Below are positions 1 to 33,595 of a stretch of DNA of 33,595 bases, one piece after another. The notes under the pieces were generated by a model. The model saw only the letters and a program-made list of their open reading frames with translations. It searched no databases and had not been told where the DNA came from. The stretch is from Pseudomonadota bacterium (lineage in GTDB: Bacteria; Pseudomonadota; Alphaproteobacteria; Micavibrionales; Micavibrionaceae). Made by a program: the position numbers and the translations under genes. How positions within the stretch are numbered: the first letter of the stretch is position 1; every line of letters begins with the position of its first letter. The stretch is from assembly GCA_963204825.1 (NCBI GenBank), contig CAUJHN010000052.1, positions 1 to 33,595 on the forward strand, read 5' to 3'.

Positions 1-308
1 TCCTCGAGCGTCTTGCCTTTGAGTTTTGCATTCTTTGAAACTTCGCCGTTCAGCTTGTCGATATAGGCCTGGTGGTGCTTGTCGTGGTGTAGTTCCATCG
101 TCTTGGCGTCGATCGCCTTTTCCAGCGCGGCTTTAGAATAAGGGAGATCCGGAAGCAAGAACGGTCCCGTCGTTTTCGGCGCGGCAGGCTCTGCGGCAAC
201 GGCCTGCGAAATAAAACCCGGAGCAGATAATTTTAATGCGGCGAGCCCTAAAGGCGCGGCACCCAGATAGGTTAAAAACCGTCTTTTCGTGAATTTTATC
301 TTTTCCAT
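1..308 (-). CDS. Fe/Mn superoxide dismutase, exported, C-terminus outside window
   Basis: Partial gene: the first 102 codons are present and the rest lies beyond base 1. Superoxide dismutases convert superoxide to oxygen and hydrogen peroxide using Fe or Mn. After a leader of about 40 residues the protein has the family N-terminus: FLLPDLPY at 50-57, then [10 protein letters not shown] at 70-79, where H74 matches the first metal-ligand histidine. The leader carries a twin arginine (KRRFLTYLG, 8-16) before a hydrophobic stretch and an A-x-A-like site near 36-39. This suggests Tat export and action in the periplasm, which is an inference. The ATG at 306-308 follows a good ribosome site (AAGGAG, about 7 bases away). 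The gene is divergent from phoH. Fe versus Mn use cannot be decided without the C-terminus. Confidence 0.9.
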
Positions 309-621
309 ACTGAATCTCCTTCACATGCTGAAAATGATTTTAGGCCTTGTTTAGTTCACGAGTGTGGAATTTTTCGGGCAATCCAAAATTTTCCCCGCAA
401 AAGACAAAATTTCTGATAGAATCAGGTCAAGTCGTACTCCTCACCCAAGGGTTCTCCTTGATTAATATAAGCAGGTACACATATCCCCTAGAAGCCGCAG
501 GCGCGGAAGATGAGCGCGCCGCCTCAGAAACAGCTTTTACCCAGCCGCAGGATCGCATGTCCCGCGGCTTTTTTGTCGCTTCACGTATTACTTCAACCCC
601 ACGAACAGGAAGGATCAGGCC
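309..621. other. Intergenic region between sod and phoH: divergent promoters and structured leader
   Basis: About 313 bases without a convincing gene. The sod ribosome site lies at the left end. On the plus strand a possible -10 (TAGAAT, 417-422) precedes about 150 bases rich in inverted repeats: a GGCGCG/CGCGCC hairpin (500-505 with 515-520) and a terminator-like hairpin at 543-574. The 9-mer AGCCGCAGG occurs twice (493-501 and 543-551). Short overlapping open frames on both strands here have no ribosome site or recognisable similarity and are not called. The stretch could be the 5' leader of phoH or a separate small RNA. Confidence 0.5.
543..574 (+). terminator. Terminator-like hairpin upstream of phoH
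   Basis: AGCCGC (543-548) pairs with GCGGCT (564-569). GGA/TCC pairing extends the stem inward past one mismatch, and a run of six T ends at 574. It sits only 47 bases before the phoH ATG. It must therefore either end a small RNA or attenuate phoH transcription. No gene precedes it on this strand within the window. Confidence 0.6.
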
Positions 622-1380
622 ATGTCTAAAAAAACAAAAAAATCTTATGAGAATAAAGGCCGCATGCACAAACAAGGGAACATTATTCATCCGGCCTTTA
701 TGGATGACACGGGCTGGCACCCGCTCGACGGGGAAATCGACCAGGCACGGGACAAAAGCTATGTAAAAACTGTGCGCCCGAGAACGGACGGGCAGCGGGA
801 TTTGATGGAGGCGATTGCCGGCCACAACCTCACCCTAGCCATAGGCCCCGCCGGTACGGGCAAGACCTATCTTGCCATCTGCGCCGCCGTCGAAGCCCTG
901 GAAAAAGGCAAGGTGGAAAAGATCATCCTCTCCCGTCCTGCTATGGAGGCCGGTGAATCGCTGGGCTTCCTGCCCGGCGACATGCACGAAAAAATGGCCC
1001 CTTACCTGCGCCCGCTCTATGACGCGCTGGGCGACCGTTTGGGTGGAAAAAAAGTCCGCCAGTATATGGACGATGGCACCATCGAAATCGCGCCTGTCGG
1101 CTTTATGCGGGGACGGACCCTGAACAACGCCTTTATCGTGATCGATGAAGCGCAGAACTGCACCTACGGGCAGCTCAAGATGCTTCTCTCTCGTCTTGGC
1201 TGGAATTCAACGATGGTGGTGACGGGCGACCCCGGGCAATCAGACCTTCTGCCCGGCGTTTCGGGCCTGGCCGAGGTTGCGGAAAAATTCGATCCGCTGC
1301 CCAACATCGCGGTGGTCCGTCTTGCACAGACAGATATCGTACGCCATCCCCTGGTCGCCGAAATGCTCGACGTTCTTTAA
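622..1380 (+). CDS. phoH: PhoH-like P-loop ATPase
   Basis: A 252-aa cytoplasmic ATPase of the PhoH family, an SF1-helicase-like fold often linked to RNA metabolism and stress; the biochemical role of stand-alone PhoH is not settled. Walker A is GPAGTGKT (75-82) and Walker B is VIDEAQN (173-179). The conserved stretches LSRPAMEAGESLGFLPG (103-119) and a VVTGDPGQSDL-type motif near 200-210 are present. An N-terminal basic tail of about 45 residues precedes the core. The ATG at 622 has AGGAAGG about 10 bases upstream. A terminator-like hairpin lies just before the gene and a strong terminator just after it, so it is probably a single-gene unit. It lacks the PIN domain of PhoH2 proteins. Confidence 0.92.
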   Translation: MSKKTKKSYENKGRMHKQGNIIHPAFMDDTGWHPLDGEIDQARDKSYVKTVRPRTDGQRDLMEAIAGHNLTLAIGPAGTGKTYLAICAAVEALEKGKVEKIILSRPAMEAGESLGFLPGDMHEKMAPYLRPLYDALGDRLGGKKVRQYMDDGTIEIAPVGFMRGRTLNNAFIVIDEAQNCTYGQLKMLLSRLGWNSTMVVTGDPGQSDLLPGVSGLAEVAEKFDPLPNIAVVRLAQTDIVRHPLVAEMLDVL

Positions 1381-1396
1381 ACGGTTCTCTCCTCGA

Positions 1397-1427
1397 AAAC
1401 GCCGGGCCTTCCTCCCGGCGTTTTTTT
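1397..1427 (+). terminator. Intrinsic terminator of phoH
   Basis: Perfect 10-bp stem (1397-1406 with 1414-1423), 7-base loop, and a run of seven T at 1421-1427. It lies 16 bases after the phoH stop. Confidence 0.9.
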
Positions 1428-1464
1428 ATGGCCCCCGCAGGAAAGCTGCTTTATCATTAAATCC

Positions 1465-2085
1465 ATGGACACAGACCGGATTGTTTTGATCACCCTTCTC
1501 GCCTTTTGCATTCCCATGGCCTATCTGATCTTCGTGGGGCAACAGGCAAGCCAGGGCATGAGCAACCAGATGATCGCCGTAACGGACAACGCCTTCGGCG
1601 GTCCGTTCACACTTGTCGATCAGGACAATAAAACCGTCACAGAAAAAGATTTCACCGGAAAATTCCGGCTGATTTATTTCGGGTTTACGTACTGCCCGGC
1701 CATATGCCCAACCGAACTTTCAAAAATAACCAATGCGATGAAAGGCCTGGGTGAGCGTGGGAATATCATTCAGCCGATGTTTATTACCGTGGATCCGGAG
1801 CGCGATACGCCGGAAAAAATGAAAAATTATATTTCCCTGTTTAATCCCTCCCTGGTCGGGCTGACCGGAACGCCGGATCAAATCAAGCAGGCGTTAAAAG
1901 GATACAAGATATACGCCGCCAAGGTGCAGGACGCGGGCATGAGCGATTACACGATGGACCATTCTTCTTTCATTTATTTCATGGGGCCGGACGACCGCCT
2001 TCTCTATATCTTCAAGACCGAAGACACCGCGCAGCAAATGACCGATATCATCGGACAATGGCTGGACGCGGAAAACGTCAAATAG
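1465..2085 (+). CDS. SCO1/SenC family copper chaperone, thioredoxin fold
   Basis: A 206-aa membrane-anchored protein. SCO proteins deliver copper to the Cu-A site of cytochrome c oxidase and can act as thiol oxidoreductases. Residues 6-24 form an N-terminal hydrophobic anchor with no cleavage site, placing the thioredoxin-like domain in the periplasm. The copper motif is C77-PAI-C81 within FGFTYCPAICPTEL, and the third ligand histidine is H166 in YTMDHSSF. DPERDTP (110-116) is also typical. The ATG at 1465 lacks a clear ribosome site. Terminators on both sides suggest a single-gene unit. No oxidase genes are in the window, so the partner is inferred from the family only. Confidence 0.9.
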   Translation: MDTDRIVLITLLAFCIPMAYLIFVGQQASQGMSNQMIAVTDNAFGGPFTLVDQDNKTVTEKDFTGKFRLIYFGFTYCPAICPTELSKITNAMKGLGERGNIIQPMFITVDPERDTPEKMKNYISLFNPSLVGLTGTPDQIKQALKGYKIYAAKVQDAGMSDYTMDHSSFIYFMGPDDRLLYIFKTEDTAQQMTDIIGQWLDAENVK

Positions 2086-2104
2086 CATAAGCCCGTATGT
2101 TTAT

Positions 2105-2124
2105 GCGGGATATCCCGCCTTTTT
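2105..2124 (+). terminator. Intrinsic terminator after the SCO gene
   Basis: A GCGGG/CCCGC stem around ATAT (2105-2118), followed by C and five T. It lies 19 bases after the SCO stop. Confidence 0.7.
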
Positions 2125-2157
2125 CTGGCCGCGCGTCCAATAATTGGGTAAAATCAC

Positions 2158-2181
2158 ATTCATTCGGGGGAACGAATAAAT
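2158..2181 (+). promoter_or_regulatory. Inverted repeat upstream of the FadL-family gene
   Basis: Nine-base arms ATTCATTCG and CGAATAAAT, one mismatch, separated by GGGGAA. It lies 29 bases before the ATG, in the 5' leader or promoter. It could be an operator for a fatty-acid regulator or a leader hairpin. I found no clear second copy near the other fatty-acid genes in the window. Confidence 0.4.
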
Positions 2182-2210
2182 CCTGTCGCACATTTATACG
2201 GGAGCAAACC

Positions 2211-3524
2211 ATGATTAAAAAAATTCCATGCCTGCTTCTCCTTTCCGGCGCCGCTTTTCTATACTGGCCGGCGGGTGCGCACGCCGCAGGTTTTTATTTG
2301 CAGGAACAATCCGCCTCCGGCCTTGGCACCGCGTTTGCGGGCGCCGCCGCAGACACGCCGGACGCCAGCACGGTATATTACAATCCTGCCGGCATGACGT
2401 CTTTAAAGCGCCCTGAAATAGTGGGCGGCGTTTCGCTGCTGCTGCCCAGGGCCGACTTCGACGACACAGGGTCAACCTATACCGCACCCGCAGGGCTTGG
2501 GGGCGCAACCACGGCGCTTACCGGCAACGACAGCGGCAATCCATTCAGCCTTGAAGCCATTCCGCATATTTACGGCGTTCTGCCCGTTAACGATCGCTTT
2601 GCGCTCGGTATCGGCGTGAACGCGCCATTCGGCCTCGCCGACGATTACGGCCATGATTTTACAGGGCGGTATAATTCGACGGATTCTGAATTGAAGACGA
2701 TCAATATTCAACCGAGCGCCGCCTATGATATCAATAACTGGTTATCCGTCGGCGCGGGCGTGCAGATTCAATATGTCTACGCGAATTTAAAAAATAAAAT
2801 CCCGGCGCCGAGCGTCGGCGCGCCGAACGCAGACAATGACGGACGGCAACGCCTGCGCGGCGATGACTGGGACGTCGGGTATAATTTCGGCGTTCAGATT
2901 CAGCCCGTAGAAGAAACCAAAATCGGGCTGACCTATAAAACGGCGGTCAATCACCGTTTGAAAGGCGATGTCGACGTCACCTATCCGATCAGCGGTTTTC
3001 TTGCCAATTCAGGCGATACGGTGAGCGTGGACGGGAGCGCGAAATTAAGTCTGCCCGACATGGCATCGTTCGCCGTTTCACAGCGGCTGGATGACAAATG
3101 GACGGTGCTGGGCAGCGTCAACTGGTATGGGTGGTCGGATTTCGACAATATTCCGGTGGCGTCCAGCCTTGGCAATTCGGCAACCCCGCAGAACTATCAG
3201 AATACATGGGGTTTTGCACTGGGCGCGCGATACCGCCTGAACGATCAGTGGCTTCTGAAGAGCGGTTTTCAGTATGATCAAACGCCCACCGTCACGGCAG
3301 ACAGGTCCACGCGGATTCCGGACGGCGACCGCATGTGGTTCGCGGCCGGCGCGACCTATTCCATCACGCCGAACATTGATCTGGACCTTGCGGCGGCGTA
3401 TGTCCATGTGAGTGAAGAGCGCGTCGGCGTAACGGATGCCTATGATTCCGGCACCGTTGCCACGCGCGGCGATACGGACGGCGATGTAGGGATTTTTGCC
3501 AGCGCGATCAAATATAAATTCTGA
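2211..3524 (+). CDS. FadL/OmpP1/TodX family outer-membrane channel
   Basis: A 437-aa outer-membrane beta-barrel predicted to carry long-chain fatty acids or other hydrophobic compounds. Residues 1-25 form a signal peptide ending AHA-AGF. The mature N-terminus AGFYLQEQSASGLGTAFAG, followed by DASTVYYNPAGM, is the hallmark of this family (hatch domain). The C-terminus ends in alternating strands with a terminal KYKF. I chose the ATG at 2211 because GGGAG stands 6 bases upstream and the signal peptide begins there; an in-frame upstream extension to 2097 would overlap the preceding terminator. Its stop abuts the stop of the convergent SCP2 gene with no gap. With the SCP2, acyl-CoA dehydrogenase, fadN and thiolase genes nearby, fatty acids are the likely substrate. 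Confidence 0.92.
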   Translation: MIKKIPCLLLLSGAAFLYWPAGAHAAGFYLQEQSASGLGTAFAGAAADTPDASTVYYNPAGMTSLKRPEIVGGVSLLLPRADFDDTGSTYTAPAGLGGATTALTGNDSGNPFSLEAIPHIYGVLPVNDRFALGIGVNAPFGLADDYGHDFTGRYNSTDSELKTINIQPSAAYDINNWLSVGAGVQIQYVYANLKNKIPAPSVGAPNADNDGRQRLRGDDWDVGYNFGVQIQPVEETKIGLTYKTAVNHRLKGDVDVTYPISGFLANSGDTVSVDGSAKLSLPDMASFAVSQRLDDKWTVLGSVNWYGWSDFDNIPVASSLGNSATPQNYQNTWGFALGARYRLNDQWLLKSGFQYDQTPTVTADRSTRIPDGDRMWFAAGATYSITPNIDLDLAAAYVHVSEERVGVTDAYDSGTVATRGDTDGDVGIFASAIKYKF

Positions 3525-3818
3525 TCAATCTTCCAGCATGGAGTTGAGTTTGAGGGCGAGGCCCATAGACCCGCTGACTTTCAGCTTGCCCATCATGAAG
3601 GCGATGTTCGGGTCCTGATCGCCTGCGACGATTTTTTCGAAGGTTTCCAGCGATGAGCGCAGCGTGACTTCGGCATCCTTGTCTTCTTCAGTCACCGTGA
3701 CGTCGTTCGTTGTGGCATCGACAAACAGCATCCCGTCTTCTTCGAAATCGAATTTGACGGTGTGGTTGAATCCAGCAAGGCGGGATTTCAGTTTTTCTTT
3801 TAAATCATCGAGTGCCAT
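3525..3818 (-). CDS. SCP2 sterol-carrier/lipid-transfer domain protein
   Basis: A 97-aa single-domain SCP2 protein, cytoplasmic, with no signal peptide. The C-terminal pattern PNIAFMMGKLKVSGSMGLALKL (the M-x-G-K-L-K-x-x-G core at about 75-85) is diagnostic. SCP2 domains bind fatty acyl-CoAs and other lipids in a hydrophobic pocket. The ATG at 3816-3818 has AGGAG 7 bases upstream. It is the last gene of a likely operon that begins upstream with the acyl-CoA dehydrogenase, which supports a role in handling acyl chains. The link to beta-oxidation is inference from context. Confidence 0.88.
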   Translation of the reverse strand: MALDDLKEKLKSRLAGFNHTVKFDFEEDGMLFVDATTNDVTVTEEDKDAEVTLRSSLETFEKIVAGDQDPNIAFMMGKLKVSGSMGLALKLNSMLED

Positions 3819-3845
3819 GTGAATCTCCTGCCCCCGATTGTACGG

Positions 3846-4658
3846 TCAAACGGGCATGTTGTCTATCAGACGCGCCCGGCCCAGATAAGCGGCGGCCAGA
3901 ATGCGGCGCTCTTTTGTTTTTGCATCCGGCGGTTGCAGGGTTACGGCATCGCGGATGGTCACATAATCCACCTTTTCAAAACCGGCCTGCAGAAGTTTTT
4001 GCGCGGCGTCTTTTTCCGTTCCGGAAGCGGCGGCCTCTTTCAGAATTTTATTCAGCTGAATGGCGATGGCGTATTGTTCTTTCGTCAGATAGGCGTTGCG
4101 TGAAGACAGGGCCAGTCCGTTTTCATCCCGCACCGTCGGCACACCGATGATATCGACAGGGATATCGAGATCCCGCACCATCTGTTTGATAACCTGCAAC
4201 TGCTGCCAGTCTTTTTCGCCGAACAGCGCGATATCCGGCAGGCATTGCAGCAGCATTTTTGCGACGACCGTTGCGACGCCTTCGAACATCACGGGGCGGA
4301 ATTCCCCTTCCAGCGGCAGCGCGACGCCGCCAAGAGAAACTTTTGTGACAAATCCATCCGGATAAATGTCCTGGGAATTTGGCAGATAGACAGCGCTTGC
4401 GGAAACGCTTTTCAGTTTTTGCAGATCGCCTTCAAGGGTTTTGGGATAGGAAGCAAGATCTTCGTTGGCCGCGAATTGTTTGGAATTGAGAAAGATATAG
4501 GGAATGCAGATGTCGGTGCGGCTTAAACCTTCGCGCACCAGTTCCAGATGCCCTTCATGCAGCGCGCCCATCGTGGGAACGAAGGAAATTGTTTTTCCGC
4601 TTTTTCGGTTTTCCTGCACAAAGCCGCGCAGCGCGGCAGGGGATTCAATCTGTTTCAT
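3846..4658 (-). CDS. panC: Pantoate--beta-alanine ligase
   Basis: PanC joins pantoate and beta-alanine with ATP to make pantothenate, the precursor of coenzyme A, in the cytoplasm. The 270-aa length is near the family norm of about 280. PTMGALHEGH (28-37) is the nucleotide-binding HIGH-like motif, FGEKDWQQL (146-154) is the family signature, and LSSRN (184-188) is the KMSKS-like loop. It starts 4 bases after the upstream 193-aa gene and is followed after 27 bases by the SCP2 gene. Co-transcription with an acyl-CoA dehydrogenase would couple CoA supply to acyl-CoA use, which is inference. No panB or panD is in the window. Confidence 0.95.
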   Translation of the reverse strand: MKQIESPAALRGFVQENRKSGKTISFVPTMGALHEGHLELVREGLSRTDICIPYIFLNSKQFAANEDLASYPKTLEGDLQKLKSVSASAVYLPNSQDIYPDGFVTKVSLGGVALPLEGEFRPVMFEGVATVVAKMLLQCLPDIALFGEKDWQQLQVIKQMVRDLDIPVDIIGVPTVRDENGLALSSRNAYLTKEQYAIAIQLNKILKEAAASGTEKDAAQKLLQAGFEKVDYVTIRDAVTLQPPDAKTKERRILAAAYLGRARLIDNMPV

Positions 4659-4662
4659 GCCT

Positions 4663-5244
4663 TTAGCATAAAGCAGAAACCGCCTCCGGCAAAATCAGGA
4701 ATGTGGCGATGATCTGGGATATTTTGGCGGCAGCGCCCAGTGCGGAACATCTCAGGCGCTCAAGATCGATTGCAGGTCTTTCTTCACGGCATGGACATCC
4801 TTCCGGTTTTTTTCCAGAGATCATGAATTCCGTACCAACTCTGCCAAACATGCCTTCGATCGCTATCTGGCTGGCGCATGCGGCAAATGCTGCGGATGTT
4901 CCATTGACCTGCCAAAGAGGAGCGCCTTCTTCATCGCGCAGCGATTTCATGGCCCGGAGCAGATTTTTCATTTCAAAGCGGCCTTTGACGGCTGTCTTTA
5001 AAAGATTCTTCAAGCTGCCCGGCTCCAGCTTCGTTGCGTTTTCACGCGCTACATAAATATCGGGATGAAAATTTTCAGCGGCATGCGCCGTCACGCCGGC
5101 AATAACATTAAAACGGTCATGGAGAGCATTATACTTCTCTCTGTCCGTCTTACCCTTCAATCCCTCAACAAAAGCGGCCGTCTTTTCAGCCGCTCTGTCG
5201 CGACAGGTTCTCACCTCATCGCGCGCTAATCGTATCTCTGACAT
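4663..5244 (-). CDS. Hypothetical protein, 193 aa, in the acyl-CoA dehydrogenase/panC operon
   Basis: I do not recognise this protein. It has no signal peptide and no clear membrane segment, though the C-terminal 25 residues are fairly hydrophobic. The N-terminal half is charged and helical. It contains a GCPCREE motif near 148-154 and ends in a cysteine, with further cysteines spaced through the second half. A metal site is possible but unproven. The gene lies 13 bases after the acyl-CoA dehydrogenase stop and 4 bases before panC on the same strand, so it is almost certainly translated in the same message. The ATG at 5242-5244 has only a weak ribosome site, consistent with translational coupling. 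Confidence 0.65.
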   Translation of the reverse strand: MSEIRLARDEVRTCRDRAAEKTAAFVEGLKGKTDREKYNALHDRFNVIAGVTAHAAENFHPDIYVARENATKLEPGSLKNLLKTAVKGRFEMKNLLRAMKSLRDEEGAPLWQVNGTSAAFAACASQIAIEGMFGRVGTEFMISGKKPEGCPCREERPAIDLERLRCSALGAAAKISQIIATFLILPEAVSALC

Positions 5245-5257
5245 TGTCTTTTATTTT

Positions 5258-7042
5258 TTAAAACGCCGTTTGTTCCATTTCCATCAGGGATTTTGCCCCT
5301 GATAGCACCATCTTCTGGCGGGCATCGGCTTCGGGGAGAATGCGTTCGAAGAAGAACCTCGCGGTTTTTATTTTCGAATCGTAAAACTCTTTTTTGCCGG
5401 GGTCGGTGTCCGTCATCGACTTCTCCAGCGCCACTTTCGCCATGCGCGCCCACATATAGCCAAGGGCCACGAGCGCGAACTGTCGAAGATAGTCCGAAGA
5501 GGCCGCGCCTGCTTCATTGGGATCTTTAAGACCCTTCTGGGCAATCATGGCCGTCGATTGTTGCAATTTAGAGAAAGCTTTGGCGAGCGGGAATATAAAT
5601 TCTTGCATAGCAGCATTGCTTTGGTTGCATTGCACAAATTCGTCCACCGGGTGGAAGAAGCGGCGCAAGAGCCTGCCGAAGGAGACCGACATTTTACGCC
5701 CGACGAGGTCCAGCGCCTGGATTCCGTTGGTCCCCTCATAAATCTGGGCGATGCGGGCGTCGCGCGCATATTGCTCGACTCCGTATTCCCATATATAGCC
5801 GTGACCGCCGTGGATCTGGATAGCGTGGTTGGCGATTTCAAAGCCCATATCCGTCTGGTACGCCTTCAAAATCGGCGTCATCAGGGCGACGAGGTCTTCG
5901 GCTTCTTCCCTTTTTTCAGGGTCCGTTTCCTTTTCCGAACGGTCGAGCGCCATGCCGACCCAGAAAGACAAAGCGCGGCAACCTTCTATCACCGCTTTGG
6001 AAATTAGCAGCATGCGGCGCACGTCCGGATGCACGATAATAGGGTCCGCCGGTTTATCGGGCGCTTTCGTGCCGTCCAGCGCGCGCATCTGCAAACGGTC
6101 CTTCGCGTAGGCGAGGCCATTCTGATACGCGACTTCGGCGATGCCGAGGCCCTGCATGGCCACGCCAAGGCGCGCGGTGTTCATCATCGTGAACATAGCG
6201 CGAAGGCCCTTGTGCGGTTCGCCCACAAGCCAGCCCCTGGAATCTTCGAAATTCATGACGCAGGTGGCCGATCCCTTGATCCCCATCTTGTGTTCAAGGG
6301 AGCCGCAGGTGACGGCGTTCACGCCCATCGTGTCGGGCAGGAATTTCGGCACGACGAAGAGGGAAATCCCCTTCACGCCTTCCGGCGCGTCCGGAAGCTT
6401 GGCCAGTACCAGGTGAATTATGTTGGACGTCAAATCATGTTCGCCGGCCGAAATGAAAATCTTCGTGCCTGTGATATTGTAAGATCCATCGCCGTTTGGA
6501 ACGGCCTTTGTTCTGATCAATCCCAGATCCGTGCCGCATTGCGGTTCCGTCAGGCACATCGTACCCGACCATTCGCCGGTGACGAGCTTTGGCAGATACG
6601 TATCCTTTTGTTCCTGTGTGCCGTGCAGATACAGCGCGTTATAAGCGCCTTCCGACAATCCCGGATACATGCCGAACGACATGTTGGCGGAACAAATCAT
6701 TTCCTGCAAAGCCATGCCGACGGTCAGCGGCAATCCCATCCCGCCATATTGCGGATCGGATGTCGCGCCGCACCAGCCACCTTGCGAAAACGCATCATAG
6801 GCATCTTTAAATCCGGATGGCGTTTTGACCGTGCCGTTGTCCCATGTGCATCCTTCTTTATCGCCGCTCTGATTAAGTGGAAACAAGATTTCCTCACACA
6901 TTTTCGAGCATTCTTCGAGAATGGAGTCGATCAGGTCCGGTGTCGCGTCCTGATACCCCGGCAGGGCAGATAAGCTCTCTGCACCCAGCACTTCGTGCAG
7001 AACGAATTTCATATTTTCTAAAGGGGCGGTATAGACGGGCAT
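5258..7042 (-). CDS. Acyl-CoA dehydrogenase, long form (DmdC/FadE-like)
   Basis: A 594-aa FAD enzyme for the first, double-bond-forming step of acyl-CoA oxidation. It has the longer architecture of about 600 aa with an extra C-terminal domain, seen in DmdC-type and related dehydrogenases, rather than the short 380-aa form. LTEPQCGTD (164-172) and GTKIFISAGEHD (192-203) belong to the FAD/substrate domain. IHGGHGYIWEYGVEQYARD (410-428) and YEGTNGIQ (435-442, with E436 as the likely catalytic base) are conserved. The ATG at 7040-7042 has GGAG about 6 bases upstream. Chain-length preference cannot be read from sequence, and methylmercaptopropionyl-CoA is one possible substrate. It leads an operon with the 193-aa gene, panC and SCP2. 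Confidence 0.92.
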   Translation of the reverse strand: MPVYTAPLENMKFVLHEVLGAESLSALPGYQDATPDLIDSILEECSKMCEEILFPLNQSGDKEGCTWDNGTVKTPSGFKDAYDAFSQGGWCGATSDPQYGGMGLPLTVGMALQEMICSANMSFGMYPGLSEGAYNALYLHGTQEQKDTYLPKLVTGEWSGTMCLTEPQCGTDLGLIRTKAVPNGDGSYNITGTKIFISAGEHDLTSNIIHLVLAKLPDAPEGVKGISLFVVPKFLPDTMGVNAVTCGSLEHKMGIKGSATCVMNFEDSRGWLVGEPHKGLRAMFTMMNTARLGVAMQGLGIAEVAYQNGLAYAKDRLQMRALDGTKAPDKPADPIIVHPDVRRMLLISKAVIEGCRALSFWVGMALDRSEKETDPEKREEAEDLVALMTPILKAYQTDMGFEIANHAIQIHGGHGYIWEYGVEQYARDARIAQIYEGTNGIQALDLVGRKMSVSFGRLLRRFFHPVDEFVQCNQSNAAMQEFIFPLAKAFSKLQQSTAMIAQKGLKDPNEAGAASSDYLRQFALVALGYMWARMAKVALEKSMTDTDPGKKEFYDSKIKTARFFFERILPEADARQKMVLSGAKSLMEMEQTAF

Positions 7043-7081
7043 GGAGTTCTCCGGAAAAAAGCGAGACTGATGTTTTACAAA

Positions 7082-7091
7082 GTAGGCCTAC
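7082..7091. repeat. Perfect 10-bp palindrome before the acyl-CoA dehydrogenase
   Basis: GTAGGCCTAC lies in the 78-base gap between the 89-aa gene and the acyl-CoA dehydrogenase, about 40 bases before the latter's start. It may be an operator half-site or chance. Confidence 0.25.
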
Positions 7092-7120
7092 ATTGCTTAA
7101 CGAATACTAAACGCAAATCC

Positions 7121-7390
7121 TTATTTCTTCTTCGGCGTTTCGTGGCGGATCATGAATTGGATATTGTCACGGACCTTGTCGACGTCGGCGGTCTTGATCT
7201 GCGCCTTCGCCTTTTCGATGGCGGAAGACTGTTTCTTCAGTAACGCTTCTTTAATTTTTTCGAGCGTTTCGTCGCCGATTTCGGCGCGTGCGGCGGACAT
7301 ATTGGCCTTTGCCTGCGCCAGGATCTGTTCCCGGGTGGGTTTTCCCTTGCCGCCGGCGGGCTTGGCTTTGTCCTTCTTTTTCCAAAACAT
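7121..7390 (-). CDS. Small lysine/alanine-rich hypothetical protein, 89 aa
   Basis: A soluble, highly basic, helical protein beginning MFWKKKDKAKPAGG. A low-complexity basic N-terminus is followed by repeated amphipathic helices rich in A, K and E, ending in PKKK. I do not know a function; binding to nucleic acid or a membrane surface would be a guess from composition. It lies 78 bases upstream of the acyl-CoA dehydrogenase on the same strand and may lead that operon. Codon use looks like its neighbours. The frame is clean over its whole length and starts with ATG. Confidence 0.6.
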   Translation of the reverse strand: MFWKKKDKAKPAGGKGKPTREQILAQAKANMSAARAEIGDETLEKIKEALLKKQSSAIEKAKAQIKTADVDKVRDNIQFMIRHETPKKK

Positions 7391-7493
7391 GACGATTCTT
7401 ATCCTAACACACCATAATTAAAGCATTTTTAACCCGAATAGGCGACCTTAATATGGGGTATATTTTATTCCTTTTCAAAGGGCTGCATATTTC

Positions 7494-9056
7494 ATGTCCG
7501 AACAACCGAGATTAAAAGCCGTTGGCGAACCCGCCGCAGGATATAACGATCTTAAATATTATTTTGCGAACCTGCACACGCTTTTTTCGATTCGCGGCAT
7601 GCTGGCCGTCGATATGATGACGGCGATGCCCCAGGGCGGAATAGGCCGCCGCCTCAACGATATTTCCGCGATCACCAAACGCATTTATGCAGAAACGACG
7701 ACGCAAGCGGTCACGCGCCTTCTGGATCAGGTTGAAAACGAATCCCTTATCCACCCGGAAGACTGGGATAGCTGGAACCTTGCCAACCTTGCGGAGATGC
7801 GGCGCATTCATGCGCATCTCTCCGCACTGCCGCCCGATCTCTATGTTGCGTCTGTGCAGGTGGCGAGCGAAGGGCGCAAACGTCACGCCGCGGCGCGAGA
7901 GGGGCAGAACTGGAGCGAAACGCAAGCGTATCTTACGCAGGTTGTGGATCTTTACCGCCGCATATCAGAATTAAAGCAAAAGAAATTCGGCGCAGAAAGT
8001 CCTTATAAAGCGCTTCTTTTGGGATACGCCAGCGATATAAGCGAAGCAAAGATGGATTCGCTTTACGATTCCTTGTTAACCCCGCTTGCCGTCATACGCG
8101 ACAAGGCGCTGCATAAACAGCGCAATATGGAACCGCCGCTGCCGCTTGACGGCGAGTTTTCCCGCGGCGATCAGATGTGGCTGAATAAAACCATACTGGA
8201 AATGATGGGGTTCGATTTTTCCAGGGGCACTTTACAGGTCACAGCTTTATCCCCCATGACGGGAGGCTCGCCGGAAGACGTGCGCATACTGGTGCGATGC
8301 GGCAGAGACGATACGTTTTTGGATTCCATGGAAGACACGCTCTATCAGGGCGCGCGGGGACTTTACATGCAAAACCTGCCGGGCGACTGGATCACGCAGC
8401 CGGTGGGACAGGATATGGGCTCGCTTATGCTGAACACACTTTCCAATCTTTACGAAAACATCATCGGCCGAACGCCGCAGTTTTTTGACTTTATCGCGGT
8501 GCGGGCCGAAGGCGTATTCCGCCAGCTCAGAAACAAATCCTTTGAACCGGAAAATCTTTACCGCCTGAAAAAGATCATCACGCCTTCCGCACGGCGCAAC
8601 GAAGCGGATGAGCTTACCAAGATTTTTCACGACGTCATGCGGTATTACCTTGAACGCGATTTGATCAACGGGACTTTATCCGTGGAAGATTTGCCAGACA
8701 GATGGAACGAAGAGAGCCGAAAATTCCTTGGCGTTTATCCAAAAGACGCCAATGAAGGCCCGCTGCAAAATCCCGACTGGTTCACGGGCCGTTTCGGGTT
8801 TATTCCGACCAATACACTGGCCCATATCATGGCGGCTACGCTGCACGAAAAAATCTACACGGACATTCCGAGCATGAACGATATGGTCCAGTATGGCGAC
8901 CTCAAACCCATCAACCAATGGCTGAAGACCCATATCCATGAAAAGGGCCGCAGCGTCGGCGCCATAGAAATCATGGAACGCATTACCGGCGAAAAAATAT
9001 CTGCGGAGCCGCTTTTGACCCATTTGGAGCGCCGCTATTTAAGCGACAAGCGCTAG
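7494..9056 (+). CDS. Inactive homologue of M32 (Taq-type) carboxypeptidase
   Basis: A 520-aa protein matching the M32 metallocarboxypeptidase fold along its length (family about 500 aa). Preserved features include EDVRILVR (261-268), LYENIIGRTPQFF (319-331), EADELT (370-375), LPDRWNEE (400-407), the GPLQNPDWFTGRFGFIPTNTL region (422-442) and the C-terminal WLKTHIHEKG and HLERRYL blocks. The active site is gone: the HExxH helix is replaced by YQGAR (284-288) inside YQGARGLYMQ, and the HESQS motif by LNTLS (313-317). That removes both zinc histidines, the third zinc ligand and the catalytic glutamate. The frame is intact, so this is a pseudoenzyme rather than a decaying gene. It overlaps the convergent arsR stop by 4 bases. 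A scaffolding or binding role is inference. Confidence 0.82.
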   Translation: MSEQPRLKAVGEPAAGYNDLKYYFANLHTLFSIRGMLAVDMMTAMPQGGIGRRLNDISAITKRIYAETTTQAVTRLLDQVENESLIHPEDWDSWNLANLAEMRRIHAHLSALPPDLYVASVQVASEGRKRHAAAREGQNWSETQAYLTQVVDLYRRISELKQKKFGAESPYKALLLGYASDISEAKMDSLYDSLLTPLAVIRDKALHKQRNMEPPLPLDGEFSRGDQMWLNKTILEMMGFDFSRGTLQVTALSPMTGGSPEDVRILVRCGRDDTFLDSMEDTLYQGARGLYMQNLPGDWITQPVGQDMGSLMLNTLSNLYENIIGRTPQFFDFIAVRAEGVFRQLRNKSFEPENLYRLKKIITPSARRNEADELTKIFHDVMRYYLERDLINGTLSVEDLPDRWNEESRKFLGVYPKDANEGPLQNPDWFTGRFGFIPTNTLAHIMAATLHEKIYTDIPSMNDMVQYGDLKPINQWLKTHIHEKGRSVGAIEIMERITGEKISAEPLLTHLERRYLSDKR

Positions 9057-9361
9057 AATTTTCGGTGGCAAAATTCCTTATATAGAAGTGATATAATCGA
9101 TTCGATCAAAGGGGATGAAAACGTATAATAGACATTCTGTCCCTCCTTTCGCGCCTTTACATACTTCCTGCGCCTGAACTCAGCCAAATACTGGGATATT
9201 TGTGACTGGCTTGCTTTGCCTTGCTGACTTTCAACGATCTGTCCCGCTGACATTTCTCCGTTGTGGAGAAGTTCACATAGTATAGACAATCGCACGGGAT
9301 GCGATAACAGCTTCATTATTGCAGACGCCTTTAGAATATTTCCCTTGTCTCTTTTTTTCAT
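9053..9361 (-). CDS. ArsR-family winged-helix repressor, possibly persulfide-sensing (BigR/SqrR-like)
   Basis: A 102-aa ArsR/SmtB-type DNA-binding protein. LLSHPVRLSILCEL (18-31), the helix-turn-helix region around SQSQISQYLAEFRRRKYV (51-68) and the wing at VYYTFSS (77-83) are typical. There is no ELCVCD-type metal box. It has exactly two cysteines, C29 in helix 2 and C98 near the C-terminus, a spacing like the redox-active pair of SqrR/BigR persulfide sensors. It is divergent from a rhodanese gene, as those regulators often are. The ATG at 9359-9361 has AGGAG 7 bases upstream. It probably represses the 9442-10385 operon and itself. The sulfide-sensing role is inference from the cysteines and neighbours. 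Confidence 0.88.
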   Translation of the reverse strand: MKKRDKGNILKASAIMKLLSHPVRLSILCELLHNGEMSAGQIVESQQGKASQSQISQYLAEFRRRKYVKARKEGQNVYYTFSSPLIESIISLLYKEFCHRKF

Positions 9362-9387
9362 GGTCGCTCCTTGATTTTTATCATATC

Positions 9388-9428
9388 ATAATATATTAAA
9401 AATTATTAAATTATTTTTTATTAAATTA
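9388..9428. promoter_or_regulatory. AT-rich operator/promoter region with 15-bp-spaced repeats
   Basis: Within the divergent arsR/rhodanese gap the 11-mer TTATTAAATTA occurs at 9403-9413 and again at 9418-9428. A degenerate copy with 8 of 11 matches lies at 9388-9398, giving a 15-base period. The repeats cover the expected promoters of both genes and end 13 bases before the rhodanese ATG, next to its ribosome site (GAGGAAA). They are candidate sites for the ArsR protein. Confidence 0.45.
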
Positions 9429-9441
9429 AAAAGAGGAAACT

Positions 9442-10038
9442 ATGGCTGTTACAGAAATAAGCGCCGATGACTTCGCAAGGAAGCTGCAATCCGGGGATCC
9501 TCTGGATATCCTGGATGTCAGGACGGGTGTGGAGTGCCGCGCCGAAAAACTCGCCTGCAAAGTGACCTATATGCCGCTGCACGAGCTGGATGGCGCGCGG
9601 TTTGCCGCGGATAGAAAGGCCCGCGGCGCGAACGGCCCCTTATACATCCTTTGCCGCAGCGGCGGCCGTGCCGCAAAAGCGGCAGAAGCCCTTGCCGCTT
9701 CCGGCGTTGAAAACCCCGTGATTGTCACAGGCGGTATGGCGGCGTGCGGCGCCTGTCAGATTCCGCTGGAAAAGGGGAAGGTCATATCTCTTGAAAGACA
9801 AGTGAGGATCGCGGCCGGGCTTTTGGTTTTGCTGGGATTTCTTCTTGGACATTATATCAGCCCGTCATTCTATCTTTTATCCGCCCTCGTAGGCGGCGGG
9901 CTTGTTTTCGCCGGGATCACGGATTATTGCGGCATGGCGATGCTGCTTGCCCGCGCGCCCTGGAACCGGGCTGATATTTCACAAGAGATCAACCAGTCAC
10001 TACAAAAATTCAACGAAAAGAAAGGAGCTTCCTCATGA
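9442..10038 (+). CDS. Rhodanese fused to membrane DUF2892 domain (YgaP-like)
   Basis: A 198-aa protein with two parts. Residues 1-115 form a rhodanese domain with active-site loop CRSGGR, nucleophile C71, which carries persulfide sulfur. Residues about 118-180 form a DUF2892 hairpin of two membrane helices starting SLERQVRIAAGLLVLLG, as in E. coli YgaP. Extra cysteines C32, C39 and the CGAC motif near 106-109 sit in the rhodanese part. The expected role is sulfur transfer or persulfide handling at the inner membrane. The ATG at 9442 has GAGGAAA 5 bases upstream. It overlaps the next gene by four bases (ATGA), indicating translational coupling, and lies opposite an ArsR gene that probably controls it. 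Confidence 0.9.
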   Translation: MAVTEISADDFARKLQSGDPLDILDVRTGVECRAEKLACKVTYMPLHELDGARFAADRKARGANGPLYILCRSGGRAAKAAEALAASGVENPVIVTGGMAACGACQIPLEKGKVISLERQVRIAAGLLVLLGFLLGHYISPSFYLLSALVGGGLVFAGITDYCGMAMLLARAPWNRADISQEINQSLQKFNEKKGASS

Positions 10039-10385
10039 GCGAGACATATAAAGACTATAAGGAAATCACCAAAGGCATTTCAGAATATATGGGCGTGCTC
10101 CGCAAAATGGCGCCGGACGCCATGGCGGGTTTTTCTGCGCTCGCCAAAGGCGCGACGCAGGACGGGGCGCTCGATAAAAAGACCAAGGAGCTGATCGCTT
10201 TGGCACTTGGCGTTGGCGTTCGTTGCGATGGATGCATCGGATTTCATGCCAAAGCGCTCGTCGATTTGGGCGCAACAAAGGAAGAAGTGGCGGAAACAAT
10301 GGCCATGGCAGTTTACATGGGTGGCGGACCGTCCTTGATGTATGCTGCGGACGCTCTTCGCGCCTATGATCAGTTTAAGGGATAA
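10035..10385 (+). CDS. Carboxymuconolactone decarboxylase/AhpD-like protein
   Basis: A 116-aa CMD-domain protein. RCDGCIGFHAKALVDLGATKEE (C64, C67 and H71) is the CxxCxxxH redox motif of the AhpD-like branch, which reduces peroxide-related or thiol substrates, rather than true carboxymuconolactone decarboxylase. The usual AMAVYMGGGPSLMYA helix follows. It starts inside the rhodanese stop by a four-base overlap and so belongs to the same message. In this setting it probably serves as a thiol oxidoreductase partner of the rhodanese, which is inference. The ATG has an AGGAG-type site (aaaggagct) upstream within the rhodanese end. Confidence 0.9.
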   Translation: MSETYKDYKEITKGISEYMGVLRKMAPDAMAGFSALAKGATQDGALDKKTKELIALALGVGVRCDGCIGFHAKALVDLGATKEEVAETMAMAVYMGGGPSLMYAADALRAYDQFKG

Positions 10386-10396
10386 AATCTTGATTT

Positions 10397-10426
10397 ATGG
10401 CGCGATGGGTGGTTCCATCGCGCCAT
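10397..10426 (+). promoter_or_regulatory. Perfect 12-bp hairpin covering the rlmJ start codon
   Basis: ATGGCGCGATGG (10397-10408) and CCATCGCGCCAT (10415-10426) are exact inverted copies around the 6-base loop GTGGTT. The right arm includes the A and T of the rlmJ ATG. No T-run follows, so it is not an intrinsic terminator. It would hide the start codon in mRNA and could be a translational control hairpin. Confidence 0.7.
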
Positions 10427-11249
10427 GAACTACCGCCACATATATCACGCCGGAAATTTCGCCGATGTCATGAAGCATCTGGCGCTTGTGCTGATCCTCG
10501 ATCATTTAAAGAAAAAAGAGGCGCCTTTTTGCGTGATCGACGCGCATAGCGGAATAGGACTCTATGATCTGCAATCCGAGGCCGCACAGAAAACGAAAGA
10601 GTGGGAACACGGCATCGGGCGGTTTTCAGGTTTTGAAGACAATGACGACTTTGCATTGTACCAACGCAGCATAAAATCCTATTTAGACAAAGGGCAGTAT
10701 CCCGGATCCCCCCTTTTAATCAGCAATATGCTGCGGCCTCAGGACCGCTTGATCGCGAACGAGCTGCATCCGGATGATTGCGAAACCCTGAAATCAAACC
10801 TTCGGGGCAAGCAAAACGTGCGTGTGACGCATCTTGACGCCTACGAATGCATTCGCGCGAACATACCGCCAAAGGAAAAGCGGGGACTTATTCTTGTAGA
10901 TCCGCCCTTCGAGGAGCGGGACGAATTCGAAACTCTGGCCCGGCAAATGGGCGAGTGGCAAAAACGGTTTGCGACAGGCATCTTCATGGTCTGGTACCCC
11001 ATCAAGGCGCATCTGGCCGTGGAAAAGATTAAACGCGAAGCGCAGAGCCTTTCCTTCCCGCGTACATGGTGCATGGAAACCATGCAGCACCCCAGGAAGC
11101 AGGAAGGCACGTTCAATGGTTCCGGCCTTTTAATCTTCAATGCCCCGTTTCAGATCCCGGAACGGCTGACGGCTGTGCTCCCCCTGCTGCAAGAGAGAAT
11201 CGGACTTCTGGAAACGCCCACTTCCTGGATCGTGGAAGACCGTCCATAA
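10425..11249 (+). CDS. rlmJ: 23S rRNA (adenine(2030)-N6)-methyltransferase
   Basis: A 274-aa SAM-dependent methyltransferase that modifies A2030 of 23S rRNA (E. coli numbering). E. coli RlmJ has about 280 aa. The N-terminus MNYRHIYHAGNFADVMKH matches the family start (YRHxxHAGNxADVxKH), which fixes the ATG at 10425 even though no ribosome site precedes it. VIDAHSGIGLYDL (37-49) is the SAM-binding region and DPPFE (159-163) is the catalytic N6-adenine motif. The start codon lies in a perfect 12-bp hairpin, so initiation may be inefficient or regulated. The gene follows the CMD gene by 39 bases. Confidence 0.95.
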   Translation: MNYRHIYHAGNFADVMKHLALVLILDHLKKKEAPFCVIDAHSGIGLYDLQSEAAQKTKEWEHGIGRFSGFEDNDDFALYQRSIKSYLDKGQYPGSPLLISNMLRPQDRLIANELHPDDCETLKSNLRGKQNVRVTHLDAYECIRANIPPKEKRGLILVDPPFEERDEFETLARQMGEWQKRFATGIFMVWYPIKAHLAVEKIKREAQSLSFPRTWCMETMQHPRKQEGTFNGSGLLIFNAPFQIPERLTAVLPLLQERIGLLETPTSWIVEDRP

Positions 11250-11331
11250 AAAAGTGTGACTTTGTTGCCACAGAGCCCGGGAAAGTTGCGGGGATACCCA
11301 CAACACGGGGGGATGGGCCCGGGTCAACGTA

Positions 11332-11359
11332 TTGACATTGCCAGCAGAACCTTCATATT
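11332..11359 (+). promoter_or_regulatory. Sigma-70-like promoter for the small lipoprotein
   Basis: A perfect -35 TTGACA at 11332-11337, a 16-base spacer, then CATATT (11354-11359, 4 of 6 to the -10 consensus). A second -10-like TATAGT lies at 11364-11369. It is placed 40 bases before the lipoprotein ATG. Confidence 0.5.
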
Positions 11360-11398
11360 CGCGTATAGTTTAACTCTATTTTGTTGGGAGATTATGAG

Positions 11399-11530
11399 AT
11401 GACGAAATTTGCAAAAACTCTGTCCGTTCTGGCAGTTGTTCTGACGCTGGCTGCTTGCAGCACGGGTCCTGCGCAAAACGAAAGCGTTGTTAACGGCGAC
11501 GCTACGTTCTCAAGAGCACAAAACAAGTAA
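11399..11530 (+). CDS. Small lipoprotein, 43 aa (entericidin-like)
   Basis: A short gene encoding a 43-aa lipoprotein precursor. A basic start (MTKFAK) is followed by a hydrophobic segment and lipobox LAAC with C20, leaving a mature peptide of about 24 residues rich in polar amino acids and ending AQNK. The layout resembles entericidin-type tiny lipoproteins, but there is no specific sequence match I can claim. The ATG at 11399 has TTGGGAG about 8 bases upstream. An ATG five bases earlier leads straight to a stop. Its own promoter-like sequence and a strong terminator make it a compact, independently transcribed unit. Confidence 0.78.
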   Translation: MTKFAKTLSVLAVVLTLAACSTGPAQNESVVNGDATFSRAQNK

Positions 11531-11552
11531 TTGTTTTGCTCAATGCAATTTA

Positions 11553-11579
11553 AAAGCCGCTCCAAAGAGCGGCTTTTTT
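11553..11579 (+). terminator. Intrinsic terminator of the small lipoprotein gene
   Basis: Perfect 10-bp stem (AAAGCCGCTC with GAGCGGCTTT) around CAAA, ending in six T. It stops 5 bases before the convergent fadN stop. Because of the A-run on its left it may also work weakly for fadN on the other strand. Confidence 0.9.
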
Positions 11580-11584
11580 ATTAC

Positions 11585-13987
11585 CTAATTTCTTAAAGGT
11601 TTGCCGTTTTCCAGCATATATTCGACGCGTTTTTGCGTGCCTTCGTGCTTTACCAGCTGCATGAATTCTTCGCGTTCAAGCTTATAAAGATCGTCCTCGG
11701 TCAGGGGCTTCGTCCAGTCGGCCTTTTCACCGCCCGATAACACCCGCGCCACGGCCCCCGACACGATTACATCATAGGGCGTCGCCTTGCCATTTTTGCG
11801 CATGTCCGCAACCGCCATGTCGAGGGCGAGGCGGCCGGATGGGCCCGGCAGGCGGATATCCTTCACCGGCTCAGGCGGAGCATAGTTCTTGGCAAGTTCC
11901 AGCGCCTTGGCCTTCGCATCGAACAGCAGTCGATCGCGGTTCATCGTAATACCATCCGTCTTTTTAAGGTATTTGAACTCCTTGGCCTCCTGCGCGCTCT
12001 TGGCGACCTTGGCAAGCGCTATCGTTTCAAACGCCTTGCGGGGTGCGCCCATCGGCGTGTTTTTGGGCGAGAACCACATTTTGCGGCCGCCCGTATTCTT
12101 GTCGAACTGTTCCCGTTCTTCTTCCTGATAGCGCAGCAGCATTTCCTTGCACCCGCCCCATCCGGGGATCAAACCGACTCCGACCTCGACGAGACCGGTG
12201 TAAGTTTCCGCATGCGCCTGCACATGATCCGCGTGCAGCAAAATTTCGCACCCCCCGCCAAGCGCCATGCCCGAAGGCGCCGCAACAACAGGGAACGGCG
12301 CATATTTAAGCGCCTTGTAAACCTTCTGCCCGCCGGAGACGAGCTCTTCGATCTGCGGCCAAAGGGCGATATTCATGGCAAAGATCGCAAGGCCGAGATT
12401 GGCGCCGGCGGAGAAGTTCGAGCCTTCGTTATAGATGACCATGGCTTTGTATTGCCCGTCGCCCTTGCCGATCAGCTTGATCGCCTGGTGATAGGCCTCG
12501 AACACCTGATCGTCCAGCGCGTTCATCTTGCCGGTGAATTCGACGCAGAGCACGCCATCGCCGATATCCCATACAGCGGCAGAACCGGTTTTGATGACCG
12601 GCTTGGAATTCAGTTTGATATCGGAAAGGAGCAGAACGCCTTCCGCACGCGGCACAAGGTGATACTTCCCGTCCGTCCCGTAATAATTGAGCTTCCCGTC
12701 GATGACCTTGTAGAAGGAGCCATCGCCCACAGCCTGCAGCAATTTTGGAACGGCGATTCCTTCTTCCTTCAGCTTTGCAGCAAACCATGCGGCGCCTAGC
12801 TGGTCTATCATCTCAAAAGGCCCTGATTTCCAGTTGGTGCCAAGGCGCATGGCTTCGTCGACTTCGGCAACAGAATCCGCAATATCTGGCACGAGATTCG
12901 CAGCATAAACCAGCGTATCGCGTAAAACCTTCCAGGCGTATTTCCCGCCCTGATCATCCGTTTCAACAACAGCGCGCAAGCCTTTTTTGCCCGCATCCAT
13001 GGAGGCGAGTTTTGGTTTATCGGCCTTTTTATAACCGGCTTCTTCAAATCCGTTTTGCTGCAGATCCAGCGCCTGTTTTTCCTTGCTGCCGTCGGGTTTC
13101 AGACGGTAGAACCCGCCTTTGCCCTTACGCCCGGTGTAGCCGGCTTTGATCATGCCTTCGATGAATGGGTAATCTTTATAAATTTTGCGGTATTCGTCTT
13201 CCTTGGGCAGGGTGGATAGTAAAGATTCCGCAAGGTGCGGCATAAGATCCACGCCCACGAGATCGATCAGGCCGAACACGCCCGTTTTGGGAATGCCGAC
13301 AGGTTTGGATAAAACGGCGTCGGCCACTTCCACCGACACATTGTCCGCAACCGCAACATTGAGCGCGCTCTGCATAAAGAAGGTCAGGATACGGTTGACG
13401 ATAAAGCCCGGCGTGTCTTTGCATTTCACAACGCCCTTGCCGAGTTTGATATCGCAGAAATCGATAACTTCCTTTGCCTTCGCCGCATCCGTGTCTTTGC
13501 CCGTGACAATTTCGAGCAGCCGCAGGTAACGCGGCGGATTGAAGAAGTGCGTGATCAGGAAATTCTTTTGCACGTCCTTGGACAATGGTTCAATCAGCAT
13601 CTCCAGAGGAATGGTCGATGTGTTGCTTGAAAGGATCGCGCCCGCTTTTAAGTGCTTTGCTATTTTTTCGTATGTCGCGTGTTTGATTTTAAGGTCTTCC
13701 AAAACGACTTCCACGACCCAGTCGCAGTCTTCCAGCAATTTCAAGTCATCTTCCAGATTGCCGGGCGTGATCAGCTTCGCGTTCCGCGCCGACATAAAAG
13801 GCGCCGGGTCCTGTTTTAAAAGTTTTTCAATCGCACCCTTCGCGATTTTGCTGCGGTCTTCGCCATCGGCCAGGTTCTTTGGCACAATATCCAGAAGCAC
13901 AACCGGAACACCTGCGTTGGCCACCTGGGCCGCGATGCCGCTTCCCATGACTCCGGAGCCTATAACAGCGACTTTCTGAATGGTCAT
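11585..13987 (-). CDS. fadN: 3-hydroxyacyl-CoA dehydrogenase / enoyl-CoA hydratase (FadN type)
   Basis: An 800-aa bifunctional beta-oxidation enzyme. The order is dehydrogenase first and hydratase last, as in Bacillus FadN and opposite to E. coli FadB. The NAD-binding motif is GSGVMGSG (10-17), SSNTSTIP (120-127) is typical, and HFFNPP carries catalytic H147; a second dehydrogenase C-domain spans about 185-300. The hydratase part has NFSAGAN (524-530), ALGGGCE (575-581, with E581) and LVEVGVGLIPGWGG with E601, matching the two catalytic glutamates of crotonases. The ATG at 13985-13987 has AAAGG 9 bases upstream. It follows the 384-aa unknown and fadA on the same strand. It supplies steps two and three of the cycle that fadA completes. 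Confidence 0.93.
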   Translation of the reverse strand: MTIQKVAVIGSGVMGSGIAAQVANAGVPVVLLDIVPKNLADGEDRSKIAKGAIEKLLKQDPAPFMSARNAKLITPGNLEDDLKLLEDCDWVVEVVLEDLKIKHATYEKIAKHLKAGAILSSNTSTIPLEMLIEPLSKDVQKNFLITHFFNPPRYLRLLEIVTGKDTDAAKAKEVIDFCDIKLGKGVVKCKDTPGFIVNRILTFFMQSALNVAVADNVSVEVADAVLSKPVGIPKTGVFGLIDLVGVDLMPHLAESLLSTLPKEDEYRKIYKDYPFIEGMIKAGYTGRKGKGGFYRLKPDGSKEKQALDLQQNGFEEAGYKKADKPKLASMDAGKKGLRAVVETDDQGGKYAWKVLRDTLVYAANLVPDIADSVAEVDEAMRLGTNWKSGPFEMIDQLGAAWFAAKLKEEGIAVPKLLQAVGDGSFYKVIDGKLNYYGTDGKYHLVPRAEGVLLLSDIKLNSKPVIKTGSAAVWDIGDGVLCVEFTGKMNALDDQVFEAYHQAIKLIGKGDGQYKAMVIYNEGSNFSAGANLGLAIFAMNIALWPQIEELVSGGQKVYKALKYAPFPVVAAPSGMALGGGCEILLHADHVQAHAETYTGLVEVGVGLIPGWGGCKEMLLRYQEEEREQFDKNTGGRKMWFSPKNTPMGAPRKAFETIALAKVAKSAQEAKEFKYLKKTDGITMNRDRLLFDAKAKALELAKNYAPPEPVKDIRLPGPSGRLALDMAVADMRKNGKATPYDVIVSGAVARVLSGGEKADWTKPLTEDDLYKLEREEFMQLVKHEGTQKRVEYMLENGKPLRN

Positions 13988-14058
13988 ATCGATAAACCTT
14001 TGGCGTTGAAAATTCGTCTAGAAGAAATGATAGCGCGATTTGGGGAAAAAGGCAGGCC

Positions 14059-15213
14059 TTAGTTGCCGCCTTCCGCCGGCGTATTCGCCATATATTCCCG
14101 GGTCTGGGTGAATAATTTATTAAGGGTCGCCGTCGTTATTTCCATTTCATTGAAAATAGGCCCGAGAGTTTTGAACCTGCCCATCAGGGCGCGGGTGGGT
14201 ATAAGAATTGTCTGCTCCTGTTTTTTGGCATAATCCGGATCATTATGGACCCTGGCCGCCAGGGACAGCAGCTTCGCATGGTGGATGATCAGCCCTTCGA
14301 TGGAACCTACCCTGCCCAGAAGATACCCCTGATGCAGGAGGTTCTTATATTGAAAAACCATGTACGGGACGTTGTATTTATCCACAAAGGCGTTGATTCT
14401 CTCTTCATCGCTTTTCAAAAAGGCCGTGATGAGTCCCAACTCCCCGGAATGCAGAACCAGCCCGTCCTGCGCCGTCAGTTCGCCGGTGTTCTTCTGCGCC
14501 ATGTCGATAATCTTCAAGGCCGACGCTTTCAGCCGCAGATCGGACCAGCCGCTCACAATGGCCCCGGCCTGCACAAAGTGCTGTTTGCGCACGGCGCCCT
14601 TGAACAGGGTCAACTGCCGTGAGCCTTCCTCATGGCCCATTATGCGCGGCAAATTCGCACCAAGAGATTCAAGAAGCGGATCGAAATGCCGAAGAAGGGA
14701 TTTTATGCGGTCCAGACGCAATCTTTTTTCCATGATCGTTTTACGGTCTTTGTGCGCCCGCTGCAGTATTTCTCCTGTCGCATGGTTTACCTGCAATGTA
14801 TCGACCAGATCATCCACATTGTAATTTTTGCTTAAGCTGCCGATCTGGGCCCTCGCATGGATCAATTCGCGGTTCAGCTCCAGATAGCAAAGAGCGTAGC
14901 GGTAAAACTGCCGCTCATACGCTTCAAGCGTGGCCAACGCTTCCCGCGCATTGCTGCGGGATAAGGCGCAGCAAATGGTGTCGTCGTGCCGTTCTTCTTC
15001 ATCGGCGCGCCATTCGGCCATAAAAGCAAAATAGTCGCGGCACAGGCGGCGCAGATCCTTTTGCACTTCCGTCAACTGCGAAGGGTCGCGTATTTTTTCA
15101 GCGGACTGAATGAGATGCCACAGATTCGTGTAAAAGCGGCGGGCATGGTCGTCGTGACCTATACCATGAAGCTGGAAAGCAAACTCCAACTGTTCAGAAT
15201 CCAAAAGCTGCAA
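14059..15213 (-). CDS. Hypothetical protein, 384 aa, between fadA and fadN
   Basis: I do not recognise this family. It is soluble and looks almost entirely alpha-helical, with charged stretches in the first half (for example EWRADEEERHDD near 67-78, and a heptad-like run near 140-175) and a more hydrophobic second half. No catalytic motif or signal peptide stands out. The only usable start is TTG at 15211-15213, with GGGG about 8 bases upstream and an in-frame stop not far above; ATG starts inside would discard much of the frame. It lies 71 bases before fadN and 146 bases after fadA on the same strand. A role in fatty-acid metabolism would be guilt by association only. Confidence 0.7.
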   Translation of the reverse strand: MQLLDSEQLEFAFQLHGIGHDDHARRFYTNLWHLIQSAEKIRDPSQLTEVQKDLRRLCRDYFAFMAEWRADEEERHDDTICCALSRSNAREALATLEAYERQFYRYALCYLELNRELIHARAQIGSLSKNYNVDDLVDTLQVNHATGEILQRAHKDRKTIMEKRLRLDRIKSLLRHFDPLLESLGANLPRIMGHEEGSRQLTLFKGAVRKQHFVQAGAIVSGWSDLRLKASALKIIDMAQKNTGELTAQDGLVLHSGELGLITAFLKSDEERINAFVDKYNVPYMVFQYKNLLHQGYLLGRVGSIEGLIIHHAKLLSLAARVHNDPDYAKKQEQTILIPTRALMGRFKTLGPIFNEMEITTATLNKLFTQTREYMANTPAEGGN

Positions 15214-15279
15214 TGCCTTAACCCCGATTTTGTGTACAGTTTATTGTACGCAAGGCGGGTAAAGATTTATTAAGTTTTG

Positions 15280-15293
15280 CCTAAAATTTTAGG
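15280..15293. repeat. Perfect 14-bp palindrome upstream of the 384-aa gene
   Basis: CCTAAAATTTTAGG, self-complementary with no loop, lies about 66 bases before the TTG start in the fadA-to-unknown gap. As a loopless dyad it is a better protein-binding site than RNA hairpin. A nearby TACAAT (minus strand) could be a -10. Confidence 0.35.
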
Positions 15294-15359
15294 GTTTTCT
15301 GGCGGATTTCCGCTCCCTTTACTGCAGTGCAGCATTAAAAGTTGCGGCAAAAATGCCCT

Positions 15360-16487
15360 TCATACGGATTCCAGGACGATGGCGACCCCTTGGCCCCCGC
15401 CGATACACATGGTGGCCAGGCCGCGCTTTTTCTTTTCGCGTTTCAGCAGGCTGGCAAGTTTTCCGACAATACGGGCGCCGGAAGCGCCCAGCGGGTGGCC
15501 CATGGCAATCGCGCCACCATCAAGATTGGTCTTGGCAAGATCGATGCCAAGATCCTTGATGACGGAAAGCCCTTGCGCCGCGAAAGCTTCGTTCAGTTCG
15601 ACGATATCGATATCTTTCATGGAAAGCTTTGCTCTTTGCAGCGCTTTTTGAGAGGCGGGCACCGGACCGATGCCCATGATTTCCGCGCCGCAGCCCGCGA
15701 CGCCGACGGATTTGATCCGCGCCAGGATCGGCAATTTGTTTTTCTTGGCGTATTCTTCGGAGCAGACAAGAACTGCGGCTGCGCCATCCGTCAGCGGAGA
15801 CGCCGTGCCCGCCGTCACAGTGCCGTTTTCGTCAAAGGCAAGTTTGAGGCCGGCAAGACCTTCCAGCGTCGTTTCGGGACGGATGGTACCATCTTCGGTA
15901 ACACCGGCGATCGGCACAATCTCATCCTTGAATTTTCCGGCATCGCGCGCCTTTGCGGCTTTCTGGTGGGAAGACACCGCGAATTCTTCCTGTTCTTTAC
16001 GGGATATAGAATATTTTTTAGCAAGGTTTTCCGCCGTTTCCCCCATGTTGATATAGGCCTGCGGATAGGTTTCCGCGAGCTTGGGGTTCGGCATGGGATT
16101 AAAACCGCCCATCGGAATGCGCGTCATGGATTCAACGCCGGCGCAGATAAACACATCGCCGGCATCCATCTGGATGTAACCGGCGGCCATTTGAACGGTC
16201 GTCATGGAAGACCCGCAGAAGCGGTTTACGGTTGCGCCCGCCACGGTGTGCGGCAGGCCGGCAAGCTGCGCGACGATTTTGGCAAGGTTGAAGCCCTGTT
16301 CGGCTTCGGGGAAGGCGCAGCCCATGAGTATATCTTCGATATCTTCAGGCTTAACCCCGGTTTCCTTGATCAAGGCCTTGATGACTTCGGCCGCCATATC
16401 GTCCGGGCGCACACCCGCCAGCGCGCCTTTGCCCGCAAAGTGAAAGGGGGTGCGTTTGAAGCCACAGATAACGACCGGTTTTTGCAT
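15360..16487 (-). CDS. fadA: Acetyl-CoA C-acyltransferase (thiolase)
   Basis: A 375-aa thiolase that cleaves 3-ketoacyl-CoA with CoA in the last beta-oxidation step, or forms acetoacetyl-CoA in reverse. The catalytic residues are C91 in VNRFCGSSM, H331 in GGAIAMGHPLGASGARI, and C361 in CIGGGQG. The start is ATG at 16485-16487, which has a near-perfect AGGAGG 6 bases upstream and opens with the family N-terminus QKPVVICGFKRTPF; the longer frame up to 16520 adds 11 residues without support. It heads the probable fadA - unknown - fadN operon. Degradative versus biosynthetic use cannot be settled from sequence, but the FadN partner favours degradation. Confidence 0.93.
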   Translation of the reverse strand: MQKPVVICGFKRTPFHFAGKGALAGVRPDDMAAEVIKALIKETGVKPEDIEDILMGCAFPEAEQGFNLAKIVAQLAGLPHTVAGATVNRFCGSSMTTVQMAAGYIQMDAGDVFICAGVESMTRIPMGGFNPMPNPKLAETYPQAYINMGETAENLAKKYSISRKEQEEFAVSSHQKAAKARDAGKFKDEIVPIAGVTEDGTIRPETTLEGLAGLKLAFDENGTVTAGTASPLTDGAAAVLVCSEEYAKKNKLPILARIKSVGVAGCGAEIMGIGPVPASQKALQRAKLSMKDIDIVELNEAFAAQGLSVIKDLGIDLAKTNLDGGAIAMGHPLGASGARIVGKLASLLKREKKKRGLATMCIGGGQGVAIVLESV

Positions 16488-16682
16488 GGAATTCCTCCTG
16501 ATACGGCCATTGTGCCGCACAAAAATGATAATAACCTTAACAGCCTAATAGATAAATGGGGGGTGCGACAATGGCTTTCAAGCCTTCCGGCGGCCGCATA
16601 TTCATTTGACATGGCGAACAAAATCGGGCAGCTAGAAACACGATTTCGTAAACCAATCATTCTATGCCCGACGGAGGGAATT

Positions 16683-17063
16683 TTGGCCGACCTAAAAGGA
16701 TTAAAACGTATTTGCATGAGCTGCGGCGCGCGCTTTTACGATTTGAATAAGAAACCTATCATCTGTCCATCCTGCAAAACGGAATTCACGGGCGAGATTA
16801 AAGTAAAATCCCGCCGGGGACGCCTGCCGAGCGAAGCCGCCGAAAGCCAGATAGAGGACGACGACGCACCAGTCCTGGAAACGGAAACAGACGATATCGA
16901 GCAAGATGAAGAGACCGTCAGCCTCGAAGAGATCGAAGAAGACGGCGATGACGCCGAAGACGATCTGGAGATAGATGGCGACATCGAACTCGACGACGAA
17001 GATCTGGACGATATCGACGACGAAGATATCGATGAAGACATCGCCGAAGACGACGATAAGTAA
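16683..17063 (+). CDS. FYDLN-acid family protein (TIGR02300 type)
   Basis: A 126-aa protein of a family found in Alphaproteobacteria with unknown function. The N-terminus holds two CxxC knuckles (C11/C14 and C28/C31), a likely zinc ribbon, around the signature RFYDLNKKPI (17-26). From about residue 58 the chain is an extended acidic tail of D and E repeats. I chose the TTG at 16683 because GGAGGG stands just before it and the protein then starts where the family starts. An in-frame ATG at 16611 would add 24 residues, lacks a ribosome site and overlaps a TTGACA -35-like hexamer at 16606-16611. prmA follows 6 bases after the stop. Confidence 0.85.
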   Translation: MADLKGLKRICMSCGARFYDLNKKPIICPSCKTEFTGEIKVKSRRGRLPSEAAESQIEDDDAPVLETETDDIEQDEETVSLEEIEEDGDDAEDDLEIDGDIELDDEDLDDIDDEDIDEDIAEDDDK

Positions 17064-17069
17064 GCCGCC

Positions 17070-17960
17070 TTGTCTCTTCATACATTGAATTTGCATCTTG
17101 AAGCCGGTCTGAGCGACGATCAGACCGGCCTTTTTTCCGTTCTCTTCGATGAAACCGCTTTATCCTTTTCCTGCAAAAAAGACAAAGGCGCGTGGGATTT
17201 CTTATGGACGTTCGACGAATGTCCGGATGAAGGATTGATCGCCGCGCAATTCGAATTTATTGCGGCGGAGTTCGGGCTGAATATTTCCGCCTTTAAATAT
17301 AAAATAGAAGAACTGATCGACCGTGACTGGCTGGCCGAAAGTTATCGCGCCCTGCCCCCTTTTACCGTCGGGTCCTTCTTTATCTACGGATCGCATTATG
17401 ACGGCGCGAAGCCCGAAGGACAGATCCCACTGCTGATTGAAGCCGCAACGGCGTTCGGATCAGGCGAACACGGAACGACGTCCTGCTGCATGCTGGCGAT
17501 AGAGCATGTCAAAAACACCGGATTTCAACCCAAAAATATTCTGGATATGGGATGCGGGTCCGGCATTCTTGCCGCAGCCGCCGCAAAGCTGTGGCCTGAT
17601 ATCCCCGTTTTTGCGGCGGACAATGACCCCGAATGCATTCGCGTCACGAACCATCACCTTGCACAAAACAATATCGGTAACGTTCATGCCTATGTCAGCG
17701 AAGGCTATGACCCCGCAAGCCCTGTCTGGAAAGATGCGCCATACGATTTCATCATCGCCAATATTCTGGCGGGGCCTTTGATTGACATGGCCGTCGAGCA
17801 ATCGAAGGCGGTAGCCCCTGGCGGCTATCTTATTTTATCCGGGACGCTTCAGGAGCAGGCGGAGCGTGTTTTGAGCGCCTATACGCCGCACGGATTTTCG
17901 ACGGCCGCCGAATTTCCCGGCGATGAATGGATGACGCTTCTTTTGCACAAAAAGCCTTAA
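17070..17960 (+). CDS. prmA: Ribosomal protein L11 methyltransferase
   Basis: A 296-aa SAM-dependent methyltransferase that modifies ribosomal protein L11. FGSGEHGTT (near 130-138), DMGCGSGILAAAAAKL (SAM motif I, near 159-174) and IIANILAGPL (catalytic loop, near 227-236) identify it. The predicted start is TTG at 17070, six bases after the previous stop and without a clear ribosome site, so translation is probably coupled to the FYDLN gene. TTG codons at 17085 and 17091 are alternatives. Codons 12-23 form a complete terminator structure (separate entry). The next in-frame start-type codon after it, L56, would delete most of the N-terminal domain. The stop overlaps the convergent 182-aa gene by four bases. 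Confidence 0.92.
   Translation: MSLHTLNLHLEAGLSDDQTGLFSVLFDETALSFSCKKDKGAWDFLWTFDECPDEGLIAAQFEFIAAEFGLNISAFKYKIEELIDRDWLAESYRALPPFTVGSFFIYGSHYDGAKPEGQIPLLIEAATAFGSGEHGTTSCCMLAIEHVKNTGFQPKNILDMGCGSGILAAAAAKLWPDIPVFAADNDPECIRVTNHHLAQNNIGNVHAYVSEGYDPASPVWKDAPYDFIIANILAGPLIDMAVEQSKAVAPGGYLILSGTLQEQAERVLSAYTPHGFSTAAEFPGDEWMTLLLHKKP
17103..17136 (+). terminator. Terminator structure inside the prmA coding start
   Basis: GCCGGTCTGA (17103-17112) and TCAGACCGGC (17120-17129) form a perfect 10-bp stem around a 7-base loop, followed by C and six T (17131-17136). It lies 39 bases after the FYDLN stop but within prmA codons 12-23. It would end the FYDLN message unless ribosomes translating prmA prevent the hairpin from forming. 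Confidence 0.8.
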
Positions 17961-18505
17961 GGTTTTGCAGAATTTCCGACGGCGGCGTTGAAATGGCAGG
18001 CCCATTCAAGACCGGATTTCAGGAGATGGTCCCCCCGGTACAACACCGCCTGATTAGGGTGAAGTTTATATGTGCGCAGGACCCGGTTGATGTCCGGAAC
18101 GGAGCCTGTCGCAATTTGCCGGATTAAAAACAAAGCCGCACTGACCGCACGCGTCGCCGACATGCGGGTATGGGGAATATGCGTGTCATATGATCTGATA
18201 TCGCACACAAAGCATTCGCGCGGCATGGAGGAATCAAATCTGTCCATGACGCTGAAAGATAAAACAGGGTATTCAACGCTTTCGTTCAGGATGGAATATT
18301 CCCACCCGTCTATTTCAATATCGTGGCGGAAAAATTTCTTGTTATCCTTAAAAAGAGGCATGGATTCGATCCGGTACTGCAAACCGTATATGCGCGCTTT
18401 TCTGATATCCTTCGCGAGGGACTGTCCAGATGAAGATTGAATAGTGGCCAGCTGGCTCCAGCCGGTGGGAGGCCAAACGACGCCCTTATGTTCGAAGCGA
18501 CTCAT
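17957..18505 (-). CDS. Hypothetical protein, 182 aa
   Basis: I do not recognise this protein. It appears soluble with mixed strand and helix, without signal peptide or membrane segment. Features include a tryptophan-containing N-terminus (VVWPPTGWSQL, 9-19), an IDGWEYSILNE stretch near 65-75 and CFVCD near 97-101. The C-terminal third is helical. The ATG at 18503-18505 has AGG 5 bases upstream. It is convergent with prmA, overlapping it by 4 bases, and a gap of about 195 bases separates it from the next gene upstream. It is probably a single-gene unit. The frame is open throughout and codon use matches the neighbours, which supports a real gene. Confidence 0.65.
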   Translation of the reverse strand: MSRFEHKGVVWPPTGWSQLATIQSSSGQSLAKDIRKARIYGLQYRIESMPLFKDNKKFFRHDIEIDGWEYSILNESVEYPVLSFSVMDRFDSSMPRECFVCDIRSYDTHIPHTRMSATRAVSAALFLIRQIATGSVPDINRVLRTYKLHPNQAVLYRGDHLLKSGLEWACHFNAAVGNSAKP

Positions 18506-18700
18506 AATACCTGTTTTCTCCCTCGAGATCTGTTTTATGACAGACCCACGTGAACCTCTATGCTGTGCTAGCTCTTGAATGGCTATTTATGAAAGCGAAT
18601 ATGAGTAAATCTGAAAATAGGGAAAAAATCAAGATTTTTCTTTTGTCATATATAAATTAGTCTTTTTATATCAGTGGGTTAACCATATAATTGGCCCGTA
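18506..18700. other. AT-rich gap between two minus-strand genes
   Basis: About 195 bases with no convincing gene. It should hold the promoter of the 182-aa gene at its left side and the end of the glmU-glmS-membrane protein transcript at its right. A weak AU-only hairpin (AAAAAT/ATTTTT around 18624-18638) might end that transcript. No strong terminator or promoter stands out. Confidence 0.4.
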
Positions 18701-19390
18701 TCAGGAAGCACGCGGGGCGAACGCCCGCCGCCGTAAATCAACAAGATAAAGCAGGATGAAATAGTACATATAGAGCTCCTGCAGTTCGCTGACCCGCTTG
18801 AAAAGACGGGCATGGAATAAGTGCTCCCTTATCTCATTCGCCAGATAAGGGAGCGTAACCCCTAGTGCCGTTACCACCAGAATATCTGCAGGATAAAGAA
18901 TTGCGAATTTTGGGGGCAGCAGGGATGGCCTCCACCGGCGCAGCGCCGGCACCACAAGCCCGCCGACCATGATTCCAATGAACAAGAGAAGGCGCGGCTT
19001 TTGATCCAGCCAGGAGGATGTGTTGTGCAGATTGGTTTCGTTCTGGTCGTTCATCGTCGACCAGTAGGCGGGCGTATCCCAGTGAATGATCTGCTGGCCC
19101 CAGCTGATTTCCTCGCCAGCCACGTAAAAACTGCAGACGGCCGCGATCGCTAGCCATAAGCCGAGCAATTTTTGGGTCTGCCAGTCGATTTTGGGAAGAG
19201 TAAAAGCGGCCACCAGAAATGCCGCCGCGACAAAAAAGAACTGCAGCGTTTCATGCGGGCCCCATTCGGAATGGATGCGCGCCTTCATATCCTCTGGAAC
19301 AAAAATTTCGATGCCAATCTGGCCGACGATAAAAATCAGCGGCACGATAAGCCAGAAAAACCGTGAGATGGAAGAAGAGTGCGTCGTCAT
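18701..19390 (-). CDS. Polytopic membrane protein with GEEISWGQ motif, 229 aa
   Basis: An integral membrane protein with about six predicted helices (roughly residues 10-29, 48-66, 73-91, 131-150, 163-181 and 203-221). Between helices 3 and 4 sits a conserved-looking polar block: AGEEISWGQ (91-99) and NDQNETNLHN (near 112-121), rich in E, N, Q and H. I recall similar E-E-x-S-W-G-Q / N-L-H-N blocks in uncharacterised bacterial membrane proteins, but no assigned function. The acidic and histidine residues could form a metal or catalytic site at the membrane face, which is speculative. It starts 10 bases after glmS on the same strand, so it may be the third gene of a glmU-glmS transcript. Confidence 0.75.
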   Translation of the reverse strand: MTTHSSSISRFFWLIVPLIFIVGQIGIEIFVPEDMKARIHSEWGPHETLQFFFVAAAFLVAAFTLPKIDWQTQKLLGLWLAIAAVCSFYVAGEEISWGQQIIHWDTPAYWSTMNDQNETNLHNTSSWLDQKPRLLLFIGIMVGGLVVPALRRWRPSLLPPKFAILYPADILVVTALGVTLPYLANEIREHLFHARLFKRVSELQELYMYYFILLYLVDLRRRAFAPRAS

Positions 19391-19400
19391 GACGCCCAGT

Positions 19401-21230
19401 TTATTCCACCGTGACGGATTTGGCTAGGTTCCTTGGCTGGTCCACATCCGTGCCCTTGGCGACCGCGACATGGTAGGCCAGAAGCTGAACCGGGATTGTG
19501 TAGAGAATGGGCGCAACGAAGGGGTGGACATCATCCATGGTCACCGTCCAGCTGGCCTGTTTTTTCATCTTCTCCGCACCGACGGCGTCCGTGAGCAGTA
19601 GAATCTTGCCCCCGCGGGCCGTCGTTTCCTGCATGTTGGAAGCTGTCTTTTCAAAGAGCGGATCGTTGCCCGGCGCCAGGACAACCACTGGCACTTTATC
19701 GTCTATAAGCGCGATGGGTCCGTGTTTCATTTCGCCGGCGGCGTAGCCTTCGGCGTGGATATAGGATATTTCCTTCAACTTCAGCGCCCCTTCCAGCGCG
19801 ATGGGGTAGAGCGCGCCGCGCGCGAGATATAACATGTCGCGCACGTTTACGACATCTTTTGCGATTTTCTTGATATCCCCGTCGTGGTTTAAAATGGCGG
19901 CGGCCTGTTTGGGAAGGCGGCGAAGCGCATCGGCATAGACCGCCTGGCGTTCCGTATCAATTGCGCCTTTTTTCACAGCAACGGCAAGCGCAAGACACGC
20001 GAGCGTCGTCAGCTGCGTCGTAAAGGCCTTGGTGGAAGCCACGCCTATTTCAGGGCCTGCCAGCGTGTGCAAAACGGAATCCGATTCCCGTTCGATCGTG
20101 CTTTCGATCGTGTTGACGATGGAAAGAATTTTTTGCTTTTGACGTTTGCAATAGCGCAGGGCTTCGAGCGTATCGAGCGTCTCTCCTGATTGCGAAACGA
20201 AGATGGCCGCGCCGCCTTCGGGCATCGGCGCTTCACGGTACCGGAATTCGGAAGCGATATCCATTTCGCAAGGGATTCGGGCAACCTGTTCAAACCAGTA
20301 TTTGGCCACGAGGCAGGCATAGGACGCGGTGCCGCAGGCGATGAGCGTGAGCCGCGGCGCCTTGGAGACCATCTCCATGACGTCGTCCGGCAGCGTGATT
20401 TGTCCTGTCGCCGGATTGATGAAGGAATTCAGCGTATCGCCGATGACTTCGGGTTGTTCGTAAATTTCCTTCAGCATGAAGTGCGGGTACTGGCCTTTGC
20501 CCGTCGTCGCGCCCGATTGCGCCGTGATGCGCACGGGACGTTCTACATTGTCATTGCTGCGCGTATAAATGCGCACAGACTGTTTCGTGATGGAGACACG
20601 ATCGCCGTCTTCCAGAAAGCTTATCTTATTCGTGAGCGGCGCCAGCGCATAAGAATCCGAAGCCAGATACATTTCGCCGTCGCCATATCCGACGGCGAGC
20701 GGCGTTCCCTGACGCGCGCCGATCATAAGATTGTCTTCACCAGAGAAAATGATCGCAACCGAATAAGCGCCTTCCAGCCTGTTCAGCGCGGCGTCCGCAG
20801 CCGCCTGCGGGCTCATCCCCTGTTTCATGTTGTGTGTGATAAGATGCGCGATGACTTCAGTATCGGTTTCGGTTGCGAAGCGGCACTGATGCGCGGAAAG
20901 CTCTTCCTTTATTTCGGCATAATTTTCGATGATGCCGTTGTGAACAACGGCGACTTTGTCCGTTGCATGCGGGTGGGCGTTTCCTTCCGTCGGGCCGCCG
21001 TGCGTCGCCCAGCGCGTATGGCCGATGCCGATCGTTCCTGGAAGAGGTTCTTTTTTCAGCTTGCTATCAAGGTTGCCGAGTTTGCCTTCCGCGCGGCGGC
21101 GATCGATAACGCCATTCACCAGCGTCGCCACGCCGGCGGAATCATAACCGCGGTATTCCAGTCTGCGCAGGCCTTCCACCAGTCGTGGGGCCGCTTCTTC
21201 TTTTCCAACAATTCCGATAATTCCGCACAT
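19401..21230 (-). CDS. glmS: Glutamine--fructose-6-phosphate aminotransferase (isomerizing)
   Basis: A 609-aa enzyme making glucosamine-6-phosphate from fructose-6-phosphate and glutamine, the first step to UDP-GlcNAc for peptidoglycan and lipopolysaccharide. It has the full family length. The N-terminal glutaminase domain starts MCGIIGIVG with catalytic C2 exposed after Met removal, and includes RWATHGGPTEGNAHPH (73-88). Two SIS sugar-isomerase domains follow, with SQSGETLDT and ASTKAFTTQ motifs in the first. The C-terminus ends AKSVTVE as usual. It begins one base after the glmU stop, so the two are translationally coupled. No glmS ribozyme is expected or seen, since the upstream space is glmU coding sequence. 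Confidence 0.97.
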   Translation of the reverse strand: MCGIIGIVGKEEAAPRLVEGLRRLEYRGYDSAGVATLVNGVIDRRRAEGKLGNLDSKLKKEPLPGTIGIGHTRWATHGGPTEGNAHPHATDKVAVVHNGIIENYAEIKEELSAHQCRFATETDTEVIAHLITHNMKQGMSPQAAADAALNRLEGAYSVAIIFSGEDNLMIGARQGTPLAVGYGDGEMYLASDSYALAPLTNKISFLEDGDRVSITKQSVRIYTRSNDNVERPVRITAQSGATTGKGQYPHFMLKEIYEQPEVIGDTLNSFINPATGQITLPDDVMEMVSKAPRLTLIACGTASYACLVAKYWFEQVARIPCEMDIASEFRYREAPMPEGGAAIFVSQSGETLDTLEALRYCKRQKQKILSIVNTIESTIERESDSVLHTLAGPEIGVASTKAFTTQLTTLACLALAVAVKKGAIDTERQAVYADALRRLPKQAAAILNHDGDIKKIAKDVVNVRDMLYLARGALYPIALEGALKLKEISYIHAEGYAAGEMKHGPIALIDDKVPVVVLAPGNDPLFEKTASNMQETTARGGKILLLTDAVGAEKMKKQASWTVTMDDVHPFVAPILYTIPVQLLAYHVAVAKGTDVDQPRNLAKSVTVE

Positions 21231-21231
21231 A

Positions 21232-22554
21232 TTACTTCTTCTTTCTGCTGCGATATAAATTTGCCCAGCCTTCTTTGATCAATTGCCGCGCACGGGCCAC
21301 AATGAGCGCGTCTTTTGGCACGTCATGCGTCACGACGGAAGCCGCCGCGACGAAAGACCCATCGCCCAGTTTTACCGGCGCGACCAGCGTGGCGTTGGAT
21401 CCAATGAAAACATTTTCGCCTATAACGGTCTTGTGCTTGTCGTATCCATCGTAGTTACAGGTGATGGTGCCGGCGCCTATATTCGTCTTCGCGCCCACCG
21501 TAGAATCGCCGATATAGGAAAGATGATTGACCTTCGCGCCGGCGCCCAAAGTCGTATTCTTCATTTCAACGAAGTTTCCGACCTTCGCGTTTTCTTCCAG
21601 ACGCGTACCGGGGCGCAGGCGCGCAAACGGGCCGACAGAAGCGCCTTTTTCAACACGCACCCCCTCCAAATGGGAAAAAGCGTGAATGACGACGTTATCA
21701 CTGACAGTGACGCCGGGACCGAACACGACATTCGGTTCCACCACCGTATCCGCGCCGATCTGCGTATCAAAACTCAAATACACCGTGTTCGGGTCGATGA
21801 AGGTTGCGCCGTTCATCATGGCCTTTTCCCGCAGCCGCGTCTGCGCCATGCGCTCATGTTCGGCGAGTTCGCTGCGCGTATTAATGCCCCAAACCCACTG
21901 CACGTCCGTTTCAACGACATAGGTGAGATATCCGTCTTTTTCGGCGATTTTGGGAATGTCGGTGAGGTAGAATTCCTTTTGCGCGTTGTTCGCCTGTATC
22001 TGATCCAGCCATTTAGCGATATGGCTTGCAGGAACGCAGAAATTCCCGGCGTTGCACAGACGTATCTGTTTTTGCTCTTCGCTTGCGTCTTTTTCTTCCA
22101 CGATGCTGTCGAGCGTCCCGTCTTCGTTGACGATCATGCGGCCCAGGCCCTTGGGCGACAGCGGGCGGACCGCCATCACGGACATTCCGTTCCATTCGAT
22201 CATCTTTTCAAGAACGTTTTTATCCAGGAACGGTTCATCCCCTAGCAGGATCAAAACCTTCCCGTTAAAGTCTTTCAGGAATGGAAGCGCGGGCTTCACG
22301 GCATCCCCCGTCCCCCGCTGCGTTTCCTGAATGGCGACCTGATGCGGCGCCGCGGCGGCGGCAACATCGTCCATGCCTGGCGCCGTCACGACGATGATTT
22401 TTTCAGGGTTCAGGCTTTCCGCCGTCTCTATCAGCCAGCCGATCATGGGACGCCCGGCGATTTCGTGCATCACCTTGGGCTTTTCGGATTTCATCCGCGT
22501 GCCTTTTCCGGCCGCGAGAATAACAATGGCGAGAGGGACTTTTCTTTTGTTCAT
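21232..22554 (-). CDS. glmU: Bifunctional UDP-N-acetylglucosamine pyrophosphorylase / glucosamine-1-phosphate N-acetyltransferase
   Basis: A 440-aa enzyme for the last two steps to UDP-GlcNAc. The N-terminal nucleotidyl-transferase domain has LAAGKGTRMKSEKPK (13-27) and a GTGDAVKPALPFL-type motif. The C-terminal left-handed beta-helix acetyltransferase carries hexapeptide repeats and the conserved blocks RLRPGTRLEENAKVGNFVEMKN and TITCNYDGYDKHKT. I chose the ATG at 22552-22554, just before the conserved N-terminus; a GTG at 22579-22581 would add 9 residues and has no better ribosome site. Products feed peptidoglycan and lipid A. It is coupled to glmS, which begins one base after the stop, as in E. 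coli. Confidence 0.96.
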   Translation of the reverse strand: MNKRKVPLAIVILAAGKGTRMKSEKPKVMHEIAGRPMIGWLIETAESLNPEKIIVVTAPGMDDVAAAAAPHQVAIQETQRGTGDAVKPALPFLKDFNGKVLILLGDEPFLDKNVLEKMIEWNGMSVMAVRPLSPKGLGRMIVNEDGTLDSIVEEKDASEEQKQIRLCNAGNFCVPASHIAKWLDQIQANNAQKEFYLTDIPKIAEKDGYLTYVVETDVQWVWGINTRSELAEHERMAQTRLREKAMMNGATFIDPNTVYLSFDTQIGADTVVEPNVVFGPGVTVSDNVVIHAFSHLEGVRVEKGASVGPFARLRPGTRLEENAKVGNFVEMKNTTLGAGAKVNHLSYIGDSTVGAKTNIGAGTITCNYDGYDKHKTVIGENVFIGSNATLVAPVKLGDGSFVAAASVVTHDVPKDALIVARARQLIKEGWANLYRSRKKK

Positions 22555-22626
22555 GCTCCGACTTTTACCGAATCGGCGCACACGCTCAAGTCACAAGGTG
22601 TTGCAGCAGGTTACATAAATGGCTGT

Positions 22627-23448
22627 TTAGGGGGTTGGCGCCGCCGTGGAAGCGGGGCGAGGATGAATGCCCAGAAGCTGATCCATTGTGGCCGGACCGG
22701 ATTCTGGCGGCTTCACAGGCGCATAATCCATTATGCCCGGATGGGACGGAGCGATAGCATCCAGCACCGCCCGCTTTTCCGGCTCGGTCATACCTATCTT
22801 TCCATCACTGGCAGTCCTTGCTTCCGGCGTTGCTGCTAGTCTGGCATCTCTTTTTTCTTCCAGTGTCATGCCCTGTTCGGCCTGGCCCCTTAATTCATCC
22901 GTGCCGACAAATTCAATACCGCCTTTGGAAATTTTTTCACGCAGAGCTCCCACCAAAGGTGTACCTGGCGCAACAGGGGCATCTTTTGCTGGATCATCAA
23001 ACCCTACGCGGGCAACATCGATGAGTACGGTTCTTTGCCCCGTTTCAGCGTGCTCCATGATCACTCTGGAACCATAAGGAAAAGGCCGTGTATCATCACT
23101 GCTGTAATCCCCAACACCAGGCATTTTCGCGACGTAATCTTCCCTTTTGCCCTTTAAGATGGCCGTATCATTTCCGCCGTTCCCGATAATGACTTCGGCG
23201 CGTTTATCCTGCTCAGTAATTTTTGGGTCTACGCCGCCCGTGATAAACAAATCATCCTTAGAACTGCCTATAAATGACTCGATGGCGGGTGAACCGTTTG
23301 AAAGCTCTGTATTGTCTCCGATTTCCATGCTTTTCCGAGGAAGGCGGCCTCCCAGAATTTTCCCCTGCCCTGCTTTGGCAAAAGCGGGCGCAATGGAAGG
23401 TGGTGGAGCGCTGGGTCCTGCTGGTGGTTCGCTTTTTACATCAGACAT
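22627..23448 (-). CDS. RTX/serralysin-repeat-like protein, 273 aa
   Basis: A protein of unknown role with a proline-rich start, a central segment and a proline/alanine-rich end. The centre (about 55-160) resembles the terminal part of RTX calcium-binding proteins: ESFIGSSKDDLFITGG (57-72), GNGGNDTAILKGKREDY (88-104), then a TVLIDVARVGFDD stretch, which corresponds to the usual 'D-x-x-x-N-V-E-R-L-x-F-x-D' end. Only about two degenerate nonapeptide turns are present, so calcium binding is doubtful. There is no N-terminal signal peptide; type I secretion uses C-terminal signals, but no transporter is in the window. The ATG has AGGAAG 5 bases upstream and a promoter-like pair behind it. It stands 72 bases before glmU on the same strand. 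Confidence 0.62.
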   Translation of the reverse strand: MSDVKSEPPAGPSAPPPSIAPAFAKAGQGKILGGRLPRKSMEIGDNTELSNGSPAIESFIGSSKDDLFITGGVDPKITEQDKRAEVIIGNGGNDTAILKGKREDYVAKMPGVGDYSSDDTRPFPYGSRVIMEHAETGQRTVLIDVARVGFDDPAKDAPVAPGTPLVGALREKISKGGIEFVGTDELRGQAEQGMTLEEKRDARLAATPEARTASDGKIGMTEPEKRAVLDAIAPSHPGIMDYAPVKPPESGPATMDQLLGIHPRPASTAAPTP

Positions 23449-23453
23449 AATAT

Positions 23454-23507
23454 CTTCCTAAACTTGATCCTAGGAAGAGTATATCATTTACATAAATAAT
23501 AAGTAAA
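23454..23507 (-). promoter_or_regulatory. Promoter and overlapping dyad for the RTX-like gene
   Basis: On the minus strand TTTACT (23502-23507), an 18-base spacer and TATACT (23478-23483) look like a sigma-70 promoter. A 7-bp inverted repeat, CTTCCTA/TAGGAAG with a 10-base gap (23454-23460 and 23471-23477), covers the expected +1 and includes the ribosome site. It is a candidate operator. Confidence 0.45.
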
Positions 23508-23524
23508 ATTACCCCAGAAAACCG

Positions 23525-24430
23525 CTATTTTGCGGCCAGAGCCAGGGTTTTGCCCGCCCCTTTATAGCCCGTCAAATGCATGAAAAGCGTGCCATATTCG
23601 GTTTTTACGCGGATTTTGACCGGCACCGCGGGTTCCCCCGGGGCCATCTGTGCAAGCCAGATCGTCGGCATTTTGCCGCGCTCCCGCCCCTGCTCCTGAA
23701 TGGACAACCACCCACGTGGTTTCTTATGCCATTTTCCTTCAAGCGGCTTTACCTCAATCGTGCATTCCGTGGCAGGGCCGGAATAGATGTTATATTCATT
23801 CCCTTTCAAAACCACCTGTTGTTGATGATGGAAAATCAGGTTGTAGCTGCGCGCGCCATCGAAGATTTTATCGGAACCTTCGCATTTTCCGCCTTCGGCA
23901 ATTTTGTTCATCACTTTAAGCGTCGAGCTGAGAATATCCGTGGAGTTATCGGGCAATCCTTTTTCCGTTTCTTCGGGCCCATCTTTTTCGCGGTTGTGAA
24001 TGCGGAACTGTTTGAAGGAGCCGTCCTTGTTGTACAAGAACTCCGTCAGTTCTTTTTCATCACGCCAGGTCGTATCGGAAAAATGTATTTCAGGCTGCGG
24101 GAACGCCTTTTTAACGTCATACCAGCCATGGGTTTCAAAGACGCCTTTCCATGGCGCAAGTTTTGCCAGCATACCGTGCGTGTAAGCGCCAAGACGCAGC
24201 AGATATTTATTTTTGGCTTTTAAGTCTACGTCCAGATCGGCGGATACGACATGAAAGCCGCCCGCGTAGACATCGTATTTCATCTTCTGGTAATCGGTGG
24301 CCAAAGCCTTTGCCATTTTTTCCTGGGCGTAAGCGGGCGATACGCTGCCATTAACGGCAAAGGCGGTCAGCGCACATGCCGCGGCCACCAAGACCTTTCT
24401 TGAGGCTTTTAACATCTTCGGCGTTTCCAT
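23525..24430 (-). CDS. Exported DUF3108 protein
   Basis: A 301-aa periplasmic or outer-membrane-associated protein of the DUF3108 family, common in Alphaproteobacteria and without an assigned biochemical role. Residues 1-35 form a signal peptide ending AYA-QE. The family pattern is present: YDVYAGGFHVVSADLDVDLK near 53-72, a GMLAKLAPWKGVFETHGWY block near 85-103, and IFDGARSYNLIFHHQQ near 189-204. The C-terminal half has the usual KPLEGKWHKKPRGWLSI strand region. The ATG at 24428-24430 has a strong AGGAGG site upstream. A short CCGC/GCGG hairpin overlapping the stop (23522-23535) with Ts on the minus strand might be a weak terminator. Confidence 0.85.
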   Translation of the reverse strand: METPKMLKASRKVLVAAACALTAFAVNGSVSPAYAQEKMAKALATDYQKMKYDVYAGGFHVVSADLDVDLKAKNKYLLRLGAYTHGMLAKLAPWKGVFETHGWYDVKKAFPQPEIHFSDTTWRDEKELTEFLYNKDGSFKQFRIHNREKDGPEETEKGLPDNSTDILSSTLKVMNKIAEGGKCEGSDKIFDGARSYNLIFHHQQQVVLKGNEYNIYSGPATECTIEVKPLEGKWHKKPRGWLSIQEQGRERGKMPTIWLAQMAPGEPAVPVKIRVKTEYGTLFMHLTGYKGAGKTLALAAK

Positions 24431-24559
24431 CGTTTACCCCTCCTAAAGCGAGAACCTTGATTCCCTTTCTTAGCATCTTTCCCCCCTTCCAGAGAAGTGG
24501 GTGACGCAAGGCAATTTCCAGTTGTTTGCGGGAATAATATGGCATCGTCCCCCATTTCA

Positions 24560-25642
24560 TCAATGGATGGCGTATTCCATTTTCTTGCTTTGATGGTCGA
24601 CGCCGCTTTCGTCCTCTTTGACACGCGCTTCGTCAAAGCGGGCGATCAAATCCGTGTCAACGTCGTTTGCGGGTTCAGGTGCATCCTCCTTCAAAAGCCC
24701 CTGTTCGGCCATTTGCCGAACAACCTGCTGCGTAATCTGGGGGGTTACCTGCTGCACGACCTGCGCGACGGTCGCAGGGTCCAGAGGCGCAGCGCCGGAA
24801 GGGGGTTGCAAAGGCGGGCGCGGATCCGGTGGCGCGGGAATCGGCTGGGCCGGTTGCGCCGGCGGCGTTACGGGGCCTGGTGCTGGCGGCGGCGCGGGCG
24901 GCGCATGGGGAGTCGGCTCCGGCTGTATTTCAGGCCCGGCCGGACCAGGCGGTGCAATTTCAGGCCCCGGAACCTGGCCGGGTTGAATATCAGGCTGCTT
25001 TGGCGGTTCAGGTTTCGGATCCTGCACCTGCAAGGATAAGCCTCCGTCCCGCGACGTAGCGACGACATCGCCCACCGGCACCGCATTGCCTTTGCCAACC
25101 ACCAGTGAAAGCGCATCCTGCGTTTTGGCGCGCAGTTCATGCAACACGCGCAGAAAACGTTCGGGGTTTTCGATGGCGGGAAGACGGATGTCGCCCAGGA
25201 AACGACAGTCGAGCAGGATATAGGCATATCCAAAAATGCGGCCAAGATGCCCCATATCCATATTTTCACCCCGGACTTCTTCCAGGTCTATCTGTCTTAC
25301 CTTGACGAAAAGCAGTCCCGTTTTTTCGATGATACGGCGGTTTGACAGGCCGACTTCGGTGACGAGGATTTTCAACACGAATAAAAAAAAGATTAGAAAA
25401 CCGCCCGCCATCATGAAAAGCATCATGGCGTTGGAAACGGACATAAGCGCCGCCGGAAACGCATAGGAGTTTGTGGCGCCGCCCACGTACATAAGGCCGC
25501 GTGTAATCAAAGAATGCAGCAACCAGCCGATGCCGGCGAAGCCGATGAACCAGGTAAGGCCTTTGACCACGTAAATCCAGTGAAGACGGGCAATGCCTAT
25601 CAACTCTTCATCCTTGGCGATAATTTTTCTTATATAGGACAT
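24560..25642 (-). CDS. Membrane PH-domain (bPH2/DUF304) protein with proline-rich tail
   Basis: A 360-aa inner-membrane protein. Two membrane helices (about 25-50 and 72-95) precede a bacterial PH-like domain (about 96-175) with the family core LSNRRIIEKTGLL and VRQIDLEEVRGENMDMGHLGRIFGYAYI. Residues about 207-290 are a proline-rich linker with many PxP and PAPPP units, followed by a glutamine-rich helix (VAQVVQQVTPQITQQVVRQM) and an acidic end. The tail is unusual for the family and may span a compartment or bind a partner; the orientation is not known. The ATG at 25640-25642 has AGAGG about 10 bases upstream. It shares strand with the M48 protease gene 83 bases upstream. Confidence 0.82.
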   Translation of the reverse strand: MSYIRKIIAKDEELIGIARLHWIYVVKGLTWFIGFAGIGWLLHSLITRGLMYVGGATNSYAFPAALMSVSNAMMLFMMAGGFLIFFLFVLKILVTEVGLSNRRIIEKTGLLFVKVRQIDLEEVRGENMDMGHLGRIFGYAYILLDCRFLGDIRLPAIENPERFLRVLHELRAKTQDALSLVVGKGNAVPVGDVVATSRDGGLSLQVQDPKPEPPKQPDIQPGQVPGPEIAPPGPAGPEIQPEPTPHAPPAPPPAPGPVTPPAQPAQPIPAPPDPRPPLQPPSGAAPLDPATVAQVVQQVTPQITQQVVRQMAEQGLLKEDAPEPANDVDTDLIARFDEARVKEDESGVDHQSKKMEYAIH

Positions 25643-25725
25643 GGCTTAAGGGACCTCTAACGTTGCGGAAAAACAAACCGCCGTCATGGAACAAAGGTTC
25701 CCGTTCTCGTCCGATGCCTTTGATT

Positions 25726-26820
25726 TCAGTTCATTTTGTCCAGATCGCGCAGTATGTCATCGCCGGTCTTTTCTTCGGGCACAAGCGGCAGACCTCTGGT
25801 CTGCTTATCCTTGATTTCCGCGACCGTCTTTTTGATCGAAAGGAACCGCTTTACGGAAGATGGATGCGTTGTGCCGGCCAGATGGATGGATTGGGGATAG
25901 GTTGCGCCGAAACGGCGGTGGAACTGCATCGCCTTGTCCAAATCATAGCCGGCGCGCGCCAGCATATAGACACCGACATAGTCAGCTTCGGTTTCCTTTG
26001 CCTGGGAGAATGCGCTGCCTGCAAGCCCTCCGAGCCGATCATACAGATCCAGCCCCAGCGCTGATTCAATGATCACGCCGACGATCTGCGATAAAAAGAT
26101 ATTTATTTCCCTGATCTGCGCATGCAGGCGCACATTGTGCGCAAGCTCGTGCGAGAAGATGGCCGCGACTTCTCCGTCATCGGCGGCATAGCGCAGCATC
26201 CCTGTCGTAAAGACGATATTGGCGGAATCGGCATAGGCATTGACGTCATCGTCATCCTCCATGGCGATGAAAGAAGCGCACGCAGCTGGAGGATTAAATG
26301 TTATGTCCTGCTTTGCGCCTTTCCGCCCGCGTTCCACCGTGATGGTTATAGGGAGCGTTACATCACGCCCGTCTTTCCAGATTACGTCGTAGAATTTTTT
26401 CTTACCCTTTTCTCCCGAAGGAATGGAAACGCCATTGACGGCCACAATCTGATCACCGGGAACGATTTTTCCTTCGACCGGGGAGCCAGGCGCGATATAG
26501 GCGACGGTCAACTGATTTTGCAGCCCGTAATAAATCTGCATGGCATCTTTAAATTCTTCCGCAACGCCTGAAAGGCTTTCGAGCATCATGCCATGGTAAG
26601 GCCAAATTTTTTGGCCACATAAAGGCGCGTTCGCCGCCGTGATCGGCATGCCGATCCGATAGAGGCGCTTTAACTGCTCCGTTTTTTCTTCGGCGGCCAT
26701 GCGCTTTTGGATGCGGACCTCTTCCAGCGCTTCTTCATTTGACACAGGCGGCGATTTCGTTGTCGGCGCACAGGCGGAAATACAAAGCAATAACAGGAGA
26801 AAAATCAAAACTGCTTTCAT
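25726..26820 (-). CDS. M48 metallopeptidase lipoprotein with PDZ domain
   Basis: A 364-aa predicted lipoprotein protease. The lipobox is ISAC with C17, giving a membrane-anchored periplasmic protein. A PDZ domain lies at about 100-175 (APGSPVEGKIVPGDQIVAVNG at 110-130). The M48 active site is HELAH (224-228) with third ligand E278 in ETEADYVG, as in HtpX/BepA-type zinc proteases that act in envelope quality control. I chose the ATG at 26818-26820 because the lipoprotein signal starts there; an upstream in-frame extension to 26865 would spoil it. The gene is divergent from dapD. The substrate is unknown. PDZ before the peptidase domain is a less common order than stand-alone M48 plus TPR (BepA). 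Confidence 0.9.
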   Translation of the reverse strand: MKAVLIFLLLLLCISACAPTTKSPPVSNEEALEEVRIQKRMAAEEKTEQLKRLYRIGMPITAANAPLCGQKIWPYHGMMLESLSGVAEEFKDAMQIYYGLQNQLTVAYIAPGSPVEGKIVPGDQIVAVNGVSIPSGEKGKKKFYDVIWKDGRDVTLPITITVERGRKGAKQDITFNPPAACASFIAMEDDDDVNAYADSANIVFTTGMLRYAADDGEVAAIFSHELAHNVRLHAQIREINIFLSQIVGVIIESALGLDLYDRLGGLAGSAFSQAKETEADYVGVYMLARAGYDLDKAMQFHRRFGATYPQSIHLAGTTHPSSVKRFLSIKKTVAEIKDKQTRGLPLVPEEKTGDDILRDLDKMN

Positions 26821-26960
26821 GGTGCCAACAGTGTCCGGTCTTTTTGCAGCGCTTGGCAAGGTCAAAAACGCGGTACCTAGGACTTATGCCATCAAAACCG
26901 CTTGAGTGCGCGGGTAATATATGGTCAATTGCGACATTCAAATAAAGGGATTATGACGCC

Positions 26961-27821
26961 ATGGCCAATAGCGCACGACTGCAAGACCCGTCCATCGCCG
27001 CCATCATAGAAGCTGCATGGGATGCCAAAGATACAATTTCCCCCGCGACGAAAGGCGAAGTGCGCGATGCGGTCGAGGAAGCCCTGACACTGCTCGATTC
27101 CGGTGTGGCGCGCATTGCGGAGAAAACGGATGCCGGATGGCAGGTAAATCAATGGCTGAAGAAAGCCGTACTGCTTTCTTTCAGGCTGAATCCGATGGAA
27201 ATGATATCCAACGGGCCAGGCGAAGCCAGCTGGTGGGATAAAGTGCCGTCCAAATTCAATGGCTGGAAAGACGAAGATTTTAAAAAGTCGGGCTTTCGCG
27301 CCGTGCCGAACTGCATCGTGCGCCGCTCGGCCTTTATCGCACCGAACGTCGTTTTAATGCCGTCTTTTGTCAATCTTGGCGCCTATGTCGGTGAAGGCAC
27401 GATGATCGATACATGGGCGACCGTGGGATCCTGCGCGCAAATCGGGAAAAACTGCCACATATCGGGCGGCGTCGGCATCGGCGGCGTTCTGGAACCGTTG
27501 CAGGCAGGCCCCGTCATCATCGAGGACAATGTGTTTATCGGCGCGCGGTCCGAAGTCGCCGAAGGCGTGGTCGTGGAAGAAGGCGCGGTGCTCTCCATGG
27601 GTGTTTTCCTTGGTGCCTCCACCAAAATCATCGACCGGGAAACAGGCGAGATTTTTATGGGCCGCGTGCCCGCCTATTGCGTGGTGGTGCCGGGAGCCAT
27701 GCCTGGAAAAGCCTTACCAAACGGCGCACCCGGGCCTTCGTTGGCCTGCGCCGTCATCGTCAAGCGCGTGGACGCCAAAACCCGCAGCAAAACAGGCATC
27801 AATGAGTTGCTTAGGGATTAA
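26961..27821 (+). CDS. dapD: 2,3,4,5-tetrahydropyridine-2,6-dicarboxylate N-succinyltransferase
   Basis: DapD succinylates tetrahydrodipicolinate in the succinylase route to meso-diaminopimelate and lysine. The 286-aa length is typical (about 275-285). The N-terminal helical domain ends near [13 protein letters not shown] left-handed beta-helix follows with hexapeptide repeats and the family blocks [19 protein letters not shown] and [20 protein letters not shown]. The C-terminus has [12 protein letters not shown]. The ATG at 26961 is preceded by AAAGGGA about 12 bases away. Its pathway partner dapE lies 1.2 kb downstream on the same strand with one gene between. Confidence 0.96.
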
Positions 27822-27836
27822 GGATTAGATATTAGT

Positions 27837-27887
27837 AAAACATAATGTTTTTTGTTTTATGAAAAGAGTTGCGAGGGTCCTCTTTTC
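27837..27887 (+). terminator. Weak tandem hairpins after dapD
   Basis: AAAACA/TGTTTT around TAA (27837-27851), continued by T to 27853, could be a weak AU-only terminator. A second perfect 8-bp hairpin (GAAAAGAG 27861-27868 with CTCTTTTC 27880-27887) follows. Together they separate dapD from the HD gene, but both are weaker than the other terminators in the window. Confidence 0.35.
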
Positions 27888-27923
27888 CTAGTAGAAAGCC
27901 GCACATTAAAGTGTGTGATTTGT

Positions 27924-28964
27924 ATGGTTATGACCCCTGTAAAAAATTTTAAGGCCGCTTTTTTACCTAGCCTGACTACGCGTTTTGCTAACGAAGCAGC
28001 TTTGCGTGACTATCGGGGGGAATTTGCCGCATATACGGCAAAGGCAATTCATAAATTGCCCTTGGCCAGCGCGGCAAACAGGTTCCGGCTTTCAAAGGCA
28101 AGGGGGCGTTTCAGGAAGGATGGAAACACACCGGCCGAGAGTCATGAGCAAAGACATATTATCACTGCGAACAGTCTTCTAAACAAACATGACTTCATTA
28201 TCCCGGCCGTGGTCGATAAATATGGAACTGCCGATGCCTTCATGACCGGCATCATTCTTCACGATATACCGGAAGATAGGATCGCCTCTACTGTCATGCT
28301 TAAGCGCCATCTGCATCATACGAACGGACACAGGAACGGCAAAGACCGCAAACAAGCTTTCCTGATCGTCGACTGCCTGACGAGAAAGGCGAAGACAAAA
28401 CACAGATCCGTGCGCGACAGACAAATGAAACAGCTACTCCGTCATCCTTATGCATTCATAATTAAGCAGATAGACTGGTGTGACAAGCTTGCAACCATGA
28501 TCGGCGTTCCGCATTTCGAAGATAATAACATGCAGGGCATTATCAAAGTTCTGGAAGAAACCGCGCGGTATTTTTTGGACACAAACCAGAGATATGCGCA
28601 AAGAGCCATGCGGACATTTCCGTTTGCCCGCGGCGCCATCAAAGCCATGGATAATGTTATGGGCCTGCAATATGAAATTCTTTTGCGTTATGTGCATGCC
28701 GCACCCGGCAACGATGGATTTAAAATAAGACACCCGATAAGTTCTTTTGACCGGTTTTTACCAAGCACCATACAAACGCTTGAGTGCGTTCCACGCGGCG
28801 TACATTACATCCATAATATGTTAGACCGTATAGAGGCAGCAGGTAATCCGGCCCATCAAGAGATGCTCTGCGAAATAAAAGGCAAGTTTTCCGCTATCGA
28901 GACTTCTTTACAAACGCGCACGGTTGTTGTTTCTCGTGCCTTAACTTCCGCCACGCTCATTTGA
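27924..28964 (+). CDS. HD-domain protein resembling the RelA/SpoT alarmone hydrolase domain
   Basis: A 346-aa protein (from ATG 27924; ATG 27930 is equally possible, and a TTG at 27852 gives 370 aa). The middle looks like a (p)ppGpp-hydrolase HD domain: RHIITANSLL with H78, LHDIPED (112-118, with H113, D114, E117, D118) matching HDVVED, VDCLTRKAK (149-157) matching the G-V-T-K-L-S-K block, and IKQIDWCDKL with D187 matching L-A-D-R-L. The asparagine usually four residues after that aspartate is threonine here. No synthetase motifs are seen, and the last 130 residues are unfamiliar. This would be a stand-alone alarmone- or nucleotide-hydrolase-like protein, which is inference from motifs. It lies between dapD and dapE without a clear ribosome site. 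Confidence 0.6.
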   Translation: MVMTPVKNFKAAFLPSLTTRFANEAALRDYRGEFAAYTAKAIHKLPLASAANRFRLSKARGRFRKDGNTPAESHEQRHIITANSLLNKHDFIIPAVVDKYGTADAFMTGIILHDIPEDRIASTVMLKRHLHHTNGHRNGKDRKQAFLIVDCLTRKAKTKHRSVRDRQMKQLLRHPYAFIIKQIDWCDKLATMIGVPHFEDNNMQGIIKVLEETARYFLDTNQRYAQRAMRTFPFARGAIKAMDNVMGLQYEILLRYVHAAPGNDGFKIRHPISSFDRFLPSTIQTLECVPRGVHYIHNMLDRIEAAGNPAHQEMLCEIKGKFSAIETSLQTRTVVVSRALTSATLI

Positions 28965-29048
28965 TACGTTATGTGAATAAAATTCCGTTCTTCTGTAAGC
29001 GCTCTTTTCGGTTAGAATTATAATCCTGTTGTTTTACAAGGGAAATTC

Positions 29049-30188
29049 ATGCCGGACGCACTTTCCATCGCGCAAAAACTCATTCGCTGCAAATCCATTA
29101 CGCCCGAAGATGACGGCGCGATGGCATATCTTTCTTCCGTGCTGAAATCGATGGGGTTTGAAATCTTCGATCTGCCGTTCGACGGGCGCGAATCCTACCC
29201 CGTCAAAAACATCTTCGCCCGCATTGGCAAAGGCGCCCCCCATTTGTGTTTTGCGGGGCATACGGATGTCGTGCCGCCCGGCGACGAGAGCGCGTGGAGC
29301 GTCCCGCCTTTTGCCGGCGAAGTAAAAGGCGATTCCCTGATCGGGCGCGGGGCATCCGATATGAAGGGCAATATCGCAGCCTTTATGGCGGCAGCCGAAA
29401 AGTTTCTTGTAGCCAATAAAAATTTTACAGGGTCCATGAGCCTTCTTATCACGGGCGATGAGGAAAAAGACGCGGTCAACGGCACCAGCCGCGTTCTGGA
29501 ATGGATGAAAAAAAATAATCATGTGCCCGATGTGTGCATCGTGGGAGAGCCTTCAAATCCTGATTATATCGGGCAGGAAATAAAAATCGGGCGGCGCGGG
29601 TCGCTCACGGGGAAACTGACTGTTAAAGGAAAACAGGGCCATGTCGCCTACCCGGACCGGGCGGACAATCCCTTGCCGCGTATGATCGCGCTGCTCGACG
29701 CACTAGAGCGCACTGTGTTTGATAAAGGCTCCGCCCATTTCCCGCAGAGCAACCTGGAGATCACCACGATCGATGTCGGCAACAAGGCGGATAATGTCAT
29801 CCCCGCCATGGCAACGGCTTCGTTCAATGTGCGGTTTTCCGATAGGTGGACCGGTGAAGCGCTGGAAGAGAAAATTCGCGAGGTTCTTAATAAGGCTTCT
29901 ATGGAATATGAAATAAAATTTATACGCGGCGCGGAGAGTTTTTTAACCCAGCCGGGGCCATGGACGGCGCTTGTCTGCAACACGGTGGAAGCGGTCACGG
30001 GGCATAAACCCGCGATGACAACAAATGGCGGAACGTCCGATGCGCGCTTCGTCGCGCAATATTGCCCTGTCGTGGAGTTCGGCATGGTGAATAAGTCGAT
30101 TCATCAGGTGGATGAGTTCTGTACGCTATCGCAGCTTGAAAAATGTGAATCGATTTACCATGAAATATTAAAACGATATTTCGTGTGA
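29049..30188 (+). CDS. dapE: Succinyl-diaminopimelate desuccinylase
   Basis: DapE is a di-zinc M20 hydrolase that releases succinate from N-succinyl-LL-diaminopimelate, leading to meso-DAP for peptidoglycan and lysine. The 379-aa length matches the family. AGHTDVVPPG supplies H71 and D73, RGASDMKG supplies D105 (bridging ligand), and TGDEEKDAVNG supplies E139/E140 (catalytic base and ligand). The C-terminal NGGTSDARF and GMVNKSIHQVDE blocks are also standard, the latter with the last histidine ligand. The ATG at 29049 has AAGGGA about 7 bases upstream. A strong terminator follows the gene. Confidence 0.96.
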   Translation: MPDALSIAQKLIRCKSITPEDDGAMAYLSSVLKSMGFEIFDLPFDGRESYPVKNIFARIGKGAPHLCFAGHTDVVPPGDESAWSVPPFAGEVKGDSLIGRGASDMKGNIAAFMAAAEKFLVANKNFTGSMSLLITGDEEKDAVNGTSRVLEWMKKNNHVPDVCIVGEPSNPDYIGQEIKIGRRGSLTGKLTVKGKQGHVAYPDRADNPLPRMIALLDALERTVFDKGSAHFPQSNLEITTIDVGNKADNVIPAMATASFNVRFSDRWTGEALEEKIREVLNKASMEYEIKFIRGAESFLTQPGPWTALVCNTVEAVTGHKPAMTTNGGTSDARFVAQYCPVVEFGMVNKSIHQVDEFCTLSQLEKCESIYHEILKRYFV

Positions 30189-30319
30189 CGCATTTTAGCC
30201 ACAATCTTTCTTGAAATCATCATGATCTGAACAAACCGCCGCGCCATTGCAGGGCGAATATCATTCTTGTCACGACGACATAATCCATGTCTCTCATGAC
30301 TCTCTCTGACCCCTGACTC

Positions 30320-30356
30320 CCCTCATGACGATTTCCCCCGTCATGAGGGTTTTTTT
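30320..30356 (+). terminator. Intrinsic terminator after dapE
   Basis: Perfect 11-bp stem CCCTCATGACG (30320-30330) with CGTCATGAGGG (30339-30349), 8-base loop, then seven T (30350-30356). It reaches the convergent truA stop. The opposite strand lacks a T-run on its side, so truA needs another stop signal. Confidence 0.92.
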
Positions 30357-31102
30357 CAATAATCTATACGCATCAGGTAGAGGCCGCAGGCCGGAGCGGT
30401 GATCCCCGCCTTCGTGCGATCGCGGGCGTCCAGCACGGTTTTGATATCGGATTTTGCCCATTTCCCCTCACCCACGAGAGAGAGCGTGCCGACCATATTG
30501 CGGACCTGATGGTGGAGGAAGGATTTTCCTTCGGTTTCAAGGATGACTTCATCGCCATGGCGCGTGATGTCCAGACGGTCCAGCGTGCGCATCGGCGTTT
30601 TCGCCTGGCATTCGGAATCCCGGAAAGACGTGAAATCATGGTGGCCGATCAGAACCTGCGCGGCATCATGCATAGCCTCTGCATCGAGCGGCCGTTTAAA
30701 ATGCCAGGCGAAACCTTCATCAATGGCGAGCGGCGTCCAGCGGTTAATAATGCGGTAGCGGTAAAGTTTATTCTTTGTCGAAAAGCGCGCGTTGAATTCG
30801 GGGTCTACTTCTTCCGCATGCAAAACGGTAACTGGGTGCGGGCGCAGATGCGCGTTGATAGCCTTCGCAAGTTCAAAGCCTTCAAGCTTGCGATCACCAT
30901 AGTCCAGATCGAAATGCGCGACCTGCCCTCTTGCGTGCACGCCCGTATCGGTGCGGCCCGCCGCCTGAATGCGGATGAACTGACCGCAGAATTTTTCGAT
31001 TGCTGTTTCAATCGCGCCCTGCACGGATAGTTGATTATCCTGCGCCTGCCAGCCGACGAACGGCGCGCCGTTATATTCGATGGTGATCTTCCAGCGCTTC
31101 AT
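30356..31102 (-). CDS. truA: tRNA pseudouridine(38-40) synthase
   Basis: TruA converts uridines 38-40 of the tRNA anticodon arm to pseudouridine. The 248-aa length is normal. The N-terminal GAPFVGWQAQ (12-21) and catalytic motif AGRTDTGVHA with D52 are present, as are ARFSTKNKLYRYRI and FLHHQVRNMVGTL. The start overlaps the fmt stop by four bases (31099-31102), so it is coupled to fmt in the rmuC-def-fmt-truA row, a common alphaproteobacterial arrangement. Confidence 0.96.
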   Translation of the reverse strand: MKRWKITIEYNGAPFVGWQAQDNQLSVQGAIETAIEKFCGQFIRIQAAGRTDTGVHARGQVAHFDLDYGDRKLEGFELAKAINAHLRPHPVTVLHAEEVDPEFNARFSTKNKLYRYRIINRWTPLAIDEGFAWHFKRPLDAEAMHDAAQVLIGHHDFTSFRDSECQAKTPMRTLDRLDITRHGDEVILETEGKSFLHHQVRNMVGTLSLVGEGKWAKSDIKTVLDARDRTKAGITAPACGLYLMRIDY

Positions 31103-32040
31103 GACAGGATTTGTCCAGCCGCAATATAACCACCGCGCATGGCGTCATCTATCTTCATCGCTTTCTTATTTTCCGGCTGAACCGTTTCCAGTTTGATGCT
31201 GGTGTTGCCGCCGCAGGCGATGACGCAGTCGCCATCCAAAACGGTGCCAGGTTTTTCTTCCGGCGCGAAAGGCATGATGACGGCTTCCAGGATTTTCAGC
31301 CTCTTTCCGTCCGGCAAATCGCACCAGGTGCCGGGCCATGGGTTAAGGGCGCGGATCTGGCGGTCGATAATGGGTGCGGAGTTAGTCCAATCGATACGAC
31401 CTTCTTCCTTTTTTAACATTTTCGCATAGGTGGATCCTGTGTCCGGCTGCGGCGTCGAAATCAGCGATCCTTTTTCGGATAAGGTTTCGAGTGCTTCTAT
31501 TATCAGGGAAGAACCTATGGCCGAAAGCATGTCATGCAGGCTCGGCGTTGTCGTGGAAGGGCGAATGGCAACAGATTTTTTTGCAAACATCGGACCGGTG
31601 TCTAGTCCCACATCCATTTGCATGATCGTGATGCCGGTTTCGGAATCGCCTTCCAAAATCGCGCGCTGGATCGGCGCCGCCCCGCGCCAGCGCGGCAGAA
31701 GCGAGGCGTGGATGTTAAGGCAGCCATGCGCGGGGGCGTCTAAAATGGCCCTTGGCAGTATCAGGCCGTATGCGGCCACAACGGCGACATCAAGTTCGAG
31801 GGCCATGAACGCAGCAATGTCTTCGTCCTTTTTGAAATTAAGCGGCGTGCGCACTTCTATCCCGGCGGCCTTTGCGGCTTCGTGCACGGGCGATTCCTGC
31901 ACCTGGTGGCCGCGGCCCTTCGGGCGCGGCGGCTGCGAATAGACGCACACCACCTTATGCTTTGATGCAATAAGCGCTTTTAAGGCGGGAACGGCAAATT
32001 CCGGCGTCCCCATGAAAGCGATGCGAAGGGGCTTACTCAT
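31099..32040 (-). CDS. fmt: Methionyl-tRNA formyltransferase
   Basis: Fmt formylates initiator Met-tRNA with 10-formyltetrahydrofolate. The 313-aa length is normal. [12 protein letters not shown] (9-20) opens the formyltransferase domain; N109 and H111 in [16 protein letters not shown] and D147 in GLDTGPM form the catalytic triad. A C-terminal OB-like tRNA-binding domain follows from about residue 205 ([10 protein letters not shown] near 230). It starts 3 bases after the def stop and overlaps truA by 4 bases, so deformylase, formyltransferase and TruA are likely one transcript. Confidence 0.97.
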
Positions 32041-32043
32041 GGC

Positions 32044-32568
32044 TTACAGGGCTTCCGATTCCTTTTGCAACTTCTTCATGCGCTTGATGATCATGTTGCG
32101 TTTAAGAGCGGATATATGGTCGATGAAAAGAATGCCGTCCAGGTGGTCTATTTCATGCTGCACGCAATGGGACGCAAGGCCTTCAAACATATCTTCCTGT
32201 TCCTTGCCGTTATAGTCGAGGTATTTTACCCGCACTTGCAAGGGGCGTTCGACTTCGGCGTATTGTCCCGGAATCGAAAGGCATCCTTCTTCCCATACGC
32301 TTGGTTCTTCCGAACGCCAGATGATTTCGGGATTGGCCATGAAGATCGGTTTTTTCGTCCCTTCTTCTTCCCGCTGAGCAATATCCATGACAATAACGCG
32401 GTTCAGCATGGCAACCTGATTGGCGGCAAGACCTATGCCGGGCGCTTCATACATTGTGTAAAGCATTTTGTCGAACTGCGCGCGAATGGAATCGTCGACC
32501 GCAGTAACCGCCTTCGCTACCTGTTTCAAAACAGGGTCGGGGACTTTGATAATATTATATTTATCCAT
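32044..32568 (-). CDS. def: Peptide deformylase
   Basis: A 174-aa metal hydrolase that removes the N-formyl group from new proteins. All three family motifs are intact: GIGLAANQ (44-51), EGCLS (94-98, metal ligand C96) and HEIDH (138-142, two histidine ligands and the catalytic glutamate). The ATG at 32566-32568 gives the normal N-terminus; the same frame is open for 44 codons upstream, but that sequence lies inside rmuC and is unlike Def. The start overlaps the rmuC stop by 8 bases. It pairs functionally with fmt downstream. Confidence 0.97.
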   Translation of the reverse strand: MDKYNIIKVPDPVLKQVAKAVTAVDDSIRAQFDKMLYTMYEAPGIGLAANQVAMLNRVIVMDIAQREEEGTKKPIFMANPEIIWRSEEPSVWEEGCLSIPGQYAEVERPLQVRVKYLDYNGKEQEDMFEGLASHCVQHEIDHLDGILFIDHISALKRNMIIKRMKKLQKESEAL

Positions 32569-33595
32569 GGGAAATTTTTCCGGTGTCTGTGTCGTCTTCG
32601 TCTGAAAGCATTTCGTTGATAGCATTGGCCGCCAGCATTTGACGCGGCGTGTTTTCAATGGCGGAGAGGTCGGGCAATGCCGCCGATTGATTGATGGCAT
32701 GCAGTTTCGTGAACTTACGAGCAGCGGGAAGAACGGATCTTTCCGCCGAACCCACCGCGTCGTTATACGATGTCAAAGCGCTGTTCAAATTCTTGCCGAT
32801 TTTAGAAAAATGGTCGAGAAATTTGGAAAATCGCTTATGCAGATCGGCGCCAATGGCGGCTACCTCCGCCGCATTCTTTGCCATCTCCACCTGCCGCCAG
32901 GACAAGCCGACGACGCGCAGCAAAGAAATGATCAGCGTCGGCGACGCAATCACGACATGGTTTTCGGCGGCATAGTCAACAATATCCGGATCCGCGCGCA
33001 GCGTTGCACTGAACACCACTTCGGACGGCAGAAACAGGATAACGAAGTCTGATCCGTTGACGTTTTCCTGATACGCCTTTGCGCCAAGCGCTTTGACATG
33101 CGCACGGACCGCGCGGGCCATCGATTGCTGCACCTGGCTTGTGTCTTCCGCAGAAAGATCTTCATCCATGCGGACGACATATTCATTGATCGGCGCTTTG
33201 GAATCGATAGCGATGCGGAACCCGTCATGCAGGTTGATGATGACATCGGGGCGACGGCCGCCTTCTATCTGCTCCTGCGTGTTGTAGTGAACGCCTTTGA
33301 TAAGATTTGCCTTCTCCAAAATCGCTTCCAGAACGAATTCACCCCAGCGTCCTTGCGCCGAGGGATTACGCAATGCGCCCGTTAATTTGGAAGTTTCACG
33401 CTGCAGAGATAATAAATCTTCGCGGATCGCCTTGTCGGTTCCCTGCATCTGTTCGGCCAGCGTGTTGATGCGGACCAGTTCCTTTTCTATGGGCTTTACC
33501 AGTTTTTCTATTTCGAGGGTGCGCTTATCGAGATCGCTCGCGCCTCTTTCCTGGGCCGCCTTGAACCTCTCTCCGGCAAGGGCCAGAAACTGTTC
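32561..33595 (-). CDS. rmuC: RmuC-family DNA recombination protein, N-terminus outside window
   Basis: Partial gene: 344 codons are present and the start lies beyond base 33595. RmuC is a predicted nuclease-fold protein that limits recombination at inverted repeats. The visible part begins in the coiled-coil segment (EQFLALAGERFKAAQERG), continues with ALRNPSAQGRWGEFVLE and GRRPDVIINLHDG, then IAIDSKAPINEY, which carries the PD-(D/E)xK-like residues. VIASPTLIISLLRVV and a helical C-terminus follow. An internal ATG at 33446-33448 is not the start, because homologous coding sequence continues upstream to the window edge. Its stop overlaps the def start by 8 bases. Confidence 0.94.
   Translation of the reverse strand, partial: EQFLALAGERFKAAQERGASDLDKRTLEIEKLVKPIEKELVRINTLAEQMQGTDKAIREDLLSLQRETSKLTGALRNPSAQGRWGEFVLEAILEKANLIKGVHYNTQEQIEGGRRPDVIINLHDGFRIAIDSKAPINEYVVRMDEDLSAEDTSQVQQSMARAVRAHVKALGAKAYQENVNGSDFVILFLPSEVVFSATLRADPDIVDYAAENHVVIASPTLIISLLRVVGLSWRQVEMAKNAAEVAAIGADLHKRFSKFLDHFSKIGKNLNSALTSYNDAVGSAERSVLPAARKFTKLHAINQSAALPDLSAIENTPRQMLAANAINEMLSDEDDTDTGKISHG

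Follow-up and report, generated by a model that had tools for sequence, protein, structure and literature searches.

The 520-codon stop-free frame at positions 7494-9056 (+) of the window (the whole stretch of DNA analysed, 33,595 nucleotides) encodes a relative of the M32 carboxypeptidases whose zinc site has been replaced, and it raises the question of what such a protein can still be selected for. The reading favoured here, with a probability of roughly 0.6, is a CtrA-controlled pseudopeptidase (pseudo-M32) that neither carries zinc nor cuts, and that would act by binding through a refitted, metal-free pocket.

The assignment of the gene rests on the reading frame, Pfam, phmmer and AlphaFold2/Foldseek. 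PF02074 (Peptidase_M32) covers residues 20-515 and profile positions 2-489 of 489 (E 7.2e-95; 318.9 bits against a cut-off of 25.1), and the closest solved sequences are the M32 carboxypeptidases of Thermus, Fervidobacterium, Chitinophaga and Trypanosoma. The AlphaFold2 model, built with 34 sequences, reaches a mean pLDDT of 90.6 and a pTM of 0.91; in the Foldseek comparison of this model with the PDB, the top 14 matches are M32 chains (TM-scores of 0.84-0.91 by query and 0.88-0.94 by target), followed by ACE/ACE2 with TM ~0.6. Collectively, the Pfam coverage, the nearest solved sequences, the model and its structural matches indicate a predicted M32 fold along the whole protein, consistent with the full-length M32 alignment described in an earlier note on this DNA. 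NCBIfam gives no match for P0001.

In the phmmer/HMMER alignment with the Thermus carboxypeptidase (5wvu/3hoa), 'tlyqgarglymq' lies opposite 'TLHEMGHALYEQ' and 'lntls' opposite 'VHESQS'; consequently, Y284, Q285, R288 and N314 fill the three zinc-ligand columns and the column of the catalytic glutamate. The alignment columns thereby bear out the earlier reading that HExxH has become YQGAR (residues 284-288; 8343-8357, +) and HESQS has become LNTLS (residues 313-317; 8430-8444, +), with N314 in the third zinc-ligand column. Misalignment of the motifs is ruled out by two independent multiple alignments together with the phmmer alignment, and neither HExxH nor an intact M32 zinc motif, which the earlier note had named as possible counter-evidence, occurs elsewhere in the 520 residues.

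The rewriting extends beyond the zinc ligands. All 58 intact M32s carry His284, Glu285, His288, Glu314, Tyr376, Asp426, His428, Tyr440 and Gly443 in the corresponding alignment columns. HExxH is missing from every one of the 19 members of the zinc-less clade, and YQGA is invariant among them: column 284 is Tyr and column 285 Gln throughout, while column 288 holds Arg, Lys, Cys and Ser in 15, 2, 1 and 1 copies, and column 314 holds Asn, Thr, Glu and Asp in 16, 1, 1 and 1. The further swaps of universal residues are Y376K (8619-8621, +; Lys in 17 copies and Arg in 2), D426N (Asn in 17), H428D (Asp in 18), Y440N (8811-8813, +; Asn in 16) and G443S (Ser in 17), so that the GxxQDxHW segment reads GPLQNPDW, with QNPDW (residues 425-429; 8766-8780, +) in place of QDxHW. 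Other residues of the shell persist: R264, the Arg of DxRxT, and W429 are retained in 19/19 copies, and R368 of IRxxAD in 18/19. DxRxT itself reads D262-V-R264-I-L266, with Asp and Arg retained and Thr changed to Leu; this change is not decisive, because the intact Micavibrionaceae M32s have Val at that position. Likewise, R368, A371 and D372 of IRxxAD are kept and the Ile is not, as is also the case in the intact set of the family. Judged from these residues, pseudo-M32 should be unable to form the zinc site of an active M32 carboxypeptidase (EC 3.4.17.19), and the loss of its peptidase activity is near certain.

A search of 104 Micavibrionaceae genomes for zinc-less M32 copies identifies one in 19 genomes of six genera. 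The core set comprises 16 copies (the window copy and 15 orthologues, 63-77% identity) from genera g1, g30, g35 and g53, and the distant members G015, G069 and G034 (L008, L049 and L072) show 39-43% identity. The zinc-less copies form one side of a branch with support of 100/100 (tree with 17 sampled), and this grouping persists without all motif columns (100/99; 13 sampled). The other M32s split off as an outgroup, leaving the zinc-less clade beside the intact Micavibrionaceae M32s in unrooted trees; the G034 copy sits on a very long branch. Homologues in related genomes, where the earlier note had proposed to look, thus share the substitutions within a single clade, and the sister species appear, from their sequences, not to hold an active enzyme at the pseudo-M32 locus. 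The earlier claim that all three zinc ligands are gone stands for 17 of the 19 copies and fails for two members of genus g14, G015 and G069, whose third-ligand position is still acidic (MEAHS and IDAHS). Because these two keep Glu/Asp there, the loss of HExxH probably preceded that of the third-ligand Glu; together with G034, they help to order the steps of zinc-site loss.

Outside the family, no motif loss is found among 17 class-level M32 loci and the best-scoring 30 phylum-level loci, a phylum-level sample biased towards intact motifs; all keep HExxH/HESQ. Within this sample, a widespread loss of motifs in M32 is rejected, and the loss of the zinc site appears to be lineage-specific as far as sampled. 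Distant M32 hits of the family with odd motifs lie outside the zinc-less clade and were excluded; among these, the M32-like proteins of two relatives (L085 and L086) carry HERLGH/HERIGH, an HExxxH spacing that resembles the HExxxH tubulin carboxypeptidase family. As to nomenclature, both Micavibrio sp. UBA7689 and Alphaproteobacteria occur as record names within the host family; the NCBI ranks of record L033 put the name Micavibrio under Bdellovibrionota, and sister records are called Alphaproteobacteria.

Pseudo-M32 appears to be switched on by CtrA. The CtrA-type box TTAAAGCATTTTTAAC at 7418-7433 (+), upstream of the gene, is the only exact TTAA-N7-TTAAC match in the window, where 0.17 would be expected, and a -10-like hexamer, TAATAT, is found 15 bp past it (7449-7454, +; TATAAT, TATACT or TATAGT in most orthologues). 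The box is located 47-112 bp before the start codon in 16/16 core copies, with the hexamer about 15 bp on in most of them, and core neighbourhoods totalling 286,837 bp contain no further site of this type. It is absent before 15/15 intact paralogues (192-400 bp read), from all 15 other loci with ACAD and/or FadB (relatives or distant members) and from the distant copies of G015, G069 and G034. The genome encodes a CtrA orthologue (NF045991, 412 bits against a cut-off of 350) and contains 24 TTAA-N7-TTAAC matches versus 8 in the reversed control, about three times as many, with some palindromic sites counted twice. Other sites adjoin genes for flagellin, a CheY-like protein and pyruvate phosphate dikinase, as well as several genes whose products have no Pfam match, and together these make up a draft regulon; sites at flagellin and CheY-like genes are as expected for CtrA, the alphaproteobacterial regulator of motility and the cell cycle (PMC3692519). 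CtrA control of pseudo-M32 is thus well supported at the sequence level.

A small, charged divergent ORF of 89 residues (MFWKKK...; 7121-7390, −) is conserved in most core genomes and occurs also in some relatives without pseudo-M32 (L134 and L137). The possibility that the box belongs to this ORF was rejected, as the box persists in G061, G064 and G066, where the ORF was not found, and two relatives with the ORF and without pseudo-M32 lack the box in the fetched loci.

A second M32 gene, of the active type by its motifs, is present elsewhere in the genome, as the earlier note had thought worth checking. This intact paralogue (G000:C102) carries HEGGH and QESQA and lies on another contig, adjoining thrC (threonine synthase). 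It shares 38% identity, the same length and the same fold family with pseudo-M32, and differs from it in its full active site, its thrC neighbour and its lack of a CtrA box. M32 enzymes are dimers, with helices 1 and 2 forming the interface in ChtCP (PMC7918520), and pseudo-M32 might accordingly associate with the intact paralogue in a hetero-oligomer and regulate it, in the manner of the active/inactive subunit pairs of M16. The dimer-face helices are about equally conserved in both paralogues (0.86/0.79 in zinc-less and 0.84/0.81 in intact copies), and an intact M32 accompanies pseudo-M32 in 18/19 hosts versus 34/85 other genomes of the family (Fisher p 1.5e-5, kinship not corrected). However, one genome (G066; C38, L151, 1-530) holds a pseudo copy and no intact M32: a lysine-rich AKK-repeat gene, which is the upstream neighbour of the intact M32 in other genomes, runs here directly to thrC, and the intact gene seems to have been lost cleanly. 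The pseudo copy can therefore persist without the intact one, which speaks against an obligate partnership. Furthermore, the intact M32s of G015 and G069 belong solely to another subgroup, and the two genes share neither a contig nor a CtrA box. A regulatory subunit of this kind is, on balance, unlikely.

The surroundings of the gene suggest another possibility. An acyl-CoA dehydrogenase gene (5258-7042, −) is its divergent neighbour in 15/15 readable core genomes, and it faces pseudo-M32 in the distant G034 too, across a gap of 82 bp. FadL, FadB and thiolase genes surround pseudo-M32; the beta-oxidation cluster includes a FadB-type 3-hydroxyacyl-CoA dehydrogenase/enoyl-CoA hydratase (11585-13987, −) and a FadA-type thiolase (15360-16520, −). 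Between these two lies a 384-residue ORF (14059-15213, −) with no Pfam match, whose relative is clear in G002 (55%) and weak or missing in other genomes. A functional link of pseudo-M32 to beta-oxidation is possible, and the old pocket might host a new, metal-free catalysis, for example on an acyl-CoA-related or amide substrate, through the invariant Tyr, Gln, Lys and Asp. The position of the gene within the cluster would suit such an activity, and the replacement residues are invariant in the way that catalytic residues are; on the other hand, they match no known triad or motif. In addition, the FadB and acyl-CoA dehydrogenase genes stand in the same neighbourhood in 11 relatives without pseudo-M32, where the space between them is empty or filled by other genes. 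Pseudo-M32 would for this reason have entered a beta-oxidation locus that already existed, or been retained there, and its linkage may say no more than where it was inserted. New catalysis is thus considered improbable.

Selection on the protein is strong. The codon model gives omega of 0.064 for the 16 core zinc-less copies versus 0.071 for the 15 intact paralogues of the same genomes, absolute values that are rough since synonymous sites are likely saturated; both groups are under strong purifying selection, and pseudo-M32 is constrained as strongly as the intact enzymes. The mean pairwise identity is 68% for the zinc-less copies and 67% for the intact paralogues. Catalytic residues are therefore lost across an orthologous clade of 19 copies that is under purifying selection, which is the mark of a pseudoenzyme. 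The selected loss of catalysis that the earlier note had proposed agrees with the shared substitutions, the single clade, the two omega values and the intact copy elsewhere in the genome. The new role that it put forward, as a peptide binder, a scaffold or a regulator, is a candidate reading.

Regional conservation indicates where the constraint falls. The helix derived from HExxH scores 0.90 in the zinc-less and 0.88 in the intact copies, whereas the beta-hairpin 245-267, with the DxRxT strand, scores 0.66 versus 0.97. These values, taken from the alignments, describe a pocket that looks refitted and a substrate-side strand that looks relaxed, and the relaxed hairpin makes it doubtful that a peptide is held in the usual M32 way. 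The zinc-less copies exceed the intact paralogues in helix 12 (0.90 versus 0.77) and helix 14 (0.86 versus 0.65), and these gains, together with the relaxed hairpin, would also fit a purely structural or scaffold protein in which the pocket has become packed core and the function lies on the outer surface of helices 12 and 14. This is quite improbable, as the shell of the old pocket is itself highly conserved (mean 0.87 versus 0.92 in the intact enzymes) and contains many polar or charged residues. A functionless, decaying duplicate, to which the lost motifs alone might point, has a negligible chance of being correct given the omega of 0.064 versus 0.071, 19/19 open frames, the invariant YQGA and the conserved promoter box, and a sequencing artefact is ruled out by the omega values and the 19 open orthologues.

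The CtrA-controlled pseudopeptidase would trace back to a single duplication close to the base of the Micavibrionaceae M32s. In its subsequent evolution, the zinc site and much of the catalytic shell around it were swapped for a largely fixed set of residues (Y284, Q285, A287, R/K288, N314, K376, N426, D428, N440 and S443), with retention of the fold, helices 1-2 and the shell residues R264, R368, E373, H379 and W429. The loss of Glu285, Glu314 and Asp426 and the gain of Arg288 and Lys376, set against one new Asp428, would shift the protein side of the pocket towards positive charge, and the added Arg/Lys charge may partly substitute for Zn2+. The refitted pocket would then take its ligand without a metal. 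Since R264 and R368 are retained alongside this more positive pocket, the ligand would, most simply, be anionic. The protein would work by binding, as a sensor, a sequestering protein or a partner protein, within the CtrA programme. A more specific version, in which pseudo-M32 is a metal-free ligand sensor with Arg/Lys replacing the zinc ion in the CtrA cell-cycle/motility programme, and represents both the first inactive M32 clade and the first one tied to CtrA, can be put forward only tentatively.

Animals and fungi supply the best-known pseudopeptidases. The present clade offers a clean bacterial case: an intact paralogue is at hand, intermediate relatives have kept an acidic third ligand, the residue losses can be put in a probable order, and the promoter hints at when the protein is used. 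How a zinc site can be replaced while the pocket is retained can be tested directly here, and the clade may point to a part of the CtrA programme of Micavibrio-like bacteria that is as yet unexplored. In agreement with the earlier note, which knew of none, no described inactive M32 clade was found in the open-access papers searched, and M32 is unmentioned in a 2024 review of pseudometallopeptidases (PMC11266112). In the M12, M14, M16 and other families covered there, inactive homologues are selectively kept beside active ones; M12, M14 and M16 pseudometallopeptidases differ from pseudo-M32 in family, in host, here bacterial, and in its CtrA link. The pseudo-orthocaspases (PMC6426788) are a bacterial protease lineage whose catalytic residues are replaced by fixed Tyr and Ser, although their cysteine peptidase fold belongs to a family unrelated to M32. 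The closest known systems are the M32 carboxypeptidases themselves (Thermus/Taq CP, Pyrococcus CP, BsuCP and ChtCP; PF02074): pseudo-M32 has in common with them the whole-length sequence and fold, helices 1-2, R264 of DxRxT, the Arg and AD of IRxxAD and W429, whereas its replaced parts are HExxH, HESQ, two conserved Tyr and, within GxxQDxHW, both the Asp and the His.

What the first reader, a model, noticed from the sequence alone, without database searches (positions are those of the whole stretch)
17070..17150. Complete intrinsic terminator embedded in the first codons of prmA
A perfect 10-bp GC-rich stem plus six T lies in codons 12-23 of prmA, 39 bases after the FYDLN stop. The encoded residues belong to the PrmA N-terminal domain and no suitable start exists downstream, so the DNA seems to serve as both terminator and coding sequence. 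prmA starts with TTG and lacks a ribosome site, so its translation probably depends on ribosomes finishing the FYDLN gene. That would allow translation-dependent attenuation: a ribosome already on prmA would block the hairpin and let transcription continue.
Basis: partly seen in the sequence, partly recalled or inferred. Interest (0 to 1): 0.6.

Follow-up and report, generated by a model that had tools for sequence, protein, structure and literature searches.

The report
Transcription terminator doubling as prmA codons
In a family of mostly uncultured, partly predatory bacteria (Micavibrionaceae), what looks like the stop signal for one gene's transcript is written inside the first protein-coding codons of the next gene, and evolution has kept both messages at once, even changing pairs of amino acids so that the RNA hairpin still folds.

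Summary
The hairpin is real. A perfect 10-bp stem (17103-17112/17120-17129) plus C and six T lies in codons 12-23 of prmA, 39 nt after the FYDLN stop. It is not a chance by-product of the protein. In 67 Micavibrionaceae loci where prmA follows FYDLN, 25 carry a terminator at p<=0.01 against synonymous-codon shuffles, versus 0 of 24 prmA genes in other contexts. Twenty-four genomes in 11 genus groups have it at the homologous codons. Fourteen with the same register show covariation: 8 of 12 pairs changed on both sides, including second-codon-position swaps that couple amino acids (Gly/Ala versus Asp/Val). The Phe codon behind the stem is always TTT (22/22; 177:96 elsewhere). Some relatives have an ordinary intergenic terminator after FYDLN instead. 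Best reading: FYDLN's own intrinsic terminator, embedded in prmA, ends most transcripts and throttles prmA. The proposed ribosome-dependent attenuation is untested. Published E. coli data put a terminator 30 bp after a start codon at about 90% of full efficiency, so strong control by translation is less likely. It is a new variant of a known kind, the ORF-embedded intrinsic terminator. Termination itself was not measured.

The parts
16683..17063 (+). FYDLN_acid gene (start TTG, GGAGGG ribosome site), the gene whose transcript the hairpin would end
   Evidence: PF09538 E 3.2e-17, TIGR02300
17070..17960 (+). prmA, ribosomal protein L11 methyltransferase; start TTG, codons 12-23 hold the terminator
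   Evidence: PF06325 E 3.5e-48; the N-terminal codons are conserved at protein level in congeners
17103..17112 (+). 5' arm of the terminator stem (GCCGGTCTGA)
   Evidence: covariation
17113..17119 (+). loop (GCGACGA)
17120..17129 (+). 3' arm of the terminator stem (TCAGACCGGC)
   Evidence: covariation
17130..17136 (+). U-tract (CTTTTTT), in the Leu-Phe-Ser codons
   Evidence: in relatives the Phe codon here is TTT in 22 of 22

Best explanation
The hairpin is the intrinsic terminator of the FYDLN transcript, embedded in the early codons of the downstream gene prmA. RNA polymerase that has copied FYDLN mostly stops near 17136. A minority reads through and makes prmA mRNA, so the element throttles prmA relative to FYDLN. 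The hairpin lies 39 nt after the FYDLN stop, beyond the reach of a ribosome terminating there, and 33 nt after the prmA start, before a ribosome on prmA can normally catch up with polymerase, so termination should be largely constitutive. The prmA reading frame and the RNA stem are both under selection. Shown here: hairpin, U-tract, conservation, covariation, context dependence. Inferred: that it terminates transcription, how strongly, and that prmA relies on read-through.
For: Synonymous-shuffle test: 25 of 67 FYDLN-linked prmA loci at p<=0.01 (about 0.7 expected), 0 of 24 not linked. Terminator scores of -12 kcal/mol or better: 31 of 70 prmA 5' regions versus 3 of 280 gene-body segments. Covariation: 8 of 12 pairs changed on both sides, score 0.515 versus 0.266 +/- 0.029 shuffled (0/500) and 0.20 or less when slid; arms swapped between genomes pair worse (8.0-8.2 versus 10.2 of 11; 0/2000). 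U-tract: Phe codon TTT 22/22, p = 0.0002, so the T run is kept with the hairpin, as a terminator needs. Context: in other families of the order prmA is not behind FYDLN, starts with ATG in 20 of 21 and has no such hairpin; in G095 and G069, where other DNA lies between FYDLN and prmA, it is absent too. Nine of 21 assessable prmA-less relatives have an ordinary terminator 17-53 nt after FYDLN, and nine prmA genomes have an intergenic one. Geometry: maximal termination when the stop codon lies more than 27 nt upstream, and about 90% of efficiency kept 30 bp after an AUG (PMC4824070).
Against: No transcript data were available. About 26 of 67 FYDLN-linked loci show no terminator at this junction, so the element is dispensable. 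PrmA still has to be made, so termination cannot be complete. Relatives with the hairpin are not all independent (the tree needs 9 changes of state, 4 forced by well-supported branches). The termination figures come from one E. coli terminator, not from Micavibrionaceae.
Confidence: 0.77

Rival explanations
1. Translation-dependent attenuator: a ribosome that reinitiates at the weak prmA start soon enough covers the 5' arm, prevents the hairpin and lets transcription continue, so prmA is transcribed only when it is being translated.
For: The hairpin is inside the ORF; starts are weak and adjacent to the FYDLN stop; in the pyrBI leader a translating ribosome does this (discussed in PMC4824070).
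Against: A terminator 30 bp after an AUG lost only about 10% of its efficiency to translation in E. coli; ribosomes catch up with polymerase after about 100-200 nt (PMC4824070). Weak starts are as common without the hairpin. No antiterminator fold was identified.
Confidence: 0.15
2. The hairpin serves translation or RNA stability (a stem behind a weak start that slows or positions the initiating ribosome, or protects the FYDLN 3' end), not termination.
For: Start-proximal position; weak or missing canonical starts.
Against: The T run is kept as well (TTT 22/22), and relatives carry ordinary hairpin-plus-T terminators outside the gene.
Confidence: 0.05
3. By-product of a conserved protein motif (AGLxxDQAGLF) that happens to be palindromic at RNA level.
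For: In the window alone the shuffle p-value is only 0.008, because protein and codon usage favour pairing.
Against: The stem persists with different peptides (RIPSDFTKDQVGYF, NLPEAVSEESLAAF, ILPATLSNIEVAVF), p = 0.001 in several genera, covariation against chimeras and shuffles, absent where prmA is not behind FYDLN.
Confidence: 0.03

Closest known systems
Intrinsic (Rho-independent) transcription terminator
   Same: G+C-rich perfect hairpin followed directly by a T run, 39 nt after a stop codon
   Different: lies inside the coding sequence of the next co-directional gene and is shared by the reading frame
Artificial tR2 terminator in the first 100 bp of an ORF (plasmid W48, PMC4824070)
   Same: terminator about 30 bp after a start codon in a downstream cistron; geometry nearly identical
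   Different: laboratory construct in E. coli, not a conserved natural element
pyrBI attenuator of E. coli (terminator inside the leader-peptide ORF)
   Same: terminator hairpin within a translated frame near its start
   Different: there the frame is a leader peptide and pausing couples the ribosome; here it is the enzyme gene itself and no sensing element is seen
Embedded hairpin in rnpA of the same bacterial family
   Same: terminator-like hairpin at about codons 10-19 of the downstream gene, supported by synonymous shuffles in many genomes
   Different: other operon; the T run often starts a few bases behind the stem

Membership tests
Intrinsic transcription terminator | Stable G+C-rich hairpin | tested here: met
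   10 bp, -19.6 kcal/mol, z -5.8
Intrinsic transcription terminator | T run directly behind the stem | tested here: met
   C + six T at 17130-17136; conserved as TTT in relatives
Intrinsic transcription terminator | Evolutionary conservation of the hairpin beyond the protein | tested here: met
   synonymous shuffles, covariation
Intrinsic transcription terminator | RNA 3' ends and loss of transcription behind it | not testable with these tools
   no transcript data on hand; ARL-13 RNA-Seq exists (PMC3189940)
Translation-dependent attenuator (pyrBI type) | Terminator inside a translated frame | tested here: met
   codons 12-23 of prmA; frame conserved at protein level
Translation-dependent attenuator (pyrBI type) | Polymerase pause or codon element that couples ribosome and polymerase | not tested
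   no tool for pausing; the leader fold shows no other strong helix, which does not test it
Translation-dependent attenuator (pyrBI type) | Read-through depends on translation of the frame | not testable with these tools
   needs reporters with start-codon mutants
Amino-acid-type attenuator with antiterminator | Mutually exclusive antiterminator hairpin | tested here: inconclusive
   the leader fold shows only the terminator as a strong helix; no comparative search for an alternative was made

The most novel reading that the evidence does not exclude
prmA carries its own attenuator in its coding sequence: transcription continues only if a ribosome reinitiates behind FYDLN in time, so that synthesis of this ribosome-modifying enzyme reports on translation capacity, and the lineage uses coding-sequence terminators (prmA, rnpA) as a general way to tune genes of the translation apparatus.
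Probability: 0.15. Interest if true: 0.75.

Novelty: new variant of a known kind. Interest (0 to 1): 0.52.

Why it matters
Terminators predicted inside genes are usually set aside as noise. Here comparative evidence shows one that selection has kept inside an enzyme's codons across a bacterial family, strongly enough to couple amino acids through RNA base pairs. It gives a natural, testable case of how bacteria could set unequal expression of two adjacent genes without intergenic DNA, and a warning that protein covariation can come from RNA structure.

Tried and rejected
Repeat or uptake-sequence origin: one copy in the genome. Known RNA family: only a sub-threshold sX6 hit (16.4 bits, gathering 40). 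Internal prmA promoter: no promoter-like + strand site near 17070-17200 (weak evidence). Downstream prmA start: my simple gene caller placed the G038 start at an ATG behind the hairpin, but that codon is not conserved and the residues before it are. Hairpins at codons 20-32 in genus g29 (L023, L037, L040, L044, L055) have weak T runs and are not counted as the same element. Embedded hairpins in holC and folC of G038/G039 are not conserved in the family. E. coli rnpA, recalled from memory as having an early terminator, gave no terminator-like site in the scan, so it is not used as precedent. Literature searches found no report on this junction; most subscription journals are not held.

Full report
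Observation. The sequence holds exactly what was described: stem 17103-17112/17120-17129, 7-nt loop, C and six T to 17136, -19.6 kcal/mol and no shuffle as stable. The upstream gene is FYDLN_acid (16683-17063) and the downstream gene PrmA (17070-17960). The hairpin starts 39 nt behind the FYDLN stop and 33 nt behind the TTG of prmA. It is unique in the genome.

Lineage. The genome is a 1.94-Mb draft. Relatives found by PrmA are Micavibrio and Alphaproteobacteria MAGs, and G039, with 2,481,983 bp, has exactly the length reported for Micavibrio aeruginosavorus ARL-13 (PMC3189940). I therefore call the family Micavibrionaceae; the name is inferred from these titles, not printed by a tool.

Relatives. 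I oriented 70 prmA loci of the family and 21 from other families of the order. In 67 of the 70, prmA lies directly behind FYDLN. Four arrangements occur: a terminator embedded at the homologous codons (24 loci, 11 genus groups); one overlapping or just behind the start (3); a classical intergenic one (9); none recognised, or only a doubtful later hairpin (31). This classification was partly by hand. The shuffle and gene-body statistics below use fixed rules.

Tests. Permuting synonymous codons within each gene keeps protein and codon usage. 25 of 67 linked loci have a better terminator than 99% of their shuffles, 0 of 24 unlinked ones do; the window itself has p = 0.008. Of the 25, one (L068) has its hairpin before the ATG, three overlap or adjoin the start and two are of the later type. 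Gene bodies rarely reach comparable scores (3 of 280 segments against 31 of 70 5' regions). In 800 kb of G038, terminators of -15 kcal/mol or better were intergenic in 195 cases, in sense gene bodies in 3 cases (about 634 kb), and in or over the first 90 nt of 666 genes in 3 cases, plus prmA, whose start my caller misplaced.

Covariation. Fifteen loci share the pairing register of the window. Their arms pair at 10.2 of 11 positions, arms from different genomes at 8.0, and no permutation of 2000 reached the observed mean. On 14 of them 8 of 12 pairs show changes on both sides, score 0.515 against 0.266 in shuffles. The loci were chosen for having the hairpin, which inflates the percentage paired but not the changes on both sides. 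In this register second codon positions pair with each other, so Gly-Ala (GGC/GCC) alternates with Asp-Val (GAC/GTC): an amino-acid covariation made by RNA. The Phe codon at the T run is TTT in 22 of 22, against 177 TTT to 96 TTC in the rest of the same genes.

Context. Where prmA is not behind FYDLN, the hairpin is missing. Of 21 assessable FYDLN loci in genomes without a full prmA, 9 have an ordinary terminator of -12 kcal/mol or better 17-53 nt after the stop, overlapping the range in which the embedded ones start (30-60 nt, one at 73). This suggests that the element is FYDLN's terminator. On a PrmA tree built without the N-terminal region the embedded state needs 9 changes, 4 of them forced by well-supported branches: it has come and gone repeatedly.

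Mechanism. A study in E. coli measured a terminator against ribosome position (PMC4824070): a stop codon more than 27 nt upstream allows full efficiency; a terminator 30 bp after an AUG keeps about 90% of it, because ribosomes catch up only after 100-200 nt. The window has 39 and 33 nt. A largely constitutive terminator with limited read-through is therefore the best reading. Weak starts of prmA go with FYDLN linkage rather than with the hairpin and fit translational coupling.

Limits. No transcript was measured. MAG sequences may hold errors. Related genomes are not independent. The hairpin classes rest on simple energy rules. A terminator that ends messages inside a translated frame would make non-stop messages; how the cell deals with them is unknown.

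Noticed in passing
L299-L328; window genome L305 (G000:C103:8444-8785): rnpA of Micavibrionaceae carries a terminator-like hairpin at about codons 10-19 (e.g. GGCCGCCTGAAAAGGCGGTC TGATTTTTTG, encoding GRLKRRSDF), in most of 30 loci, many at p<=0.01 against synonymous shuffles.
   Followed up: partly
L003, L004, L022, L026, L027, L049, L052, L064, L065, L071: FYDLN-linked prmA genes with no ATG/GTG/TTG between the FYDLN stop and the conserved N-terminus; several have CTG or ATT/ATA where homologues have TTG, suggesting non-canonical starts.
   Followed up: partly
most of genus g3 (G003-G012), G016, G027, G029, G049, G057, G082-G084, G099-G102 and others: Many genomes of the family give no PrmA match or only a weak one to other methyltransferases, so prmA seems to have been lost several times; FYDLN stays.
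   Followed up: partly
L239, L240 (holC) and L269, L270 (folC): In G038 and G039 holC (behind a leucyl aminopeptidase gene) and folC (behind accD) have strong hairpins at about codons 13-23, not conserved in the family.
   Followed up: yes
G000:C57:4901-6148 and folC of G041, G015, G007, G009, G010: The folC match contains one in-frame stop codon in several draft genomes.
   Followed up: no
L216 (G095), L218 (G069): Other DNA lies between FYDLN and prmA; FYDLN then has its own intergenic terminator and prmA an ATG start and no hairpin.
   Followed up: yes
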